From Thermanaerovibrio velox DSM 12556 (GTDB taxonomy: Bacteria > Synergistota > Synergistia > Synergistales > Synergistaceae): 64,000 nt of DNA. A model generated the notes under the pieces. It was not told the origin of the DNA. It ran no database searches and worked only from the letters and a program-made list of their open reading frames with translations. Below are positions 1 through 64,000 of this stretch, piece after piece. Each line of letters opens with the position of its first letter. The first letter of the stretch is position 1. The translations under genes were made by a program, and so were the position numbers. Location of the stretch: assembly GCF_000237825.1 (NCBI RefSeq), contig NZ_CM001377.1, forward strand, positions 1,762,276-1,826,275, given 5' to 3'.

Positions 1-823
1 CCTCACCGCTCACCCCACAGGCCAAGGACCGAATTTCCAAAAGGGCTCCCCCCACCCGGCCGCAGAGGTACTCCACGTTGGTGTACAACTCCCCTATCTC
101 ATCCTTAAACCGGTCGGGGGCCTTAAAGGACAGATCCAGTTCCTCCGCCATGTGCTTCACCGCGCCCCCAAGCTCCCTAAGAGGCCTGGTTATGGAAAGG
201 GCGGTCGCCACCGCGAGGAGCAGCTCCAGGACGAGCACGGAAAGTGCCACCGCCCAGCCGATCCTATAAGCCCTCCGGGACTCCTCCTCCACCTTGGCGT
301 TCTCCTGGTCCAGGACCCTCTTAGCCCCCTCCTCAAGGGCCGCCATGGCCGCCACGGCCCTCTCGGTCCTCCCCCTAGCCTGGGCAAGGAAGGCTTGGAC
401 GTCCCCGTCCGAAAGCCTGGAGGCCTCGTCCAGAACATCCATCATGCCCTTGAGGGCCTCCACCGCCTCCTTGTGGGCCTCCCGGGAACGCTGGTCCAGT
501 TCAATGGTCCCCTCGTAGGCCTTCAAGGACTCCAACGCAGCCCCCAGGGCCCTTCGGCCCTCGGCGAAGCAGGCCTCCCTCTCCGCACCTTGAACCATGA
601 GGCCCCTGTAAAGGCCTATCTCCCCCGCAGCAAGGTTGAACTTCGCCTCCCCGGCGTGGAAAAGGCCCACACCCCCCACCTGGTACATGGCGCGGGCCAC
701 TTCCTTCGCCCCCCCAAGCTTCCAAAAGAGGACGGCCCCCATGGAAGCCAAACCCAAACAGCCTATCACCACCAAGGCCCATACCCTGAAAGCCACCGAG
801 AAACTGCGAAGAAACCGGAGCAT
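1..823 (-). CDS. Methyl-accepting chemotaxis protein, N-terminal part (cut by window edge)
   Basis: This is a membrane chemoreceptor, read from an ATG at 823 with a GGGAGG ribosome site 8 bases upstream; the frame is open to the window edge, so the signalling domain is missing. The 274 visible residues show a first membrane helix (about residues 12-35), a helical extracytoplasmic region of about 150 residues rich in Ala, Glu and Arg like a four-helix-bundle sensor, a second membrane helix (about 190-213), and the start of a HAMP linker (ITRPLREL followed by an amphipathic helix). The missing C-terminus should carry the conserved MCP hairpin. It has its own promoter (867-895). The ligand cannot be read from this part. 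The call rests on topology and the HAMP motif. Confidence 0.85.
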   Translation of the reverse strand, partial: MLRFLRSFSVAFRVWALVVIGCLGLASMGAVLFWKLGGAKEVARAMYQVGGVGLFHAGEAKFNLAAGEIGLYRGLMVQGAEREACFAEGRRALGAALESLKAYEGTIELDQRSREAHKEAVEALKGMMDVLDEASRLSDGDVQAFLAQARGRTERAVAAMAALEEGAKRVLDQENAKVEEESRRAYRIGWAVALSVLVLELLLAVATALSITRPLRELGGAVKHMAEELDLSFKAPDRFKDEIGELYTNVEYLCGRVGGALLEIRSLACGVSGE

Positions 824-866
824 CTCCACAACCTCCCAATCAACTTAATTAGATATGGTATCCTTA

Positions 867-895
867 ATTCTACGGACCGCCTTGGGGAAAGTCAA
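867..895 (-). promoter_or_regulatory. Sigma70-type promoter of the chemoreceptor gene
   Basis: On the minus strand, TTGACT (895-890) and TAGAAT (872-867) are separated by exactly 17 bases. They lie about 45 bases upstream of the chemoreceptor start. Confidence 0.7.
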
Positions 896-1000
896 TAAAG
901 AGCAAACAAGTGGGGCCTCGGTCATACCCGCTGACCCTACCGCCCCCCCGGACTGCACCTGGGACGGGCGGGTTCTGAGGACCCGGGGCCCCGGTTGGGA

Positions 1001-2932
1001 CTAGCCTTCCCTCCTCACCCTCACCATGGCCTCGGATAGCCTGGTGTTCCACCTAGGGGTTATATTGGGACCTATAAGGCGGTTGACCCCCTCCTGGCCG
1101 GAAAAGACCATGCACACCCCATTGGCAAGCCCATCCAGCGATGAGAAGCGGACCCGTGCCCGACCGAAGGGGGACTCGAGCCAACCCTCGTCCCCCTGGG
1201 CAATGCCGAGGGCCCTCAACTCACCGGGAGAAAGGCAGGCCCAAGGGCCATCCCCGCCTCCAGCCCACTCCGAAAGGGCCCAACCGTTCACCCCGTCGTG
1301 CCGGTGGGGGGTTATCAACTCAAAGAGGTCAATCCCCTTGGGAACACCCAGCTCCCAAAACCTTAAGGTCAGATCCTTCCCACCGGGAAACCTGAAAACC
1401 CCCTGATGACGCCGGGGATGCGGGAAGCGCCAAATCCCCTCCGCCACCTCCACAAGGCCGGGGGCGGACAGGACCGACCTCACCACCCGCTCCGCGGCGG
1501 AAACCACCGCGGGCCTCTCCCCCAGAAGAACCAAGAGCCGATCCAAGACCTCCCCCTCGTAGGGCACCGGCCCTCCCGAAACTTCCCAGAGGGGGTTCAC
1601 CAACTGGATCAGATCGTGCCAGTAGCTGAAGACCACTCCCTTCGGCTGCTCCGGGAAGGGGGCCACCGGTATCACCAGGGAACAGCGCCTGGCGGTGGCG
1701 GAAAGCCTCCAGTCAAGGCAGACGCTGAACAGTCCTTCCCCCTTGAGGACCTCCTCCAACGTCCCCGCATCCTGGGACTGGGTCACCGGGTTGCACCGGG
1801 AGAACACCGCCACCTCCACCGGGGGCTCCTTCGCGTCCCCTATGAACCGACCCACCGAAGGCCTGGGGGCCCACCTGCCGAAGCAGTCCCCCACAAGGTC
1901 CGATGGCACCGGGGCCTCGTCGTCGGCGCTGAACACCATGCCACCCCCGGGCACGTCCTGGCTTCCCAACAGGAAAACCATGGCGTCCAACCCCCGCATC
2001 AAAAGGTCCCCGCCAACCCGCCGCTGAACCGCCCATCCAGCCCAGACGCTCAAGGGACCATCCCCCAAGAGGAACCGCACCATATCCTCCAGCGCCTCCT
2101 CCGACAAGCCCGAGACGCCCAGAACCTGGTCCCTCGAAACACCCCGGACCAGGGAGGCGAACTCCTCAAAGCCCTCGGATCCCTCCACCGAACAGACCCC
2201 GCTCTCCATGATCCTTCCGCAAAGGTAAAGAACCAACGGAAGGTCTGCCCCGGGGCGCACCGTCCACTTCACATCCGCCATGCCATCGGTCCTGGTGGGC
2301 CTCACGTCCACATACCCAACCCTCACCCCCAAGGACCTGGCCTTTGCCAATAGGGGCACGAAGTGGACGTTGGTCTCCGCCACGTTCCGACCCCACAAGA
2401 TCACACGCCTGCTCCGCAGCACCTCCTCCGGCGGCACATGGCGCCTCACCCGGTAGGATTCCGCAAGCCCGGCTCCCCCCTCACCGCCGCACAAGGACCC
2501 CTTAAGACCGGTGAACCCCCCGAGGGCCCGGGAGAACAGGTCAAAGGCCCGGTTGTCAAGCCTCAGGTTGCCGGAACCGGTGGCCCAAAGAACCCGCCTC
2601 GGGTCCTTCCTCACCGCCTCGGAAAGCTTTGACGCAAACACCGACAGCCCCCTGTCCCAGGATACCTCCCTAAGCACACCCCCATCCCTCAAAAGGGGCT
2701 TAGTCAGCCTCCCCTCCCGCTTCCCAACCTGGCTCAAGAAACCCCTGAGCTTGTGACACACGAACCCGCCGGTGTAGGGATGATCCACCCGGCCCCGAAC
2801 CTCCCCGCTAGCAGGGTCGAACGCAAAACCGCAGGCGTCCGGACAGTCGAACGCGCAGGCGGACAAGACACACTTAGGCTCCAAATCCCCCACCCCCATC
2901 AAAAACCCAAATAGCCCAGGCTGAGCCGCCAT
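1001..2932 (-). CDS. Molybdopterin-dependent oxidoreductase (formate dehydrogenase/anaerobic dehydrogenase superfamily)
   Basis: This is a 643-residue molybdenum- or tungsten-bis-MGD enzyme of the DMSO reductase superfamily. Cys21, Cys26, Cys30 and Cys34 (CVLSACAFDCPDACG) and a later Cys in VCHKLRGF resemble the N-terminal Fe-S region of this superfamily; the CPDxC form is typical of a poorly characterised branch annotated only as molybdopterin oxidoreductase. The C-terminus shows the dinucleotide-binding barrel (GWLESPFGRARVRF, later NITPRWNT). There is no Tat signal, so it is probably cytoplasmic. The substrate is unknown: formate is possible because focA and mobA lie in the same window, but no formate-specific residue can be assigned. 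No good ribosome site precedes the ATG at 2932; a TTG about 48 bases downstream after a G-rich stretch is an alternative start. Confidence 0.85.
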   Translation of the reverse strand: MAAQPGLFGFLMGVGDLEPKCVLSACAFDCPDACGFAFDPASGEVRGRVDHPYTGGFVCHKLRGFLSQVGKREGRLTKPLLRDGGVLREVSWDRGLSVFASKLSEAVRKDPRRVLWATGSGNLRLDNRAFDLFSRALGGFTGLKGSLCGGEGGAGLAESYRVRRHVPPEEVLRSRRVILWGRNVAETNVHFVPLLAKARSLGVRVGYVDVRPTRTDGMADVKWTVRPGADLPLVLYLCGRIMESGVCSVEGSEGFEEFASLVRGVSRDQVLGVSGLSEEALEDMVRFLLGDGPLSVWAGWAVQRRVGGDLLMRGLDAMVFLLGSQDVPGGGMVFSADDEAPVPSDLVGDCFGRWAPRPSVGRFIGDAKEPPVEVAVFSRCNPVTQSQDAGTLEEVLKGEGLFSVCLDWRLSATARRCSLVIPVAPFPEQPKGVVFSYWHDLIQLVNPLWEVSGGPVPYEGEVLDRLLVLLGERPAVVSAAERVVRSVLSAPGLVEVAEGIWRFPHPRRHQGVFRFPGGKDLTLRFWELGVPKGIDLFELITPHRHDGVNGWALSEWAGGGDGPWACLSPGELRALGIAQGDEGWLESPFGRARVRFSSLDGLANGVCMVFSGQEGVNRLIGPNITPRWNTRLSEAMVRVRREG

Positions 2933-3071
2933 GGGTCTACAAGATCAGTCTTGCACGGCGTAAAGTCCCGGCGTGGACATGAAACCATATTAGCATATAG
3001 AATTCCGAAGGGTCTTGAGTTTTCCATCCCCCGCGGGGCATCGTCCTAAGCCCCTAAAAACCTACGAGAGG

Positions 3072-4316
3072 ATGATGGGATTGAACAGCTCGGAAGGACG
3101 CCGAAACGGGGCGGTCATGCTGTACCTTCTGCTTCTTGCCGCCTACTTCATGTCCAACTTCTTCAGGATATCCCCGGCGGTGCTCCTCCCAAGGCTCGCC
3201 AGGGAGATGGGGATGACCGCCGCAGTCACGGGCTTCATATCAAGCCTCTTCTTCTACGCCTACGGGGGGGTACAACCCCTGTGCGGGGCCCTGAACGACC
3301 GGTACGGCCCCATGAGGACCGGGGCCCTAGGGATGGCCCTGTGCGCATTGGGCACCTTCATGTTCTCCTTCGCGGACAGCCCCGCCTCCCTTGGCATCGC
3401 CAGGCTCCTCACCGGTCTGGGGCTCGGACCCATCTTCTCCGGCGTCCTGGTTCACCAGGCCCATGGGTTCCCCAAGGAACGCTACGCCGCACTGACCGGC
3501 ATAACCATAGCGGTGGGCAACCTGGGGGCGGTGATATCCGTAGCACCCCTGGGGATGAGCCTGGACAAGCTGGGACGTTTCAACACCTTCATCATCCTTG
3601 GCACCATCAGCCTCGCGGTGGCCGCCGCCATGTGGCTCTGCCGCTCCAGAGACCTGGTGGTAGGACAAAGCCCCAGGGGGACGTCCATGCTCAAAGGGCT
3701 CAAGGATGGGATGGCCCTGCTGCTAAAAGGCCACAGGGGCATAAAAGCCGCCACCCTGATGTGGGCATCCACGGTGGGGTTGCAGATATCCCTCCAGGGG
3801 CTGTGGGCGGTGGCGTGGTTCGAGGAGGCCTATCGCTGCGGAACGGGCCCCGCCAGGAACTGGGCCACCCTGATAGGGGTGGGCATGATGGCGGGCACGC
3901 TCCTCGGCGGACGGCTTGCCTCCCTTGCAAGGGGGCGTACCTGGGTTCTAGCCTCCTTCGGAGGCGCCATCGCCGCCTCCTGGGCCCTCTTCCTGGCGGT
4001 GATGCACCTCAAGGCCCCGCTCCCACTGGCGGGGGCCGCAGGAGCCCTAATAGGCGTCACCTCCGGCGTGGGGGTCGTGGCGGCCAACTCCGCCATAAAC
4101 GACCTGGTTGACAGGGACCGCATAGGGGCCCTCATCGGAGCCGCCAACATGACGGTCTTCGCCTTCGTCATCCTCTCCCAGTGGGGCTCCGGGGTGCTCA
4201 TAGAGGCCTTCGGAGGACAGTCATCCCTGGGGTTCCTCAAGACCTACGGGGCACTAACAACGCTCCTAACCCTATGCATGCTGCCGATCCTGACGGTGAA
4301 ATCCTTCCGGCGCTGA
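3072..4316 (+). CDS. Major facilitator superfamily transporter
   Basis: This is a 12-helix secondary transporter of about 414 residues. The first helix begins LYLLLLAAYFMSNFFR. The loop between helices 2 and 3 has the MFS signature form (GALNDRYGPMRTG), and a long central cytoplasmic segment (around residues 200-225) separates the two six-helix halves. The N-terminus resembles anion:cation or sugar-phosphate symporter branches, but the substrate cannot be assigned. Paired ATGs at 3072 and 3075 follow a GAGAGG; another ATG at 3117 just before the first helix is possible. The gene is divergent from the molybdopterin oxidoreductase and ends at a hairpin shared with the convergent kinase gene. 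Confidence 0.85.
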   Translation: MMGLNSSEGRRNGAVMLYLLLLAAYFMSNFFRISPAVLLPRLAREMGMTAAVTGFISSLFFYAYGGVQPLCGALNDRYGPMRTGALGMALCALGTFMFSFADSPASLGIARLLTGLGLGPIFSGVLVHQAHGFPKERYAALTGITIAVGNLGAVISVAPLGMSLDKLGRFNTFIILGTISLAVAAAMWLCRSRDLVVGQSPRGTSMLKGLKDGMALLLKGHRGIKAATLMWASTVGLQISLQGLWAVAWFEEAYRCGTGPARNWATLIGVGMMAGTLLGGRLASLARGRTWVLASFGGAIAASWALFLAVMHLKAPLPLAGAAGALIGVTSGVGVVAANSAINDLVDRDRIGALIGAANMTVFAFVILSQWGSGVLIEAFGGQSSLGFLKTYGALTTLLTLCMLPILTVKSFRR

Positions 4317-4353
4317 GATCCCCAGGCAGCCACCTACCGGAAAGGCCCGCTCG

Positions 4354-4381
4354 AAAAGGGGAGGGGGACACCCCTCCCCTT
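4354..4381. terminator. Bidirectional hairpin between convergent genes
   Basis: An AAGGGGAGGGG arm pairs with CCCCTCCCCTT around a short loop, between the MFS gene (+) and the hybrid kinase gene (-). On the minus strand it is followed by TTTTCG. Confidence 0.65.
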
Positions 4382-4426
4382 CAACTTCAACGGGCCCGGC
4401 TATAGGGATCTAAAACACCACGCCCC

Positions 4427-7180
4427 TCAACCCTCAAAGGCCACAACCCGGTTCCTGCCCTCCCCCTTGGCCCGGTACAGGGCCTGGTCCGCATCGTCGT
4501 TGAGCCGGTCCAGGGACATCCCCTCCCGGAACTGGGCCACCCCAAAGCTTGCGGTGACCGGTATCAGCTCCCCCTGGTACTCCACGGGGGCAAGCTCTAT
4601 CCCCCGCCTCACCCGCTCGCAAAGCCTCAGGGCCCCATCAATGGACGCCCCAGGCAGGACCATGAGGAACTCCTCCCCACCGTACCGCCCCAGGATGTCG
4701 TAGGGCCTTATGAGACCCTTCACCCGGCAGGACAGCTGACGAAGCACCTCATCCCCCGCCAGATGACCGTACCGGTCGTTTACGGCCTTGAAGCGGTCTA
4801 TGTCCATCATGGCCACCGATAGATTCGCCCCCTCCCGAAGGGCCCTGCTAATCTCCCGCTCCTCCATCTCCAGCAAGGCCGCGCGGTTGTAGAGCCCGGT
4901 GAGGGGATCATGCCGGGCGAGGAACCGGAGCTTCCGCTGCACCTCCATCACCCTGGTGCCGGACAAAACCCTCAACGTCAGGTCGTCCGGGTCAAAGGGC
5001 TTCACCACGTAGTCGTCCGCCCCGGACGCCATGGCCCTCACCAGGTCCTCCTTGGTGTCCCTGACGGTTATCATGATCACATACGTATACCTCTCGCTGT
5101 CCGCCTCGGCCTCCCGGAGGCGGCGAATCACCTCCACCCCATCCATACGGGGCATCATGCAGTCCACCAGGGCCACGTCCACGGCGCCGGAGAGCAGGAC
5201 CTTCAAGGCCTCCTCACCGTCGGAGACGGGAAAAACCCTTATCCCCCTGGGAGCGAATATCCGCTCAAGTCCCTCCCGGGAGGAACGGCTGTCGTCCGCC
5301 ACCAGCATCCTCATACCCTCCGGGAACTCCACGTCCCGGAACCTCACGGACACCCCCATGGGAACCCTGAAATGGCTCATCCCAGATCCCTTCCACTGGC
5401 CGAAGGAAAGCGCCGCCCCCTTGAACTCGTGAACGGTCTTGAGGAACAGATCCTCATCCCCCTGCCGGAAGGACTCCAAGAGAACCCCCTCAAGACGGGC
5501 CATGTCGGACCTGAAGGTCTCCAAAAGGTCCGACCTAAGATCCGCCTGAGGGGGCACCCCCTGCCTAAGAGCCCAGGCGAGCTCCCCCAGGTCCAAGGGC
5601 TTCCGTAGGACCATCAGAAGCCCCTCCCTTATAAAGCGGTCCTCCTCTTCCTGCCCAACCCCGGCGGTGAGCCCCACTATCTTTGCGGAACTGACCTCCC
5701 TAAGACGCCTCAACAGGGTGAGCCCGTCAAAGGCCGGCAGGTTAAGGTCCATGAGTATGAAGTCGAACTCCTCCCCGGCGGCGATCTGAATGGCCTCCTC
5801 CGGGGATGCCACCCCCATTGCCTCAACCCCACACTCCCGCAAAACCCCACAGGCGGCGGCAAGGGAGGTGTTGTTGTCGTCCACCACCAGACCCTTAAGA
5901 CCCTCCAGGGGACATCCGGTACCCACAGCGCCGCTCAAGGGGAGCTCCACCGTGAACGCCGTTCCATGTCCCCTCCTGGACCGGACGTTTATGTCCCCCC
6001 CCATACGGTTCACAAGCCCCTTCGAGAGGCAAAGTCCAAGCCCGATGCCGGAGGAACTGCCCGCAAATGGCACGAACAGCTGCTCCAGCTGCTCCTGGTC
6101 CATCCCCTCCCCACTGTCCTCCACCGCAAAGTACAGCTTGCCATCCGATGCCCATCCGGAGAGGGATATGTGCCCCCGCCGGGTGAACTTGAGGGAGTTT
6201 GATAGCAGGTTGACCAACACCTGCCTTATCCTCCTGGGATCCCCCATAACCCTGTCCGGAAGGCGATCGTGGAAGAACCGGAACTCCAACCCCTTGTCCT
6301 TGGCCCTAAGACCAAAGGAGGCCCCCAGGGACTCCATAAGCTCCACCGGAGAATAGGGGACGTTCAGGACGTCAAGCCTTCCAGCCTCGAGCTTCGAGTA
6401 GTCCAGGAGGTCGTCCAGCAGGCTGTTGAGGGTCTCGCACTCGCTCAAGAGCACCTCCAGCCTGTCCCGGTAACCAACGGGCAGGGCCTCCTCCCACATG
6501 CCCCGGAGAAGCCCTATTATCCCCCCTAAGGGGTTTCGGATCTCGTGCCCTATGTGGGCCAGGAAGGCATCCTTAAGCCGGTTCGCCTCCTCCAGGGCCC
6601 GCTTGGTCTCCTCCAGCCGCTGCACGTTGTCCTCCAGACGCCGGTTTAGGGACCGCACCTCCTCAAGCCTCATGGTGTTCTGAATGGATACGGCGGCGTA
6701 GGACATCAAGGCCCTGAAGAACGCCACCCCTATCTCCGGCACCTCCTCAGGGGTCTCCTCCAGGGACGCCAAGAAGACCCCCATTATCCTGGAGGGGGTA
6801 CTGAGGGCCGCCACCAGGAAGTTGCCCTGGGGGAGGGACAGGAACATGGGATGCGGATGAGTCAGGGCCCACGCAAGGGTGCCGTCGGAGCTCAAGGCCT
6901 CCAGCACCCCTTGGAAGTCCAGATCCCCCTCATCCCCGGCGGCCCTGTAAAGCTCAAGCCCATCATCGGAGAAGAGCCGGCAGCTCCAGCGGCTGATCTT
7001 TATCAGGGATCTCGCCCTGTCAGCGGCCCGCACTATTATCCTCTCAACCCCGTCCTCGTCCCCTACCGATGCGGGGACCAACCCCACCGCCACCGCCAGT
7101 ATGCGGTTTACCCGCTCCCGCTCCTCCTCGAGAAGCCGAAACCGCCTCTCCAGCTCCAACATCCTAGTAGAGGTGTTCAT
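4427..7180 (-). CDS. Hybrid sensor histidine kinase with two receivers, an Hpt-like segment and a GGDEF domain
   Basis: This is a large soluble signalling protein of about 917 residues with no membrane helix. In order it has an N-terminal coiled coil, a GAF-like sensor (about 35-175), HisKA with HIGHEIRNP (His near 212), a HATPase domain (DSGEGMD, GIGLGLCLS), receiver 1 (ending VDDNN...MDLNLP, Asp near 478), an Hpt-like helix pair with HEFKGAA (His near 584), receiver 2 (VADDS...VDCMMP, Asp near 673) and a C-terminal diguanylate cyclase with an intact RYGGEEF. A whole phosphorelay ending in c-di-GMP synthesis therefore sits in one chain. It lies 17 bases or less after the HDOD gene and is the last gene of its operon. 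TTG (7192) and GTG (7189) starts are possible; the ATG at 7180 has GGTGGG upstream. Confidence 0.9.
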   Translation of the reverse strand: MNTSTRMLELERRFRLLEEERERVNRILAVAVGLVPASVGDEDGVERIIVRAADRARSLIKISRWSCRLFSDDGLELYRAAGDEGDLDFQGVLEALSSDGTLAWALTHPHPMFLSLPQGNFLVAALSTPSRIMGVFLASLEETPEEVPEIGVAFFRALMSYAAVSIQNTMRLEEVRSLNRRLEDNVQRLEETKRALEEANRLKDAFLAHIGHEIRNPLGGIIGLLRGMWEEALPVGYRDRLEVLLSECETLNSLLDDLLDYSKLEAGRLDVLNVPYSPVELMESLGASFGLRAKDKGLEFRFFHDRLPDRVMGDPRRIRQVLVNLLSNSLKFTRRGHISLSGWASDGKLYFAVEDSGEGMDQEQLEQLFVPFAGSSSGIGLGLCLSKGLVNRMGGDINVRSRRGHGTAFTVELPLSGAVGTGCPLEGLKGLVVDDNNTSLAAACGVLRECGVEAMGVASPEEAIQIAAGEEFDFILMDLNLPAFDGLTLLRRLREVSSAKIVGLTAGVGQEEEDRFIREGLLMVLRKPLDLGELAWALRQGVPPQADLRSDLLETFRSDMARLEGVLLESFRQGDEDLFLKTVHEFKGAALSFGQWKGSGMSHFRVPMGVSVRFRDVEFPEGMRMLVADDSRSSREGLERIFAPRGIRVFPVSDGEEALKVLLSGAVDVALVDCMMPRMDGVEVIRRLREAEADSERYTYVIMITVRDTKEDLVRAMASGADDYVVKPFDPDDLTLRVLSGTRVMEVQRKLRFLARHDPLTGLYNRAALLEMEEREISRALREGANLSVAMMDIDRFKAVNDRYGHLAGDEVLRQLSCRVKGLIRPYDILGRYGGEEFLMVLPGASIDGALRLCERVRRGIELAPVEYQGELIPVTASFGVAQFREGMSLDRLNDDADQALYRAKGEGRNRVVAFEG

Positions 7181-7197
7181 CGAACCCACCAAACCCC

Positions 7198-8436
7198 CTA
7201 AATAAGGAAGATCCTTCGTATCTCCGCGATCTGCCGGGCCGCCTGGGACACCACCACGGGCAGCCCCTCGGGCGGAAGCTCCAACATCCTTGGAACCGCC
7301 GGATCCACTGGAGGGGTAAGGCTCGATCCGGAGCTCCCCCAGCGCATGGCAAGGGCCACCGCGTCCGCAAGGTGAACCACCGACGCCTCCCTAGGCATGT
7401 CACATCCCATGGGGTCGTGATGCCCCCCCACGAGAACCCTTATGAAGTCCGGTATGTTCCACTCCTTCAGAAGCCGCTCCCCAAGGCGCCCGTGGTCAAA
7501 GCCCAGGTGCCTCCCCTCAAGCACGTAGGTGGGGACCCCCTCGAAAAGGGCCCCCTCCATCAGGGACTTCATCACCCAGGGGACCTTGGAGAAAAGGACC
7601 AGCCGGCCTATGTCGTGGAGCAGCCCGGACAGGAAGAACTGCTCCTCGTTCGGCATCTTAAGGGTGAAGGCTATCACCCTGGCGGTGACAGCACAGGCCA
7701 CCGAGTGTTCCCAGAAGGCCCCCACATCCATCCTGGAGGAGGGAACCCCCCGGAAAGCCCCCATGGCACTCACCGCCATCGCAAGGGCGGTGAGCTGGTT
7801 GGTACCAACTATCGCCACCGCCCTCTGAATGGAATCTATCCGCTTTGGAAAGCCGTAGTAGGAGCTGTTAACCAGCCGCAGCAGCCGAACCGTCAGCGCC
7901 GGGTCCTTGCTCACCACCTCCGCTATCTTCGCCGCGGAGCTCACTGGGGAGTCTATGACCTCCCGGAGCTTGAAGTATATGGCGGGGAACGAGGAGAGCC
8001 TCACCTGCTGCCTCACCAGGTGCAGCATGGCGGGCAGCCCAACCCCCAGCTCCCCCAGGTTCAGCTTGGGCTGCTCCTTGGGAGGAGAGGGGATCCAACC
8101 GGGCGGGAGAGCCCCCTCCTCCAAAAGCCTCCGGGCCGCGTTCTCCACCGCCAGGTGAAAGAGCTCCTCCTCCAGGGGGTGCGACGGCTTAAACCACCGC
8201 ATCACCACATCCCGGGCGGCGGAGAGGGCCTCCTCACGGCTTTGAGCCTCCTCCCGGATCGACTGGTCCTCCTCCCCCTCCACGTCCGCCCAGGGTATCC
8301 CCCATACCCTGAACATCTTAATGTGGCCCTCTTTTATCTCCACCCCCGCCCCCAGCATGACCCTGCCGTCCGGGGCTTTAAGGGGGGACGCCAGTACCAT
8401 TCCGGGCCTTAGGTTCTCCAGGGAGACCAGCCCCAC
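7198..8436 (-). CDS. HDOD-domain signalling protein
   Basis: This 412-residue protein has an HDOD domain (about residues 135-330: FPAIYFKLREVIDSP..., DPALTVRLLRLVNSSYYG..., GLLHDIGRLVLFSKVP). HDOD is a degenerate HD-hydrolase fold found in bacterial signalling proteins near chemotaxis and c-di-GMP genes; no enzymatic activity is established for the family. The N-terminal 40 residues (LRPGMVLASPLKAPDGRVMLGAG) resemble the small barrel often placed before HD-GYP domains. The GTG start at 8436 has GGGGG 8 bases upstream. It lies 3 bases after the amidohydrolase gene and just before the hybrid kinase, so it is probably translated with both and may be the kinase's partner. Confidence 0.85.
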   Translation of the reverse strand: MGLVSLENLRPGMVLASPLKAPDGRVMLGAGVEIKEGHIKMFRVWGIPWADVEGEEDQSIREEAQSREEALSAARDVVMRWFKPSHPLEEELFHLAVENAARRLLEEGALPPGWIPSPPKEQPKLNLGELGVGLPAMLHLVRQQVRLSSFPAIYFKLREVIDSPVSSAAKIAEVVSKDPALTVRLLRLVNSSYYGFPKRIDSIQRAVAIVGTNQLTALAMAVSAMGAFRGVPSSRMDVGAFWEHSVACAVTARVIAFTLKMPNEEQFFLSGLLHDIGRLVLFSKVPWVMKSLMEGALFEGVPTYVLEGRHLGFDHGRLGERLLKEWNIPDFIRVLVGGHHDPMGCDMPREASVVHLADAVALAMRWGSSGSSLTPPVDPAVPRMLELPPEGLPVVVSQAARQIAEIRRIFLI

Positions 8437-8439
8437 CGC

Positions 8440-9519
8440 CTATACCCCCAGATGCTCCGCAAGGTCCAGCCTGGTCCAGCCGGTGAGATGCGGCACCTTA
8501 AGCCAAAGCCGCCGGTTCTTGGGAGACCCCACCACCTGATAAACGGTGTAGTCGGAGGTGGCCCCCAGATCCTCGATCCGGGTGTCCAGGATCTCCCTCA
8601 TCACGTCCTCGTCTATACCGCCCTTCAGGTTGTCCGCCAGGTTTATAAGGTTGTTCCTCCTGGTCACGCTGTACCAGCTGCGTTCATCCCGAGGCTCCGG
8701 CAGACCCCAGTTGGGGTTGGTGAAGTGGTTGGTGGCCACCAGGAGACCGGGCCTGACCACGGGGGAGGACTTCACGTCGAAAACCGGCCACTCGTAGCAG
8801 CGGGCCAGATCCTCGTCACATACGGTCACCACCGACGCGAACGCCGCCCGGACCGACAGGAAGTGAGCCTCCATCTCCTCTAGGCTTGAGGAGTCCAGCA
8901 GGAAAGAGAGGAGAGAAAGGGTGTTCGGTATCCTGTTCTGGTACCAGAGGTCCCCGCCGGAGGGCATGCCGTTGTTGAGCTCCAGGAACAACCCAGCCCC
9001 GTTGAGGGCGGTGGTAACGTAAAAGGTGCCTATGTACCCCACGATGCATACCGGCACCGAACCGTCCGCCGGCCTAAGACAAAGGGCGTTTATGAACCTT
9101 CCATAATCCTTGAACCTAGGCAGGTAGTCGTAGTTGCGCCCCACCACCAAGGGACCGCCGCCGGTGTACTCCCCCCAGGCGGCCACGCAGGAACAGTGCC
9201 CAACCAGGGACTCCACCGCCGCCACCTCCAGGGCCCCGAGGGCCAGGTGACGCCACAGCTCCATCCCGGATCCCTCCGCCATGCCGCGGACGAACTCCTT
9301 AAACCGGTGGGGATAGCAGCGGAAGAAACCCCCTCCAAGGGCCTTAAGATCCTCCTGGGACCTGCCAAGCTGCCCCATAAGATGCTCCTCCACCCCGAGA
9401 CGGTAGAAGTCCAAGAGCTCCTGCCTCATCGACTCCCCATAGGCCCTGCCCATGTCCCTCCATGATCCCTCCAGGGATATAACCTTGAAGACCCCCACGT
9501 CCTGCCTCCTATAGGTCAT
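8440..9519 (-). CDS. C45-family Ntn-type amidohydrolase (acyl-CoA:6-APA acyltransferase-like)
   Basis: This 359-residue protein resembles peptidase family C45 and linear amide C-N hydrolases, which mature by self-cleavage to expose an N-terminal cysteine. The expected site is seen in GHCSCVAAWGEY, followed by the family pattern GPLVVGRNYDY and later TALNGAGLFLELNNG. Cleavage before the second Cys (near residue 110) would give a small and a large chain. There is no signal peptide, so it should act in the cytosol. Candidate substrates are acylated amino acids or peptides, but this is not shown. Its ATG overlaps the stop of the metallophosphoesterase by 4 bases (ATGA), so the two are translationally coupled. 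Confidence 0.8.
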   Translation of the reverse strand: MTYRRQDVGVFKVISLEGSWRDMGRAYGESMRQELLDFYRLGVEEHLMGQLGRSQEDLKALGGGFFRCYPHRFKEFVRGMAEGSGMELWRHLALGALEVAAVESLVGHCSCVAAWGEYTGGGPLVVGRNYDYLPRFKDYGRFINALCLRPADGSVPVCIVGYIGTFYVTTALNGAGLFLELNNGMPSGGDLWYQNRIPNTLSLLSFLLDSSSLEEMEAHFLSVRAAFASVVTVCDEDLARCYEWPVFDVKSSPVVRPGLLVATNHFTNPNWGLPEPRDERSWYSVTRRNNLINLADNLKGGIDEDVMREILDTRIEDLGATSDYTVYQVVGSPKNRRLWLKVPHLTGWTRLDLAEHLGV

Positions 9520-10379
9520 CTCACATACCCCCCCATTGGAACCGTCTCAACCGCAACCCCCTCGGGACCCGCGGTCACCCGGTGATAGTGGTAGAACCCG
9601 TGGTCGGGATCACTGCTGTAGAGCTTAGCCCCACCACCCCCGGATACGGTAAAAGGAATGCCCCCCCAATGCCCTTGGAAGAAGCCGTGCACGTGGCTTG
9701 CGAATATGTGGCTCACCCCGGTGGACTTGAAAACCTCGAGCAGCTCCGCCGCCCCTTTGGGGTCCATGGCGTGCCTGAACCCCTCCCCCCGGGGGTCCTC
9801 CAGGGGCTGGTGCATGAACACCAGCTTCACCGGCGCGTCCGAGGACAAGACCCCTTTTATCCGCTCCAGCCTCTCCTTGGGCAGGGGACTTCCGTCCGCG
9901 TTGTCAAGGAGGAGGAACAGCACGTCCCCACGCCTGAACCAGATGTCCCGCCGGGAGCCAAAGATGCCCTCAAACCTGGGCCTGCCGCGGTCAACCAGCT
10001 CGTGGTTGCCCACCACCACCAGGAACGGCTTTTTAACCCCCCGGAGGTGCCCCAGGGCCTCCTGATACTCCTTATGGGTCCCCCGGTTAGTGAGGTCCCC
10101 AAGATGTATCAGGAACTCCCCCTTGTCATCCCTCATCTGAGGCACCAGAAAGCCGAAGCGGCTCCCCGGCCCCCTGGTGTCCCCCACCACCAGGAACGAC
10201 ACGTGAGGTCCCGCCGGGGACGAGGTTATCTCCTCCACCGCCCTGCCGTTCAATCCCCCCCAGGAAGGAGCCCCATGGGCGGGAAGTCCGAAGGAGGTCC
10301 AGGAGAGGACCCATACTAGGGTGAGTAAAAGACGATAAAACCCCCTGCGGACACCGGGGGGATAAGATCTAAAGGTCAT
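9516..10379 (-). CDS. Exported calcineurin-like metallophosphoesterase
   Basis: This 287-residue protein begins with a signal peptide (Arg-rich start, hydrophobic core at about 16-32, APAHGA-type cleavage region near 36). The mature part carries all the metal-binding motifs of the calcineurin-like fold in order: GDTRG, GDLTNRG, GNHE, then HQPL and HVHG. It should hydrolyse phosphomonoesters or diesters outside the cytoplasmic membrane. It is first in a four-gene operon (phosphoesterase, amidohydrolase, HDOD, hybrid kinase). The ATG has GGGGG about 9 bases upstream. Confidence 0.85.
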   Translation of the reverse strand: MTFRSYPPGVRRGFYRLLLTLVWVLSWTSFGLPAHGAPSWGGLNGRAVEEITSSPAGPHVSFLVVGDTRGPGSRFGFLVPQMRDDKGEFLIHLGDLTNRGTHKEYQEALGHLRGVKKPFLVVVGNHELVDRGRPRFEGIFGSRRDIWFRRGDVLFLLLDNADGSPLPKERLERIKGVLSSDAPVKLVFMHQPLEDPRGEGFRHAMDPKGAAELLEVFKSTGVSHIFASHVHGFFQGHWGGIPFTVSGGGGAKLYSSDPDHGFYHYHRVTAGPEGVAVETVPMGGYVR

Positions 10380-10449
10380 CGTAGACAGCCCCCTTTATGG
10401 AAATGTTTTTTCATTGTACATCCACCCACTAAAAGCTTCCAGGGTATCC

Positions 10450-10455
10450 TATAAT
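10450..10455 (+). promoter_or_regulatory. Minus-10 box upstream of rsmG
   Basis: A perfect TATAAT lies 36 bases upstream of the proposed rsmG start. No good -35 box is seen at the normal spacing, so this is a weaker promoter call. Confidence 0.45.
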
Positions 10456-10485
10456 AGTGGATCCGCAAGGAGATTGAAGAAGGAG

Positions 10486-11184
10486 ATGATTCCTTTGAAG
10501 ATAGACCTGGAGGAGTCCTTCCGGCTAATGTCCCAGCACCGGGTGGAGCTGATGAGCTACGCGGCGCTCCTTAAATCCAGCAACGAGAGGGCCCGCCTCA
10601 CGGGCCCCATGGACGAGGAGGCCATATGGGAGAACCACATAGTGGACTGCGGGGCCCTGGCCTCCGCCCTCCCAAAGGGGGCAAGGGTCATAGACGTTGG
10701 GACCGGCGGCGGGCTCCCCGGCATGGTCTGGGCCCTGTGCAGGCCCGACGTGGGGGTCACCCTGCTGGACAGCGTGGGGAAGAAGTGCGCGCTGGTGGAG
10801 GAGATGCGGCAGCTGTTGGGGTTAGGACCCGAAAGGGTCCAGGTGGTGTGCTCCAGGTCCGAGGAGTTCGCCAAGCTGAACCGGGAGGTTTACGACGTGG
10901 CCTGTGCAAGGGCCCTGAGCGATGCACCGGTCCTGGCGGAGCTCCTGTCCCCCTTGGTATCGGTTGGGGGGATGGTGTGGGCCATGAAGGGCCCCAAGGG
11001 GGCGGAGGAGATATCTGGCCTCGAGGGGCGCTGGAAGGAGCTGGGGCTGTCGGACCCCCAAGGGGTACCCTACGACCTGGGGGACAGGTCCAGGATGCTC
11101 ATCCTGTGGCGCAAAGAATCGGAGTGCCCCTTAAGGTACCCCCGAAGGCCCGGCATGGCGGAGAAGAGGCCCTGGCACCGTTAG
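10486..11184 (+). CDS. rsmG: 16S rRNA (guanine-N7)-methyltransferase RsmG
   Basis: RsmG makes m7G527 in 16S rRNA using SAM. The 232-residue protein has the family's helical N-terminus, the NHIVDCGAL motif, the SAM-binding loop VIDVGTGGGLPGM, a second acidic strand end (LLDSVGKKC) and ARALSDAPVL. The length fits (about 210-240). The ATG at 10486 directly follows AAGGAG, which is too close for a typical start; an in-frame TTG at 10474 follows another AAGGAG, so the start is uncertain. rsmG (gidB) is often origin-proximal, which agrees with the parS and gyrB in this window. It is followed by its own terminator. Confidence 0.92.
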   Translation: MIPLKIDLEESFRLMSQHRVELMSYAALLKSSNERARLTGPMDEEAIWENHIVDCGALASALPKGARVIDVGTGGGLPGMVWALCRPDVGVTLLDSVGKKCALVEEMRQLLGLGPERVQVVCSRSEEFAKLNREVYDVACARALSDAPVLAELLSPLVSVGGMVWAMKGPKGAEEISGLEGRWKELGLSDPQGVPYDLGDRSRMLILWRKESECPLRYPRRPGMAEKRPWHR

Positions 11185-11236
11185 GCCCCCAAACAAGGCA
11201 CAGGGGCGCAAAATCGGCACGCCAGCCCTGAACACC

Positions 11237-11275
11237 AGGATCCCGGGGGGGCAGGAGCCCCTCGGGATCCTTTAA
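11237..11275 (+). terminator. Rho-independent terminator of rsmG
   Basis: The arms AGGATCCCG and CGGGATCCT enclose a G/C-rich loop and are followed by TTAACTTT. Confidence 0.7.
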
Positions 11276-11294
11276 CTTTAAGCGGTCCCCGCCC

Positions 11295-12746
11295 TCAGGC
11301 TTTCGCGGGGGGCTGCCCTCCAGGGCCCGCCATGAGCTTCTGGGCCTCCATCATGAGCCCCAGGTACGGGTCGTCCACCGCGTTGTGGCTCGGGGAGTGT
11401 ATGAAGTAACGGGCGAACAGGTCCTGCACTGTGGACCGGGCGGTTATTATGTCTATGAAGCGCTCCGCCAGGTGTATGGGGTTGTCCCCTTCGGTGGCCA
11501 CCTGGAACCCTATGATCTGACCGGGCTTAAGCCCCTCTCCCCCCATGGCCACGGTGATGCGCCACATGCCGTCCCGGCCCTCCATGAAGGGATCCCTTGA
11601 ACGAATCGGCACCGCCACCGACTCCGCCGGCATGCCCGCCCGGCGGGCGGCCTCCAGGGTCCACCCCACGGAGCCCCAGTGGAGGTCGAATATCTGGCTG
11701 ACCCCCCACACGGTCACGGGGGGCAGTCCCGCTGGCATGCCCGCTATGTCCATGGCGGCCACCATGGCCTGCCTCATGGCCAGGGTACCTATGAGGGGGA
11801 GCATGGGCCTTCCGGTGGCGGCATCCTGCACCTGCGCCATGTCGCCCACCGCGTAGACCCCCTCGAAGGAGGCCCTCATGGCCTGGTCCACCACCACCCC
11901 CCTCTCAACCTTAAGCCCCAGGGACCTGGCAAGGTCCAGCCGGGGCCTCACGCCGGAGGCGAAGACCACGAAGTCCATGGGCACCGAAGACCCATCGGAC
12001 AGGATAACCTCCCCCTGGCGGACCTCCTTGACGGTCACCCCAAGCCTCACGTCAACCCCGCGCTGGAGGAGCTTGTTCTCCACCACCGCCGCCAGCTCCA
12101 GGTCCAGGGCGGCCACCACGTGGTCCAGCACCTCCACCAACGTCACCTGCAGCCCCCGGTCCACAAGGGCCTCCGCCACCTCAAGGCCGATGGCACCGCT
12201 GCCCACAACCACCGACCGCTTGGCATCCCCGGCAAGCTTATCTATCTCGATGGCATCCTGGGCACCCCTCAAGACCTTCACGTTGTTCGCCAGGGCATCC
12301 CGGTGGTAAAGCCCGTCCCCCACCATCACGGTGGGACCCTTGGACCCCTCGGAGGCCAGGACCCCGGGCACCTGGGGGATCCACGGGGCCGCCCCCTGGG
12401 CCAGGATGAGCTTCTCATATCGCACCAAGACATCCCCCGAGCCGGTCCGAACCACCGCCAACCGGGAGGGATGATCCACCGAAACCACCCTGCCCCATAT
12501 GGTGTCGTCCGCTATCTCCTTCGGGAGCCTTGGACTCTCCCTGAGGTCCACTATGACCCTTTCGGGCCCCCCTGGGATGAGACGCCTTCCGATTCCATAG
12601 GGTAGACTGCATATCACCGTGGGGGGCTCGTCCGCCACCATGGCGATGGAGCGGATCCCCATCTTCCTGAGCGCCATGTAGGACACCCTGCCCCCGGGAC
12701 CTCCGCCGACTATGAGGACCTGAACCGACCTTTCCACGCTCCGCAC
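11295..12746 (-). CDS. FAD/NAD(P)-dependent oxidoreductase, CoA-disulfide reductase/NADH oxidase family
   Basis: This 483-residue flavoprotein has an FAD site (VLIVGGGPGGR), the redox cysteine in the CSLPYG position of CoA-disulfide reductases and NADH oxidases (Cys near 47), a central NAD-binding loop (VVVGSGAIGLEVAEAL) and the second FAD motif (GVYAVGDMAQ). The C-terminal dimerisation domain is present; there is no rhodanese domain. Likely activities are reduction of CoA disulfide/persulfide or of oxygen with NADH, protecting an anaerobe; the sequence does not distinguish them. The gene is transcribed alone from a strong promoter holding an operator-like palindrome (12819-12847), so it appears to be switched by a dedicated repressor. 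Confidence 0.82.
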   Translation of the reverse strand: MRSVERSVQVLIVGGGPGGRVSYMALRKMGIRSIAMVADEPPTVICSLPYGIGRRLIPGGPERVIVDLRESPRLPKEIADDTIWGRVVSVDHPSRLAVVRTGSGDVLVRYEKLILAQGAAPWIPQVPGVLASEGSKGPTVMVGDGLYHRDALANNVKVLRGAQDAIEIDKLAGDAKRSVVVGSGAIGLEVAEALVDRGLQVTLVEVLDHVVAALDLELAAVVENKLLQRGVDVRLGVTVKEVRQGEVILSDGSSVPMDFVVFASGVRPRLDLARSLGLKVERGVVVDQAMRASFEGVYAVGDMAQVQDAATGRPMLPLIGTLAMRQAMVAAMDIAGMPAGLPPVTVWGVSQIFDLHWGSVGWTLEAARRAGMPAESVAVPIRSRDPFMEGRDGMWRITVAMGGEGLKPGQIIGFQVATEGDNPIHLAERFIDIITARSTVQDLFARYFIHSPSHNAVDDPYLGLMMEAQKLMAGPGGQPPAKA

Positions 12747-12818
12747 CCCCTGAAAGTCCCATGGTCTGTACCCCGCCGGCCCCCGCCGGCAAGGGATGTT
12801 TGAACAGTTTACTCCAAA

Positions 12819-12847
12819 CTTATATACCCTATACGGGTATATGTCAA
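12819..12847 (-). promoter_or_regulatory. Promoter with operator-like palindrome upstream of the CoA-disulfide-reductase-like gene
   Basis: On the minus strand, TTGACA (12847-12842) and TATAAG (12824-12819) are 17 bases apart. A perfect inverted repeat, ATATACCC-N5-GGGTATAT (12822-12842), fills the spacer, where a bound repressor would block polymerase. ATACCC/GGGTAT half-sites resemble those described for CsoR/CstR-type regulators (from memory), and CstR regulates persulfide metabolism, but no such regulator is in this window. Confidence 0.65.
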
Positions 12848-12937
12848 CGGGTTTGCCCCCCCCGGGCCCCCTTGAAATGCATGGGTTTAGCCTTAAAATT
12901 ATATAAATCTATCCATAGAAAAGGGGGTAGTTAAGCG

Positions 12938-13993
12938 ATGATGTCGTTAGAGGAGATAGAGGATATCCTGGGCCCCGATGCGGAGGACCTTTTAAGCCAC
13001 CGATGCACCGGGATCCCCAAGGAGGACATCCACATCCCGGGCCCCGACTTCGTGGACCGGGTGTTCGTCCACTCGGACCGATCCCCCCAGGTCCTGAGAT
13101 CTCTCCAGCAGCTCCTGGGGCACGGCAGGCTGGGGAACACCGGGTACCTGTCCATACTCCCGGTGGATCAGGGGGTGGAACACTCCGCCGCCGCCTCCTT
13201 CGCCCCCAACCCCATCTACATGGACCCGGAGAACATCGTGAAGCTGGCCATGGCGGCGGGCTGCAGCGCCGTGGCGAGCACCCTAGGGGTTCTGGGAATG
13301 GTGGCCCGCAAGTACGCCCATAAGATCCCCTTCGTGCTCAAGATAAACCACAACGAGCTGCTCAGCTACCCCAACTTCCACGACCAAACCCTGTTCGCCT
13401 CGGTGGAACAGGCCTGGGACATGGGAGCCGTGGCGGTGGGGGCCACGGTGTACTTCGGCTCCCCGGACAGCCGGCGGCAGATACAGGAGGTCTCGAAGGC
13501 CTTCCGACGGGCCCATCAGCTCGGCATGGCCACCATACTCTGGTGCTACCTGCGAAACCCCGCGTTCGAGAAGGACAAGGACTACCACGTGTCCGCGGAC
13601 CTCACGGGACAGGCGGACCACCTGGGGGCCACCATAGAGGCGGACATAGTCAAACAGAAGCTGCCGGAGAACAACGGGGGCTACAGGGCGGTGTCCTTCG
13701 GCAAGACCCACCCGAGGGTCTACGAAGACCTGGTACCGAACCACCCCATAGACTACGTGCGCTGGCAGGTGGCCAACGGCTACATGGGACGGGTGGGGCT
13801 CATCAACTCCGGCGGCCCCTCCGGCAAGGACGACCTCCGGGAGGCGGTGCGAACCGCGGTGATAAACAAGCGAGGGGGCGGCATGGGGCTGATACTGGGA
13901 AGGAAGGCCTTCCAGAAGCCCTTCGAGGAAGGGGTCCGGCTCATCAAGGCGGTGCAGGACGTGTACCTGTGCGACGAGATCGAGCCCGCCTAG
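12938..13993 (+). CDS. fbaB: Class I fructose-bisphosphate aldolase, archaeal/DhnA type
   Basis: This 351-residue TIM-barrel aldolase belongs to the DhnA/FbaB family, which splits fructose 1,6-bisphosphate by a Schiff-base lysine in glycolysis or gluconeogenesis. Family patterns seen are [10 protein letters not shown] near residue 73, [21 protein letters not shown], and a C-terminal phosphate-binding part with NSGGPSG and [15 protein letters not shown]. The ATG at 12938 has AGGGGG about 10 bases upstream. It is divergent from the flavoprotein gene and convergent with the hydrogenase operon. The length is normal for the bacterial branch of this family. Confidence 0.9.
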
Positions 13994-14027
13994 GTCTCAC
14001 ATCAGCCCCAGTGGAGGGGTGAAAACC

Positions 14028-14057
14028 GGCGAGGGGGGCCTTAAAGCCCCCCTCGCC
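14028..14057. terminator. Hairpin between aldolase gene and hydrogenase operon
   Basis: A perfect 12-bp stem (GGCGAGGGGGGC / GCCCCCCTCGCC) with a 6-base loop lies between convergent genes. On the minus strand it is followed by GGTTTTC, so it probably ends the hydrogenase operon. Confidence 0.7.
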
Positions 14058-14067
14058 TCCTTGGACC

Positions 14068-15825
14068 TTAAACGTCGCTGCGCTTGAAGTAGTGGGTGTG
14101 GAGCAGGTGATGAGCGGTCTCGCTCATGGGCTTGCCCAGGAACTCCTCGTAGAGCTTGATTATCTCCGGGTTCTCGTGGGACTTCCTGATGGGCTTGCCC
14201 GCGTCCTCCCTATAAAGGGCCTCCGCACGCTTGCGGACTATGTCGAAGTTCCCGTGGTGGTACGGCTGGCCGCCTCCACCCACGCAGCCGCCGGGGCAGG
14301 CCATTATCTCTATGGCGTGGAACATCTCTCCCCGGCCCTCCTTTATGGCCTGCAGCAGATGCCTGGCGTTCCCAAGGCCGTGGGCTATGCCTATGTGGAG
14401 CTTAAGATCCCCCACCTGCACCCAGGCCTCACGGCAGCCCTGCATGCCGCGAAGCTCCGTGAAGTCGATCTTCTCCAGCGGCTTCTTGGTGGCCCACTCC
14501 ACCGCGGTGCGCACCGCCGCCTCGATGACACCGCCGGTGGTTCCGAAGATGACCCCTGCACCGGTGGACTCCCCGAGGGGCCGGTCGAAGTCCTGATCCT
14601 CCAGGGACATGAAGTCTATGTTGCTCCGCTTTATGAGGTGTGCCAGCTCCCGGGTGGATATGGAGATGTCCACGTCGGGGTTCCCGTTCTCGGAGAACTC
14701 CGGCCTGGAGGCCTCGTACTTCTTGGCAAGGCAGGGCATGACGGACACCACCACCAGCTTCTCCCGGGGGATACCGAGCTTCTTGGCGAAGAAGTTCTTG
14801 GCCACCGCGCCGAACATCTGCTGGGGAGACTTGGCGGAGGAGGGAACGTCCAAGAGCTCGGGGAACTGGTGCTCGAAGAACTTCACCCAGGCGGGGCAGC
14901 AGGAGGTGAGGATGGGCATCCTCACGTCCTTGTCACCCGCGAGGAACCGGTTCAGCCTGTCCAGGAACTCCGAGGCCTCCTCCATTATGGTGAGGTCCGC
15001 GGCGAAGTCCGTGTCGAACACGTAGTCGAAGCCCATCTGGCGGAGCGCCGCCACCATCTTCCCGGTCACCAAGGTCCCTGGCTCCAGCCCGAACTCCTCG
15101 CCCAACGCAGCCCTCACCGCCGGGGCGGTCTGGACCACCACCACCTTGTCCGGGTCCGCCAGGGCCTCTATCACCTGCCAGGAATAGTCCCGCTCCACCA
15201 GCGCGCCGGTGGGACACACCGCGGCGCACTGGCCGCAGAAGGTGCAGACCGTGTCCACCAGGGGACGCTCGAAGGCCGGGGCCACCACGGAAGAGAACCC
15301 GCGGTTGATCCCCGAGAGGACCCCCACAGTCTGGACGTCGTTGCACATGGTCTCGCACCGGCGGCACATGACGCACTTGTCCATGTCCCTCTCAAGGGCC
15401 GGGGAGTGGTCCTTCTTGTACGTGGACTCCTCCCCCTGGAAGCGCACCTCCCGGATGCAGAACCGCTCCGCCAGCTCCTGAAGCTCGCAGTTGCCGCTCT
15501 TGGCACAGGTGAGGCACTCCTTCGGATGATCTGAAAGGAGGAGCTCCAGCACGGTCTTCCGGGCGTTCATGACCCGGATGGTGTTGGTCCTCACCTCCAT
15601 GCCCTCCACCACAGGGGTGGCACAGGCGGGGGCCAGGTTCCGACGGCCCTTCACCTCCACCACGCAAATACGGCAAGAGGCGCTCTTGTTCACCATCCCC
15701 ACCGCATCGTCCAGCTTGAGGTGGCAAAGGGTGGGTATGTCAATGCCAAGCTGCTTCGCCGCGTCCAGTATCGTGGATCCCTCGGGTACCTTAACGTACT
15801 TTCCGTCTATGTTCAGGCTTATCAT
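14068..15825 (-). CDS. hydA: [FeFe] hydrogenase catalytic subunit of an NADH-linked trimeric enzyme
   Basis: HydA makes or consumes H2 at the H-cluster and, with HydB and HydC, is expected to couple NADH and ferredoxin. The 585 residues show an N-terminal [2Fe-2S] domain (CHLKLDD, then SCRIC), a His-Cys3 site (HPKECLTCAKSGNC), two [4Fe-4S] motifs (CVMCRRCETMC and CTFCGQCAAVCP) and all H-cluster signatures: TSCCPAW, MPCLAKKYE and ACPGGCVGGGGQP. The C-terminus has a small-subunit-like extension. The ATG at 15825 has GGGAGG 6 bases upstream. It is the last gene of the operon hydC, hydD-like, hydB, hydA. The cytoplasmic location follows from the absence of a Tat signal. Confidence 0.95.
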   Translation of the reverse strand: MISLNIDGKYVKVPEGSTILDAAKQLGIDIPTLCHLKLDDAVGMVNKSASCRICVVEVKGRRNLAPACATPVVEGMEVRTNTIRVMNARKTVLELLLSDHPKECLTCAKSGNCELQELAERFCIREVRFQGEESTYKKDHSPALERDMDKCVMCRRCETMCNDVQTVGVLSGINRGFSSVVAPAFERPLVDTVCTFCGQCAAVCPTGALVERDYSWQVIEALADPDKVVVVQTAPAVRAALGEEFGLEPGTLVTGKMVAALRQMGFDYVFDTDFAADLTIMEEASEFLDRLNRFLAGDKDVRMPILTSCCPAWVKFFEHQFPELLDVPSSAKSPQQMFGAVAKNFFAKKLGIPREKLVVVSVMPCLAKKYEASRPEFSENGNPDVDISISTRELAHLIKRSNIDFMSLEDQDFDRPLGESTGAGVIFGTTGGVIEAAVRTAVEWATKKPLEKIDFTELRGMQGCREAWVQVGDLKLHIGIAHGLGNARHLLQAIKEGRGEMFHAIEIMACPGGCVGGGGQPYHHGNFDIVRKRAEALYREDAGKPIRKSHENPEIIKLYEEFLGKPMSETAHHLLHTHYFKRSDV

Positions 15826-15842
15826 GGCTATCCTCCCGTGCT

Positions 15843-17633
15843 CTAGCTACGCGAGATGGCGCCGAACTTGCAGGCGCTGTAACAGGCGCCGCACTTCACG
15901 CACTTGTCCTGATCTATCACGTGGGGCTCCCGCACCTTGCCGGTGATGGCATCCGCAGGACATACCTTGGCACACAGGGTGCAGCCCTTGCACTTATCCG
16001 GCTCTATGACGTAACGCACCAGGTCCTTGCACTTCCCGGCGGGACAGCGCTTGTCCACCACGTGGGCCAGGTACTCGTCGTAGAAGTTGTCCATGGTGGA
16101 CAACACCGGGTTCGGGGCGGTCTGCCCAAGACCACAGAGGGCGGTGTCCTTGATTATCAGCGCCAGCTCCCGGAGCCTTGCCAGGTCCTTCTCGGTGGCC
16201 TGCCCGCGAGTGATCTTCTCCAGGATCTCCAGCATCCTCTTGTTGCCCACCCGGCAGGGGGTGCACTTGCCGCAGGACTCCTCCACGGTGAACTCCAGGT
16301 AGAACTTGGCCACCGACACCATGCAGTTGTCCTCGTCCATGACGATCATGCCGCCGGAACCCATCATGGACCCCGCCTCAAGCAGGTTGTCGAAGTCTAT
16401 GGGAGTGTCCAGGTGCTTCTCCGCAAGGCAGCCGCCGGAGGGACCTCCGGTCTGGACCGCCTTGAACTTCCGGCCGTCCCGGATGCCGCCGCCGATGTCG
16501 TAGATGACCTCCCGCAGGGTTATCCCCATGGGGACCTCCACGAGCCCCACGTTGTTCACCTTGCCCGCCAGGGCGAACACCTTGGTCCCCTTGGAACGCT
16601 CGGTGCCGATGGAGGAGAACCAGTCGGAGCCCTTGAGTATGATGGGGGGCACGCAGGCGAAGGTCTCAACGTTGTTGACGTTGGAGGGCTTGCCCCAGAA
16701 ACCCCTCTCCGCCGGGAACGGGGGCTTGCTGACCGGCTCACCCCGGTTGCCCTCAAGGGACTGAATGAGGGCGGTCTCCTCTCCGCACACGAAGGCCCCG
16801 GCGCCGTAACGAAGCTCCACGTCGAAGCTGAAATCGGTGCCCATTATGTTATCCCCCAGGAGACCCACCTCCCGGGCGTCCTCTATGGCCTTCCGAAGCC
16901 GCTGCACCGCCAAGGGATACTCGGCCCTTATGTAAACCATGCCCTTGCTGGCCCCTATGGCGTAGCCGCATATGGCCATGGCCTCTATCACCGAGTGGGG
17001 GTCCCCCTCCAGGATGGAACGGTCCATGAACGCCCCGGGGTCTCCCTCGTCGGCGTTGCAGATCACGTACTTCTGGTCCGCCTTGAAGCGGCTCGCGATC
17101 TCCCACTTGAGGCCCGTGGGGAACCCGCCACCCCCGCGACCCCTAAGGCCGGACTTCTTGACCTCCCCGATCACGTCCTCGGGCTTCATGGTGGTGAGCA
17201 CCTTGCCAAGTGCCTCGTAACCGTCCCGGGCGATGTACTCGCTTATGTTCTCCGGGTCTATGAACCCGCAGTTGCGCAGGGCTATGCGCATCTGCTTCTT
17301 GTAGAAGTCCATGTGCTTGGAGTCGGAGACCTCATGGGCGGTCTTGGGATCCTTGTAGAGGAGCCTCGTGACCTTACGGCCCTTCAATATGTGCTCCGCC
17401 ACTATCTCCTCCGCGTCCTCCGGGGCAACCTTCACGTAGAAGGTGTTGTCCGGAGCCACCTTAACTATGGGGCCCTGCTCGCAGAAACCGAAGCACCCGG
17501 AGAGAACCACCTTAACCTCGTCCTGAAGCCCCTTGGCGGCCAGGGCGTCCTTAAGCGCCTGGGCCAGCACGTCGCTCTGAGAGGATATGCAGCCGGTTCC
17601 GCCGCACACCAGGATGTGCATCTTAACAGCCAT
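15843..17633 (-). CDS. hydB: NADH-binding flavoprotein subunit of the [FeFe] hydrogenase (NuoF-like)
   Basis: HydB carries the FMN and NADH site of the trimeric hydrogenase. The 596 residues contain an N-terminal thioredoxin-like [2Fe-2S] domain (CGGTGC, then LSGCFGFCEQGP), the NuoF-type core with FMN/NADH motif GRGGGGFPTGLKW (near residue 167), CNADEGDPG, a [4Fe-4S] site ESCGKCTPCR and a C-terminal pair of [4Fe-4S] motifs (CKGCTLCAKVCP and CVKCGACYSACK). The additional C-terminal ferredoxin domain separates HydB from respiratory NuoF. The ATG has GGGGG 9 bases upstream and is 14 bases after the small Fe-S gene. Confidence 0.94.
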   Translation of the reverse strand: MAVKMHILVCGGTGCISSQSDVLAQALKDALAAKGLQDEVKVVLSGCFGFCEQGPIVKVAPDNTFYVKVAPEDAEEIVAEHILKGRKVTRLLYKDPKTAHEVSDSKHMDFYKKQMRIALRNCGFIDPENISEYIARDGYEALGKVLTTMKPEDVIGEVKKSGLRGRGGGGFPTGLKWEIASRFKADQKYVICNADEGDPGAFMDRSILEGDPHSVIEAMAICGYAIGASKGMVYIRAEYPLAVQRLRKAIEDAREVGLLGDNIMGTDFSFDVELRYGAGAFVCGEETALIQSLEGNRGEPVSKPPFPAERGFWGKPSNVNNVETFACVPPIILKGSDWFSSIGTERSKGTKVFALAGKVNNVGLVEVPMGITLREVIYDIGGGIRDGRKFKAVQTGGPSGGCLAEKHLDTPIDFDNLLEAGSMMGSGGMIVMDEDNCMVSVAKFYLEFTVEESCGKCTPCRVGNKRMLEILEKITRGQATEKDLARLRELALIIKDTALCGLGQTAPNPVLSTMDNFYDEYLAHVVDKRCPAGKCKDLVRYVIEPDKCKGCTLCAKVCPADAITGKVREPHVIDQDKCVKCGACYSACKFGAISRS

Positions 17634-17647
17634 GAATCGAGGCCCCC

Positions 17648-18052
17648 TTACTCGTGGGAGGTGCGGTAGCTGGTGGGGATCAATCCGTCCACCATCTCGC
17701 CCTTCTCTATCACGTGATCGAAGATCTCCCTTATGCGGTCCGTACCCTTAACGTTGCCGTATATCACCGGCTCCTCCCCGGGACGGGCTATCATTATGGT
17801 GGGCTCGCTGTGGCAGAAGCCCATGCAGCCGCACTGGGTGAACACCACGTTGTTAAGCCCCCGCCTCTTGGCCTCCTCTATCATCTCCGCCATTACCTCC
17901 CGAGCCCCGGAGGCGATGCCGCAGGTGGCCATGCTCACCTTGACCTCTATCATGTTCTCGATGTTCTGCCCCTTCTCCCGGATCTCCGTGCCCTCCTGAA
18001 CCTGCTGCTTTATCTTCCGAAGATCCTCCAGGGACTTTATCTTGTTAGACAT
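17648..18052 (-). CDS. Thioredoxin-like [2Fe-2S] protein of the hydrogenase operon
   Basis: This 134-residue protein has a helical N-terminus and a thioredoxin-like [2Fe-2S] ferredoxin domain. Conserved cysteines are in MATCGIASGA and TQCGCMGFCHSEP. Similar small subunits occur between hydC and hydB in Thermotoga-type and Synergistetes hydrogenase operons (sometimes called HydD); the role is not well defined, probably electron transfer or assembly. The ATG overlaps the hydC stop by 8 bases, so it is co-translated with hydC. Confidence 0.85.
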   Translation of the reverse strand: MSNKIKSLEDLRKIKQQVQEGTEIREKGQNIENMIEVKVSMATCGIASGAREVMAEMIEEAKRRGLNNVVFTQCGCMGFCHSEPTIMIARPGEEPVIYGNVKGTDRIREIFDHVIEKGEMVDGLIPTSYRTSHE

Positions 18053-18569
18053 TGCAAGAGTTCACCTCCTGAGCCGCCGGAGCAGGCCTGTACTGGTCAA
18101 CTATGCCGGGAACGTCCGCGGGGGTCACCCGCCCGAAGACCTTGCCGTTCACTATAACCACCGGCGCCAAGCCGCAGGCACCGACACAACGGAGGGTGTC
18201 CAGGGAGAAATAACCGTCCTCGGAGACCTTCCCCACCTTGACCCCCATGGCCTTCTCAAGCTCGTGAAGGACCTCCTCCGCCCCCCTCACGTAGCACGCG
18301 GTCCCCATGCACACCGAAACCGCCACCTTGCCCTTGGGCTCCATGGTGAAGAACGAATAGAACGTTACCACCCCGTAGACCTTCGCCAAGGGGATGTCCA
18401 GCTTACGGGCCACAAAAGCCTGGACCTCCTCGGGTAGGTAGCCGAAGATCTCCTGGGCCTTGTGGAGAACCGTTATCAGCTCCCCCTTCTTGCTCGGAAG
18501 CTTGTCTATGAATTCCTCAAGCTCCCGAAACTGCTGCCCACTCTCCTTGTCGCAGCAACAGCAACTCAT
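18045..18569 (-). CDS. hydC: [2Fe-2S] subunit of the [FeFe] hydrogenase (NuoE-like)
   Basis: HydC is the 24-kDa-type [2Fe-2S] subunit that works with HydB at the NADH end. The 174-residue protein has the NuoE four-helix N-terminus and a thioredoxin-like domain with the four ligand cysteines in SVCMGTACYVRG and LRCVGACGLAP. It begins unusually with MSCCCCDKE, four cysteines in a row. It is the first gene of the operon, about 60 bases downstream of a good promoter (18632-18660). Confidence 0.93.
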   Translation of the reverse strand: MSCCCCDKESGQQFRELEEFIDKLPSKKGELITVLHKAQEIFGYLPEEVQAFVARKLDIPLAKVYGVVTFYSFFTMEPKGKVAVSVCMGTACYVRGAEEVLHELEKAMGVKVGKVSEDGYFSLDTLRCVGACGLAPVVIVNGKVFGRVTPADVPGIVDQYRPAPAAQEVNSCNV

Positions 18570-18631
18570 CTTCCGCCCTCGCCTCCTTCGCTGCCCTCAT
18601 GCTTTATGCATAGGAGCACAAGCTCGTAGAC

Positions 18632-18660
18632 ATTATAATTTCTACACCCCGGAAGCGCAA
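18632..18660 (-). promoter_or_regulatory. Promoter of the hydrogenase structural operon
   Basis: On the minus strand, TTGCGC (18660-18655) and a perfect TATAAT (18637-18632) are separated by 17 bases, just upstream of hydC. Confidence 0.7.
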
Positions 18661-18688
18661 TTTATCACAAGTCCCGTTTTTCAACTCG

Positions 18689-18722
18689 GAAAAATTTTTA
18701 TCGCTTGCTATAAAAATTTTTC
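18689..18722 (-). terminator. AT-rich inverted repeat at the end of mobA
   Basis: The 13-base arms GAAAAATTTTTAT and ATAAAAATTTTTC are separated by 7 bases and overlap the last codons of mobA. It may end the focA-mobA transcript and isolate the hydrogenase promoter; the stem is AT-only, so this is a moderate call. Confidence 0.5.
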
Positions 18723-19337
18723 AATGGCCTCCAGCTCCCGCGGATCGTTGGCCCCCAAAAGGGACCTCCTCACCAGCTCGTGGCCCCCCACCTCCCAGGG
18801 CTCAAGAAATCCAACCCTCACCGACCGGTGAAAGTCCTTCATGCCCCTGCCCCCGAACCGCAAAACCTCCTCCACCGCAGCCATGCAGCTCCTCCGGTAG
18901 AACCCGTGAAGGGGCTCTGCATAACCCCCAACCCGCAGGAGCAAGGCGTCCAAATCGTCCCCCGCGAATTCCCACATGCGCCTTACCACCGCTCCGGACA
19001 CCAAGGGCATGTCGCACCCCACCACGAAGGACCACGGGAAACCCGAGGCGGACAAAACCGCCCGAAGACCCTCCAGGGGACCCCTGTTAGGGACCGAATC
19101 CTCAACCACCACCAGGGGCGTCCCCTCCAGCTCCCCGGGGAAATCACCCCCGCCGCGGAAGGACGCCCCTATCACCACCTGGCAGAAAAGCCCCCGAAGC
19201 CTTAGCACCACCCTCTCCCACATGGGCCGGCCCTTAAGCCTCACCAGATGCTTAGGCCCCCCCATCCGAGACCCCAGACCTCCGCAAAGCACACAAAGGG
19301 CCCCCGGGATCGGGGGCCTAAAAACCTCCTCAATCAT
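18708..19337 (-). CDS. mobA: Molybdenum cofactor guanylyltransferase
   Basis: MobA attaches GMP to molybdopterin to make the MGD form used by DMSO-reductase-type enzymes such as the oxidoreductase at 1001-2932. The 209 residues start with the nucleotide-binding pattern LCVLCGGLGSRMGGPKHLV and continue with VVEDSVPNRGPLEGL and VGCDMPLVS, the expected order for this nucleotidyltransferase fold. The ATG overlaps the end of focA by 8 bases, so the two form an operon. Confidence 0.88.
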   Translation of the reverse strand: MIEEVFRPPIPGALCVLCGGLGSRMGGPKHLVRLKGRPMWERVVLRLRGLFCQVVIGASFRGGGDFPGELEGTPLVVVEDSVPNRGPLEGLRAVLSASGFPWSFVVGCDMPLVSGAVVRRMWEFAGDDLDALLLRVGGYAEPLHGFYRRSCMAAVEEVLRFGGRGMKDFHRSVRVGFLEPWEVGGHELVRRSLLGANDPRELEAIEKFL

Positions 19338-20143
19338 CCCCGCTCATCAGGGAATCCCCAAGGGCCTTCCAGTAGGCCACGGCCACGAAGACCGAAGCCC
19401 CCGCCACGTTGCCAAGGGTCACCGGCACCAGGTTGCCCAGATACCCCCAGAAGCTAACCACCGATATATCCACCCCGTGGGGCACAAAACGCCCCACCTC
19501 CATAAGCCCCAGGGCCAGGAAGTACATGTTCGCCACGCTGTGCTCAAACCCACAGACCACGAAGGCACTCACCGGGAGCACCACCGCCGCAGTCTTGCCG
19601 CCCACCCCATGAGCCCCATAGGACATCCAAACCGCCAAGGCCACGAGCCAGTTGCACAACACCCCCCGGAAAAACGACCTCCCCAAAGGGGATCGACATC
19701 TTAACCGCCGCGACCTTCAAGGCGTTCTCCCCCACCATCCCAGAGTCAAGGCCGGAAAGACGTATCAAGAAAGCCACCCCCAAAGCCCCAAGCAGGTTCC
19801 CCAGGTACACCAAACACCAGTTCCTCACCATCCCCCTCAAAGGAAGCCTCCCCGCCAAAAGAGGCATGGGCATAAGACAGTTCCCGGTGAACAGCTCCGC
19901 CCCCGCCACCAACACCAACACCAAACCCAACGAAAACGCAAGACCCCCTAAGAACCTGGTGACCCCCACCCCCACAAAGCCATAGCCGTCCTGGGTGACC
20001 ACCGTGTAGAAGAAACCCGCAAGGGCTATGTAGGCCCCCCCAAGGAACCCCATCACCAGCGTCCTACCCAAGGGGGCCCCGCACTTCCCCGTGGAGACCT
20101 CACACAGCTTCCTCCCAATCTCCAAAGGACTGGACACAACCAT
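19330..20143 (-). pseudogene. focA: Formate/nitrite transporter FocA, interrupted by an apparent frameshift
   Basis: The two halves together make a complete FNT-family channel for formate or a similar anion. The first half covers 20143 to about 19665 (helices 1-4, with GNCLMPM and MVRNWCLVYLGNLLGAL). The second continues in another frame from about 19680 (RGVLCNWLVALAVWMSYGAHGVGGK through YLGNLVPVTLGNVAGASVFV). Removing one base from the C6 run at 19662-19667 or the A5 run at 19670-19674 (plus-strand view) gives one 270-residue protein, the family's usual size. The interruption may be a sequence error. A +1 slip at UUU-C is also conceivable. It precedes and overlaps mobA. Confidence 0.85.
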
Positions 20144-20173
20144 CACCTCCGAAACCTATTCGCGTCCCCTCTT

Positions 20174-20201
20174 TTTATACAATAATTATGAAATATTGCA
20201 A
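20174..20201 (-). promoter_or_regulatory. Promoter of focA-mobA
   Basis: On the minus strand, TTGCAA (20201-20196) and TATAAA (20179-20174) are 16 bases apart, within an AT-rich stretch directly upstream of focA and its GGAGG ribosome site. Confidence 0.55.
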
Positions 20202-20286
20202 TTAGAGCAAAATAAAAGGAGGCCAGGAACCAGCTCCCGTGCCCCCTCCCGCAAAAACCTACTGCCCATGCCCTAAGGGCCCCGCA

Positions 20287-21495
20287 TCATCCGGATGGAA
20301 GCAGCATCCCCACCGCCCGGTCCAATATGCCGCTCCTCAGGGCAAGCAGGACACCGTAGTTGGTCATGGGGACCCCATGGGAACGGGCCCTCATGATGCG
20401 GCTCATCATGTGCTTCCGGTTCAGCATGCAACCCCCGCAGTGCACCACCAGCGAATAGCCCCGGAGCTCCCGGGGAAAGTCGTTCCCCGCCACCACGTCA
20501 AACCCAAGCTCCGCCCCGCTCATCTCCCGAATTACCTGGGGAAGCTTCTCCCTGCCGATGTCCCCCTTGAGGGGATGATGGGTACACGCCTCGGCTATTA
20601 ACACCCGGTCCCCATCCTTGAGGCTCATCACCGCCCTTGCCCCGTCCACCAGGGTCTTAAGATCCCCCTTGTAACGGGCCATGAGGATCGAGAAGGACGT
20701 GAGGGGCACCTCCGGGGGGAGCTTTTCCTTCACTATATGAAAAACCTGGGAGTCCGTTATCACAAGATCCGGATAACCCCCGCCCCTACGGAAGAACTCC
20801 AGCGACACGCCCAGCTCCCCAGCGGTGGCCATCACGCCAACGCAACGGTGGTCCAACAGGTCCCGCATCACCTGCACCTGGGGCAGTATGAGCCTCCCCT
20901 TGGGGGCCTGGATGTCCTGAGGGGCCACCAGGAGAACCACCTGTCCAGGAGACAACAGGTCCCCCACGATGGTGTCCCGCTCCCAACCCTCCGGCACCGC
21001 CTCCTGGATGGCCTCCTTCAAAAACTCGATGCCCTCCCCGGTCCTGGCGCTCACCGGGACAAACCTTATCCCCAGCTCCCCCTCAAGGCCCCCTAGATCC
21101 ATCCCCCCCACGTCAACCTTGTTGCAAACCCCCACCACCGGGATGCCGCGGCCCTTGAGGCCCTCCAGCCACTCCCGCTCCATCGAAAGATCCCCCGCCG
21201 GCGGGGACACCACCAGAAGCGCTAGGTCAGTCCTGTCCATCACCCGCAGGGTCCGCTCAACCCTCAGCTCCCCCAGCTCCCCCTGGTCATCGATCCCCGC
21301 GGTGTCTATGAACACCACCGGCCCTATGGGCAGCAGCTCCATGGCCTTGAAAACCGGGTCCGTGGTGGTCCCAGGCATGGGGGATACCAACGCGGCGTCC
21401 TGGCCGGTAAGGGCGTTTATGAGGCTCGACTTGCCCGCGTTCCTCCTGCCGAATATGGCTATGTGAAGCCTGTTGGCCTTAGGGGTGTCCAACAT
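20287..21495 (-). CDS. hydF: [FeFe] hydrogenase maturation GTPase HydF
   Basis: HydF is the scaffold on which the [2Fe] subcluster is assembled before transfer to HydA. The 402-residue protein has an N-terminal GTPase domain with the P-loop GRRNAGKSS, DTAGIDD and NKVD, a dimerisation domain, and a C-terminal cluster-binding domain with ACTHHP and HCGGCMLNRKHM. The ATG at 21495 has AGGTGG 5 bases upstream; a GTG at 21504 directly after the hydG stop is the alternative. It ends the operon TM1266-like, hydE, hydG, hydF. Confidence 0.95.
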   Translation of the reverse strand: MLDTPKANRLHIAIFGRRNAGKSSLINALTGQDAALVSPMPGTTTDPVFKAMELLPIGPVVFIDTAGIDDQGELGELRVERTLRVMDRTDLALLVVSPPAGDLSMEREWLEGLKGRGIPVVGVCNKVDVGGMDLGGLEGELGIRFVPVSARTGEGIEFLKEAIQEAVPEGWERDTIVGDLLSPGQVVLLVAPQDIQAPKGRLILPQVQVMRDLLDHRCVGVMATAGELGVSLEFFRRGGGYPDLVITDSQVFHIVKEKLPPEVPLTSFSILMARYKGDLKTLVDGARAVMSLKDGDRVLIAEACTHHPLKGDIGREKLPQVIREMSGAELGFDVVAGNDFPRELRGYSLVVHCGGCMLNRKHMMSRIMRARSHGVPMTNYGVLLALRSGILDRAVGMLLPSG

Positions 21496-21504
21496 GGATG
21501 CCAC

Positions 21505-22932
21505 CTAGAACCTAAGGTCCCGCTCTCCAGACTCAATCCGCCCAAGCATACCCCGGGCGGCCTCCCGGGCCTTGGGGTTAGGAATGGACTCGAGCTCCCG
21601 CTCTATCAACGACTCCCCAATGACCTTGGCCTCATCATCCCCGTAATCCAACAGGAACTCCTTCAACGTGAGAAGCCCATTGGGCTGACATACGTTACCT
21701 ATCTGCCCCGACTTGGCAAGGCTCATGAACCGGTCCCCCGTGCGGCCCTCCCGGTAACAGGCGGTGCAGTAGCTCGGAATGTAGCCGCTCCTCATTAGGC
21801 TCTTTATTATCTCCATGGGGGACCGGTGATCCCCCACCTCGAACTGGGGCTTCTCATCCACCGGACGGTTCACGTAGTGCTCCGCATACCCCCCGACCCC
21901 GGTGCATGAGCCGGCGCTTATCTGGGATATCCCCAAGGATATGACCTGGTCCCTGAAGCCCGCCTCCTCCCGGGTGGAAAGGATCATCCCCGTGTAGGGG
22001 ACCGAAAGCCTTATGACCGCCACGACCTTCTTGAAATCATGGTCATCCACGGGCCGGAAACCCGAAAGGTCCACCCCATGGGCCTTCCTCAACCGGGGCA
22101 CCGATATGGTGTGGGGCCCCACCCCAAAACGCTCCTCCAGGTGCTTGGCGTGGTAAAGCATGGCCACCGTGTCGTACACGTGATCATAAAGGCCGTAGAG
22201 GACCCCAAGCCCCACGTCGTCTATCCCAGCCTCCATGGCCCGGTCCATGGCGGTGGTGTGCCAGTCATAGGAGCTCTTGGGCCCCGAGGGGTGCATGGCC
22301 TGGTAGGTGGGCCGGTGATAGGTCTCCTGGAACAGCACGTAGGTCCCTATCCCCGCCTCCTTAAGGCGACGGTACTCCTCCACGGTGGTGGCGGCGATGT
22401 TCACGTTGACCCGCCTTATGCTGCCGTTATCGAACTTGAGGGAGTATATCTTCCCTATGCACTCAAGTATGTAGTCCAAGGGGCAGTTCTCCGGGTCCTC
22501 CCCGGCCTCCAACGCCAGCCTCTTGTGCCCCAACCCCTCCAGGATCCGGACCTCCTCCTCCAGCTCCTCCATGGTGAGCCTGCGCCTCTCAAAACCCCTG
22601 TTGGAACACTTGTAACCGCAGTAGGCACACTGGTTCACACAGTAGTTGCTCACGTACAGGGGGGCGAAGAGCACTATCCGGCGGCCGTAGATCCTCTCCT
22701 TGATCTCCCGGGCCATGTGAAACATCCCCTCTAGGACCTGGGGATCCTTAATCTGCAGGAGCGCCGCGGCCTCCAAAGGCTCAAGCCCCTTGGCCTCCCG
22801 GGCCTTCGCAAGCACCTGCTCCACAAAACCCCGGTCCTCCGCCAAACAAGCCCCGCGGTCAACCGCCTGAGAAACCGCCTGGTGATCGATGAAGTCCGCC
22901 CTGTCCGCCGCCCTAGCGCTGATCACTCCCAT
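21505..22932 (-). CDS. hydG: [FeFe] hydrogenase maturation radical SAM tyrosine lyase HydG
   Basis: HydG splits tyrosine with SAM chemistry to give CO and cyanide bound to iron for the H-cluster. The 475 residues have the radical SAM motif in CVNQCAYCGYKC (CxxxCxxC), a ThiH-like barrel, and the C-terminal auxiliary-cluster cysteines in CTACYREGRTGDRFM, which separate HydG from ThiH. The start at 22932 (MGVISARAADR) has GGGAGG 9 bases upstream. It lies between hydE and hydF. Confidence 0.95.
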   Translation of the reverse strand: MGVISARAADRADFIDHQAVSQAVDRGACLAEDRGFVEQVLAKAREAKGLEPLEAAALLQIKDPQVLEGMFHMAREIKERIYGRRIVLFAPLYVSNYCVNQCAYCGYKCSNRGFERRRLTMEELEEEVRILEGLGHKRLALEAGEDPENCPLDYILECIGKIYSLKFDNGSIRRVNVNIAATTVEEYRRLKEAGIGTYVLFQETYHRPTYQAMHPSGPKSSYDWHTTAMDRAMEAGIDDVGLGVLYGLYDHVYDTVAMLYHAKHLEERFGVGPHTISVPRLRKAHGVDLSGFRPVDDHDFKKVVAVIRLSVPYTGMILSTREEAGFRDQVISLGISQISAGSCTGVGGYAEHYVNRPVDEKPQFEVGDHRSPMEIIKSLMRSGYIPSYCTACYREGRTGDRFMSLAKSGQIGNVCQPNGLLTLKEFLLDYGDDEAKVIGESLIERELESIPNPKAREAARGMLGRIESGERDLRF

Positions 22933-23045
22933 ACCTTCTCGCCTCCCATTACTCTTGAGGAACAAGCCGGGAAACCTCGGACCCGCTCCAATGAAAAGTG
23001 CCCCTTCCTCCCGTGACTACCCGTACTGCCAGCCACAAAAACCCC

Positions 23046-24128
23046 CTAAGGCCTCACCGCGTCGCCTCGACCCTTCGAGACCTTGAGGCCAAGCCCCTCT
23101 ATCAGAGCCTCAAGCCTCCTTCGCTCCTCCGCTATGGGAAGATCCTCTCCGTGAGGCTTGGGGTATATCTCGTACATCCTCCGGTACCTATGGGGCTCCA
23201 GCTTCTGCATCACCACGTTCGCCCCGGAGAAGAACGCCATGTCCCTCCCCTGCCGGTCCAACACCCCAAGGGCGGTGGTGGCGGGAAGGTGCGGACGACG
23301 GCACACAAGCCGGGCCAGGGCCACGGTCTTCAGCGCCAAGAACGGATCCCCGTTGGGGGAATCCCCAAGGGGCGTGCCAGGGTGGGATATGAAGGGACCT
23401 ATGCCCGCCATGTCCACGTCGAGCTTCCTTAAAAGCAACACGTCCAACACTATGGACCTGAGACTCTGCCCGGGCAGCCCCACCATGAAACCGCTGCCCA
23501 CCTGATAGCCCAGCTCCTTGAGCTGCCTAAGGCACTCCATGCGGCGCCGGAACGACGAGTGGGGATGCAGACGGTCGTAAAGGACCTCGTCACAGGTCTC
23601 GTGCTTCATCAGAAACCGGTCCGCCCCGGCATCCCGGAGATACCGGTAGTCCTCGTAGGTCCTCTCCCCGATGCTCAACGTTATGCCCACGTCCTTGTAG
23701 GACTTTATCCTACCGATGATCCTGCCCAAGACCTCCCTGGTGTACCCCCCGTCCTCCCCGGACTGGAGCACCAAGCTCATGTAGCCCGCGTCTATCGCCT
23801 CCCGGGCGCAGGAGACTATCTCTTCCTCCCCCATCCGGTACCTCTCAAGCCCCCGGTTGTCCGCCCTAAGCCCGCAGTACAGACACCGGCCGGAACAGTG
23901 GCTCGAGAACTCTATGATCCCCCTTATGTGCACCTCATCACCGAAAATGGAGCGCTTGACCCGGTCCGCCCCCTGGAACAGCAGCTCCGCCCCCTCCCTA
24001 TCCAGGGAGAGCAGCCCCTCCATCTGGTCCAGGGTCGGAAGGTAACCACCCACCATGGCGTCCACCAACTGCCGCAGCTCCTCCAAGGACAGCCGGCCTG
24101 GGTCCGCCACCTCCAAATGGGAACTCAA
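23046..24128 (-). CDS. hydE: [FeFe] hydrogenase maturation radical SAM protein HydE
   Basis: HydE is a radical SAM enzyme needed to build the dithiomethylamine-bridged di-iron unit of the H-cluster. The 360 residues show the radical SAM triad in CSGRCLYCGLR (near residue 75), followed by ESGED-type and GFMVGLPGQ strands typical of the BioB/HydE group. The ATG overlaps the stop of the upstream regulator-like gene by 4 bases (ATGA). The length is normal. Confidence 0.95.
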   Translation of the reverse strand: MSSHLEVADPGRLSLEELRQLVDAMVGGYLPTLDQMEGLLSLDREGAELLFQGADRVKRSIFGDEVHIRGIIEFSSHCSGRCLYCGLRADNRGLERYRMGEEEIVSCAREAIDAGYMSLVLQSGEDGGYTREVLGRIIGRIKSYKDVGITLSIGERTYEDYRYLRDAGADRFLMKHETCDEVLYDRLHPHSSFRRRMECLRQLKELGYQVGSGFMVGLPGQSLRSIVLDVLLLRKLDVDMAGIGPFISHPGTPLGDSPNGDPFLALKTVALARLVCRRPHLPATTALGVLDRQGRDMAFFSGANVVMQKLEPHRYRRMYEIYPKPHGEDLPIAEERRRLEALIEGLGLKVSKGRGDAVRP

Positions 24129-24415
24129 ACCACATCCCTCCCCAAGACACCACCGGCGGCCTTAGCGTAAGCGGCCTTCACGGATACACCGGGTATACGG
24201 CCGATCCGGCCGGTCATGGCGCTTATCTCCTCCTCGGTCCCATCCACGATGACCGATATGACCGATACCCCCCGGTCCCTGTAGGGGATACCCATCCTCC
24301 CCAATATGATCCCCGCGTAATCATGGAGCACCGAGTTCACCCGATCGGACATCCCAAGGTCCTCCACCACTATTGCCACCACCCCAAGCCTGGACCTGCC
24401 GGATCGGTGATCCAT
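24125..24415 (-). CDS. TM1266-type putative iron-only hydrogenase system regulator
   Basis: This small protein (96 residues from the ATG at 24415, which has GGGGGTG 7 bases upstream) matches the TM1266 family: GVVAIVVEDLGMSDRVNSVLH..., IILGRMGIPYRDRGVSVISVIVDGTEEEISAMTGRIGRIPGVSVK. The family has a ferredoxin-like (NikR/ACT-like) fold and is found beside hydEFG genes, so a regulatory role is assumed from context and structure. It is the first gene of the maturation operon, behind a long structured leader. Confidence 0.85.
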   Translation of the reverse strand: MDHRSGRSRLGVVAIVVEDLGMSDRVNSVLHDYAGIILGRMGIPYRDRGVSVISVIVDGTEEEISAMTGRIGRIPGVSVKAAYAKAAGGVLGRDVV

Positions 24416-24752
24416 TGAAACACCCCCAAAACAAACTGCCCCGGCCTGCCTCTGCTCAACCACTCAACCGGGCCCCCAAAGGGACAAAAACAAGCGCCCC
24501 AGACCCACAGGGCCAAAGGGCGCTTAAAAGGCATGCCCGCAAGGTGCCAAAACCCGCAGGCTAAAAACACATACCCCAGCACCCCTCCCCATGGGACGCC
24601 CCAAGGGCCATCCTCAAGGTCGGCGGAGCTTAACGACACAAAACGCCGCTGCAAGGCTGAACCCAACCCGCAGCGCCTTCCCACCGCCTCCCCGGAGGCA
24701 ATACCTTCGGGTAGGAGGAATGGAAGAGGGGCGTACTGAAACCACCCCGCTG
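24416..24752 (-). other. Structured 5' leader of the hydrogenase maturation operon
   Basis: About 337 bases separate the likely transcription start from the first ATG, and no convincing protein is encoded. On the minus strand the leader holds a GCCTCC/GGAGGC hairpin (24685-24698), a CGCTGC/GCAGCG hairpin (about 24646-24674) and an intrinsic terminator (24485-24525). GGCGCT in the second hairpin region can pair instead with AGCGCC of the terminator's first arm, which is the layout of a transcription attenuator. I recognise no known riboswitch class. Confidence 0.45.
24485..24525 (-). terminator. Intrinsic terminator inside the maturation-operon leader (or end of metH-metF)
   Basis: On the minus strand, AAGCGCCC (24525-24518) pairs with GGGGCGCTT (24500-24492), followed by GTTTTTGT. 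It lies about 70 bases before the first hydrogenase-maturation ATG and about 290 bases after metF. Confidence 0.65.
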
Positions 24753-24758
24753 GTTAAC

Positions 24759-24787
24759 ATGATAACATTCCCTCCCCAAGGGTACAA
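24759..24787 (-). promoter_or_regulatory. Candidate promoter of the hydrogenase maturation operon
   Basis: On the minus strand, TTGTAC (24787-24782) and TATCAT (24764-24759) are separated by 17 bases, about 350 bases upstream of the TM1266-like gene. Confidence 0.5.
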
Positions 24788-24799
24788 GGGGAACCCTGC

Positions 24800-24826
24800 A
24801 GCGGGAGGGGACTACCCCCTCCCGCT
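24800..24826 (-). terminator. Hairpin overlapping the metF stop codon
   Basis: The arms AGCGGGAGGGG and CCCCTCCCGCT surround the TAG stop of metF. No T-run follows, so it may stabilise the mRNA end rather than terminate. Confidence 0.45.
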
Positions 24827-25691
24827 CACCAGCCCTATGTTGTTCATTATCCGCCTCGTGGTGTCCGGACGGTTCATTGTGTATATGTGCACCCCGTCCA
24901 CCCCAAAGGCCAACAGATCCACTATCTGCTCCGTGGCGTAAGCCACCCCCGCCTCCGCCAGGGCCCCAGGATCATCCGCATACCGGGCCACCATCCGGGT
25001 GAACTTGGGGGGGAAAGACACCCCGCAAAGGGACACTATCCGCTCCACCTGCTTCGGATTGAGCACCGGGAATACCCCCGCCAGCACCGGCACCCCTATC
25101 CCCATGGCCCTTATCCTCTCCATAAAACGGTAGAAGAGCTCGTTGTCGAAGAACAGCTGGGTGACCAGAAAATCCACCCCCGCCTCCACCTTCTCCTTGA
25201 GGTACCGAAGGTCCTCCTCAAGGTCCTCCGCCTCCACGTGCCCCTCCGGATACGCCGCGGCGGCTATGCAGACCTCGTCCCCAAAGGCAAGCCTAAGGTG
25301 CCTTATGAGGTCCACCGCATGGGGAAACGCGGGATCCCTGGGAACCCCACCGTCCCGGGGCGGATCCCCCCTCATGGCAAGCAGGTTGTACACCCCCTCG
25401 TACATGAGGTCCTCCACCATCTCGTCCACCTCCACGGGACCGTGGCACAACCCGGTGCAGTGGGCCATCACCTCAAGGCCAAACCGGTTCTTCACCACCG
25501 AGGCTATCTCCAGCGTGGAGTCCCTGGTGCCTCCCCCCCGCCCCGTAGGTGACGCTCACGAAGTCCGGCTTGAGATCCCTTATGGCCCCAAGGGTACGAT
25601 AGACCTCCTCCACCGGGACACCCCCCCTGGGAGGGAATATCTCAAAGGAGACCACCGGACGGCCCCGCCGAAACATGTCCTTTACGAACAT
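24812..25691 (-). pseudogene. metF: Methylenetetrahydrofolate reductase MetF, interrupted by an apparent frameshift
   Basis: MetF reduces methylene-THF to methyl-THF, the methyl donor for MetH just upstream. The N-terminal part (from the ATG at 25691, GGGAGG 7 bases upstream) reads FVKDMFRRGRPVVSFEIFPPRGG to SVTYGAGG. It then leaves the frame at a C7 run (25533-25539, plus-strand view). The rest, beginning TRDSTLEIASVVKNRFG and ending NIGLVSGRG, is intact. Removing one base gives a continuous 292-residue MetF, the normal size. No flavin-site residue is lost. It probably is one functional gene with a sequence error. Confidence 0.88.
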
Positions 25692-25742
25692 CCCAATCCC
25701 TCCCAATCACAGGGAAGCCCCTTCATGAGCCTCTCCACCAGC

Positions 25743-28166
25743 TTAGCACGCCCCCACCGCATCGTAGGACATCCCATCCGCCCCAATGGACCGGGCATAC
25801 CAGGGACTCACCGCGGCACCCCCCACTATCACCTTGAAACCACAGCCCCTGCGGTGGGTCTCCTCTATGACCTCCTTCATCCTGGGCACCGTGCTGGTCA
25901 TGAGGGCGGACAGACCGACCACCTGGGCCCCCTCCCTCAGGGCGGCCTCCACTATCCGCTCCGCCTTAACGTCCTTCCCAAGATCCACAACCCGGTAACC
26001 GTGGCTCTTCAACACCGTGGCCACCACGTTCTTCCCCAGGTCGTGAAGATCCCCCTCCACGGTGGCCAGCACCACGGTCCCCCGGCTGGCGCTGGAACCC
26101 TCCCTCAGCAGCTCCTCCTCCGCCAGGGCGCACACCGCGGAGGCCGCCTGGGCAGCCTCGATCAGCTGGGGCAGGAAGAACTCCCCGGTCTCGTAACGGC
26201 GACCCACCTCGTCCAAGGCAGGCACCAGGTGATCCGATATGACCCCAAGGGGCCCCTCCAGATCGATCAAACGCCGGGCCTCCCCCAACGCCCCCTCCTC
26301 ATCACCATCCAGAACCTTGGCCGCCAGGGGGGAGAGATGAACTTCACCGTCGGGGGCCTTGGACCCCCCCACAGCCCCTCCCTCGGGCTGCTTAGCCTTC
26401 AACGCTCCCAATGCCCCACCGGAGGGCACGTCACACCAATCGGCCCCAAAGGCCATGAAGCAAGACAGCCCCTTATCCCTTCCCCTCAGGGCATCACAGG
26501 CTTTAACAATGCCCATCAGCTCCCGGTCCAAGGGGTTGCATATCACCATGTCCAAACCAGCCCCCATGGCCATGGCGAGGAAGGACCGGTTAAGCAGCCC
26601 CCGGGCGGGAAGGCCGTGGGACACGTTGCTTATCCCAAGGGACGTAAGCCCTCCAAGGGCCACCACCTCACGAACCGCCCGGAGGGTCTCCAACCCGTTC
26701 GCCTCCCCGGACCCAAGGGTCAACGTCAGGGGATCGAAGACTATCCGGCTGCCCGGGAAACCCTCTTCCCGGGCAGCCTCAAGGACCCGCTCCGCTATCC
26801 GGGCTCGCTCAAGGCCGTCCTCCAGTATCCCCCGGTGATCTATCAAAAGCACCGTAAGGGCCGCCCCATACCTCATGGCAAGCCGCATCCCAAGCCTAAG
26901 CTGCTCCTCCTTGGCGGTGACGGAGTTTATCAACGGCACCCCCGCAGCCTCCCTAAGCCCCGCCTCCAGCACGCCTAGGTCGTCGCTGTCCAGCGAGATC
27001 GGCAGGGGCGCGGCGGACTCCACCGCCCACACCGCCTCCCGCATGGCCCTCACCTGGTCTATCTCCGGAAGCCCCACGTTAACGTCTATCACCGAAGCCC
27101 CCGCCAAGGCCTGGGAACGGGCCTCCTCCTTCACCGCCCCGTAGCGGTAGAGACCCACCTGCTCCCTTATGGGGGACTTCCTGGACACGTTTATCCGCTC
27201 ACCGATTATGCCAAGGGGCAGTCCGGGGCCGAAGGAGAATACCTTGGACCTGCCGCAGAGCCTAAGACCCCCGGCAGCATCCGTTGCCGCCAGGGACCTA
27301 TTGGCCGCCATCGCCGCCAGGGCCTTCACGTGCTCCGGAGTGGTGCCGCAGCAGCCCCCTATGACCGACGCCCCGGCTTCCAGCAGCGCCGCACACCCCT
27401 CCGCAAACTCCTGAGGCCCCAGGTAATCCCCCGCGGAGGGCACCCCCGCGTTGGGATACACCCAAACGGGCAGGCTTGCGGCACCCGCAAGGCGCCGCAC
27501 CACCTCCACGTAACCCCTGGGCCCCAGGCCGCAGTTGGCCCCTACCCCGATGGCCCCCACCGCCTCCGCCCAAATGGCCGCGGCCTCCGGGGAGTCACCG
27601 CTAACAGTCCTGCCATCCCGGTCAAAGGTGAAGCTCACCACGAAGGGCATGTCCTCCCTAACCCGCTTCACCGCCTCCACCGCCGCCTTGGCCTCCTTGA
27701 GGTCCAGCATGGTCTCCACCAGGATGAGGTCCGCCCCGCCCTCGACAAGACCCCTCACCTGGGGCTCAAAGGACATGACCGCCTCTTGGAAGGACATGTC
27801 CCCCAGAGGCTTCAGCATATCCCCCGATGGCCCCACAGATCCCGCCACCAACACCTGGTCCCCCGCGGCCCGGCGGGCCAGCTCCGCGGACCTCCTGGCC
27901 AGCTCCTCCGCCCTGTCCCCAAGTCCCTTCAAGGACAGCTTCCGCACGGAACCGCCGAAACTGTTGGTCTCTATGACGGCGGCCCCGGACGCCACGTAAC
28001 CCCTGTGGACCTCCAGAACCGCCTGGGGCATGTGAAGGCACATCTCCTCCGGAAGCATCGGTGGATGCCATCCCCTCTCCGCCAGCTGGGTTCCCATGCC
28101 GCCATCCAGAACCAGCGGGGACCTCAAACCCCGGAAGAACTCCCTCACACGCCGTTGCTCCAACAA
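25743..28166 (-). CDS. metH: Cobalamin-dependent methionine synthase lacking the activation domain
   Basis: MetH moves a methyl group from methyl-THF to homocysteine through cobalamin. The 807-residue protein has the homocysteine-binding barrel with zinc cysteines (ANCGLG and GGCCGTTP), the pterin-binding barrel (LPLGIIGERINVSRK), the helical cap, and the B12 domain with DLHDLGKN (DxHxxG motif, near residue 690). It ends straight after the B12 domain, so the C-terminal SAM-binding reactivation domain of E. coli MetH is missing, as in several anaerobes. The TTG at 28166 has GGAAGGGAGAG upstream; no convincing ATG exists. It is followed by metF. Confidence 0.92.
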   Translation of the reverse strand: MLEQRRVREFFRGLRSPLVLDGGMGTQLAERGWHPPMLPEEMCLHMPQAVLEVHRGYVASGAAVIETNSFGGSVRKLSLKGLGDRAEELARRSAELARRAAGDQVLVAGSVGPSGDMLKPLGDMSFQEAVMSFEPQVRGLVEGGADLILVETMLDLKEAKAAVEAVKRVREDMPFVVSFTFDRDGRTVSGDSPEAAAIWAEAVGAIGVGANCGLGPRGYVEVVRRLAGAASLPVWVYPNAGVPSAGDYLGPQEFAEGCAALLEAGASVIGGCCGTTPEHVKALAAMAANRSLAATDAAGGLRLCGRSKVFSFGPGLPLGIIGERINVSRKSPIREQVGLYRYGAVKEEARSQALAGASVIDVNVGLPEIDQVRAMREAVWAVESAAPLPISLDSDDLGVLEAGLREAAGVPLINSVTAKEEQLRLGMRLAMRYGAALTVLLIDHRGILEDGLERARIAERVLEAAREEGFPGSRIVFDPLTLTLGSGEANGLETLRAVREVVALGGLTSLGISNVSHGLPARGLLNRSFLAMAMGAGLDMVICNPLDRELMGIVKACDALRGRDKGLSCFMAFGADWCDVPSGGALGALKAKQPEGGAVGGSKAPDGEVHLSPLAAKVLDGDEEGALGEARRLIDLEGPLGVISDHLVPALDEVGRRYETGEFFLPQLIEAAQAASAVCALAEEELLREGSSASRGTVVLATVEGDLHDLGKNVVATVLKSHGYRVVDLGKDVKAERIVEAALREGAQVVGLSALMTSTVPRMKEVIEETHRRGCGFKVIVGGAAVSPWYARSIGADGMSYDAVGAC

Positions 28167-28247
28167 GACCACTCTCCCTTCCAGTTTGACCTGCCATGCA
28201 GCCCCGCCCAAAGGCGAGGACCTGGGTTTTTTAAGGAGGGATACTAT

Positions 28248-28278
28248 AACAAAAGCCCCCCTCAAACAAGGGGGGCTT
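28248..28278 (-). terminator. Rho-independent terminator after the FAD oxidoreductase gene
   Basis: On the minus strand a 9-bp stem (AAGCCCCCC / GGGGGGCTT) with an 8-base loop is followed by TTGTTAT. It separates the oxidoreductase gene from metH. Confidence 0.8.
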
Positions 28279-28309
28279 GTACACCCGCACCGCCGGGGAG
28301 GTCCTTGGC

Positions 28310-29455
28310 TCATATGCAGGCGGGCTCCGGGAACAGATCCCCCTCCTCAAACCTCGATAGCCGGAAGGGCCGGATGTCCACGAAGGTGGGAACCCCCTGC
28401 AGCATCTCCCTCACCAGCCGGCCCCCACTGGGGGCGAACTGAAGGCCGTGGCCGCTCCATCCACAGTTGACCATGAGCCCCTCCACGGGGGTCCAGTCTA
28501 TTATGGCCTGTCTATCCGGGGTAATGTCGTAAGGCCCGGACCACTGCCGCACAACCCGTACCCCCTTAAGGATAGGCATCCGCTGAAGCACGCTGCGGCA
28601 TACCCCCTCCAAGAAACCAGGGGATACCTGGACTTCACAGGTCTTGGGCTCCAGAGGATCGTCCCTGCCGATTAGGAACGTGCCGTTAGGACACTGCTTG
28701 AAATAAGCCCCATCGTCTAAGCACAGCACCATTGGACACCCAAAGGGCTCCACCGGCTCGGTGACCAGTATCTGATGCCTCTCCGCCGCTACCGGCAACT
28801 CCACCCCCGCAGAGGCCGCCAAAGGGGCGGACCAGGGCCCGGCGGCCAACAGCACCACCGGAGCATGCCACTCCTCCCCCATTACGCTGACCCCCGCCAC
28901 CCGATCCCCACGGACCAACACCCGGTCCACCGGGCTTTTCATCATCACCAAGGCCCCGTGCCTCTTCGCCGCCTCGGCGTAGCCGATCGTAAGACCATGG
29001 GGGTTGATGTGACCGTCCTCGGCACAAAACGCCCCGCCGATCACCCCGTCAAGCTTTAAATAACCCCACCTGGACCGGATCTCTTCCGGATCCAGTATCT
29101 CGGACGGTATGCCAAGGGAGTTCTGAAGCTCCACGTTCAAACGGAGCTGCCCAAGGCTCCTATCCGTGTAGGCAACCCATAGGTAACCCCACTGGGTGAA
29201 CTCCAGATCCAGCGGACACCGCAGCTCCTCCTGAAGGTTCCTGAAGACCTGCACGTTGTACATGGCGAGCCTGCAGTTCACCTCGGTCCCAAAGTGCTGC
29301 CTTATCCCCGCCGCGGACCTGCCGGAACCCCCGGCGGAGAGGTAACGACCCTCGAACAGGGTCACCTTAAAACCCGCCTTCGCCAGCTCATAGGCAGCGG
29401 AGCACCCGTGTACCCCGCCCCCCACCACGATCACGTCACCGCCGCTTTTCCCCAT
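28310..29455 (-). CDS. FAD-dependent amine/amino-acid oxidoreductase (DAO family)
   Basis: This 381-residue flavoprotein has an N-terminal dinucleotide-binding motif (VIVVGGGVHGCSAAYELAKAG...LFEGRY) followed by GGSGRSAAGIRQHFG, as in sarcosine oxidase, glycine oxidase and the beta subunit of sarcosine dehydrogenases. The C-terminal substrate part has QWSGPYDITPDRQAIID and NCGWSGHGLQFAPSGG. It probably oxidises an N-methyl or simple amino acid. Its position next to metH-metF hints at methylamine or sarcosine one-carbon input, but terminators separate the units. The ATG has GAGGGGGG 6 bases upstream. Confidence 0.85.
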   Translation of the reverse strand: MGKSGGDVIVVGGGVHGCSAAYELAKAGFKVTLFEGRYLSAGGSGRSAAGIRQHFGTEVNCRLAMYNVQVFRNLQEELRCPLDLEFTQWGYLWVAYTDRSLGQLRLNVELQNSLGIPSEILDPEEIRSRWGYLKLDGVIGGAFCAEDGHINPHGLTIGYAEAAKRHGALVMMKSPVDRVLVRGDRVAGVSVMGEEWHAPVVLLAAGPWSAPLAASAGVELPVAAERHQILVTEPVEPFGCPMVLCLDDGAYFKQCPNGTFLIGRDDPLEPKTCEVQVSPGFLEGVCRSVLQRMPILKGVRVVRQWSGPYDITPDRQAIIDWTPVEGLMVNCGWSGHGLQFAPSGGRLVREMLQGVPTFVDIRPFRLSRFEEGDLFPEPACI

Positions 29456-29504
29456 GACATACCCCCCTCTTGCAGGGGATTATATGCCTGGGGTGCACAC
29501 TGTT

Positions 29505-30152
29505 TCAAATATTTAGACCGCTCTGCCTCCCGCCAGCCCGGTAAAGCCGATAAACCAACCTAGGACGGCCGGGGCGCCCGTCCCCCTCCGCCTCCTCGCG
29601 CTCCACAAGACCCCGGGTAACCAGGTACTCCAGGTAGCGATGGGCGGTGGCATAAGCTACCCCCATGCGGCCCGCCATCTCCTCCGCGGTGACACCCCTA
29701 TCCCCCGACTCCTCCAATATCCCCTTGGCCCGCCTTATCTTCTCCTCCGACAATCCCTTCCGACTCTCCCTCCAAACCCCCTTAACGGATGCCGAAAGGC
29801 GCTTCAGGAGGTTGATCCTGGAACAGAAGTCCGCAAGCCTTATGGGCTTGGTTATGAAGTCCTCCGCCCCCTCCTCCAGCAGGCGTCTTGCCGCCTCGGG
29901 GTTCTGTTCCACCGTCAGCATGGCTATGACAGAGTCCGGAGCTATGGACTTCGCCTGCCTCAGCACGTTTAGCCCCGACATCCTCGGCAGGTGGTAGTCC
30001 AGAAGGTATATGTCCTTTGCTCCATCCCTAACCCAAAACAAAAACCTATCCACCGAGGTGGTGGTCTCAAGGTCCCAGCCCTGGGTCTTGGCCATGGCGG
30101 TCAAGGTGAAAAGTATGGCCTCGTCGTCATCAAGGGCCCCGATCCTCAGCAT
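29505..30152 (-). CDS. Response regulator, CitB/DcuR type
   Basis: This 215-residue regulator begins at the ATG at 30152 (GGGGAG 9 bases upstream; the A is shared with the kinase stop in TGATG). The receiver has ALDDDEAI, LLDYHLPRMSGL (phospho-Asp near 55) and KPI. The C-terminal winged helix (VTAEEMAGRMGVAYATAHRYLEYLVTRGLVERE) is of the type seen in CitB/DcuR regulators of carboxylate and amino-acid transport. It is paired with the histidine kinase and lies downstream of the gamma-glutamyltransferase and permease genes, which it may control. Confidence 0.88.
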   Translation of the reverse strand: MLRIGALDDDEAILFTLTAMAKTQGWDLETTTSVDRFLFWVRDGAKDIYLLDYHLPRMSGLNVLRQAKSIAPDSVIAMLTVEQNPEAARRLLEEGAEDFITKPIRLADFCSRINLLKRLSASVKGVWRESRKGLSEEKIRRAKGILEESGDRGVTAEEMAGRMGVAYATAHRYLEYLVTRGLVEREEAEGDGRPGRPRLVYRLYRAGGRQSGLNI

Positions 30153-30937
30153 CAACCAGACTCCCCTTCCCGCGCCTCCGGGACGAACAGGGCGGCCTCG
30201 CACCCTCCGTCCTCGGGACTCCGTATCTCCAGGAAACCCCCAAGGGAATCCGCGGTATCCTCCACGAATGTAAGACCGGTACCGAAGGAACCGCCGCAGA
30301 AACCGGGCCCCCGATCGCGGACAACAAACTCCACTCCCCCTGAGACCCTCCGGCAGACCAGGACAACCTCCCCACCCCACCGGGCCCCATTGTCTATCAG
30401 GTTCACCAGGGCCCTGGACAGCCTCATGAGGTTGGCCCTTATGTACAACCCCAACACCTCCGGAGACAGGCTCTCCACCACCCGGTCCCGATAGGGCATG
30501 GGGCTTATCTGGGAAAGGCACAGGTCCACCACCTCCCGGACCGTCACGGCCCTCACCGCCTCCCCGGACAGGATCTCCTGGATCATCCGATCCATCCCAT
30601 CCGCCGCCTCCATCAACAGCTCAAGCCTGCTGTCCGAAGGGCTCTCCGCTAACATCACGTCCCCAAGGCCGGTTATAACCGTGAGGGGGCGCCGAAGATC
30701 GTGCACCAGCTGCTGAAGCTCCCGAAACACCCGGGCCCTCCGGCCCTCCTCCCTCATCTGGGCCAACATCCTCTCCTGGCTACGAATGAGACGAAACTGC
30801 CGTTCCTGAAGCACCTTCCCCATTAAGATGGCCGCCCCGGAAAGAGCTCCCGCCAAGGACAGGCCGAAACCGAGCAGTCCTATCCAGTCAAACAGCCCCT
30901 CCTCCCCCATGGCCGAGGCCATCCCCTTCACCGCCAT
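30152..30937 (-). CDS. Sensor histidine kinase (catalytic part)
   Basis: This 261-residue reading frame has one membrane helix (WIGLLGFGLSLAGALSGAAILMG), a coiled linker, a HisKA-like helix with VHDLRRPLTVITGL (phospho-His near 79) and a short HATPase domain (NLIDNGARWGG, DRGPGF, GTGLTFV). It overlaps the response-regulator start by 1 base. The membrane reading frame just upstream (30888-31469) would join it in frame if one base were removed from the G6 run at 30965-30970, giving a 438-residue kinase with seven membrane helices. Whether there are one or two genes cannot be settled from sequence alone. Confidence 0.82.
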   Translation of the reverse strand: MAVKGMASAMGEEGLFDWIGLLGFGLSLAGALSGAAILMGKVLQERQFRLIRSQERMLAQMREEGRRARVFRELQQLVHDLRRPLTVITGLGDVMLAESPSDSRLELLMEAADGMDRMIQEILSGEAVRAVTVREVVDLCLSQISPMPYRDRVVESLSPEVLGLYIRANLMRLSRALVNLIDNGARWGGEVVLVCRRVSGGVEFVVRDRGPGFCGGSFGTGLTFVEDTADSLGGFLEIRSPEDGGCEAALFVPEAREGESG

Positions 30938-31469
30938 GGATAGCTCCCCGCCGCCGAAACCGTAGGGGGGTCAAGGAGGGACAAAGATCCAGCCATTGGA
31001 TGGACAGGACCACCAGTCCCATCACCAACCCCCTGTCCAGGACCCCCTTCAGGGGGGCCGCAAGACCCCTTATGAGCAGCACCGAAAGAAGCGATACCAG
31101 CGCTCCGGTGCCAAAGTGAAGACCCGATCCCCCGGTGACGGCCCAGGAGACACCATAGGAAAGGGGGATGCCCACCAGCACCACCCCAAAACCCGCCCAC
31201 CCCCTTATGCCCCCGGGCACCGCATCCCCAAGGATGAGCCACCCCCAGTAAAGCAGGAGGGCCCTCAGGGAGTTCATCCCCACCAGCAAAAGGGCCCCCT
31301 GAACCAGATCCCCCGCCAACACGCTCAGGGCAGCTCCTTTCAAGAAACGAACCACCAGAAACCCTCCTAAACGGAGGGTACCTGCCCAAGCTGCAAGCAT
31401 AGCCGCCCCGACACACAAGGACCAAAGGCGGCCCAATCGTCTCGGCCGGATGATCGTCATCAACCCCAT
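30888..31469 (-). CDS. Polytopic membrane protein, probably the N-terminal sensor part of the adjacent kinase
   Basis: The reading frame shows six hydrophobic helices (from LWSLCVGAAMLAAWAG to GLVMGLVVLSIQWLDL), then loses meaning after CPSLTP, where a 20-30 residue Gly/Arg-rich tail begins. That point is the G6 run at 30965-30970; the neighbouring frame continues YGFGGGELSMAVKGM into the kinase. I therefore read it as the membrane sensor domain of the kinase split by a frameshift. No ribosome site stands out before the ATG at 31469. Confidence 0.5.
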   Translation of the reverse strand: MGLMTIIRPRRLGRLWSLCVGAAMLAAWAGTLRLGGFLVVRFLKGAALSVLAGDLVQGALLLVGMNSLRALLLYWGWLILGDAVPGGIRGWAGFGVVLVGIPLSYGVSWAVTGGSGLHFGTGALVSLLSVLLIRGLAAPLKGVLDRGLVMGLVVLSIQWLDLCPSLTPLRFRRRGAIHGGEGDGLGHGGGGAV

Positions 31470-31560
31470 GGGATAATTCTAGAGCCAATAAGACCGCCGG
31501 GGGCCATAAAGACCCCCGGACCCTCTGCTAAAGCCACTGAAAACTCAACTCCCCACGGCC

Positions 31561-33285
31561 CTAGAAGCCTACGGGCACCCCCAACCTCCGGGAGTCCGCA
31601 CCGCCGTTAAGGCCGTTGGCAGAACCGAATATTATCCCCTGGGCAGTGCCGAACGTGCCGGACTTGGGCTTGACCTCCACGTCGTGCCCCTTCAACCGAA
31701 GGAACTCCACAACCATGGGGTCTATCCCCTCTTCCGCGTAAAGCTTGCCCGCCTTGCCGCCGGACACCAGGTTGTATATCCTGGGCTGCTCTATGGCGTC
31801 GTCCATGGACATGCGGAAGTCCACGGCGTTCATTATTATCTGGGTCACCGCGGTTATTATCCTGGTGGCTCCTGCCGCCCCCACCGCCATGAAGGGCTTG
31901 TCCTCCGGGGTCAGCACCACCGTGGGGGACATGGACGAAAGGGGCCTCTTCCCGGGCTCCGGGGCGTTGACGCTCTTGGGGTCCGAGGAGAAGTCGTCCA
32001 TCTGGTCGTTCAACACCACCCCGTAGCCGGGCACTATGACGCCGGAGCCGAAGAAGTAGTTTATGGTGTTGGTGGCCGCCACGATGTTGCCCGCCTTGTC
32101 CGCCACGGAGAAGCTGGTTGTGCTCACCCGCTCGTTGACCTCCCCTCCCACGTAATGGGATACCGGGGAGTCAAAGTCCCAGGGGTTGCCAAAGGGCACG
32201 TCGGACGCCACCTTCTTGAAGTCTATCCGCTCCGCCTGCCTATTCGCGTAACCCTTGCTGGTGAGCCCCGTCACGGGGACCTTCACGAAGGCGGTGTCCG
32301 CCATGTACCTGCCCCGGTCCGCATACACCAGCTTCATGGCCTCCGCCATCACGTGCAGGTATGAAGCGGAGTTGTGCTTGAGCTCCCCCATGGGGAAGTT
32401 CTCCAGGATGTTGAGCAGCTCCACCACGTGGGTCCCGCCGCTGGACGCCGGGGGCACCGAGTATATCCGGTAACCCCGGTAGGTGCCGAACACGGGCTTG
32501 CGCTCCATCACCCGGTAGGACTTGAGGTCCTCAAGGGTCATCTTGCCCCCATGGGCGTTAACCGCCTTCACCAGCGCCTCTCCTATGGGCCCCCCATAGA
32601 AAGCCTCCTTGCCCTGGGATGCCAGGATCCTAAGGGTCTTGGCCAGGTCCTTCTGGACGCAGATCTCCCCCGCGGGCATGGGAAGGCCGTCCTTGAAGAA
32701 GGGCACCGAGGCGGGGTCGTTGTAGGCCTGGAGCTTCTCATACTCGTCGGTTATTATCTGACTCTGCATGGGGTGCAGCTTAAAGCCCTTCTCCGCCAGC
32801 TCGATGGCGGGCTGGGCCACCTGGGCGAAGGACATGGTGCCGTACTTCTCCAACACGTAGAACATCCCCGCCACGAAACCCGGAACCGCCACCGCCTTGC
32901 CGCCGTTTATGGACCACTTGCCCTTCTTGGCCTCATCGGAGGCGAACATGTCCTTGGTCGCAGAAGCAGGAGCTGTCTCCCTATAGTCCACCACCACGGT
33001 CTTCCCGTCCGCGGTCCGAATGGTCATGAAGCCCCCGCCACCTATGCCGGAGGCGTTGGGCTCCACCACGTTGAGGGCCAAGGCCACCGCCACCGCCGCG
33101 TCCACCGCGTTGCCCCCCTGCTTCATTATCATAACCCCCGCCCAGGAGGCCAGTTCATGAGCGCTGGACACCATGCCGTTAGGGGCGTAAACGTCCCCAG
33201 GACCCGCCATGGCGGAGCTAGAGAGCAAAAGACACACCAACATCAAGGCAAACGCCAGACCGCCCGTCCACTTCCTCACAGTCAT
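31561..33285 (-). CDS. ggt: Gamma-glutamyltransferase, exported
   Basis: Gamma-glutamyltransferase is a self-cleaving Ntn hydrolase that removes or transfers gamma-glutamyl groups from glutathione or gamma-glutamyl peptides. The protein of about 574 residues has a signal peptide (LAFALMLVCLLLSSSAMA), the typical start of the large chain (ASGIGGGGFM, VVDYRETAP), and the cleavage region NIVAATNTINYFFGSGV, where the Thr of ATNT would become the N-terminal nucleophile. PLSSMSPT and the C-terminal GLNGGADSRRLG follow the family pattern. It is downstream of the exported M14-type deacylase gene and upstream of the two-component system. The start may be ATG 33285 or GTG 33279. Confidence 0.93.
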   Translation of the reverse strand: MTVRKWTGGLAFALMLVCLLLSSSAMAGPGDVYAPNGMVSSAHELASWAGVMIMKQGGNAVDAAVAVALALNVVEPNASGIGGGGFMTIRTADGKTVVVDYRETAPASATKDMFASDEAKKGKWSINGGKAVAVPGFVAGMFYVLEKYGTMSFAQVAQPAIELAEKGFKLHPMQSQIITDEYEKLQAYNDPASVPFFKDGLPMPAGEICVQKDLAKTLRILASQGKEAFYGGPIGEALVKAVNAHGGKMTLEDLKSYRVMERKPVFGTYRGYRIYSVPPASSGGTHVVELLNILENFPMGELKHNSASYLHVMAEAMKLVYADRGRYMADTAFVKVPVTGLTSKGYANRQAERIDFKKVASDVPFGNPWDFDSPVSHYVGGEVNERVSTTSFSVADKAGNIVAATNTINYFFGSGVIVPGYGVVLNDQMDDFSSDPKSVNAPEPGKRPLSSMSPTVVLTPEDKPFMAVGAAGATRIITAVTQIIMNAVDFRMSMDDAIEQPRIYNLVSGGKAGKLYAEEGIDPMVVEFLRLKGHDVEVKPKSGTFGTAQGIIFGSANGLNGGADSRRLGVPVGF

Positions 33286-33312
33286 TCCCCCTTCCACAAC
33301 ACCGGGCCTCCT

Positions 33313-34446
33313 TTAGTTCAAGGCCTGCCTCTTAAGAAACGCCCCTATCCCCAGGGATACCATCTCCTCGTACGCGGGAACCCCCTCTATCACGACCCCC
33401 CTCTCAGAGTTGAAGTCCGAAAAAGCGCTCACCACCGACATCACCGTGGCCAGCTGGCGACCCACCCGCTCCTCAATGGGCTTGCCCTTGGAATCGTAGG
33501 GCACGAAGAGACGCCCAAGCCCGGAGGCCTTGAGGTACGCCTTGTCCAGCCCGGTCTTCACCAGCCTCTCGTCGGTCCGCCCCCTGAGACGACCCTGACT
33601 TGGATTGGCCACCTCTATGAGAAACGGCATGGCACCGGTGCCATCCCCCCACTCCCGGTGGCTCAAACCCCTAAGCTTCTTCGGGGATGGCTCCAACCTC
33701 ATCTCTATGCCGGACAGCTTGAGGTCCATGGCAGCCCCGGCGGCCACCTCCATGGACTTCTCGTGGGCCACTATGGCGTCCACCACCGGGTACTCCGGGG
33801 ACGCCTCGTGAAGGTCGAACGCCAGGTCCACCCTCTCCCTGCGAAGGAGCTCCATGATGGCGTAAGCCAGCCGCTCCGCAGGGGTACCCGCCGGATCGCC
33901 CGGGTAAGCCCTGTTCAGGTTCCTGCTCTCGTTCCCCGAAAGGGCCTGACCGGAGGCCTTATGAACGTAGACATCCGGCACGGGCCACATGATAAGAGGG
34001 CTTACGTCCCTTGATCCGTACCTGAAGCTCCTCTCAGACCCATCCGGAAGCTTGAAGGATATGCGGCTTGGTGACGCCTCCTGAGGCTGATTATGGGTGA
34101 ACCCCGAGGCGTTCCCAAAGGGGACCACTATGAGACGGCCACGCTTCACCCTTGCGTTCTCCAGCATCACCACCGCCGAAAGGTAGCCCGCGGGCTCGTT
34201 TGGATGAGTACCCCCCAGGACAAAAACGGTGCCCCCCTTCTCCGGCCCCTCCTGAACGTAAACCTCCGTGTCCACCCCGGTACCCTTTATGGAGGGAAGG
34301 TACTTGGACAGCATCTCCATCCGGAAGCCCGGGGCGGGAAACACCCGATCCCTTGCCCACATGGCCCTGAAGTCCCTGGCGGCGGCAAAACACAGGATCC
34401 CCGCCAGGGCCAGCATGACCAAACCACTGGTTCTGGTGGCCTTCAT
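33313..34446 (-). CDS. Membrane-anchored succinylglutamate desuccinylase/aspartoacylase-like zinc hydrolase (M14)
   Basis: This 377-residue protein begins with a signal anchor (SGLVMLALAGILCFAAA). The rest resembles the M14 carboxypeptidase branch of succinylglutamate desuccinylase and aspartoacylase: VLGGTHPNEPAGY (zinc His and Glu), SRNLNRAYPG, and FDLHEASPEYP (third zinc ligand His). Such enzymes remove acyl or amino-acid groups from N-acyl amino acids. Export is unusual for this family, whose known members are cytosolic. Its ribosome site overlaps the stop of the 47-residue gene upstream, so it belongs to the permease operon. Confidence 0.8.
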   Translation of the reverse strand: MKATRTSGLVMLALAGILCFAAARDFRAMWARDRVFPAPGFRMEMLSKYLPSIKGTGVDTEVYVQEGPEKGGTVFVLGGTHPNEPAGYLSAVVMLENARVKRGRLIVVPFGNASGFTHNQPQEASPSRISFKLPDGSERSFRYGSRDVSPLIMWPVPDVYVHKASGQALSGNESRNLNRAYPGDPAGTPAERLAYAIMELLRRERVDLAFDLHEASPEYPVVDAIVAHEKSMEVAAGAAMDLKLSGIEMRLEPSPKKLRGLSHREWGDGTGAMPFLIEVANPSQGRLRGRTDERLVKTGLDKAYLKASGLGRLFVPYDSKGKPIEERVGRQLATVMSVVSAFSDFNSERGVVIEGVPAYEEMVSLGIGAFLKRQALN

Positions 34447-34457
34447 CGCGACATCAC

Positions 34458-34601
34458 CTACTTGACCCTAAGAAGCCTTAGAACCAGGGGGATGGCCACC
34501 ATGGCGGCGGTGGCCTGGGTCATGAGGTCCTCCCCCTTGATGCACCGCTCCACCACCAGGATCAGCACGGCCGCCACTATGATCAGATATACCAAGGTCA
34601 A
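34458..34601 (-). CDS. 47-residue single-helix membrane protein of the permease operon
   Basis: A short frame starts at a TTG (34601) with GGAGGGAG 5 bases upstream, 13 bases after the permease stop. It ends at a TAG that overlaps the ribosome site of the deacylase gene. The product has one helix (LVYLIIVAAVLILVV) followed by a basic, amphipathic tail with MTQATAAMVAIPLVLRLLRVK. Position, ribosome site and tight spacing on both sides support a real gene. I recognise no family; it could be a reduced counterpart of the small TRAP subunit. Confidence 0.65.
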   Translation of the reverse strand: MTLVYLIIVAAVLILVVERCIKGEDLMTQATAAMVAIPLVLRLLRVK

Positions 34602-34614
34602 GAAAGCTCCCTCC

Positions 34615-35904
34615 TCACTTTAAAAGGGCCGCCAAGGGATTGGCCGCCGCCACCATGCCCAATCCCCACAGGACCGTCAGCCCGGCGGGGACGATGCAGT
34701 GCCGGAGCACCCTGAAGTAGTCCTCCTCACCGGCCACCTGGGCGGCGAAAATGCCCGCCAACGCGGTGGGTGGCATGAGGTCCCCGAGCCCCGCGAGCAG
34801 CGCCAGGGCGCTGGACACCACTACCTGATCCTTGCCCAACAGGGCCAGCACGAAAGGAACCCCCAGCACCGACGCGGAACCGAAGGCGGAGACCGCGCCG
34901 AACAAGGGTATGCTTATCCCCATGACCGGATACAGCAGCGCCAAGGGCACCGCAAGACATGAGACCACCAAGAAACCCCTAACCCCCGTGAGGGTCATTA
35001 TCTGGATGAACATGCCGACCCCCATGAGTATCCCCAACACCGGCATGGCATCCCTCACCGCCTCCCGGGCCACCGAAAGGGGGTTGGACCTGCGGCCCAC
35101 CAGGAAGGCCGCCCCGGAGGCCAAGAGGAACTGCAGGGGCATCCCAAGGCTCAAAACCCCCTTGAACAGGCTCTCCAGCCCCATAAGGCCCACCAGAACC
35201 CCGAAGGGCAGGAAGAGGAGGGGAGTCAAAGGCACCTCCTCCATGGCCCTAAGCTTCGCCTCAAGCTCCTCGGACTCCCCCTGGAACCCCTTGAGGTGGG
35301 GCAGCAAGAGCCAAAGGGAGGACAACACCGCCAACGGCACGGTGGCGAAGAGAAGGGGCCGGGTGAAACCGACGTAGGGCATGTCTATCCCGCCCCCTAT
35401 TATCATCACCGGTATGTCTATGGGAGGGGCTATCATGCCGTATATGGCCCCCATGGCGATGGCCGCCGCCCCCTTCGCCTTGGGAACCCCCAAGCTCACT
35501 AAAACCGGCGCCACCAAGGCCCCGGTGGTGAGGCAGCTGGCGGTGGAGGAACCGGTGATCATCCCGGGAAGCATTATCAAAAGGGTCACCGCAACGCACA
35601 GAAGAACCGGATGGCCCTTAAAACGCCTCACCGTCCAGGCCGCCAGGGAGTCCAAAAGTCCGCACCCCTGGACCGCCTTCATGAAGATCATCGCGCAGGC
35701 TATTATCAGCACCGTGTCCAGGTAGCCGAACATACCCTCCACAAGGTGCCTCACCGGAAGGCCGAAGCCGCCGAAGAGCGCCCCCGCCACTGAGGCCAAC
35801 CCCATGGCGATGGATATGGGGAGCTTGAGACGAAAGGCCCCCAGGGCGAAGGTGCCGACCATCAAGACCGCCAAGGCCCCCTCGGGCCAGAACCAGCTTC
35901 CCAT
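34615..35904 (-). CDS. TRAP-type large permease-like transporter
   Basis: This 429-residue integral membrane protein has about 12 helices and resembles DctM, the large subunit of TRAP carriers, within the ion transporter superfamily. Two inverted halves carry the pattern of a small-residue re-entrant loop and a proline-rich bend: GMITGSSTASCLTTGALVAPVL with MIAPPIDIPVM in the first, and FGSASVLGVPF with GDLMPPTALAGIFAA in the second. No DctP or DctQ gene is next to it; instead there are an exported protein of unknown function upstream and a 47-residue peptide downstream. A substrate of acyl or glutamyl amino acids is suggested by the hydrolase neighbours only. Confidence 0.8.
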   Translation of the reverse strand: MGSWFWPEGALAVLMVGTFALGAFRLKLPISIAMGLASVAGALFGGFGLPVRHLVEGMFGYLDTVLIIACAMIFMKAVQGCGLLDSLAAWTVRRFKGHPVLLCVAVTLLIMLPGMITGSSTASCLTTGALVAPVLVSLGVPKAKGAAAIAMGAIYGMIAPPIDIPVMIIGGGIDMPYVGFTRPLLFATVPLAVLSSLWLLLPHLKGFQGESEELEAKLRAMEEVPLTPLLFLPFGVLVGLMGLESLFKGVLSLGMPLQFLLASGAAFLVGRRSNPLSVAREAVRDAMPVLGILMGVGMFIQIMTLTGVRGFLVVSCLAVPLALLYPVMGISIPLFGAVSAFGSASVLGVPFVLALLGKDQVVVSSALALLAGLGDLMPPTALAGIFAAQVAGEEDYFRVLRHCIVPAGLTVLWGLGMVAAANPLAALLK

Positions 35905-35908
35905 GGGA

Positions 35909-36496
35909 CTACTTGGACACCCCCCAGGCGGAAAGCTGGGCCATCATCGGACCCGTCACCGCCTGGATGGCCTCAACCTCCACCACCTTAACCCCCTTGG
36001 GGGCCAGCTTGGTCATAAGACCGTCGTCGTTGCCCCCCTTCACCACTATCACCCCGTCCGCCTTAGGCACCGCCGCCCCAGCCAGGTAGTCCGTAAGCTC
36101 CCCTCGCCTGCCCTTGCCTCCCACGTGCATCACCAGGATCTTGACCTTCTTGCCCCGGGCAGAATCCAGAAGCTCCTTAACCCGGTCCCGCTCCTGCTCC
36201 TTGTCTATGCCCGCGGCCCCAAGACCCTTCATGCTCCCCCCAACCACGGCTATGAGCACCTTGTGGTCCTTCTGAATATCCTGGGGCTTCATCATGGCCT
36301 CGTAGCTGCACTCCAGACCGGCCTTCTTGAGAAGCACCCGCACCATCATGGCATCCGGGCTCTGGCCCACCGAGGTGACCGCCACCTGGGCCGCCAGGGC
36401 GCTTGATACCCCAAGGCACAAACCCCATACCATGGCCGCCGATACGGCACACAGGACCAAAGAACGCCTTACGCCGCCACGAAAAACGAACAAGAT
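35909..36496 (-). CDS. Exported protein of unknown function beside the TRAP-like permease
   Basis: The product (about 195 residues) has a signal peptide (RRSLVLCAVSAAMVWGLCLGVSSALAA) and a mature Rossmann-like part with conserved-looking features: VTSVGQSPDAMMVRVLLKKAGL, LIAVVGGSMKGLGAAGIDKEQE, ILVMHVGGKGRRGEL and GVIVVKGGNDDG. I recall similar Synergistetes proteins filed under a DUF number (possibly DUF6305), without known function. The TTG at 36496 has GGGGAGG 9 bases upstream, better than the ATG at 36514. It ends 4 bases before the permease start, so it may be the substrate-binding partner of the permease. Confidence 0.7.
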   Translation of the reverse strand: MLFVFRGGVRRSLVLCAVSAAMVWGLCLGVSSALAAQVAVTSVGQSPDAMMVRVLLKKAGLECSYEAMMKPQDIQKDHKVLIAVVGGSMKGLGAAGIDKEQERDRVKELLDSARGKKVKILVMHVGGKGRRGELTDYLAGAAVPKADGVIVVKGGNDDGLMTKLAPKGVKVVEVEAIQAVTGPMMAQLSAWGVSK

Positions 36497-36663
36497 AAAC
36501 CGCCTCCCCATCAGGACTTGGGATCTGCAAGGCCCGCAAAGGCCGGACATCCCAAGAAAATCCTAGGGGAGGCGGTCCGCAAGGAGAAGGGGTTAATATC
36601 TTTTTTCTATCCCCTATTCATCGCGCCGCTGAAGCGCTGAACCTGGAGACCGGAGTTCAAGGG

Positions 36664-37392
36664 TTAATCACACAAGGGACCACCACACAGAAGAACCCTG
36701 TCGGTGAAGGGATCGAAGAACCTGGTCCCGCAGCCCCGGGATACGATCCTCATTAGCGCCTGGGGGCTCTTGACGGACCTGCCCAGCACGGCGCTGACGG
36801 AGGTTTCCTTGTACACATCCCAGCAAAGGGGCGCCGAGGGCCCCGCCACCCAGCAATCCCTGGCGAGCTCCACGAACCTCTCCCAGGTGCCGTTCACTAT
36901 GGCGCTGGCGGAAAGCACCACCAGGTCGCACCGGGAGGCCATGTCCAAGGCCTCCTTGTCATCCAGCCCACCGCATCGGTGATGGTCCGCGAAGAATACC
37001 TTGGCATCCAGGGCCACCAGCTTGTTCTCCAAGGGCTCCATGCGCCCCACCATGAGCACCTCAGCCCCCGGCTCCACCCGGGGGATGGCTCCGCTAAGCT
37101 CCCCCTCCACGGGAAGCAGTCCGTTGGCCACCGCAAGGGCCACCGCCCTGTCCCCGGGACACCGGGAGGAGCTCAACCCCAGGGCCTCCGCGGCATCCAC
37201 CGGGAGGGACGACAGGATCGCCGAGGCCTCCTCCTCGGGCATCACCATATCGGAGAACGAGTACGCCAGCCCCACCCTTCCGTTGTCCAGTAGCGCGGCG
37301 GTGTACCTAACCCCCCTAACCACCTCAAGGACCATCCTGCCCGACGCCTTAGCGCAAGCCAGATCCCAAAGCCGCTTGTCAAGGCTGCCCAT
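36664..37392 (-). CDS. DUF364-family protein (putative heavy-metal chelation domain)
   Basis: The product from the ATG at 37392 (GGAGGTGG upstream) has 242 residues. The C-terminal half matches the DUF364 pattern: EVLMVGRMEPL, FFADHH, CDLVVLSASAIVNGTWERFVELA, VAGPSAPLCWDVYKET. The family is predicted to bind metal and is often near molybdenum, nickel or iron transport genes; its function is unproven. Several cysteines are present, including CGTRF and LCGGPLC at the C-terminus. It is transcribed away from the MCP-SBP gene and precedes the exported unknown protein by about 170 bases. Confidence 0.78.
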   Translation of the reverse strand: MGSLDKRLWDLACAKASGRMVLEVVRGVRYTAALLDNGRVGLAYSFSDMVMPEEEASAILSSLPVDAAEALGLSSSRCPGDRAVALAVANGLLPVEGELSGAIPRVEPGAEVLMVGRMEPLENKLVALDAKVFFADHHRCGGLDDKEALDMASRCDLVVLSASAIVNGTWERFVELARDCWVAGPSAPLCWDVYKETSVSAVLGRSVKSPQALMRIVSRGCGTRFFDPFTDRVLLCGGPLCD

Positions 37393-37552
37393 GAAAAACC
37401 CACCTCCATAAGCATTCCGCCTCAAAATCCAGTCTGCCACCCCGTCGGGACAACAGGATACGGTGATTATTATAAGGATAATCGAGCACAATGTTCCATC
37501 TATTTACTAGAATATCAAGAAATATGTACTGTTTTTAATGGAGGTGTAACCG

Positions 37553-39208
37553 ATGAGACCAAACCAACCCTTGCCTCCCGAGGGGGATTTCATAACCGAC
37601 CTTGGGGGGATAGAGCTTGGCATTGAGGACCTGGCGGGGGCCATGGATGTGTTATCCGCTTCCATATCCTCCATAGAGGAGGAGTCCTCCCGGGTGGCAA
37701 GGGCGGGGGAGGAGATGAACCTATACGCCCAGGAGATGCTGAAGGAGCTGGGGGACAGCGCCAGGGAGGCGAAGAGGTCCATGGAGGAGATGAGGTGGGC
37801 CCTCGAGATCGGTCTTAAGGTCCAGGAGGAGGCCCAGAGGGACCGGGACAGGCTCCGCAGCACCGCCGAGGCGGTCAACGCCATGGTGAGGTCCGCGGAG
37901 TCCGTGGCGGACTCCATAGGGCGCATAACCCAGGTGCTGGGGAACATAGCGGACATAACCACCCACATAACCGCCATAGCCAAGCAGACCAAGCTGCTCT
38001 CCCTCAACGCCTCCATAGGGGCGGAACGGGCTGGAGAGCACGGCAGGGGTTTCGCGGTGGTGGCGGAGGAGGTGCGCAAGCTGGCCGCCAGGACCAGCGA
38101 GGCGGCATCCAAGATAAGCGACCTCGCGTCCTCCAGCAGGGCAATAGGGCAGGAGGCGTCGGAGAACATCGACCGGGCCCTCAACCTATCCAGGAACGCC
38201 TCGGACCGGGCGGAGGCCACCATGGAGGACCTTAAGGACATGTTCGACTCCCTTTCCCACATAGGCTCCTCCCTCCGGCTGGGGGCGGAAGGGGCGGCAA
38301 AACAGCACGAAAGGGCCGAGAGGATGTCTAAGAAGGCCCGGATCATGGCGGACAGGGCGGAAGAGCAGGCGGGGCGGCTCAAGAGGGTGGACGGCAAGAT
38401 CAAGGAGAACCGGATGATCATGGACTCGGTCCCCTCAAGGCTCCAAGGGGCGGAAGCGGCCCTTACGAGGCTCCACGGGTCATTGGGGGCCCAGGACGGG
38501 GGGGTGCCCTCCATCGGCTCCATAAAGGAGCGGGGGGTGCTCCTGCTGGGCATAGAGACCGACGACTTCGGGAAGTTCCACTGGTGGGAGGGTGATTCCC
38601 CAAGGGGACTGGACGTGGACCTCGGGGAGGCCATCGCACGACGCATGGGGGTTGGCCTTAAATGGGTGCCAATGGCATGGGGATCCGGAGAACCGGGGAC
38701 CATAACCGGCACTTGGACCCGGGGAAGCTTCGAGGGCTTCGACTTCCTGTGCAGCACCGCCACGAAGCTGCCGGAGCGGCTTAAGCTCTGCACCTTCTCC
38801 AGGAGCTACTTCCAGAGCGGACAGAGCGTGGTGGTCCCGGACAGCTCCCCGGTGGAATCGCTGCTTGACCTCAAGGGGCTCAAGGTGGCGGTTACCAGGG
38901 GTGCAACCAGCGAGAAAGCCGCCAGGGAGAAGCTCAAGGGCTCAACCATAGTTCCGCTTCCCACCGCCCAGGATGAGGCGAAGGCCCTTAGGAAATGCGA
39001 GGTGGACGCGCTGGTGGTGGACCGGCCGGTGGCCTGGGCCTTCCTCAAGGAGAACCCGGGATGGCGGGAGCTCAACGTGTCCCTGTCGGTGGAGAACTTC
39101 GGGCTGGTGATGCCCAAGGGTATCTCCACGGCCCTCAAGGTCCTGGTGGACCAGGTGGTCCTGGCGGAGCGGGACAACCTGAGGAGGAAGTACTTCGGAA
39201 CCAATTAA
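37553..39208 (+). CDS. Soluble chemoreceptor fused to a type-3 solute-binding domain
   Basis: This 551-residue protein has no membrane helix and no signal peptide. Residues 1-310 are a long coiled coil holding the MCP signalling tip ([32 protein letters not shown], near 147-178, quoted in parts: [22 protein letters not shown]). Residues about 322-551 look like a complete SBP_bac_3 domain: [77 protein letters not shown] and [15 protein letters not shown]. The usual binding protein is extracytoplasmic, so a cytosolic amino-acid-sensing receptor is inferred. GGAGGTGT lies 6 bases upstream of the ATG. Confidence 0.88.
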
Positions 39209-39224
39209 GCCCCGTGTTGTGCCC

Positions 39225-40382
39225 TCATGATAGGACCGCCCGGGCGATCCGCATGGCGGCCCCCCGGTTAAGGTTGGTCATCTCCCTGAAGGCCTCCAAC
39301 ATGGGGGCCTTCCTCTCCGGGTAGGCCAGGAGCTCCGCCGCCGCCCTAGCCAGATCCCGGGGCTCCAAAGACCCTATCAGCTCCGGCACCACCGGACGTC
39401 CCGCCAGGCGGTTGGGGAGGCTCACAAACGGCAGATTCCTCACCTTGCGGGAAACCAGGGCGACCTTAAGCTGCCTTAACCCCCATAGCCCCCAGGGGAT
39501 CAACCCCAAAAGGCCGTCCAGGGGGATCTCCCAGGCCCGGTTGAGGGGCAGCACCACCAGGAGCGGGACCCCCAACGCCGCGGCCTGAAGGTTGTTCGTG
39601 CCGGGAAAGCCCACCCAAAGCGCCGGGTTCCCCGGAAGGGCCCCATCCCAGGTCACCCGCATCCGGAACGTCACCCCCGGGCGGGACACGCGGACCCATG
39701 AGGGCCTATGGGCCCCTTCCGGGTTACCAACAGATCCAAGCACCCCCAAGACCACCTGGGGATCCAGCGTGGGGGCTATGGGGAAGACCGGGGTGATCTG
39801 GGGCAGGGCCTTCACCATCTCAGACGCCGCCTCCACCATGAATGGCAGGCCGTTCACCGCCTCAAAGGGTCGGCTGCCGCACATGAAGACCACCGGCACC
39901 CCCTCCACCGCCCCGCAGGAGGGGGGAAGGGCGTCAAACACCGGCCAGCCCACCAGGACCGCACGGCCCCCTTGGGCCCGTATGGCCTCATCCATCTCTG
40001 CGCTCGGCACCAGGTGCTTCCTGATCCCCTTGACCGTCCGGCCCCGGCCGATGTAGGCGTCCACGGGACATCCCATCAGCCGCCCCAGGAGCACCGCCAG
40101 CTTCACATCCCCCCCAAGCCTCAAAAGCCTGACCTCCCCAGGGCCATCTCTCCAAGGACGCTCCCGGAGGAACCTCCCCAATGGGTACACCCTGTCCGCC
40201 ACCCGACGGGCGGCCTCAGCCTCCCCGCCGCTGGCGTACTGACAGGGAGGTATGACCGCGGTCAAGGACACGTCCCCCAGGGACCTCAAGGCCGCCGCCA
40301 CCGGGGCAGCCCATCCCATCAGCTCCCCCGGGGAGTTCACCAGCATGTGGACCTGCCAGCTCAACGAAGCACCACCATTCAT
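39225..40382 (-). CDS. LpxB-like glycosyltransferase-fold protein
   Basis: This 385-residue protein resembles lipid-A-disaccharide synthase (GT-B fold). The N-terminus MLVNSPGELMGWAAPVAAAL matches the SAGEPSGD-type loop of LpxB, and the C-terminal half has FPGTNNLQAAALGVPLLVVLPLN and NRLAGRPVVPELIG, the nucleotide-sugar-binding and acceptor patterns. The divergence from canonical LpxB (NSPGE instead of SAGE) puts it in the 'LpxB-related' group, whose role is not established. The cell envelope is probably diderm. The start is uncertain, with no strong ribosome site. It is convergent with the MCP-SBP gene. Confidence 0.72.
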   Translation of the reverse strand: MNGGASLSWQVHMLVNSPGELMGWAAPVAAALRSLGDVSLTAVIPPCQYASGGEAEAARRVADRVYPLGRFLRERPWRDGPGEVRLLRLGGDVKLAVLLGRLMGCPVDAYIGRGRTVKGIRKHLVPSAEMDEAIRAQGGRAVLVGWPVFDALPPSCGAVEGVPVVFMCGSRPFEAVNGLPFMVEAASEMVKALPQITPVFPIAPTLDPQVVLGVLGSVGNPEGAHRPSWVRVSRPGVTFRMRVTWDGALPGNPALWVGFPGTNNLQAAALGVPLLVVLPLNRAWEIPLDGLLGLIPWGLWGLRQLKVALVSRKVRNLPFVSLPNRLAGRPVVPELIGSLEPRDLARAAAELLAYPERKAPMLEAFREMTNLNRGAAMRIARAVLS

Positions 40383-40439
40383 GATAAAATAAGCGTTCAA
40401 CGGTCACTTAGATTATAGGCCACCAGGAGGCGTCTTCAG

Positions 40440-40667
40440 TTGTTCCTCATCTTAAGTTCCAAGGATGTAGTTTGGGCCCCCCGGGTGGTGGCCCTCATAA
40501 GAAGCCCCGGCGGCACCTCGGTGCACCTCAAGGACCGGGGGGTTTTGGAGAGCCATCTCAGCCCCGCATCGATCCTCCGGCGCTCCACGGAGCTGGGGCT
40601 TGTGGTTGAGGGGCTGGAGGAAGCGCCCAAAGGGGCCTCTGACAAGAAGAAGGAGAGAGAGCGATGA
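40440..40667 (+). CDS. remB: RemB/DUF370-like small protein upstream of gyrB
   Basis: This 75-residue protein starts at a TTG with AGGAGG about 12 bases upstream and ends in a 4-base overlap (ATGA) with gyrB. The first residues (LFLILSSKDVVWAPRVVALI) follow the DUF370 pattern of the RemA/RemB regulators, in which a short strand FLHIG..DVV is followed by a helix. In Firmicutes the gene (yaaB) sits in the same place before gyrB. The similarity is short; the call depends strongly on this position. Confidence 0.65.
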   Translation: MFLILSSKDVVWAPRVVALIRSPGGTSVHLKDRGVLESHLSPASILRRSTELGLVVEGLEEAPKGASDKKKERER

Positions 40668-42574
40668 ACGCACCGGTTTCTCAGTACACCGCCAAGGACA
40701 TACAGGTACTCGAGGGGCTATCGGCGGTAAGGAAACGGCCCGGCATGTACATAGGGGACCAGGGCCAGCGGGGGCTTCACCACCTGGTCTACGAGGTGGT
40801 GGACAACGCCATCGACGAGGCCATGGCGGGGTTCTGCGACACCATACAGGTCACGGTCCACCCGGACGGAAGCGTTTCCGTGGAGGACAACGGCCGGGGC
40901 ATACCGACCGAGATGCACCCCACCATGGGCAGGCCCGCGGCGGAGGTGGTCTTGACGGTGCTTCATGCGGGTGCCAAGTTCGACAAGAAGGCCTATCAGG
41001 TCTCGGGAGGTCTCCACGGGGTGGGCGTATCGGTGGTGAACGCCCTGTCCGAATGGCTGGAGGTCACCATTTGGCGGAACCGCAAGGAACACCGGCAGAG
41101 CTACCGCCGGGGGGTGCCGGTGACGGACCTTGTGATCGGGGAGGACACGGACAAGCGGGGCACCCGGGTGCACTTCATGCCCGACGGGGAGATCTTCTCC
41201 ACCCTGGAGTTCTCGTCCGACGTGCTTTTAGGGCGCCTGAGGGAGCTGGCGTTCCTAAACCCCGGGGTCACCATAATCTTCACGGATCTGCGGCAGAACC
41301 CGCCGCTTGAGCGGAAGCTACACTTCGAGGGGGGCATCGCGTCATTCGTGGAGTACCTCAACCGGGGCAAGGAGGTCCTCTTCAAGCCCCCCATGGTGGT
41401 GAAGGGGGAGAAGGACGGGGTCATAGTTGAGGTGGCCCTTCAGTACAACGACACGTACCTGGAGCGGATCTTCGCCTTCGCGAACCTGATCAACACCGTG
41501 GAGGGGGGAACCCACGTCTCGGGCTTCCGGACCGCCCTCACCCGCATAATAAACGACCAGGCCAGGAAGGAGAAGCTCCTCAAGGACAAGGACCCCAACT
41601 TCTCCGGCGACGACCTCAAGGAGGGGCTCACGGCGGTCATATCGGTGAAGCTTTTGGAGCCCCAGTTTGAGGGGCAGACCAAGACCAAACTTGGGAACGG
41701 GGACGTGAAGGGGATCGTGGACTCCGTGGTCTACGAGGGTCTCAAGGTTCTTCTGGAGGACCAGCCCCAGGTGCTGCGCCCGGTGGTGGAGAAGGCGGTG
41801 AAGGCCCGGCAGGCCCGGGAGGCGGCGAAGAAGGCCCGGGACCTGGTGCGCCGCAAGTCCGCCATGAGCGGCATGGACCTTCCGGGGAAGCTGGCGGACT
41901 GCTCGAACCGTAAGCCCGAGGAGTGCGAGCTCTACATAGTGGAGGGGGACTCCGCAGGGGGAAGCGCCAAGATGGGGCGGGACCGGTCCTTTCAGGCCAT
42001 ACTCCCCTTAAGGGGGAAGATCCTCAACGTGGAGAAGGCCCGGCTGGACAAGATCTTGTCCAACGACCAGGTGCGCACCATAATCCAGGCCCTGGGATGC
42101 GGGGTTGGGGACGAGTTCGACTACTCCAAGCTCCGGTACCACAAGATATTCCTCATGGCGGACGCGGACGTGGACGGGGCCCACATAAGGACCCTGCTCC
42201 TCACCCTGTTCTTCCGCTACATGCCCCAGATAATAGAGAACGGGCATCTCTACGTGGCCCAGCCGCCCCTCTACCGGGTTCAGGAGGGAAGGAACGTGCA
42301 CTACTGCTACTCCGACCGGGAGCTCCGGGAGCTCATGCAGCGCCTATCGGGCAAGAAGGCGTCGGTGCAGCGCTACAAGGGGCTCGGGGAGATGAACCCG
42401 GAGCAGCTCTGGGAGACCACCATGGACCCCGCCAACCGGGTCATAAAGCGGGTGGAGGTGGAGGACGCGGTCCTGGCGGACGAGCTGTTCAGCATCCTCA
42501 TGGGGGACGCGGTGGGCCCCCGGCGGGAGTTCATCGAAGCCCACGCCAAGGAAGTCCGGAACCTGGACGTTTAG
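40664..42574 (+). CDS. gyrB: DNA gyrase subunit B
   Basis: GyrB is the ATPase subunit of gyrase, which introduces negative supercoils. The 636 residues contain the GHKL ATPase domain (KRPGMYIGD, EVVDNAIDEAMAGFC, DNGRGIPTEMHP, GGLHGVGVSVVNALS), the transducer domain (GFRTALTR), and the TOPRIM domain with EGDSAGGSAKMGRDRSFQAILPLRGK and DADVDGAHI. The C-terminal tail has KGLGEMNPEQLWETTMDP. The length matches short bacterial GyrB. It is coupled to the RemB-like gene and ends at a strong hairpin. Confidence 0.97.
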   Translation: MNAPVSQYTAKDIQVLEGLSAVRKRPGMYIGDQGQRGLHHLVYEVVDNAIDEAMAGFCDTIQVTVHPDGSVSVEDNGRGIPTEMHPTMGRPAAEVVLTVLHAGAKFDKKAYQVSGGLHGVGVSVVNALSEWLEVTIWRNRKEHRQSYRRGVPVTDLVIGEDTDKRGTRVHFMPDGEIFSTLEFSSDVLLGRLRELAFLNPGVTIIFTDLRQNPPLERKLHFEGGIASFVEYLNRGKEVLFKPPMVVKGEKDGVIVEVALQYNDTYLERIFAFANLINTVEGGTHVSGFRTALTRIINDQARKEKLLKDKDPNFSGDDLKEGLTAVISVKLLEPQFEGQTKTKLGNGDVKGIVDSVVYEGLKVLLEDQPQVLRPVVEKAVKARQAREAAKKARDLVRRKSAMSGMDLPGKLADCSNRKPEECELYIVEGDSAGGSAKMGRDRSFQAILPLRGKILNVEKARLDKILSNDQVRTIIQALGCGVGDEFDYSKLRYHKIFLMADADVDGAHIRTLLLTLFFRYMPQIIENGHLYVAQPPLYRVQEGRNVHYCYSDRELRELMQRLSGKKASVQRYKGLGEMNPEQLWETTMDPANRVIKRVEVEDAVLADELFSILMGDAVGPRREFIEAHAKEVRNLDV

Positions 42575-42581
42575 CATCTTC

Positions 42582-42621
42582 AACGGGGCCCCCGGGGAAG
42601 CTCTCCCCGGGGGCCCCGTTA
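42582..42621. terminator. Terminator between gyrB and the Lrp-type regulator
   Basis: A near-perfect 17-bp GC-rich stem (AACGGGGCCCCCGGGGA / TCCCCGGGGGCCCCGTT) with a short loop lies between convergent genes. Confidence 0.75.
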
Positions 42622-42648
42622 TACCGACCCACAGGACCAGGTGCTGCC

Positions 42649-43122
42649 CTAAGGCCTCTCCCTGGGAGGGGTCACCCTGCCGCTGCCCCCCATGACGGGC
42701 AGCACGATCGATGTGACTATCCGGCCGTGCTGGGACAGCTTTGTCAACAGCTCCTGCAGGAACTCCATGGAGGGTATGAGGGCCTCCATGTAGAAGTCGT
42801 TGGAGCCGGTCACGCTCCAGCAGCGGATGACCTCCGGCACCTCCTCCAGGGCCTTCATCACCACGTGGTCCGGGTTGTTGTACACCGACGACACCGCCAA
42901 CATCACCCGGAACGAGTAACCCACCTTCCTGGGGTTCACCACCGCCCGATAACCCTCTATTATCCCCTCCTCCTCCATCCGCCTCACCCGCTCGATAACC
43001 GCCGGCGTGGAGAGCCCAACCCGGCGCCCCAGCTCCTTGTAGGATATCCGGCAGTTCTCCTGCAGAACCTCCAGTATCCTCCACCCCGTGGGGTCCAAAA
43101 GCTTGCTGCAGTCAGAGCTCAT
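42649..43122 (-). CDS. Lrp/AsnC family transcriptional regulator
   Basis: This 157-residue protein from the ATG at 43122 (GAGGTGG 9 bases upstream) has an N-terminal helix-turn-helix (LDPTGWRILEVLQENCRISYKELGRRVGLSTPAVIERVRRMEEEGII) and a C-terminal RAM ligand-binding domain (VPEVIRCWSVTGSNDFYMEALIPSM). Lrp proteins sense amino acids and usually control their own gene and neighbours. It is divergent from the AGCS amino-acid symporter, its likely target. An inverted repeat ATAAAA-N8-TTTTAT lies in the shared upstream region. Confidence 0.92.
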   Translation of the reverse strand: MSSDCSKLLDPTGWRILEVLQENCRISYKELGRRVGLSTPAVIERVRRMEEEGIIEGYRAVVNPRKVGYSFRVMLAVSSVYNNPDHVVMKALEEVPEVIRCWSVTGSNDFYMEALIPSMEFLQELLTKLSQHGRIVTSIVLPVMGGSGRVTPPRERP

Positions 43123-43295
43123 CCGGCAAGCCACCTCATAACATGCGTAAAGTATTTAATAAAACCACCTAATTTTATCACCTACGGGAGACCTTGCGGC
43201 TAAAACCCATCATTCCACAGAAAACCTGGGTTTGATAACCTGTGGCGCAAGTAAACCCAGGGGGAAGACCGGGGATGCAGAAGGGGGTTGAGCAA

Positions 43296-44754
43296 ATGAA
43301 CTTCTTGGACCTGATAAGCGTAATAGTTTGGGACTACATGTGGGGCATGCCGCTGGTGCTGACCATTCTGGGCACTGGGGTATATCTTACGTTCAAGACC
43401 GGGGGGTTTCAGTTCCTCGGTTTCCGTTCCGCCGGGGCTAACGCCGTCAAGGGCATGTTCAAGCCCGGGGAAGGGAAGGGCAAGGGGCTTCTGTCCTCCG
43501 CGGAGGCCATGAGCGCCGCCCTTGGCACCACCGTGGGGGTGGGGAACATAGGTGGTGTGGCCACCGCCATAGCCACCGGAGGCCCCGGGGCGGTATTTTG
43601 GATGTGGGTGGCCGCCACGGTGGGGATGATAATAAAGACCGCGGAGATAACCTTGGCGGTGCACTATCGGTCCACCGACGAGAAAGGCGGGACCTACGGG
43701 GGCCCCAACTACTACATGAAGAAGGGCATAGGGGATGAGATGGGGCTGAAAAAGGTCTTCAAGGCCCTGAGCGGCCTTTTCGCCTTCGGGTTCCTCACCT
43801 CCTACTTCATAAACATCCAGACCTACACGGTATCCGAGGCGGTTAGCAACACCTTCGGCATCCCCATGACATGGGTGGGCGTTGTTTATACGGTCTTGCT
43901 ATACGGCATGATAAGCGGGGGGCGTCAAAGGGATAGGTCGGATAGCCTCGTGGCTGGTGCCCTTCATGTGCATATTCTACATATTGGGGGGAGGGCTCAT
44001 CCTGCTGCGCTACCTGGATCAGCTGCCCAAGGCCCTGTACCTCATCGTGAGCTCCGCCTTCACCGGCAGCGCCGCGATGGGGGGCTTTGCGGGAGCGGCG
44101 GTGTCCCAGGCCATGAAGGTGGGCTTCGCCAGGTCCGTGTTCAGCAACGAGGCGGGTTGGGGCTCCGCCCCTATGATCCACTCCACCGCAAGGGTTGATC
44201 ACCCGGTGAGACAAGGCCTCATGGGCATCTTCGAGGTCTTCGTGGACACCTTCATCATATGCACCGTGACCTGCCTGGTCATAGTGGTGACCGGCAAGTG
44301 GTCCAGCGGACTGGACGGGGCCACCCTCACCCTGTCGGCCTTCGAGACCGGCATAGGCCGGTACGGAAGGCTGGTGCTGGCCCTGGCGGTCTTCATCTTC
44401 GGCCTTACCACCTCCGGGGGGGTCTACGCCCAGATGGAGGTGGTGCTCCGGTACCTCCTGGGGAACTCTGCCTGGAAGGACCGGCTGCTCGGCTTCTACA
44501 AGTGGACCTACCCGATACCCAGCCTTCTAATGGTCTACGTGGCGGTGTGGTTCGGGCTCCCCGGGACGGTCGTATGGGTCTTCTCGGACGCCTCCACGGC
44601 GCTTCCCATCTTCGCCAACGTGGTGGCCCTGTGGCTCTTGGCCCCCAAGTTCCTATCCCTCCTGGAGGACTACCGGACAAGGTACATGAGGGCCCCCCAA
44701 GGGGAGACCCTAAAGCCCCTGGTACCGCCGTTCTACGACGAGCAGTCCGCGTGA
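43296..44754 (+). pseudogene. Sodium:alanine/glycine symporter (AGCS), interrupted by an apparent frameshift
   Basis: The two reading frames make a complete AGCS-family amino-acid:Na+ symporter. The first (ATG 43296, AAGGGGG 8 bases upstream) has GTTVGVGNIGGVATAIATGGPGAVFWMW and GGPNYYMKKG. It breaks after LLYGMISGG at a G6 run (43917-43922). The second continues VPFMCIFYILGG, SNEAGWGSAPMIHSTARVDHPVRQG to the C-terminus. Removing one G restores VKGIGRIASWLVPFM between them and gives 485 residues, a normal length. A sequence error is the simplest explanation. The DDAH gene follows and an Lrp regulator lies upstream. Confidence 0.9.
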
Positions 44755-44816
44755 TCTGAGGGAAGGCCTGGTCATTTCAGCGTTTTAGAATAAGACAATA
44801 AAGGAGGATGAGATCC

Positions 44817-45590
44817 ATGGAGTTCAGGAACGTGATAGTGCGTACCCCCGGCAGGTCCGTCACGGAGGGCATAACCTCCTGTCCGGAGCTTGGGAAACCG
44901 GATTACCCCCTCGCCCTGGAACAGCACCGGGAGTACGTGAGGGCCCTCGCGTCCTGCGGGGTCAACGTAACGGTGCTGGAGCCCCTGGAGGAGTATCCGG
45001 ACTCCTGCTTCGTGGAGGACACGGCGGTGATAACCAGGAACTGCGCCATAATAACAAACCCCGGGGCCCCAAGCCGCAAGGGGGAAGTGGAATCCATGGC
45101 CCAGGTGCTCAAGGGCTTCTTCCCGGAGGACCGGATAGAGTTCATCCGATCCCCCGGCACCCTGGAGGGGGGGGACGTGATGATGGTGGGGGACCACTTT
45201 TACGTGGGCCTCTCCGCCAGGACGAACCAGGAGGGAATAGACCAGTTCCTATCCATACTTAGCCGCCACGGCCTCAGGGGGTCCGCGGTGCCCCTGCGGG
45301 AGGTGCTGCACCTCAAGACCGGGGTCAACTACATAGAGGACAACAACCTGCTGGTCTCCGGGGAGTTCGTGGACCGCCCCGAGTTCAAGGGCTTCAACCG
45401 GATAGTGGTCCCCCCAGAGGAGGCCTACGGGGCCAACTGCATTTGGGTCAACGGAACCGTGCTGGTCCCCAAGGGGTACCCCACCGTGGAGAGGGCAGTC
45501 CGGGACCTGGGCTACCGGGTCATCACGGTGGACACCTCGGAGTTCCGAAAGATAGACGGGGGCCTCTCCTGCCTGTCCCTACGGTTCTAG
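44817..45590 (+). CDS. Dimethylarginine dimethylaminohydrolase (DDAH)/amidinotransferase-family hydrolase
   Basis: DDAH hydrolyses N-methylated arginines to citrulline and methylamines. The 257-residue protein has the pentein-fold residues in their expected places: DSCFVEDTAV, EGGDVMMVGDHFYVGLSARTN, a catalytic His in LHLKTGVNYI, and a C-terminal catalytic Cys in GGLSCLSLRF (6 residues from the end). The short length fits DDAH rather than arginine deiminase. The ATG at 44817 lies 9 bases after AAAGGAGG. It follows the AGCS symporter closely, suggesting uptake and use of amino acids or arginine derivatives. Confidence 0.88.
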   Translation: MEFRNVIVRTPGRSVTEGITSCPELGKPDYPLALEQHREYVRALASCGVNVTVLEPLEEYPDSCFVEDTAVITRNCAIITNPGAPSRKGEVESMAQVLKGFFPEDRIEFIRSPGTLEGGDVMMVGDHFYVGLSARTNQEGIDQFLSILSRHGLRGSAVPLREVLHLKTGVNYIEDNNLLVSGEFVDRPEFKGFNRIVVPPEEAYGANCIWVNGTVLVPKGYPTVERAVRDLGYRVITVDTSEFRKIDGGLSCLSLRF

Positions 45591-45598
45591 GATCTCCC

Positions 45599-45621
45599 GG
45601 GCCCCGGAGGAACCGGGGCCC
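45599..45621. terminator. Hairpin between DDAH gene and cobO
   Basis: A 9-bp stem GGGCCCCGG / CCGGGGCCC with a 5-base loop lies between convergent genes. No T-run follows on the plus strand. Confidence 0.6.
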
Positions 45622-45640
45622 ATTGCAACTGAACGGGGGA

Positions 45641-46156
45641 TCAGTACTCTATCCCCTCCCGGGCCTTCACCCCCTTCTGGTATGGGTGCTTGACCTCCCG
45701 CATCTCGGTCACCAGGTCCGCCGCGGCGATGACCTCCTCCGGGGCATAACGGCCGGTGAGGACCACCTCGGTCCTCTCGTGCCGGCCCCCTATCACCTCC
45801 AACACCTCCTCCACGTTGAGGAGCCCGTAGTCCATCGCCACGTTCACCTCGTCCAGGATCACCAGGTCATAGGCCCCGGAGCTCAGGGCCTCCCGGGCCA
45901 ACTCAAGCCCCCGACGGGCCTCGCTGAAGTCCACATCCCTGGCACCTCCCTTGGGCACGTAGTCCGCCGTGCCGGTCCGGACCAGCTCAAAACCCTCCAG
46001 GAACCCTGCCCCCCGGATCTCCCCGTAGAAGTCCCAGCCCTTCAAGAACTGTATCATCTTGACCCTCCGGCCGTGTCCCACCGCCCTCACCGCAAGCCCC
46101 AGGGCCGCGGTGGTCTTGCCCTTGCCGTTCCCGGTGTAAACTTGAACCATCCCCAT
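45641..46156 (-). CDS. cobO: Corrinoid adenosyltransferase (CobO/BtuR/CobA type)
   Basis: This enzyme transfers adenosyl from ATP to corrinoids to make adenosylcobalamin. The 171-residue protein starts with the family P-loop VYTGNGKGKTTAALGLAVRA, and has KMIQFLKG, LVILDEVNVAMDYGLL and VVLTGRYAPEEVIAAADLVTEM, all typical of CobO. The C-terminal HPYQKGVKAREGIEY is the known family ending. It provides the cofactor form for adenosylcobalamin-dependent enzymes such as mutases of glutamate fermentation; MetH uses methylcobalamin. It is divergent from the Rossmann-MCP gene. Confidence 0.95.
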   Translation of the reverse strand: MGMVQVYTGNGKGKTTAALGLAVRAVGHGRRVKMIQFLKGWDFYGEIRGAGFLEGFELVRTGTADYVPKGGARDVDFSEARRGLELAREALSSGAYDLVILDEVNVAMDYGLLNVEEVLEVIGGRHERTEVVLTGRYAPEEVIAAADLVTEMREVKHPYQKGVKAREGIEY

Positions 46157-46258
46157 TTATGCACACCCCCATGGTCTGGTAAAATTCGCAAAGGACTATG
46201 AACTAAAGCATACCACGTCGTGTGGTGCCAAAACCTTTGGTGAGGGGGTCTTTGAGAT

Positions 46259-47116
46259 ATGGCAGACATGAAGATAGGTTTCATCGGAGGAGGCGAGGGG
46301 GCCCTCAAGATAATGCGTCACCTCATGAAGCTGGACTTCAAGATCGCCGGGGTGGTTGACATCTCCGATGACGCCCCCGCCATGAGGGAAGCCCGTCAGC
46401 ACCACATACCCACCTTCAAGAGGATGGAAGACCTGTTGAGCCGTCCCTGCGACCTGGTGATAGAGGTCACCGGCAGGGACTCGGTGGCCAAGGAGGTGGA
46501 GGAGAAGAAGTCCCCCAGGACCGGCCTGCTGCGCTCCCAGGACGCCCGGTTCCTCTACGACATAATCGCCAAGGAGGATGAGAACTCCCGGGTCATAACC
46601 CGGCAGATCGAGGAGATAATAAAGCTCCGGAAGGCCCTTTCGGAGATACTTAAGCCCCTCAAGGAGGCGTTCGACTCCCTGGCATCGGGGAACAAGGACG
46701 TGGAAGGCACCATGAAACCCATGCTGGAGGCCATGGAGCGGCTCACCCAGGAGACCCAGCGGTCCGACGAGCTGGTTAGCACCATACATGCCATAGCCAG
46801 GCAGACCAAGATGCTGGGGCTCAACGCCGCCATCGAGGCCGCCAGGGCGGGGGACATGGGCAAGGGCTTCGCGGTGGTGGCGGACGAGGTGCGCAAGCTG
46901 GCGGAACAGACCACCGCCTCGGTCCAGGAGGTGGGGGACGTGCTCACCGACATAGCGGAGATCTCCAAGGCCCTCGGGGAACCCATAAAGCAGTTCAGCG
47001 CCGTGGCCCAGAACAGGGTCAAGACCATAGAGGCCATAAAATCCCAGGTGGAGAGCCTGTCGTCCATGGTGGCCTCCGCGGAGGCCGTGGAGGCCAGGCT
47101 CCGGGAGATCCTGTAG
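46259..47116 (+). CDS. Soluble chemoreceptor with an N-terminal Rossmann nucleotide-binding domain
   Basis: This 285-residue protein has no membrane helix. Residues 1-75 form a Rossmann-like unit with the glycine-rich loop KIGFIGGGEGALKIMR, then IAGVVDISDDAPAMREARQHHIPTF and DLVIEVTG, as in the NAD(P)-binding part of dehydrogenases. After a coiled linker comes the MCP tip (KMLGLNAAIEAARAGDMGKG and FAVVADEVRKLAEQ, about 190-222). The family combination is rare as far as I know; sensing of NAD(H) or a metabolite is inferred. A GAGGGGG lies about 12 bases before the ATG; an ATG at 46268 is an alternative. Confidence 0.87.
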   Translation: MADMKIGFIGGGEGALKIMRHLMKLDFKIAGVVDISDDAPAMREARQHHIPTFKRMEDLLSRPCDLVIEVTGRDSVAKEVEEKKSPRTGLLRSQDARFLYDIIAKEDENSRVITRQIEEIIKLRKALSEILKPLKEAFDSLASGNKDVEGTMKPMLEAMERLTQETQRSDELVSTIHAIARQTKMLGLNAAIEAARAGDMGKGFAVVADEVRKLAEQTTASVQEVGDVLTDIAEISKALGEPIKQFSAVAQNRVKTIEAIKSQVESLSSMVASAEAVEARLREIL

Positions 47117-47190
47117 GGTCCTTGGGTAAGGCCCGCTGGGCCCCAGGGACCAGGGGAGCATCAAGCCCTCTAAAACCCATTAAACTCTAC

Positions 47191-47219
47191 GGAGGGGAAC
47201 CCCTTTGGGGTTCCCCTCC
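47191..47219. terminator. Terminator between Rossmann-MCP gene and ABC-transporter operon
   Basis: A perfect 13-bp stem (GGAGGGGAACCCC / GGGGTTCCCCTCC) with a 3-base loop lies between convergent genes. Confidence 0.75.
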
Positions 47220-47249
47220 TCTGTCAAGCCCTAGGTTGCCGTCTACGGC

Positions 47250-47645
47250 CTATTCGTTCCCCGGGGGGGTGAGCATGCAAGGCAGCCCCTCCACCAGGGC
47301 CGGCAACGACACCATGGCCCTGTCCTCGGTGGAGAAGGATAGGGTGGTCTCCACGGTCTTCGTGACTCCCCCGTTCTGGTCCAACAGCTCCACCTTTATG
47401 GGCACCCGGGGGCCTCGGACCACCACCACGTCCCGGTCGTCCGCCATGAACTCCATGGGTTCCCCGGAGCCTACGGTGACCCGCAGGGATTCGATGGGCT
47501 TTAGGTCCTTTCCGGACAGGGTTGCGGCCTGGTTGTCCAGGAACAGCTGGTGCTCCTTGCCCAGCACGAACAGGACGGCGCCCAAGGCCACCAAAGCTCC
47601 CACCAGCACGAGTCTTATGAGGTTTCTTCTAGTCAAGCGGAACAC
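47250..47645 (-). CDS. Small membrane-anchored protein of the ABC transporter operon, function unknown
   Basis: This 131-residue protein has one N-terminal helix (LIRLVLVGALVALGAVLFVLG) after an Arg-rich start, then a beta-rich extracytoplasmic domain (VTVGSGEPMEFMADDRDVVVVRGPRVPIKVELLDQNGGVTKTVE). It begins 16 bases after the second permease stop and is the last gene of the operon. I recall similar proteins beside this transporter type in Synergistetes under a DUF name, but cannot name a function. It might be an accessory subunit of the importer. Confidence 0.65.
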   Translation of the reverse strand: MFRLTRRNLIRLVLVGALVALGAVLFVLGKEHQLFLDNQAATLSGKDLKPIESLRVTVGSGEPMEFMADDRDVVVVRGPRVPIKVELLDQNGGVTKTVETTLSFSTEDRAMVSLPALVEGLPCMLTPPGNE

Positions 47646-47660
47646 CTCCCCTCACGGGCC

Positions 47661-48764
47661 TTAGGCCGCCTGGCCCCGGAGGGAACGGCGGGCCCGCTCC
47701 CGGTCCTTCTGTCTCTTCCAGGCGTGAAGCGCCAGGGAGATGGCGATTATGCCGTAGGAGACGAAGACCCGGAAGTACTCCCCAAGCTGGGCCTGGCCTA
47801 TGAGCTGCTTGCCCGCCATGGGGGACACCACGAACATGAGGTGGAACAGCACCACCCCCAGGAACACGTTGCCGATGGTGGCCTTGGCGACGGTGGCGCC
47901 GCCGATGAGCAGCGCCGCTATGGCGAACATGCCCGCCTGGTCGTGGCTGTTGTATGTGTTCATGGTGCCTATGTTCTGGAGGAATATTATCTGACCGTAG
48001 CAGGCCAGCACGGTGGAGATGATGATGGCTATTATCCTGGTCTTCTCCACCGGGATGCCCGCCGAGTCCGCCACCGCCATGTCCTGTCCTATGGCCCTCA
48101 TGTCCTGGCCCAGCTTGGTGCGCTGGAACCAGAGGATGAATAGGCAGAAGGCCCCTATGACCAGGTAGGTGGCCAAGGGCACGCTTAGCTCCCCTATCTT
48201 GAGGGGTATCAGCTCGTCCAGGCAGTGCCTTATGCCCTGCAGGTTGATGGCGTTCCTTATGCCGTAGCCCCTGGAGAGCACCAGCTCCGCCTTCCTTATG
48301 GGTATGAGCTTGCCCATTCCGTATAGCACCAGCAGCTGGTAGAGGCCGTTGATGAAGAAGCCCAGGATGTAGCTGGTGACCATCTCCCGCCCCTTGGCCC
48401 GGTTAAGCACAGATCCGCACACCCAGCCCAGGAAGACCGCTATGGGGGTGGCGATGAGGGCGGCCAGCAGCATTCCCGGCAGCCCTGAAACGGACCAGTC
48501 GGAGATGAGGATGAGCCCTATCTGCCCCGCCATGGCCCCCAGCACCATGCCGAAGTTGAGCCCCATTCCCGCCAGGATCGGGATGAGAAGGGAGAGAACC
48601 AGGAAGGAGTTCCTGGCCACCCGGGTCATCATCTCTTGGATGAGGTAGCTGGCGGTAAACCCGGACAGGGGTATCGCCACCGCCGACAGGGCGATGAAGA
48701 TGATGGGCACCGCGTTGCTTATGAGAAGCCGCTGGATCTTTTCCTTCATGTTGGCGTCCTTCAT
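47661..48764 (-). CDS. ABC transporter permease, BPD_transp_2 family (subunit 2)
   Basis: This 367-residue integral membrane protein has about ten helices and the family features of simple-sugar/nucleoside-type permeases: GMGLNFGMVLGAMAGQIGLI near the start, and RAIGQDMAVADSAGIPVEKTRIIAIIISTVLACYGQIIFLQN (quoted in parts: AIGQDMAVADSAGIPVEK), the cytoplasmic coupling loop. The ATG overlaps the first permease by 4 bases. It forms the heterodimeric pore with that subunit. Confidence 0.9.
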   Translation of the reverse strand: MKDANMKEKIQRLLISNAVPIIFIALSAVAIPLSGFTASYLIQEMMTRVARNSFLVLSLLIPILAGMGLNFGMVLGAMAGQIGLILISDWSVSGLPGMLLAALIATPIAVFLGWVCGSVLNRAKGREMVTSYILGFFINGLYQLLVLYGMGKLIPIRKAELVLSRGYGIRNAINLQGIRHCLDELIPLKIGELSVPLATYLVIGAFCLFILWFQRTKLGQDMRAIGQDMAVADSAGIPVEKTRIIAIIISTVLACYGQIIFLQNIGTMNTYNSHDQAGMFAIAALLIGGATVAKATIGNVFLGVVLFHLMFVVSPMAGKQLIGQAQLGEYFRVFVSYGIIAISLALHAWKRQKDRERARRSLRGQAA

Positions 48765-49807
48765 CTCTTTACCTGCACCTTTCTGGTCAAAGCGTAGAGG
48801 ATCATGCCGTTGCTCACGATGATCCTTATGACCTCGGACATGTCGGTCTGCATTATGCTGTTTATGACCGACGGGGTCATGGTCAGTATCCCCTGGAAGA
48901 GGAAGGTACCCACGATGACGTTCAGCATGGAGGCCTTGTTAACCGAGGCGCCCCCCAGGAGGATGGCCGCCACCGCGGGGAACGCCATGTAGAAGGGCCC
49001 CATGTAGAGCTGGATGAAACCGAAGCTCTGCTCGTACACCAGGATGCCTATGGCCCCGAAGACCGTTGAGAGCACCACCGAGACGATCCGCATCTTGTCC
49101 ACGTCGATGCCCGACGCCCTGGCGAACTCCGGGTTGGACCCCACGGCGGTCATGGCGGTGCCGGTCTTGGTCTTGAGGAACCCCCACATGATGAAGCACA
49201 TGAGGGCGAAGAAGAGGAACATGCCGGTGGGGAAGTAGAAGTTGGGGCCTATGTTGAAGGCCAAGAAGTCGCTCAACACCTTGAGCCAGTAGCCCTGCAC
49301 GCTTATGGTGGTTCTAAGGCCGGAGCCGCCGTATCCCCATATCATGTTGGGGCTCTTGTAGGGGAGCAGAAGCCACGCCATGCACATGAGGGCCACGGAG
49401 GAGAAGCCCACGTAGGTGGCTATCATCATCTCGTCCCCCTTGACCCGGTTGAGCAGAAGCCCGTAGCCGTAGCCCAGCACCACCGCCAGTAGAACCGCTA
49501 TGGCCATGGCGGTGAGGAACCCCATCATGCCGGTAACGTTGAGCTCGATGCTGGTCACGGCCCCCACAAGGCCGGCGATTATCCCAAGCGGCAGCCCGAA
49601 GTTAAGCCCGCACCCCGACTGGACCATGGGGACCAGGGCAAGCACCATGACGCCGTTCATCCCCACCCGCACCAGAGTATCGCTCAGGGAGGTGTCCACC
49701 CGGACCCCCACGAAGGGGGCCGCCACGAAGAGGGAGACCAGGAAAAGCCCTATGATGACCCTGGGCCAGCCGGCGGCCTCTATAAAGGACTTAAGCTTAT
49801 CAGTCAC
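48761..49807 (-). CDS. ABC transporter permease, BPD_transp_2 family (subunit 1)
   Basis: This 348-residue permease has about nine helices. SGCGLNFGLPLGIIAGLVG is the family's N-terminal pattern, and GSNPEFARASGIDVDKMR is the coupling loop that docks on the ATPase. The GTG start overlaps the ATPase stop by 8 bases, so translation is coupled. The paired subunits and their neighbour with two ATPase halves match the layout of sugar, autoinducer-2 or nucleoside importers, but the binding protein (DUF3798) differs, so the substrate remains unknown. Confidence 0.9.
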   Translation of the reverse strand: MTDKLKSFIEAAGWPRVIIGLFLVSLFVAAPFVGVRVDTSLSDTLVRVGMNGVMVLALVPMVQSGCGLNFGLPLGIIAGLVGAVTSIELNVTGMMGFLTAMAIAVLLAVVLGYGYGLLLNRVKGDEMMIATYVGFSSVALMCMAWLLLPYKSPNMIWGYGGSGLRTTISVQGYWLKVLSDFLAFNIGPNFYFPTGMFLFFALMCFIMWGFLKTKTGTAMTAVGSNPEFARASGIDVDKMRIVSVVLSTVFGAIGILVYEQSFGFIQLYMGPFYMAFPAVAAILLGGASVNKASMLNVIVGTFLFQGILTMTPSVINSIMQTDMSEVIRIIVSNGMILYALTRKVQVKR

Positions 49808-51428
49808 AGGCCTTCACCTTCTCTTCCGTTTCAACCTTGATCTCTCCCATCATGAGGAGCCCGAACTCCTCAGAAGGCGCCTTGGCGGGGAGCACCCCCG
49901 CTATGCGGCCCTCGTCCACTATGGCTATGCGGTCGCATATGGACCTGAGCTCCTCCAGCTCCGACGAGGTCATCACTATGGTGGTTCCGTACTCCCGGTT
50001 GTAGCGCCGCAGGGTGTCCAGCACCAGCTTCTTGGCCCCCACGTCTATGCCCCGGGTTGGCTCGGAGACGAAGAGCACGTCGGGGCGCACCACGAAGGCC
50101 TTGGCAAGGCAGACCTTCTGCTGGTTGCCGCCGGACAGCTCCACCGCCCTCTGCTTTGGGCCGGTGCACTTTATCTCCAGGGCCTTTATGTACTCGTTGG
50201 CGCACTCCTCTATGGCCTTGTCGTCCCTCCACTTGATGAGGCCTCCCATGAGGGGGCGGATGAACTTCTCCTGGATCTGCATGGCGGTGAAGGCTATGTT
50301 CCAGTCTATGCCCTCCTGGAGCAGAAGCCCCACCCCCCGCCGGTCCTCGGATACGAAGGCCATGCCGGCCCTCAAGGACGCCTCCGGGTCGTTCAGCTTT
50401 ATGGGCTTGCCGTGGAGTTCCACGTGGCCTCCCGCGGCGTAAAGCCCCATTATGCCGTTGGCTATGCCGAGCTTCCCCTGCCCCGCAAGGCCCCCGATGC
50501 CGAAGATCTCCCCCTTGCGGACCTCGAAGGACACGTCCCGCACGGTCTCGCCGGGCATGTCCACCCACAGGTTCTTCACCGACAGGATGGGCTCACCAAG
50601 GGAGCGGACCTCCCCATCCTCCGCGTGGGACTCCTCCACCTTGCGGCCCACCATCCAGTTGGCTATCTGCCGGACCGTGACGTCACAGGTCCTGGCCTCC
50701 TGGACCACGTGTCCGTCCCGGAGCACCACTATCTTGTCGCAGAGGTCTATGACCTCCTGGAGGCGGTGGGATATGAATATGACCGAAAGGCCCTTGGCGG
50801 TGAGGCGCTTCACCGCCTTTATGAGGATCTCCGCCTCGGACTCGGTGAGCACCGCGGTGGGCTCGTCCAGCACCAAAAGCTTGGTGTTGCTCCTGTCTAT
50901 CTCCCGGGCTATCTCGGTGAACTGCTTGTGCCCCACCGGCATCTCGGAGCAGAGGGTGTCCGGTTCGATGTCCACCCCCAACACCGATATGGCCCTCTGG
51001 GCCCTCTCCCTCATCACCGGCCGGTCCAGAGTGCGAAGCCGGTCGCCGAAGACCTCCACCAAGGGGTTGTACAGGGTGGACTCCCGGTTTAAAAGTATGT
51101 TCTCCGTGGCGGTGAAGCCCGGGATCAGGGAGAACTCCTGGTGCACCATCCCTATGCCCGCGTCCAGGGCGTCGAAGGGGGACTTGAAGCTGACCTCCCG
51201 GCCCTGGAAGAATATCTTGCCCTCGTACCCTCCGGTCTGGTGGATCACCGGCATTCCGAAGAGTATCTTCATCAAGGTAGTCTTGCCCGCCCCGTTCTCC
51301 CCCACCAACCCCAAGGCCTCACCGGGGTTCAGGGTGAAGGAGACGTCCGCAAGGACCCTGTTGCCGTAGTACTCCTTACCCACATGCTCAAGCCTTAATA
51401 TGGGCTCCACAGCTCCCAAAGCGCTCAC
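49800..51428 (-). CDS. ABC transporter ATP-binding protein with two nucleotide-binding domains
   Basis: This 542-residue protein has two ATPase halves, as in RbsA/MglA-type importers. The first half (1-260) has a full Walker A (GENGAGKTTLMK) and Walker B (LLVLDEPTAVLTESEAE). The second (270-530) has a degenerate Walker A (GLAGQGKLGIANG), which is also common in this family, then ELSGGNQQKVCLAKAF and DVLFVSEPTRGIDVGAK. The upstream region carries a hairpin (51503-51527) that may lower transcription relative to the binding protein gene. The start is a GTG with GAGAGG upstream. Confidence 0.92.
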   Translation of the reverse strand: MSALGAVEPILRLEHVGKEYYGNRVLADVSFTLNPGEALGLVGENGAGKTTLMKILFGMPVIHQTGGYEGKIFFQGREVSFKSPFDALDAGIGMVHQEFSLIPGFTATENILLNRESTLYNPLVEVFGDRLRTLDRPVMRERAQRAISVLGVDIEPDTLCSEMPVGHKQFTEIAREIDRSNTKLLVLDEPTAVLTESEAEILIKAVKRLTAKGLSVIFISHRLQEVIDLCDKIVVLRDGHVVQEARTCDVTVRQIANWMVGRKVEESHAEDGEVRSLGEPILSVKNLWVDMPGETVRDVSFEVRKGEIFGIGGLAGQGKLGIANGIMGLYAAGGHVELHGKPIKLNDPEASLRAGMAFVSEDRRGVGLLLQEGIDWNIAFTAMQIQEKFIRPLMGGLIKWRDDKAIEECANEYIKALEIKCTGPKQRAVELSGGNQQKVCLAKAFVVRPDVLFVSEPTRGIDVGAKKLVLDTLRRYNREYGTTIVMTSSELEELRSICDRIAIVDEGRIAGVLPAKAPSEEFGLLMMGEIKVETEEKVKACD

Positions 51429-51502
51429 ACCTCTCTCAAGATCTCGGGGGATCCGCTGCTATGCATCTAATTTCACATTACACAGATAAAGCCACGAAGA
51501 AA

Positions 51503-51527
51503 GGAGGGGGGCGAAAGGCCCCCTCCC
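51503..51527 (-). terminator. Hairpin between binding-protein and ATPase genes
   Basis: The stem GGAGGGGGGC / GCCCCCTCC around a GAAA-type loop is followed on the minus strand by TTTCTTCG. It likely reduces downstream expression, which fits the excess of binding protein usual for ABC importers. Confidence 0.6.
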
Positions 51528-51552
51528 GGGCATCGTGCGGGACGCCTTCCGC

Positions 51553-52746
51553 CTACTTTATCTTGAAGTACTTCTCCGGGACCTTGACGGAGGTCATGCC
51601 CAGGTAGCCCTTGCCGAACACGTAGGTGTCCTGGTAGACCAGCACGTGGTTCTTCTTCCTGACCCCGGTGCCCATGTCCACGTAGTAGCTGCCGTTCCAC
51701 TTGGCGCCGGGGGTGAACTTGGCGTAGCAGTCCATGAGGGCTTTGAAGTCGTTGAGCTTCGCCTTCTTCTCCACTATGCGCTTCCCGAACTCACCCAGCG
51801 CTGCGGTGGTGGCGTAGCCGTAGCTGTAGGCCCAGGTGCCCATGCGGCCCTTGCCGCCCGCCTTGATGACCGCCGCCTCAACCTTCTTGAGGATCGCGGG
51901 CCAGTTGCCCTTCTCCTTGGAGAGGTCTATGCCGAAGGCCCCGGGGTAACCCATGAGGGGAGAGGGAAGGTCCGCCTCCACGAAGTAGCCGCCGTAGGCC
52001 GCCACCTGCTTCAAGAGGGGCTCCGTCTGGGCGTCGTTGGTGCAGAAGAAGGCGGCGTTCTTGCCGTACTTCTTTATCCACGCGGGCACCTTCTCGAGGA
52101 TGAACTGCTGGGCCCCCGCCACGCCCACGTCGCTGGTGGGGTCCGGGGCGGTCTCGAAGGCGAACTTGAGCCCCAGGTCCTTGCAGGCCGCCTCCATGAT
52201 GTTGCGGCGCCTGGAGAGGAGCTCGTAGCTCATGTGCCGGGGGAAGGAGATGTGAACGAACGCGTTGGCCCCCATCTTCTTGGCCGCCGCTATGATGAGG
52301 TAGCCCCTGGCCACGTTGTCCGCGTTGATCGCCAGGTCCGCGGCGGACTCGATAACGCCGGGATCCTCGTGGGGCTCACCGGCGAAGCACAGGATGTCCG
52401 GCCGCTTCTCCTTCACCCTCCGGAAGGCCTCGGTGGTGCCCGGTATGGCCTGGTTCACCACGATGACCTTCATGAGGGGGTCGTCCGCAAGGCCCACTAT
52501 CTGGGATATGGTGGTCTCCATCTCGGACATGAAGTTGTCCGGGTAGGTGAGGTGCTTTACCATACCGCCCTTGGCCACGTCGCCATACTCCTTGATGAGC
52601 CGCTCCGCCCCCCTAAGGTCGTCCTCCGACTGGGAGACCGTGCCGGTCACAACGCCGATGTGGAACTTGGCCGCCCCGAAGGCCGGACAGGCCAGCAGCG
52701 CCGCGAGGGCCGCAACCGCCAAAACCGCAAGAAGCCGCTTTCGCAT
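51553..52746 (-). CDS. DUF3798-family substrate-binding protein (copy 1)
   Basis: This 397-residue exported protein has a signal peptide (KRLLAVLAVAALAALLACPAFGA) and a periplasmic-binding-protein-like body: FHIGVVTGTVSQSEDDLRGAERL, MKVIVVNQAIPGTTEAFRRVKEKRPDILC, FVHISFPRHMSYELLSRRR, FFCTNDAQTEPLLKQVAAYG. It matches DUF3798, which I know mainly from Synergistetes and relatives and whose ligand is unknown. It precedes the ATPase and two permeases, so it should deliver their substrate. The promoter is at 52793-52821, and GGGGGAGG precedes the ATG. A close paralogue lies immediately upstream. Confidence 0.88.
   Translation of the reverse strand: MRKRLLAVLAVAALAALLACPAFGAAKFHIGVVTGTVSQSEDDLRGAERLIKEYGDVAKGGMVKHLTYPDNFMSEMETTISQIVGLADDPLMKVIVVNQAIPGTTEAFRRVKEKRPDILCFAGEPHEDPGVIESAADLAINADNVARGYLIIAAAKKMGANAFVHISFPRHMSYELLSRRRNIMEAACKDLGLKFAFETAPDPTSDVGVAGAQQFILEKVPAWIKKYGKNAAFFCTNDAQTEPLLKQVAAYGGYFVEADLPSPLMGYPGAFGIDLSKEKGNWPAILKKVEAAVIKAGGKGRMGTWAYSYGYATTAALGEFGKRIVEKKAKLNDFKALMDCYAKFTPGAKWNGSYYVDMGTGVRKKNHVLVYQDTYVFGKGYLGMTSVKVPEKYFKIK
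51816..51942. repeat. 127-bp exact repeat shared by the two DUF3798 genes (copy 1 location)
   Basis: This segment is identical, base for base, to 53204-53330 in the neighbouring paralogue, while flanking parts of the genes differ. Confidence 0.9.
52097..52189. repeat. 93-bp exact repeat shared by the two DUF3798 genes (copy 1 location)
   Basis: This segment is identical to 53485-53577 in copy 2, a second conversion-like block. Confidence 0.88.
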
Positions 52747-52792
52747 GAAACTACCTCCCCCTTTTCTTGTGGATACTTAAAGCTCCCGATTA

Positions 52793-52821
52793 AACCTATC
52801 ACCACCGGGACACGGCGTCAA
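52793..52821 (-). promoter_or_regulatory. Promoter of DUF3798 copy 1
   Basis: On the minus strand, TTGACG (52821-52816) and TAGGTT (52798-52793) are 17 bases apart, about 47 bases upstream of the ATG. Confidence 0.6.
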
Positions 52822-52860
52822 CGGCCTTGCTAAATAATTCAACAGGAAACCCATGTAAAC

Positions 52861-52897
52861 CCGGGGCCTCTCCTTTGTTTAAAAAGAGAGACCCCGG
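52861..52897 (-). terminator. Hairpin after DUF3798 copy 2
   Basis: The arms CCGGGGCCTCTC and GAGAGACCCCGG lie between the two DUF3798 genes, about 40 bases after the stop of copy 2. Confidence 0.6.
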
Positions 52898-53203
52898 ATT
52901 AACGAAACAAAAATTGCAGTGCTCCGATCAAATGTTCTTACTTCTTGATCAAGAAGTACTTCTCCGGCACCTTCACGGACGTGGCCTTCATGAACCCCTT
53001 GCCGAACACGTAGGTGTCCTGGTAGACCAGCACGAAGTTCTTCATCTTGACCCCGGTGTTCACGTCCCGGTAGAACTGGCCGTTCCACTTGGCCCCGGGG
53101 GTGTACTTGTCGTAGCACTTCCAGAGGTCCTCCAGGTTCCCGAGCTTCGCCTTCTTCTCCACTATGCGCTTCCCGTACTCCGCCAGGGCGCACACGGTGC
53201 TCC

Positions 53204-53330
53204 AGCCGTAGCTGTAGGCCCAGGTGCCCATGCGGCCCTTGCCGCCCGCCTTGATGACCGCCGCCTCAACCTTCTTGAGGATCGCGGGCCAGTTGCCCTT
53301 CTCCTTGGAGAGGTCTATGCCGAAGGCCCC
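53204..53330. repeat. 127-bp exact repeat shared by the two DUF3798 genes (copy 2 location)
   Basis: This segment is identical to 51816-51942. Direct orientation and close spacing suit gene conversion or recombination between the copies. Confidence 0.9.
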
Positions 53331-53484
53331 AGGGTAACCCATTATCGGGGAGGGCAGGTCGGGCTCCACGAAGATGGCCCCATAAGCCGCCACCTGCTTC
53401 AATAGGGGCTCCGTCTGGGCGTCGTTGGTGCAGAAGAACGCGGTGTCCTTGCCGTACTTCTTGACCCACGCGGGCACCTTCTCC

Positions 53485-53577
53485 AGGATGAACTGCTGGG
53501 CCCCCGCCACGCCCACGTCGCTGGTGGGGTCCGGGGCGGTCTCGAAGGCGAACTTGAGCCCCAGGTCCTTGCAGGCC
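53485..53577. repeat. 93-bp exact repeat shared by the two DUF3798 genes (copy 2 location)
   Basis: This segment is identical to 52097-52189. Confidence 0.88.
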
Positions 53578-54177
53578 TCCTCCATTATGGCCCGCCGGCG
53601 GGAGAGCAGCTCGTAGCTCATGTGCCGGGGGAAGGAGATGTGAACGAAGGTCTTGGCCCCCAGCTTCTTTGCGGTGTGGATGATCAGGTAGCCCCGGGCT
53701 ATGTTGTCCACCCCTATCGCGAAGTCCGCCACCGAGGAGATGACCCCCGGGTCCTCCTGGGGCTCGCCGGCAAGGCATATTATGTCCGGCCGCTTCTCCT
53801 TTATGCGGCGGAAGGCCTCTGTGGTGCCCGGTATGGCGTCGTCCACCACCACCACCTTCATGAGGGGATCGTCGGCGAACCCGGCGATCTGGGATATGGT
53901 GGTCTCCATCTCGGACATGAAGTTGTCCGGCAGGGTTATGTGCTTCACCATCGCCCCCCTTGGCCACGTCCCCGTACTCCTGAACCATCCTCTCCGCCCC
54001 CCGGAGCGTGTCCTCCGCCTGGGAGACCGTGAGGGTGGCTATGCCTATGTGGAACTTCGGCGCACCGAACGCCGCACCGGCCCCAAGCACAAGGCACGAG
54101 ATGACGCCCGCAAGCAGCAACAACCTCTTCAAACTCCATACCCCCTCCGCATAAAGGTTTAAACGCCACGCATGGAT

Positions 54178-54206
54178 AAAATATATTTCACACCCCTCCA
54201 TGTCAA
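54178..54206 (-). promoter_or_regulatory. Promoter of DUF3798 copy 2
   Basis: On the minus strand, a perfect TTGACA (54206-54201) and TATTTT (54183-54178) are 17 bases apart, upstream of the TTG start at 54132. Confidence 0.7.
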
Positions 54207-54353
54207 GCTCTGATATACCATTGATATGTCTTGGCGATCCCCTGTCGAGCAAAAGGTCACGATTGGTCTATTCATTCCAACCCCATAGAACCATGCATAA
54301 CCAGGGACAACGGGGGATCCGTGAAGCCGAGGGGGCAGGGTAGGACAAATGAA

Positions 54354-54398
54354 ACGGGCCCGTGCCCCGGGTGGAGTTCCCCGGGGCCACGAGCCCGT
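54354..54398 (-). terminator. Terminator after the PfpI-family gene
   Basis: A long GC-rich stem (ACGGGC...GCCCGT outer arms, CCCCGG/CCGGGG inner arms) is followed on the minus strand by TTCATTTG. Confidence 0.65.
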
Positions 54399-54423
54399 CT
54401 AAAACCATCCCCCTTGAGGGGGG

Positions 54424-54963
54424 CTAGAACGGCAGTATCGAGGACTCCAACACCTCAAGGCAGGCCCCCATGAACAGGGGCAGGTCGTCGGGGCGGCGGC
54501 TGGAGACCATGTTGCGGTCCACCACCACCGGCTCGTCCACCCACAGGGCCCCGGCGTGAACCAGGTCGTCCTTTATGCCCGGCGTGGATGTCATCCTGAA
54601 GCCGGACACCACCTCTGCGGAGGCGCATATCCAGCCCCCGTGGCATATGTGGGCCACCAGCTTGCGGGCCTGCATGAACTTCCTGGTCAGATCCAGCACC
54701 TTAGGGATCCGGCGCAGCTTGTCCGGGGCGAAGCCCCCGGGGATTATGAGCCCCAGGAAGTCCCGCTCCTCCAGGTCGTAGAAGGACGCGTCGCTCCTGG
54801 CGGGGTACCCGTGCTTCCCCTGATAGGTCCTCCGGGCCTCGGGCCCCGCCAGCACCGGCTCAAAGCCCGCCTCCTCCAGCCGGTACTTGGGATACCAAAG
54901 CTCCATCTCCTCGTACAGGTCCTCCACGAAGATCATGACCCTCCTCAAATCCCTTACGTCCAC
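54424..54963 (-). CDS. DJ-1/PfpI-family protein
   Basis: This protein of about 179 residues belongs to the DJ-1/PfpI superfamily. It has VMIFVEDLYEEMELWYPKYRLEEAGF, GLIIPGGFAPDKLR and the nucleophile elbow VAHICHGGWIC (Cys followed by His), then TSTPGIKDDLVHAGALWVDEPVV and SSRRPDDLPLFM, close to PfpI-type proteases, glyoxalases or deglycases. The exact reaction cannot be read. The GTG at 54963 has AGGGGG 9 bases upstream; a longer form from 54996 is possible. It follows the DUF2156 gene closely. Confidence 0.88.
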   Translation of the reverse strand: MDVRDLRRVMIFVEDLYEEMELWYPKYRLEEAGFEPVLAGPEARRTYQGKHGYPARSDASFYDLEERDFLGLIIPGGFAPDKLRRIPKVLDLTRKFMQARKLVAHICHGGWICASAEVVSGFRMTSTPGIKDDLVHAGALWVDEPVVVDRNMVSSRRPDDLPLFMGACLEVLESSILPF

Positions 54964-54999
54964 CGTTTGAAACCCCCTTTCATCTACGCACCCCACAGG

Positions 55000-55890
55000 C
55001 TAGAACCCGTTGGCGTTCCAAAAGACCCGGTACTTCTTGACGAACCCCATGGGCAGGTACGACATCTTTGCCTCCCGGAGCCCCGGATCCCCCATGTCCT
55101 CCTCCCGGTTAATGACCTTGAACCTGTCCAGGTTGTGAAGGGCGAACTCCCGGTTTATCACCTGGTAAGCGCTGGCGTAGGAGGGGTCCGCCTTCTCGAA
55201 GTGGACGTAAAGCACGTCCCCCACCCCCTCTCCCATGGCGTAGGCCACGATGGAACCCGACACCTCCACGTATCCCCCCACCAGGGATGGGAAGCGCTGG
55301 TAGTTCTCGAGCAGCCTCATCACCGCCCGGTTCTCCCCTTCCAGCATGAAGGAGCTCCCGCAGTCCCGGAGGGCACACCACCGGCGCTGAAAGGCCAGGA
55401 GCCTCGGCACGTCCTCAGGAGTCATCTCCCGGTAGGAGTAGTCAAACGTTCGGGCGAAACGGTTCACGTGGTTCCGTTTCTTCATGTACCGGTTGCCCTT
55501 GAGGTGCGCCAGATCCTCCGCCCTGTGCAGATACTCAAAGGCGTCCCGGTCCTCCTCTACCCTAACACGACGGGGCACGGCCCGCTGCCACAAGAGGGCG
55601 ACCTCCTCGGGCACCGAGACTATCTCCCCCTGCTCCCCCACCGCCTCCCGAAGAAGGGCCTCCCAGTCCCGATCCTCCAGGCTCCCCAGGGGGGACAGGA
55701 AGAGCCTCCGGGGCAGCTCCTGCCTTATCCAGCACATGCGGTCCCCAAAGGCCAGGCTGTACCTAAGGGCCTCGTGCCATCCGAACAGCACCGGGAAGAG
55801 GTGGTCCGCCGTCACCGAAGGCGAAAGGGCCAGAAGCTCCTGGTATCTATCCATCATTGAAAGCTCAAGCGGCTCGTATGAGATCATCAA
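55000..55890 (-). CDS. DUF2156 (GNAT-like, LPG synthase C-terminal type) protein
   Basis: This 296-residue protein matches DUF2156, the acetyltransferase-like fold also found at the C-terminus of MprF. Patterns seen are GNRYMKKRNHVNRF, DVPRLLAFQRRWC, GYVEVSGSIVAYAMGEGVGD and VINREEDMGDPGLREAKMSYLPMGF, the most conserved part of the family. No membrane domain is attached, so it is a soluble member. It may modify an aminoacylated or lipid substrate, but this is unproven. It starts at one of two adjacent ATGs with AGGAGG upstream and precedes the PfpI gene by about 36 bases. Confidence 0.85.
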   Translation of the reverse strand: MMISYEPLELSMMDRYQELLALSPSVTADHLFPVLFGWHEALRYSLAFGDRMCWIRQELPRRLFLSPLGSLEDRDWEALLREAVGEQGEIVSVPEEVALLWQRAVPRRVRVEEDRDAFEYLHRAEDLAHLKGNRYMKKRNHVNRFARTFDYSYREMTPEDVPRLLAFQRRWCALRDCGSSFMLEGENRAVMRLLENYQRFPSLVGGYVEVSGSIVAYAMGEGVGDVLYVHFEKADPSYASAYQVINREFALHNLDRFKVINREEDMGDPGLREAKMSYLPMGFVKKYRVFWNANGF

Positions 55891-56032
55891 CTCGTCCTCC
55901 TTTAGCTTTCCATATTATCTCATCATAACGGGCCTGGGACCAAACCCTAAAAAACCCTTGTCCCTCGGGGCGCGGGCCGGGAAATTCAACTAAAAACAAC
56001 CCGAAGATCCCAGGGAAGTTAAAAAGATGCTA

Positions 56033-56061
56033 TTGACAGACAATAAACCCGGCTGTATTAT
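56033..56061 (+). promoter_or_regulatory. Near-consensus sigma70 promoter of the 53-residue gene
   Basis: TTGACA (56033-56038), a 17-base spacer and TATTAT (56056-56061) lie about 20 bases upstream of the small ORF. It is one of the strongest promoters seen in the window. Confidence 0.8.
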
Positions 56062-56081
56062 TCGTTCACGAAAAGAGAGAG

Positions 56082-56243
56082 ATGTCGCGGAAGTTCCAAA
56101 CCGTATCCCAGGAGCACAGACAGGAGGTTGATGCAGCCATGATATTCGATCCCAAGTACATCATAAAGATGGAGATGGTTCTGGCGGGCAAGGATAAGAT
56201 CGACAACGAGATCTACAAGCTGCTTAGGTCCGTGGCCATGTAG
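56082..56243 (+). CDS. 53-residue protein of unknown function, strongly promoted single gene
   Basis: The frame from ATG 56082 to TAG 56243 encodes a 53-residue charged, helical protein: SRKFQTVSQEHRQEVDAAM, then IFDPKYIIKMEMVLAGKDKI and DNEIYKLLRSVAM. GAGAGAG abuts the first ATG. An internal ATG at 56139 has AGGAGG 11 bases upstream and would give 34 residues. The gene stands alone between a near-consensus promoter and a strong terminator, which argues for abundant expression. I recognise no family. It could be a small regulator or toxin-like peptide, or the transcript could act as an RNA. Confidence 0.65.
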   Translation: MSRKFQTVSQEHRQEVDAAMIFDPKYIIKMEMVLAGKDKIDNEIYKLLRSVAM

Positions 56244-56282
56244 GCCATCCGGGGAAACCCGGAGATCCACTTCCCCCTCTAT

Positions 56283-56333
56283 CGGTGCGGTACGGCTTGC
56301 CTAAACAAGCCCTGCCGCACCGTTTATATTTTT
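56283..56333 (+). terminator. Strong intrinsic terminator of the 53-residue gene
   Basis: The stem CGGTGCGG / CCGCACCG continues with GGCTTG / CAAGCC around a CTAAA-like loop and is followed by TTTATATTTTT. Confidence 0.85.
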
Positions 56334-56432
56334 GTCCTACCTCCCTCTGGGGTCTTTTGATAAAATAAAAATAAACTCTATAGGGGACCTGGGTCCCCTT
56401 GAGATGCTGAGCGTTTAGGCGGGAGGGTGGAC

Positions 56433-57743
56433 ATGGCAGACACGGGATCAGGGGAAAACCCCATGGGCAAGGGAGATACGAGGGCCCCAGGGGGGGAGCA
56501 GACGGAGCTTCCGGGGGAACCTCTTACGGGTCAGACCCCGCAGGAGCTCAACTTCACACCTCCACCCCCCAAGACGGTCTCCAGGGGGGTGATCCTTTGG
56601 GTTCTGCTGGCGCTCCTGGGGGCCTTCTTCGGGGGAGGGGTCTGGTACTACAGGACCAAGGTCCTGCCGGAAAGGCTGTTCCTCGAGGCGGACAGGCTTT
56701 ACGAGGCCAAGAGATACGATAAGGCCCTGGAACTGTACCAGCGGGTGCTTGAGCTTCGGCCGGAGCGGAAGGACACCATGCTGATGATCGGGCTCTGCCA
56801 GGAGAGGCTCGGGCGCTACAACGAGGCCATGGACAGCTTCGGCAGGCAGGTGGTCCTTTCTCCCAAGGACCCCAGGGCGTTCCTTGGCATGGGGCGCATC
56901 CTGCTGCAGCTGGGGCGGCCAGAGGAGGCCCTGGGCCCCCTTAAGAAGGCCCAGAAGCTCTCCCGTTCATCCCCCTACTCCAACCGGCTTCTAGCCAAGG
57001 CCTACCGGGAGGTTGGAAGCCGGGAGCTGGCGATAAAACACCTTAGGATGGCCGCGGAGGGGGAGGAGGACCCGGCACAGCTGCTGCTGGACGGCAAGGA
57101 GCTGTTTCGTCTGATGGATTACGAGGGGGCCAGGGGGGTCTTCGAGGAGGTGCTGGCCAAGTCTCCGGATGACAACGCCGCCAAACACGCCCTGGGGGCG
57201 GCGAACTCCATGCTTGGTATACCCAACGACCCCAACCTTCTTGCGGTACCCGGCAAGTCCATCGGCCCCGTGGAGCTTGGGATCACCAAGGACCAGGCCC
57301 TCGAGCGGTTCGGGGAGCCCTCGTCCGCCGAGGGGCTCCAAGCGGGGGACAGGACCTTCGAGGTTTGGACCTACAACGTGATCCGCCTCAAGGACAGCGG
57401 AAAGACATACCCGGGCGTGCGGATACTCTTCGACGAGGACGGGGAGGCGGTGCAGGCGGAGAGCTCATCGGAGCGCTACAAGACCCAGGACGGCATAGGG
57501 GTGATGAGCTTCCTCAAGGAGCGCTACCGGGACCGGTTCGAGGTGTGGCAGGAGAACACCCACGAATACGTGGGGTACCGCTACTGCCTCAAAGGGGGGG
57601 GACTCACCCTTTACGTGTCCGACCTTGGGGGCATCACCGACCAGGGGGAGCGGCGGGCGATGGTGGTCCACCGGGGCTTCCTGCCCGCGGACGACTCGTC
57701 CCCCGGGGACCTTTGGATACGGGTGGAACAGGGAAAGCAATGA
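56433..57743 (+). CDS. Membrane-anchored TPR protein
   Basis: This 436-residue protein has a Pro/Gly-rich cytosolic start, one membrane helix (GVILWVLLALLGAFFGGGVWYY, near 52-73) and then about five tetratricopeptide repeats (RLFLEADRLYEAKRYDKALELYQRVLEL and similar, to about 270). A C-terminal beta-rich domain (SIGPVELGITKDQALERFGEP, TFEVWTYNVIRL, VRILFDEDGEAVQAE) resembles small outer-membrane-assembly or lipoprotein-like domains. The function is unknown; a scaffold at the outer face of the membrane is likely. The ATG at 56433 has GGGAGG 6 bases upstream. Confidence 0.82.
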   Translation: MADTGSGENPMGKGDTRAPGGEQTELPGEPLTGQTPQELNFTPPPPKTVSRGVILWVLLALLGAFFGGGVWYYRTKVLPERLFLEADRLYEAKRYDKALELYQRVLELRPERKDTMLMIGLCQERLGRYNEAMDSFGRQVVLSPKDPRAFLGMGRILLQLGRPEEALGPLKKAQKLSRSSPYSNRLLAKAYREVGSRELAIKHLRMAAEGEEDPAQLLLDGKELFRLMDYEGARGVFEEVLAKSPDDNAAKHALGAANSMLGIPNDPNLLAVPGKSIGPVELGITKDQALERFGEPSSAEGLQAGDRTFEVWTYNVIRLKDSGKTYPGVRILFDEDGEAVQAESSSERYKTQDGIGVMSFLKERYRDRFEVWQENTHEYVGYRYCLKGGGLTLYVSDLGGITDQGERRAMVVHRGFLPADDSSPGDLWIRVEQGKQ

Positions 57744-57793
57744 CGGGGCCGTCGGAGGAATGGAGATGTAAAATAGGATCGGAGGTGGTTGAG

Positions 57794-58462
57794 TTGGATC
57801 GCAAGGAGCTGGCTTCCAAGATAGAACACGCGTTCCTCAAGCCCGACGCGGAGATCGGCGTCATAGAGCGGGGCTGCAGGGCCGCCGAAGAGGCCGGAAT
57901 AGGGGCGGTGGTGGTTCAGCCCTGTCACGTAAGGGCCGTGTCCTCGCTGCTTGAGTCCTCCCCCACGAAGGTGGTGGCGGTCATCGGCTTCCCCATGGGG
58001 GGCACCTACACGGAGGCCAAGGTGCTGGAGGCTAGGATGGCGGTGGAGGAAGGGGCGGACGAGCTGGACCTGGTGATGAACCTGAGCCTCTTCGCCTCCG
58101 GCAGGTACCAAGAGGTTCAGGAGGATCTGGAGAAGGTTATTCAGGCGTCCCACGGAAGGCCCGTCAAGGTCATCCTCGAGACCTCCTTGTGGGACGAGGG
58201 GGCCATAGTTAAGGGCTGCCACATCGCCAGGGACGCGGGGGCCTCGTTCGTCAAGAGCTCCACCGGCTTCTTCGGGGGCGCCGAGGAGTGGTCCGTGCGG
58301 CTCATGAGGAAGACCGTAGGCAACCGCATGGGGGTCAAGGCCTCGGGAGGCATAAAGGACCTGAGCAAGATGCTGGCCATGCTCTCCGCCGGGGCAGACC
58401 GCATAGGCACCAGTTCCACCTTCGAGATACTGGACCAGTGGGATAAGCGGTTCAAGGGCTGA
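57794..58462 (+). CDS. deoC: Deoxyribose-phosphate aldolase
   Basis: DeoC splits 2-deoxyribose 5-phosphate to glyceraldehyde 3-phosphate and acetaldehyde in nucleoside breakdown. The 222-residue protein starts (TTG 57794, GGAGGTG 6 bases upstream) with LDRKELASKIEHAFLKPDA, the usual N-terminus of the family. VVVQPCHV, VIGFPMGG, ELDLVMNL and the Schiff-base lysine in FVKSSTGF are present, together with the second lysine in GVKASGGI. A longer reading from ATG 57740, overlapping the TPR gene stop, is possible. It is followed by a strong terminator. Confidence 0.95.
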   Translation: MDRKELASKIEHAFLKPDAEIGVIERGCRAAEEAGIGAVVVQPCHVRAVSSLLESSPTKVVAVIGFPMGGTYTEAKVLEARMAVEEGADELDLVMNLSLFASGRYQEVQEDLEKVIQASHGRPVKVILETSLWDEGAIVKGCHIARDAGASFVKSSTGFFGGAEEWSVRLMRKTVGNRMGVKASGGIKDLSKMLAMLSAGADRIGTSSTFEILDQWDKRFKG

Positions 58463-58572
58463 TCCCCATGGGCCGTCGGGAGGGGCCGCAAAAGGCCCGC
58501 CGGGCGGCCGGGGATAGTGAAACAACAGGATGGGGGAGACAGGGGAGTAGGACGATAAGGGCTTTAAGGTTC

Positions 58573-58620
58573 ACAAGGCCCTCCGGGGAGGCGGTCCTCC
58601 GGGGGGCCTTGTACTTTTTT
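58573..58620 (+). terminator. Rho-independent terminator of deoC
   Basis: The arms ACAAGGCC...GGCCTTGT with an inner CTCCGG stem are followed by a run of T (58615-58620). Confidence 0.85.
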
Positions 58621-58676
58621 GCTCTTTCGTCCTCGTCCTTATCTTTTAATTCCCCAACCTCCCCCGCACGGCGGGA

Positions 58677-59496
58677 TCACGGGACCTCCAGGGGGCACCG
58701 GTCATGGGGGAACAGCAGGTTATCCGCGATCCAACTAACCGGGTCTATCCCCTCTGGAACGTGGAACCTGGCGGCCTCCTTGGCCCCCTTCGAGGCGGAG
58801 GCCACCGCCACCGACGTGGGGAAACGGCTGAGCATGTGCCGGTCGTTATCCCCGTCCCCCATGACCAGGACCTCCTGGGGCTGGAGCCCCAAGAGGAGAC
58901 ACAGCATCTCCAGGGAGCTCCCCTTGTTCACCCCACGCCTCATGACCTCCAGGAAGTGTCCCTTGGAGGTGTAGAACTCGAGGTCCGGGAAACGGGACGC
59001 CGCCTCCTTGATGATCCGTCCAAGCCGGGATGAGTCCTCCTCCACCGCCAGTATCTTGGTGGAGGCGAAGGGTTCGTCAAAGAGGGCCTCCCCCATCTCC
59101 AGGGGGCTGACACCGGATAGCTCCGTGTAGTACCTGGCCCTGGTGGAGGAGGCCTCCTCCACCAGGAGCTCCTCGTCCCGGTAGGCCTGGACGTAGACCC
59201 CAAGGGACTTGAAGAACCTCAGCACCTCCAGGGAGGTATCCGCCGGTATCGGGTCGTGATACCAGGTTATCCCCATCTGATCCACGATCATGGCGCCGTT
59301 ATAGGCCACCACCGGAGCCCCCAGGGGGACCCGGTCCGCAAACCTCATGGCGGACCGGAACATCCGGCCGGTCACAAAGGTTATCCTCATGCCCCGCTCC
59401 GCCAAACCCCGGAGGAGCTCCTCCCTAGTGGGGGGGCAGGACTCCGTGGTCATCCAATATGGTCCCGTCAAGGTCAAAGGCTAAAAGTCTTATCAA
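58677..59496 (-). pseudogene. HAD-superfamily Cof-type phosphatase, interrupted by an apparent frameshift
   Basis: This is a cytosolic sugar-phosphate-type phosphatase. Read from a TTG at 59496 (GGAGG about 8 bases upstream) the N-terminus is LIRLLAFDLDGTILDD, the HAD nucleophile motif. The frame breaks at a G7 run (59430-59436) and resumes TREELLRGLAERGMRITFVTGRM (motif II), KGSSLEML and VMGDGDNDRHML (motif IV). Removing one base gives 272 residues, as usual for Cof-type proteins. Without the restoration the catalytic aspartates would be lost. Confidence 0.88.
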
Positions 59497-59620
59497 TTGG
59501 CTTCCTCCATTTAATTTAAATCTAAAATCAAAGACCCTGTTTCATAGGGAAGGGTACAACCTGGTGGGGCTTATGGCAACCCCTTACATGAATACATAAT
59601 TACAGGTAGGTGGCAGGTGA

Positions 59621-59684
59621 ATAAAAAAAGAGGGGCGCCGGACCAGATCCCCACGGAGACGCCTTAACCGTGGCCCGGCGCCCC
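59621..59684 (-). terminator. Terminator of the feo/HD-GYP operon
   Basis: On the minus strand, GGGGCGCCGG and CCGGCGCCCC (59632-59641 and 59675-59684) enclose an inner CCACGG/CCGTGG stem, followed by TCTTTTTTTATT. The stem sequence and T-run fit an intrinsic terminator for genes running from about 63.9 kb. Confidence 0.8.
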
Positions 59685-59767
59685 GGGCCCCAGGGCCCCG
59701 AAGCGAAGGAAGGAGGAAGGAACTTGCCAAAAGCTGTTGAAACTTGCTAGATCATGCTAAAGTTTGT

Positions 59768-59783
59768 TGTTTCACGTGAAACA
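59768..59783. promoter_or_regulatory. parS chromosome-partition site
   Basis: TGTTTCACGTGAAACA is a perfect 16-bp palindrome and matches the conserved ParB-binding parS site exactly. parS sites cluster near oriC, where ParB and SMC load for chromosome segregation. It is intergenic. Confidence 0.92.
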
Positions 59784-59820
59784 ACCATGGACAGGGCAGC
59801 TCTCTAGCCTTAATCTATAT

Positions 59821-60504
59821 TCAATGGACCTCCGGCACCCGGATGGAGTGCATGAGGTCCCCGTGGGGCATGTTCGGCGTATCCGGCAGCTCCGTGAAAC
59901 AGGAACCCTCCGGACGGACGAAACCGCAGACCTCGGCGAAGGCCTCCGCCAAGGCCGGGTCAAACTGGTCAAAGCGATGATGAAGGATCTCCTCCAGGGC
60001 ATCCCGATGACCCATGGCATTCCTGTAGGGGCGCCGGGACGTCATGGCCTCAAAGGCGTCCGCCACGGCTATGATCCGGGCGAAAAACGGGATCTCCTCT
60101 CCCCGAAGCCCCTCCGGATAGCCCCAGCCGTCGAACCGCTCGTGATGATGCAAAGCCCCAAGGACCACCTGGTCACAAAAACCCTCGGCCCTAAGGATGG
60201 CCGCCCCGGCGGACGGATGCATCTGTATCATGGACCTCTCCACGGGGCTCAACGGCCCCCTCTTTTGGAGCACCCAATCCGGGACCTTCACCTTCCCCAC
60301 GTCATGAAGGAGGGCGGAGAGCCCCAGCAATCCCAAGGACTCCTCCGGCAGGTCCAAAGCCCTCCCAAGGGACAGGGAAAGCCTCATGACCCGGATGGAA
60401 TGGGCCCTGGTCCCCGGGTCCAGCAGCTCCAGGACCCCGCAGGAACGCTCCAACCCAAGGGAACCGAACGAACCCGGCGAAACTCCGCAAGCCGTAAGCC
60501 CCAT
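59821..60504 (-). CDS. HD-GYP domain protein
   Basis: HD-GYP proteins hydrolyse c-di-GMP. The 227-residue protein from the ATG at 60504 (AGGAGGTG 5 bases upstream) is little more than the domain: HSIRVMRLSLSLG, LLHDVGKVKVPDWVL (HD pair), HPSAGAAIL, HHHERFDGWGYPEGLRGEEIP (GYP motif intact) and ADAFEAMTSRRPYR. The sensor part is short. It lies 26 bases after feoB and probably belongs to the same transcript, linking iron uptake with c-di-GMP. The terminator and parS follow. Confidence 0.92.
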   Translation of the reverse strand: MGLTACGVSPGSFGSLGLERSCGVLELLDPGTRAHSIRVMRLSLSLGRALDLPEESLGLLGLSALLHDVGKVKVPDWVLQKRGPLSPVERSMIQMHPSAGAAILRAEGFCDQVVLGALHHHERFDGWGYPEGLRGEEIPFFARIIAVADAFEAMTSRRPYRNAMGHRDALEEILHHRFDQFDPALAEAFAEVCGFVRPEGSCFTELPDTPNMPHGDLMHSIRVPEVH

Positions 60505-60529
60505 TTCGGCACCTCCTATCAAACAGGGG

Positions 60530-62533
60530 CTAAAGCCCCGCCGCCAGGGCCAGCCGGTACGCCACAAAGGCCCCCAGGTAACCCACGGAGGTGCTGTAGA
60601 GCGCGGCGAACAGGGTCCACTTGATGCTCTGGGTCTCCTTGTACATGGCGCTCAAGGCGGCCACGCAGGGAACGTACAGCAGGGACATCACCATGAACGC
60701 CAGGGCCGCAGGGGTGGTGAAAAGCCCCTGAAGGGCCGCGGCCAAGCCCTCGTCCCCAACCCCCATTATGGTGCCGAAGGCCCCTATCACCACCTCCTTG
60801 GCCAGGAACCCGAAGATCAAGGACACCCCGGCCTGCCAGAACCCAAAGCCCAAGGGACTAAGGAGCGGAGCCAACAGAGACCCGATCCTGCCGATGAGGC
60901 TCTCCTCGGAGGCGTACTCCACCCCAAAGGGCAGGTTCCCCAAGGCCCAGATTACCAGCACCGTGCCCAATATGAAGGTCCCCGCCTTCCGCACGAACTG
61001 GGAGGACCGGAGAAGCGCCGTGGACAGGACCCCGCTCCACTGGGGAAGCCTGTAGGGCGGGAGCTCCATTATGAACTGGGAGGGCTCCCCCTTGAAGATC
61101 GTCTTGGAGAAGAGCTTCGCGGAAAGCACCGACACCACGATCCCAAGCAAGTACATGCCAAAGACCACGTTCCCCGCGACCCTGGGGAAGAACGCCCCGG
61201 AGAACATGACTAAAACGGGGAGCCGGGCGGAACAGGAGATGAATGGGATCGACAGGATGGCGATCTTCCGGTCCCTGGGGCTCTCCAGTATCCTGGTGGC
61301 CATCATGGCGGGGACCCCGCAGCCAAACCCCAGGAGCATGGGGATGAAGCTCTTCCCGTGAAGCCCCATGGCCCTCATTATGCGGTCCATCACAAAGGCC
61401 CCCCGGGCCATGTAGCCCGTGTCCTCCAGCACCCCTATGAGGGCGAAGAGGATGAATATGTGGGGCACGAAGACCAAGACCGACCCCACCCCGCCGATCA
61501 TGCCGTCCCCCACCAGGGATCCCAGCAAGGCGGGGGCCCCAAGGGACTCCAAATAACCCGCCGCCAGCTCGCCGGCGGAGGCGAAAAGCCCGTCCAGCCA
61601 GTCCGCGATAGGGGTCCCCAGCGCAAAGGTCACCTTGAACATGCCCCAAGCCACCAGGAGGAATATGGGAAGCCCCAGCAGACGGTTCGTAAACACCCTA
61701 TCCAGCCGGTCATCTAAGGTCGCCACCGGCTTGAAGGACGGATCGAAGCTTATCACCCTGGAGGCCAAGGCGGACACCCAGCTCCACCGCCTCTCCATGA
61801 GGGCGGACTGAAGGTCCATGCCCAGGGCATCCTCAAGTCGACGGTTCTCCTCCGCCAGCACCGCGTCCAGCCCGCCGGACCGATCCCCCAGGGCCACCCA
61901 TACCCGGGGATCCCCCTCCGCGGCCATCAAAGCCCCGGTCCTGGCATCGAAGGGCATGGGGCCAAGGGATGACAGGAACCCCTCCAGCCTCCTCAAGGAG
62001 GCCCCCACAGCTTCCCCGTAGTCAACCGCAAGGGGCTCAGAAGCAAGCTCCGCCTCCTCCATGGCCCGGATCAAGTCCTCCACCCCCCGGCCGCTCCTGG
62101 CCACGGTCTGGACCACCTGGACCCCCAGGGCCTCCTCCAGCCCCTTAACATCCACCCTTATGCCCTTCTGCTCCGCCATGTCCACCATGTTGAGGGCGCA
62201 GAGCACCCGCTTACCCCGCTCCCGAACCTGAAGGGCCAGGTACAGGCTCCTCTCCAGGGCGGCGGCGTCTAAAACCAGTATCACCCCGTGAAGGGGCTCC
62301 TCGGAGATGAACTGCGAGGCTATCTGCTCGTCCACCGACGAGGCCCCAAGGCCGTATATGCCCGGCAGGTCCACCACCAAGGCCTCCCCCCGGGAGGTCC
62401 TTACCCGACCCTCCTTGCGCTCCACGGTGACACCGGGCCAGTTCCCCACCTTCTGGCGGGAACCGGTTAGGCAGTTGAAGAGGCTAGTCTTCCCCACGTT
62501 GGGGTTCCCCGCCAGGGCCCACAGGGCGCTCAA
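60530..62533 (-). CDS. feoB: Ferrous iron transport protein B
   Basis: FeoB imports Fe2+ through the inner membrane. The product of about 667 residues has a G domain with P-loop LAGNPNVGKTSLFN, switch GNWPGVTVE, DLPGIYGLG and LNMVD, then a helical GDI-like region and about eight membrane helices, including GFGCGVPAMMATRILE and FISCSARLPVLVMFSGAFF, the family's pore-lining motifs with the conserved Cys. The TTG at 62533 overlaps the FeoA stop by 4 bases; a GTG at 62542 is an alternative. Iron supplied here suits the Fe-S-rich hydrogenase system. Confidence 0.96.
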   Translation of the reverse strand: MSALWALAGNPNVGKTSLFNCLTGSRQKVGNWPGVTVERKEGRVRTSRGEALVVDLPGIYGLGASSVDEQIASQFISEEPLHGVILVLDAAALERSLYLALQVRERGKRVLCALNMVDMAEQKGIRVDVKGLEEALGVQVVQTVARSGRGVEDLIRAMEEAELASEPLAVDYGEAVGASLRRLEGFLSSLGPMPFDARTGALMAAEGDPRVWVALGDRSGGLDAVLAEENRRLEDALGMDLQSALMERRWSWVSALASRVISFDPSFKPVATLDDRLDRVFTNRLLGLPIFLLVAWGMFKVTFALGTPIADWLDGLFASAGELAAGYLESLGAPALLGSLVGDGMIGGVGSVLVFVPHIFILFALIGVLEDTGYMARGAFVMDRIMRAMGLHGKSFIPMLLGFGCGVPAMMATRILESPRDRKIAILSIPFISCSARLPVLVMFSGAFFPRVAGNVVFGMYLLGIVVSVLSAKLFSKTIFKGEPSQFIMELPPYRLPQWSGVLSTALLRSSQFVRKAGTFILGTVLVIWALGNLPFGVEYASEESLIGRIGSLLAPLLSPLGFGFWQAGVSLIFGFLAKEVVIGAFGTIMGVGDEGLAAALQGLFTTPAALAFMVMSLLYVPCVAALSAMYKETQSIKWTLFAALYSTSVGYLGAFVAYRLALAAGL

Positions 62534-62829
62534 TGCCCACACCCCCCGGCACAGCAGCAGCAGGAGCCCCCGCAGGAGGAGAGGATCTCAACCCGAACAA
62601 CCTGGGCCTCCTCACGCCTCAAGCTCACGTCCATCCCCCGGAAGCGCACCGATATGGGATCCCCCATGGGGGCCGGCTTCCCCACCTGAACCACCGTGCC
62701 GGGCACCAGCCCCATCTGAAGGGCCCGGGTCTTGAGGGGACCTGCGCCCTCAAAGCCAACCACCCTGCAGAGAACCCCCTCCTTAGCGTCGCCAAGGGAA
62801 ATAAAACCCTCCAACCTAGAACCACTCAA
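62530..62829 (-). CDS. feoA: FeoA-domain protein with cysteine-rich tail
   Basis: FeoA is a small SH3-like protein that helps FeoB. This version (99 residues from the TTG at 62829, GGGGG 8 bases upstream) has RLEGFISLGDAKEGVLCRVVGFEGAG, then LKTRALQMGLVPGTVVQVG and DPISVRFRGMDVSLRREEAQVVRVE, the full FeoA fold. It ends with a cysteine-rich tail, SSCGGSCCCCAGGCGH, with six Cys in the last 14 residues, unlike the classical 75-residue FeoA. The tail could bind iron or a cluster. It overlaps feoB. Confidence 0.9.
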   Translation of the reverse strand: MSGSRLEGFISLGDAKEGVLCRVVGFEGAGPLKTRALQMGLVPGTVVQVGKPAPMGDPISVRFRGMDVSLRREEAQVVRVEILSSCGGSCCCCAGGCGH

Positions 62830-62906
62830 CTCGATTACCCCCGTTCCTTCAAGAGATGCCCTTTGTTTGGCGGATAAAACTTTACGGCGGGCAAAAAAAC
62901 ACCGCC

Positions 62907-63137
62907 CTACGCTCCCGGCACCGGGGCCACCCATATTCGAGAGGCCACCTGCCCTCCTAGGGCCAGCCGGGACCCTGCGGCATCAACCACCACGGAGAAC
63001 CGGTCCCTGCGGACCAACCTCAGCCTCATCCCCGGGGAGATCCCCATCTCACCCAGCTTTTTAACCTCCTGGGGCTCAAGCCGCACCCGCAAGACCGAAA
63101 GGACTTCCCCCTCTGATGCAGAGCTCAATGGGCACAT
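62907..63137 (-). CDS. FeoA-domain protein (second copy)
   Basis: This 76-residue FeoA-domain protein starts at ATG 63137 (GGAGGGG 6 bases upstream). RLEPQEVKKLGEMGISPGMRLRLVRRDRFSVVVDAAGSRLALGGQVASRIWV matches the FeoA barrel but lacks the cysteine tail of its neighbour. Two FeoA domains before FeoB are common in anaerobes. It lies between the DtxR-type gene and feoA. Confidence 0.88.
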   Translation of the reverse strand: MCPLSSASEGEVLSVLRVRLEPQEVKKLGEMGISPGMRLRLVRRDRFSVVVDAAGSRLALGGQVASRIWVAPVPGA

Positions 63138-63221
63138 GACAAACCCCTCCGTCGAACTAGATATGAACTCCCGCACAAACGCCCCTCATAACCCTGGCTC
63201 ACAGGTCCCGGCACCTCAACC

Positions 63222-63884
63222 TCAACGGATCGGCACCACCCATATGCACCGGGCCTCATCGGACCGGAGCCCCACCCGGCGCCCCAACACCTCCACCTCC
63301 AGCGGGTCGTCCCCCCAGGATCTCCCCTTAAGCTCCACCTCCATCCCCGGGACCATCCCCATCTCAAGAAGGCGCTTCCTGAGGGCCCCCTCGGCGGTGA
63401 TCCGGACCACCCGGCACCTCCTCCCATCGCCCCCAAGGCACATGGGATGAGGCAGCTCCATGGGGCTCTCAAGACGCCGTTTAAGCTCCATCGCCCAGGG
63501 CTCCCCCCGCCTTAACCCCTCGCATATGTAGTCCGACAGGGCAAAGAGCCTCATCTCCACCTGGTCATCTAAAAGGTGCTCCATCTCGCAGGCCACCTGC
63601 TGGGCCCTCTCACCGTGGACCCCAAGGAGCCGAAAGAAATGAGCGAGCTCCTGATGACGCCGGTAGATAGAAAGCGCCCTCTTCCGCCCCTCCTCGGTGA
63701 GGGAAGGGTTGCCGTACCTCTCGTGCTCCAGAAGCCCCTCGGCACAGAGCTTCTTAAGCACCGAAACCACAGTGCCCTTGGTGACCTCCAAGGCCCTTGC
63801 AAGCCCCGTCACGGAGGGCAGACGCCCCTCCATCTCCTCCAGGAACATCTCCTCCAGATAGTCCTCAGAACGCTTCGACGACAT
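63222..63884 (-). CDS. DtxR/MntR-family metal-dependent repressor with FeoA-like C-terminal domain
   Basis: This 220-residue regulator starts at ATG 63884 (GGGGAG 8 bases upstream). The N-terminal winged helix (SEDYLEEMFLEEMEGRLPSVTGLARALEVTKGTVVSVLKKL), the metal-binding dimerisation helices (HQELAHFFRLLGV, ACEMEHLLDD) and the C-terminal SH3/FeoA-like domain (GALRKRLLEMGMVPGMEVELKG) are all in the normal DtxR order. As the first gene of the feo operon it probably represses the operon with Fe2+. The metal specificity (Fe or Mn) cannot be decided here. Confidence 0.9.
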   Translation of the reverse strand: MSSKRSEDYLEEMFLEEMEGRLPSVTGLARALEVTKGTVVSVLKKLCAEGLLEHERYGNPSLTEEGRKRALSIYRRHQELAHFFRLLGVHGERAQQVACEMEHLLDDQVEMRLFALSDYICEGLRRGEPWAMELKRRLESPMELPHPMCLGGDGRRCRVVRITAEGALRKRLLEMGMVPGMEVELKGRSWGDDPLEVEVLGRRVGLRSDEARCIWVVPIR

Positions 63885-63933
63885 ACCCACTGCTCCCCGG
63901 GGCCAAGATGTTTTGTTCATCAAACACACCGGG

Positions 63934-63962
63934 AGCATAAAACAACCGCCCCCGCAAGTCAA
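63934..63962 (-). promoter_or_regulatory. Promoter of the feo operon
   Basis: On the minus strand, TTGACT (63962-63957) and TATGCT (63939-63934) are exactly 17 bases apart, about 50 bases before the DtxR-type start. A short TGTTT/AAACA inverted repeat follows and could be an operator. Confidence 0.7.
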
Positions 63963-64000
63963 GGGGGGCTTGATTTATGGCCCTTAAAGTACGATAAACT

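Follow-up and report, generated by a model that had tools for sequence, protein, structure and literature searches.

The gene at 37553..39208 (+) of the window, by which we mean the whole 64,000-nucleotide stretch of the Thermanaerovibrio velox DSM 12556 genome analysed here, raises the question of whether a solute-binding protein (SBP) fold can work inside the cell as the sensor of a chemoreceptor. The known cytosolic chemoreceptor sensors are mostly of the PAS, globin or CZB type. An earlier sequence-only reading had placed an MCP coiled coil first and an SBP_bac_3-like domain, at about residues 322–551, last in the product, and had regarded the binding-protein fold as relocated to the cytosol and fused after the MCP module. 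T. velox Z-9701T is a motile anaerobe with an optimum at 60–65 °C (PMC3910556).

Architecture and cytosolic location

The coding sequence starts with ATG, encodes 551 amino acids and is preceded by a ribosome-binding site, GGAGGTG, read directly from the sequence at 37540..37546 (+); a promoter scan gave no signal above chance. Because a TAA codon stands in frame directly before the ATG, two codons upstream at 37547–37549, an N-terminal extension is impossible. A hydropathy scan of the whole protein detected no hydrophobic segment, signal peptide or membrane helix, and together with the TAA codon this excludes an upstream start, a signal peptide or a membrane helix, in agreement with what had been claimed from the letters alone. 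The product, with its start fixed, is a soluble chemoreceptor, referred to below as the MCP-SBP receptor.

Pfam assigned two domains above the curated cut-offs, MCPsignal at residues 104–261 (E 9e-27) and SBP_bac_3 at residues 346–506 (E 9e-13). Among PDB sequences, residues 15–300 matched the T. maritima MCP cytoplasmic domain 2ch7 over an equal span, and residues 320–536 matched amino-acid-binding proteins, the best at 3.7e-20. In the full-length AlphaFold model of a single chain (pLDDT 84.9, pTM 0.57), helices 10–159 and 161–311 run antiparallel as the MCP hairpin (residues 10–311; 37580..38485, +), with the tip at residues 152–162 (38006..38038, +), and a linker of nine residues (312–320; 38486..38512, +) leads from the C-terminal helix to a globular part at 321–548. 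The two-lobed SBP_bac_3 domain, recognised by Pfam, AlphaFold, Foldseek and VIA, covers residues 321–551 (38513..39205, +). Modelled alone, residues 316–551 formed a complete two-lobed SBP (pLDDT 93.2, pTM 0.84), for which Foldseek gave ArgBP as the best match (1.3e-23) and matched amino-acid SBPs over the whole length, while VIA gave Z 25.0 and an rmsd of 2.3 over 224 residues to 5eyf, a glutamate-bound glutamate-binding protein. It is confirmed that the receptor consists of a complete MCP hairpin and a complete family-3 solute-binding domain. The domain search and structure prediction proposed in the sequence-only reading for residues 322–551 therefore found the two-lobed SBP, its residue range was right, and the relocation to the cytosol behind the MCP module is borne out by fold and topology.

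The two arms of the MCP module run antiparallel, which brings both its ends to the base, so the SBP domain lies there, far from the tip. According to the model, the signal input enters via the C-terminal arm; the base is the usual input end, and the chain order alone is reversed. The earlier description of a fusion after the signalling tip in reversed order holds for the order of the chain but not for the place of the SBP in the hairpin model.

Distribution and origin of the fusion

Full-length fusions of this lineage (lineage A) amount to 13 genes in 11 of 185 Synergistota genomes, from four families: G000 (T. velox), G001, G002, G006 (three copies), G043, G047, G055, G150, G152, G078 and G079. 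A lineage-A fragment in G153 is ended by the contig end and stands outside this count. Since 11 genomes carry the architecture, chance and a frame or assembly artefact are excluded as the source of the fusion. The search of related genomes for the same architecture, also proposed earlier, thus changes one part of the picture: the receptor is no lone oddity but a member of a conserved family and one of three such fusions in T. velox. When a lineage-A profile was applied to 389 genomes, about half of them from outside Synergistota, full-length fusions were found only in Synergistota, with the best candidates scored per genome, so that distant fusions may escape; a peptide-pattern scan of genome contigs returned unrelated MCPs only. 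In the lineage-A alignment the C-terminal arm is near-gapless, and the linker is near-constant in length, varying by about 3 residues. The fusions of G006, G043 and G152 have an extra N-terminal pair of membrane helices, and as far as their sequences can be read the MCP and SBP parts still lie inside. Past the tip, the second of the tandem copies in G006 (L056:3918-5804, -) has a patch in which GEHGRASPWWRRRCAPLAEAS replaces GEHGRGFSVVAEEVRTLAEAS; it is read out of frame, as though a pair of frameshifts cancelled each other.

The free-standing SBPs nearest to the fused domains are secreted and carry signal peptides; they are about 40% identical and have the WGxGExGT insertion in common. The SBP tree unites the fused domains in a single group with moderate support (78/77), nested within secreted SBPs. 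The lineage-A domain was thus probably relocated from the secreted state to the cytosol, most simply once. In G049, G044 and G053 (L061, L062, L066, L067), the gene for a secreted SBP belonging broadly to this family adjoins that for a classical transmembrane MCP, an arrangement from which such fusions may have arisen.

The gene neighbourhoods vary among clades. In Thermanaerovibrio the MCP-SBP gene is solitary and divergent from a cluster of a DUF6305 protein, a DctM-like transporter and gamma-glutamyltranspeptidase, with DUF364 between them in two genomes, and there is no transporter in its transcription unit in T. velox. One other clade has methylglyoxal synthase, then the MCP-SBP gene, then ZnuA, an ATPase and an ABC-3 permease, and in G043 the gene is downstream of serine dehydratase genes. 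As comparison across clades showed no neighbour common to all lineage-A fusions, the gene context names no ligand.

Ligand pocket and signalling capacity

The pocket was compared with that of E. coli GlnH, the sequence of which was checked against 1ggg/1wdn. T70, R75, G119 and D157 of GlnH, which in this family hold the carboxylate and amine of the amino acid, align to T404 and R409 (carboxylate-binding positions; 38762..38779, +), T452 (38906..38908, +) and D490 (amine-binding position; 39020..39022, +). The arginine is present in all 13 lineage-A fusions, and all 13 have Asp or Glu at the amine position. As the side-chain pocket positions differ from GlnH (D10 to T336, K115 to T448, H156 to V489), no conclusion on specificity can be drawn from GlnH. 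The pocket residues of amino-acid-binding proteins are thus kept, as had been suggested for examination, and they support the amino-acid type of ligand that the sequence-only reading had named. The best reading is that the receptor would sense an intracellular amino acid or a related metabolite.

Several other readings can be set against this one. The close free-standing relatives are all secreted, which would fit an SBP domain exported or outside the membrane as in ordinary receptors; such a location is nevertheless extremely improbable, as the protein has no hydrophobic segment and a fixed start, the domain follows immediately after the CheA-binding and necessarily cytosolic hairpin, and in the homologues with membrane helices all helices precede the MCP. 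Instead of a free amino acid, a working cytosolic sensor could also detect organic acids, peptides or acyl derivatives, or the docking of a partner protein on its SBP. The three replaced side-chain positions, the Glu in place of Asp in some lineages, the clade-specific neighbours (gamma-glutamyltranspeptidase and DctM-like transporter; ZnuA and ABC-3 permease; serine dehydratase) and the complete loss of the carboxylate Arg from the SBP_bac_3 domain of P0002, a T. velox receptor of the same layout, speak for this. However, no lineage-A fusion has lost the Arg or the acidic residue typical of amino-acid SBPs, the top solved relatives are amino-acid binders, and we regard a different ligand as rather unlikely, though still to be reckoned with. 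Cyclohexadienyl dehydratase relatives rank high in the structure matches (Foldseek, VIA), but we judge an enzymatic role unlikely, given the retained Arg/Asp pair of amino-acid type and the fusion to a receptor.

It may further be asked whether the Thermanaerovibrio copy is decaying or signalling-poor, without proper trimers or control of CheA, in a family functional elsewhere. In Tsr, E385 and R388 make a Glu-Arg ionic lock in the receptor trimers, i.e., trimers of dimers (PMC8144572). The tip of the MCP-SBP receptor keeps Arg159 and has Gly156 at the place of E385, so that the invariant Glu-Arg pair of MCPs is incomplete, and the protein counts as an MCP on its remaining traits; this substitution and the absence of a canonical methylation motif (strict motif; one relaxed match at residues 39–46) both point to decay. 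TlpD and Tm14 are likewise without canonical methylation sites (PMC12871147). Glu158, two residues beyond the glycine, might substitute, and the tip Glu is kept in all other lineage-A homologues, G001 included, except G002. The dN/dS of T. velox against G001 is 0.55 for the whole gene and 0.43 for the SBP, and against G002 0.44–0.55 and 0.34 for the SBP; values below 1, lowest in the SBP, indicate that the gene is constrained yet loosely, about 0.5 overall being high and a sign of fast evolution. The value of about 0.55 favours decay, whereas the lower SBP values, the kept pocket and the intact frames of T. velox (551 aa) and G001 (559 aa) speak against it. The G002 orthologue (L055) has an in-frame TAG. 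From 37910 to 38390 of the window the two genomes differ over about 480 bp by a single mismatch, the one that creates this TAG, with flanks 75–85% identical, and the stretch may reflect recent recombination or a chimeric draft contig of G002. Since both the TAG and the Gly fall in this near-identical stretch, the G002 copy does not count as separate support for the glycine, and its stop, in a draft assembly, weighs less in favour of decay. Altogether, we consider decay quite unlikely.

For partners in signalling, the T. velox genome has two CheR genes and six CheW-domain genes, and two of the latter lie in frames (685 and 760 aa) that could accommodate CheA. The hairpin aligns without gaps to many T. 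velox transmembrane MCPs and is of equal length, so mixed arrays with them are possible in principle.

Proposed mechanism and related receptors

We find it reasonably likely that the MCP-SBP receptor acts in the cytosol, presumably as a homodimer, and that through the SBP at the base of its C-terminal helix it monitors a metabolite inside the cell, which is most likely an alpha-amino acid or a close relative. The observations behind this are the architecture, the cytosolic topology, the fold, the carboxylate and amine residues, the conservation and the origin among secreted SBPs; the ligand class, the dimeric coupling and the control of CheA we infer. A ligand would close the two-lobed domain, and closure would shift the C-terminal helix of the hairpin, because a short linker of nearly fixed length joins the SBP to a helix of conserved register; the shift may then alter CheA activity at the distant tip. 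The sensor itself would go back to amino-acid-binding proteins of the secreted kind, its export signal having been lost upon fusion. The mechanism is proposed on the logic of TlpD, a soluble MCP able to signal through a C-terminal sensor (PMC12871147).

The layout resembles that of H. pylori TlpD and the soluble CZB MCPs (PMC12871147, PMC13001251), which are also soluble with the sensor after the hairpin and input at the base via the C-terminal arm, and TlpD is likewise without the six canonical methylation sites. However, the MCP-SBP receptor has a two-lobed SBP in the place of the zinc-binding CZB domain and a hairpin of full length, with arms of about 150 residues, whereas the TlpD hairpin is about half that of transmembrane receptors; in contrast to the TlpD/CZB comparison group, it has no N-terminal PAS domain. 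Pfam found no CZB match in it, and the likeness to TlpD is one of layout only. With the family-3 SBPs (GlnH, ArgBP, AncQR; SBP_bac_3) it shares the whole-length fold, the carboxylate Arg and the amine Asp, but its domain is cytosolic, fused to an MCP and without the signal peptide and transporter partner that characterise the SBPs of ABC importers. The SBP fold is also the sensor of a signalling protein in BvgS-type kinases (PMC5829827) and in P. aeruginosa RmcA (PMC8846402); there SBP_bac_3 is N-terminal and periplasmic and signals via a membrane helix, whereas here it is C-terminal and cytosolic. For c-di-GMP proteins, the PBP clan has been described as sensing in the periplasm (PMC8846402). 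Where periplasmic SBPs activate chemoreceptors in trans, ligand binding for an MCP is likewise done by an SBP, but these are free proteins docking on the receptor (PMC9602780), whereas here the SBP is in the chain and inside. The literature searched nowhere describes an MCP ending in a cytosolic SBP, which is weak evidence as subscription reviews were thinly covered.

Besides the MCP-SBP receptor, T. velox has two further soluble MCPs with a C-terminal binding-protein domain. P0002 (G000:C1:1591417-1592991; L078:3418-4995, +; 525 aa) combines a soluble MCP with a divergent SBP_bac_3 domain (E 2.3e-10); orthologues of it were found only in G001, G002 and G006. The third receptor (G000:C1:1642811-1644532; L019:577-2298, -; 574 aa) carries a PhnD-type PF12974 domain (E 2.4e-68), and receptors of its type, complete or almost complete in length, occur in 15 genomes of Synergistota. 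Four SBP_bac_3 domains were detected in T. velox, and two of them belong to cytosolic MCPs. In the tree of the MCP parts the three families stand apart, 4 label changes are needed and well-supported branches force at least 2, so that a single fusion for all three is unsupported and at least two fusions, probably three, took place.

Outside Synergistota, G343 (L155:1599-3521, -) encodes a 641-aa MCP that has a membrane hairpin and, at its C-terminus, a cytosolic PhnD-like domain. In G276 (L158:2529-5411, -) a transmembrane MCP of 961 aa likewise has its terminal PhnD-like domain in the cytosol, and a full-length relative of this MCP occurs in all six searched genomes of the G276 family. These PhnD-ended MCPs and the third T. 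velox receptor share the plan of the MCP-SBP receptor, with the MCP first and a complete binding-protein domain last in the cytosol, but differ from it in SBP family and belong to a separate MCP lineage; no published account of them was found in the literature searched. We lean slightly towards the view that bacteria have repeatedly hung whole extracytoplasmic SBPs, with the export signal removed, on the base of the chemoreceptor hairpin inside the cell, as a class of receptors for metabolite pools. T. velox would have three of them from separate MCP lineages (amino-acid type, Arg-less divergent and PhnD-like), and elsewhere the domain would be a second, internal sensor of a transmembrane MCP.

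While a soluble MCP with a C-terminal sensor and the family-3 SBP fold are known, a binding-protein fold working inside the cell, in fusions that arose more than once, is uncommon. As the design is repeated in two further receptors, it suggests that T. velox steers partly by its own metabolite levels. Through a conserved family of receptors whose amino-acid-binding fold is ligand-competent and lies inside, cells would have a directly testable route to steering by their metabolite pools, and because the pocket type is well understood, the protein soluble and the source a thermophile, binding, structure and kinase control are measurable. The receptor also offers a natural ligand-to-hairpin coupling for biosensors.

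Two other types of protein were observed alongside. Another soluble MCP of the window (46259-47116, +; 285 aa) resembles in its first 100 residues a Rossmann-type dinucleotide-binding domain (IGFIGGGEGALKIM), and Pfam assigned it MCPsignal only. GlnPQ has two binding domains. Far more are present in a 3249-aa frame of G100:C39 (L124:3857-13606, +): behind a signal-like N-terminus come about 12 divergent SBP_bac_3 domains in tandem, mostly 30–58% identical to each other, and then a terminal BPD_transp_1 permease, and judging from these domains the product is an ABC importer subunit; frames of 1500–2260 aa with several SBP matches occur in other Synergistota genomes.
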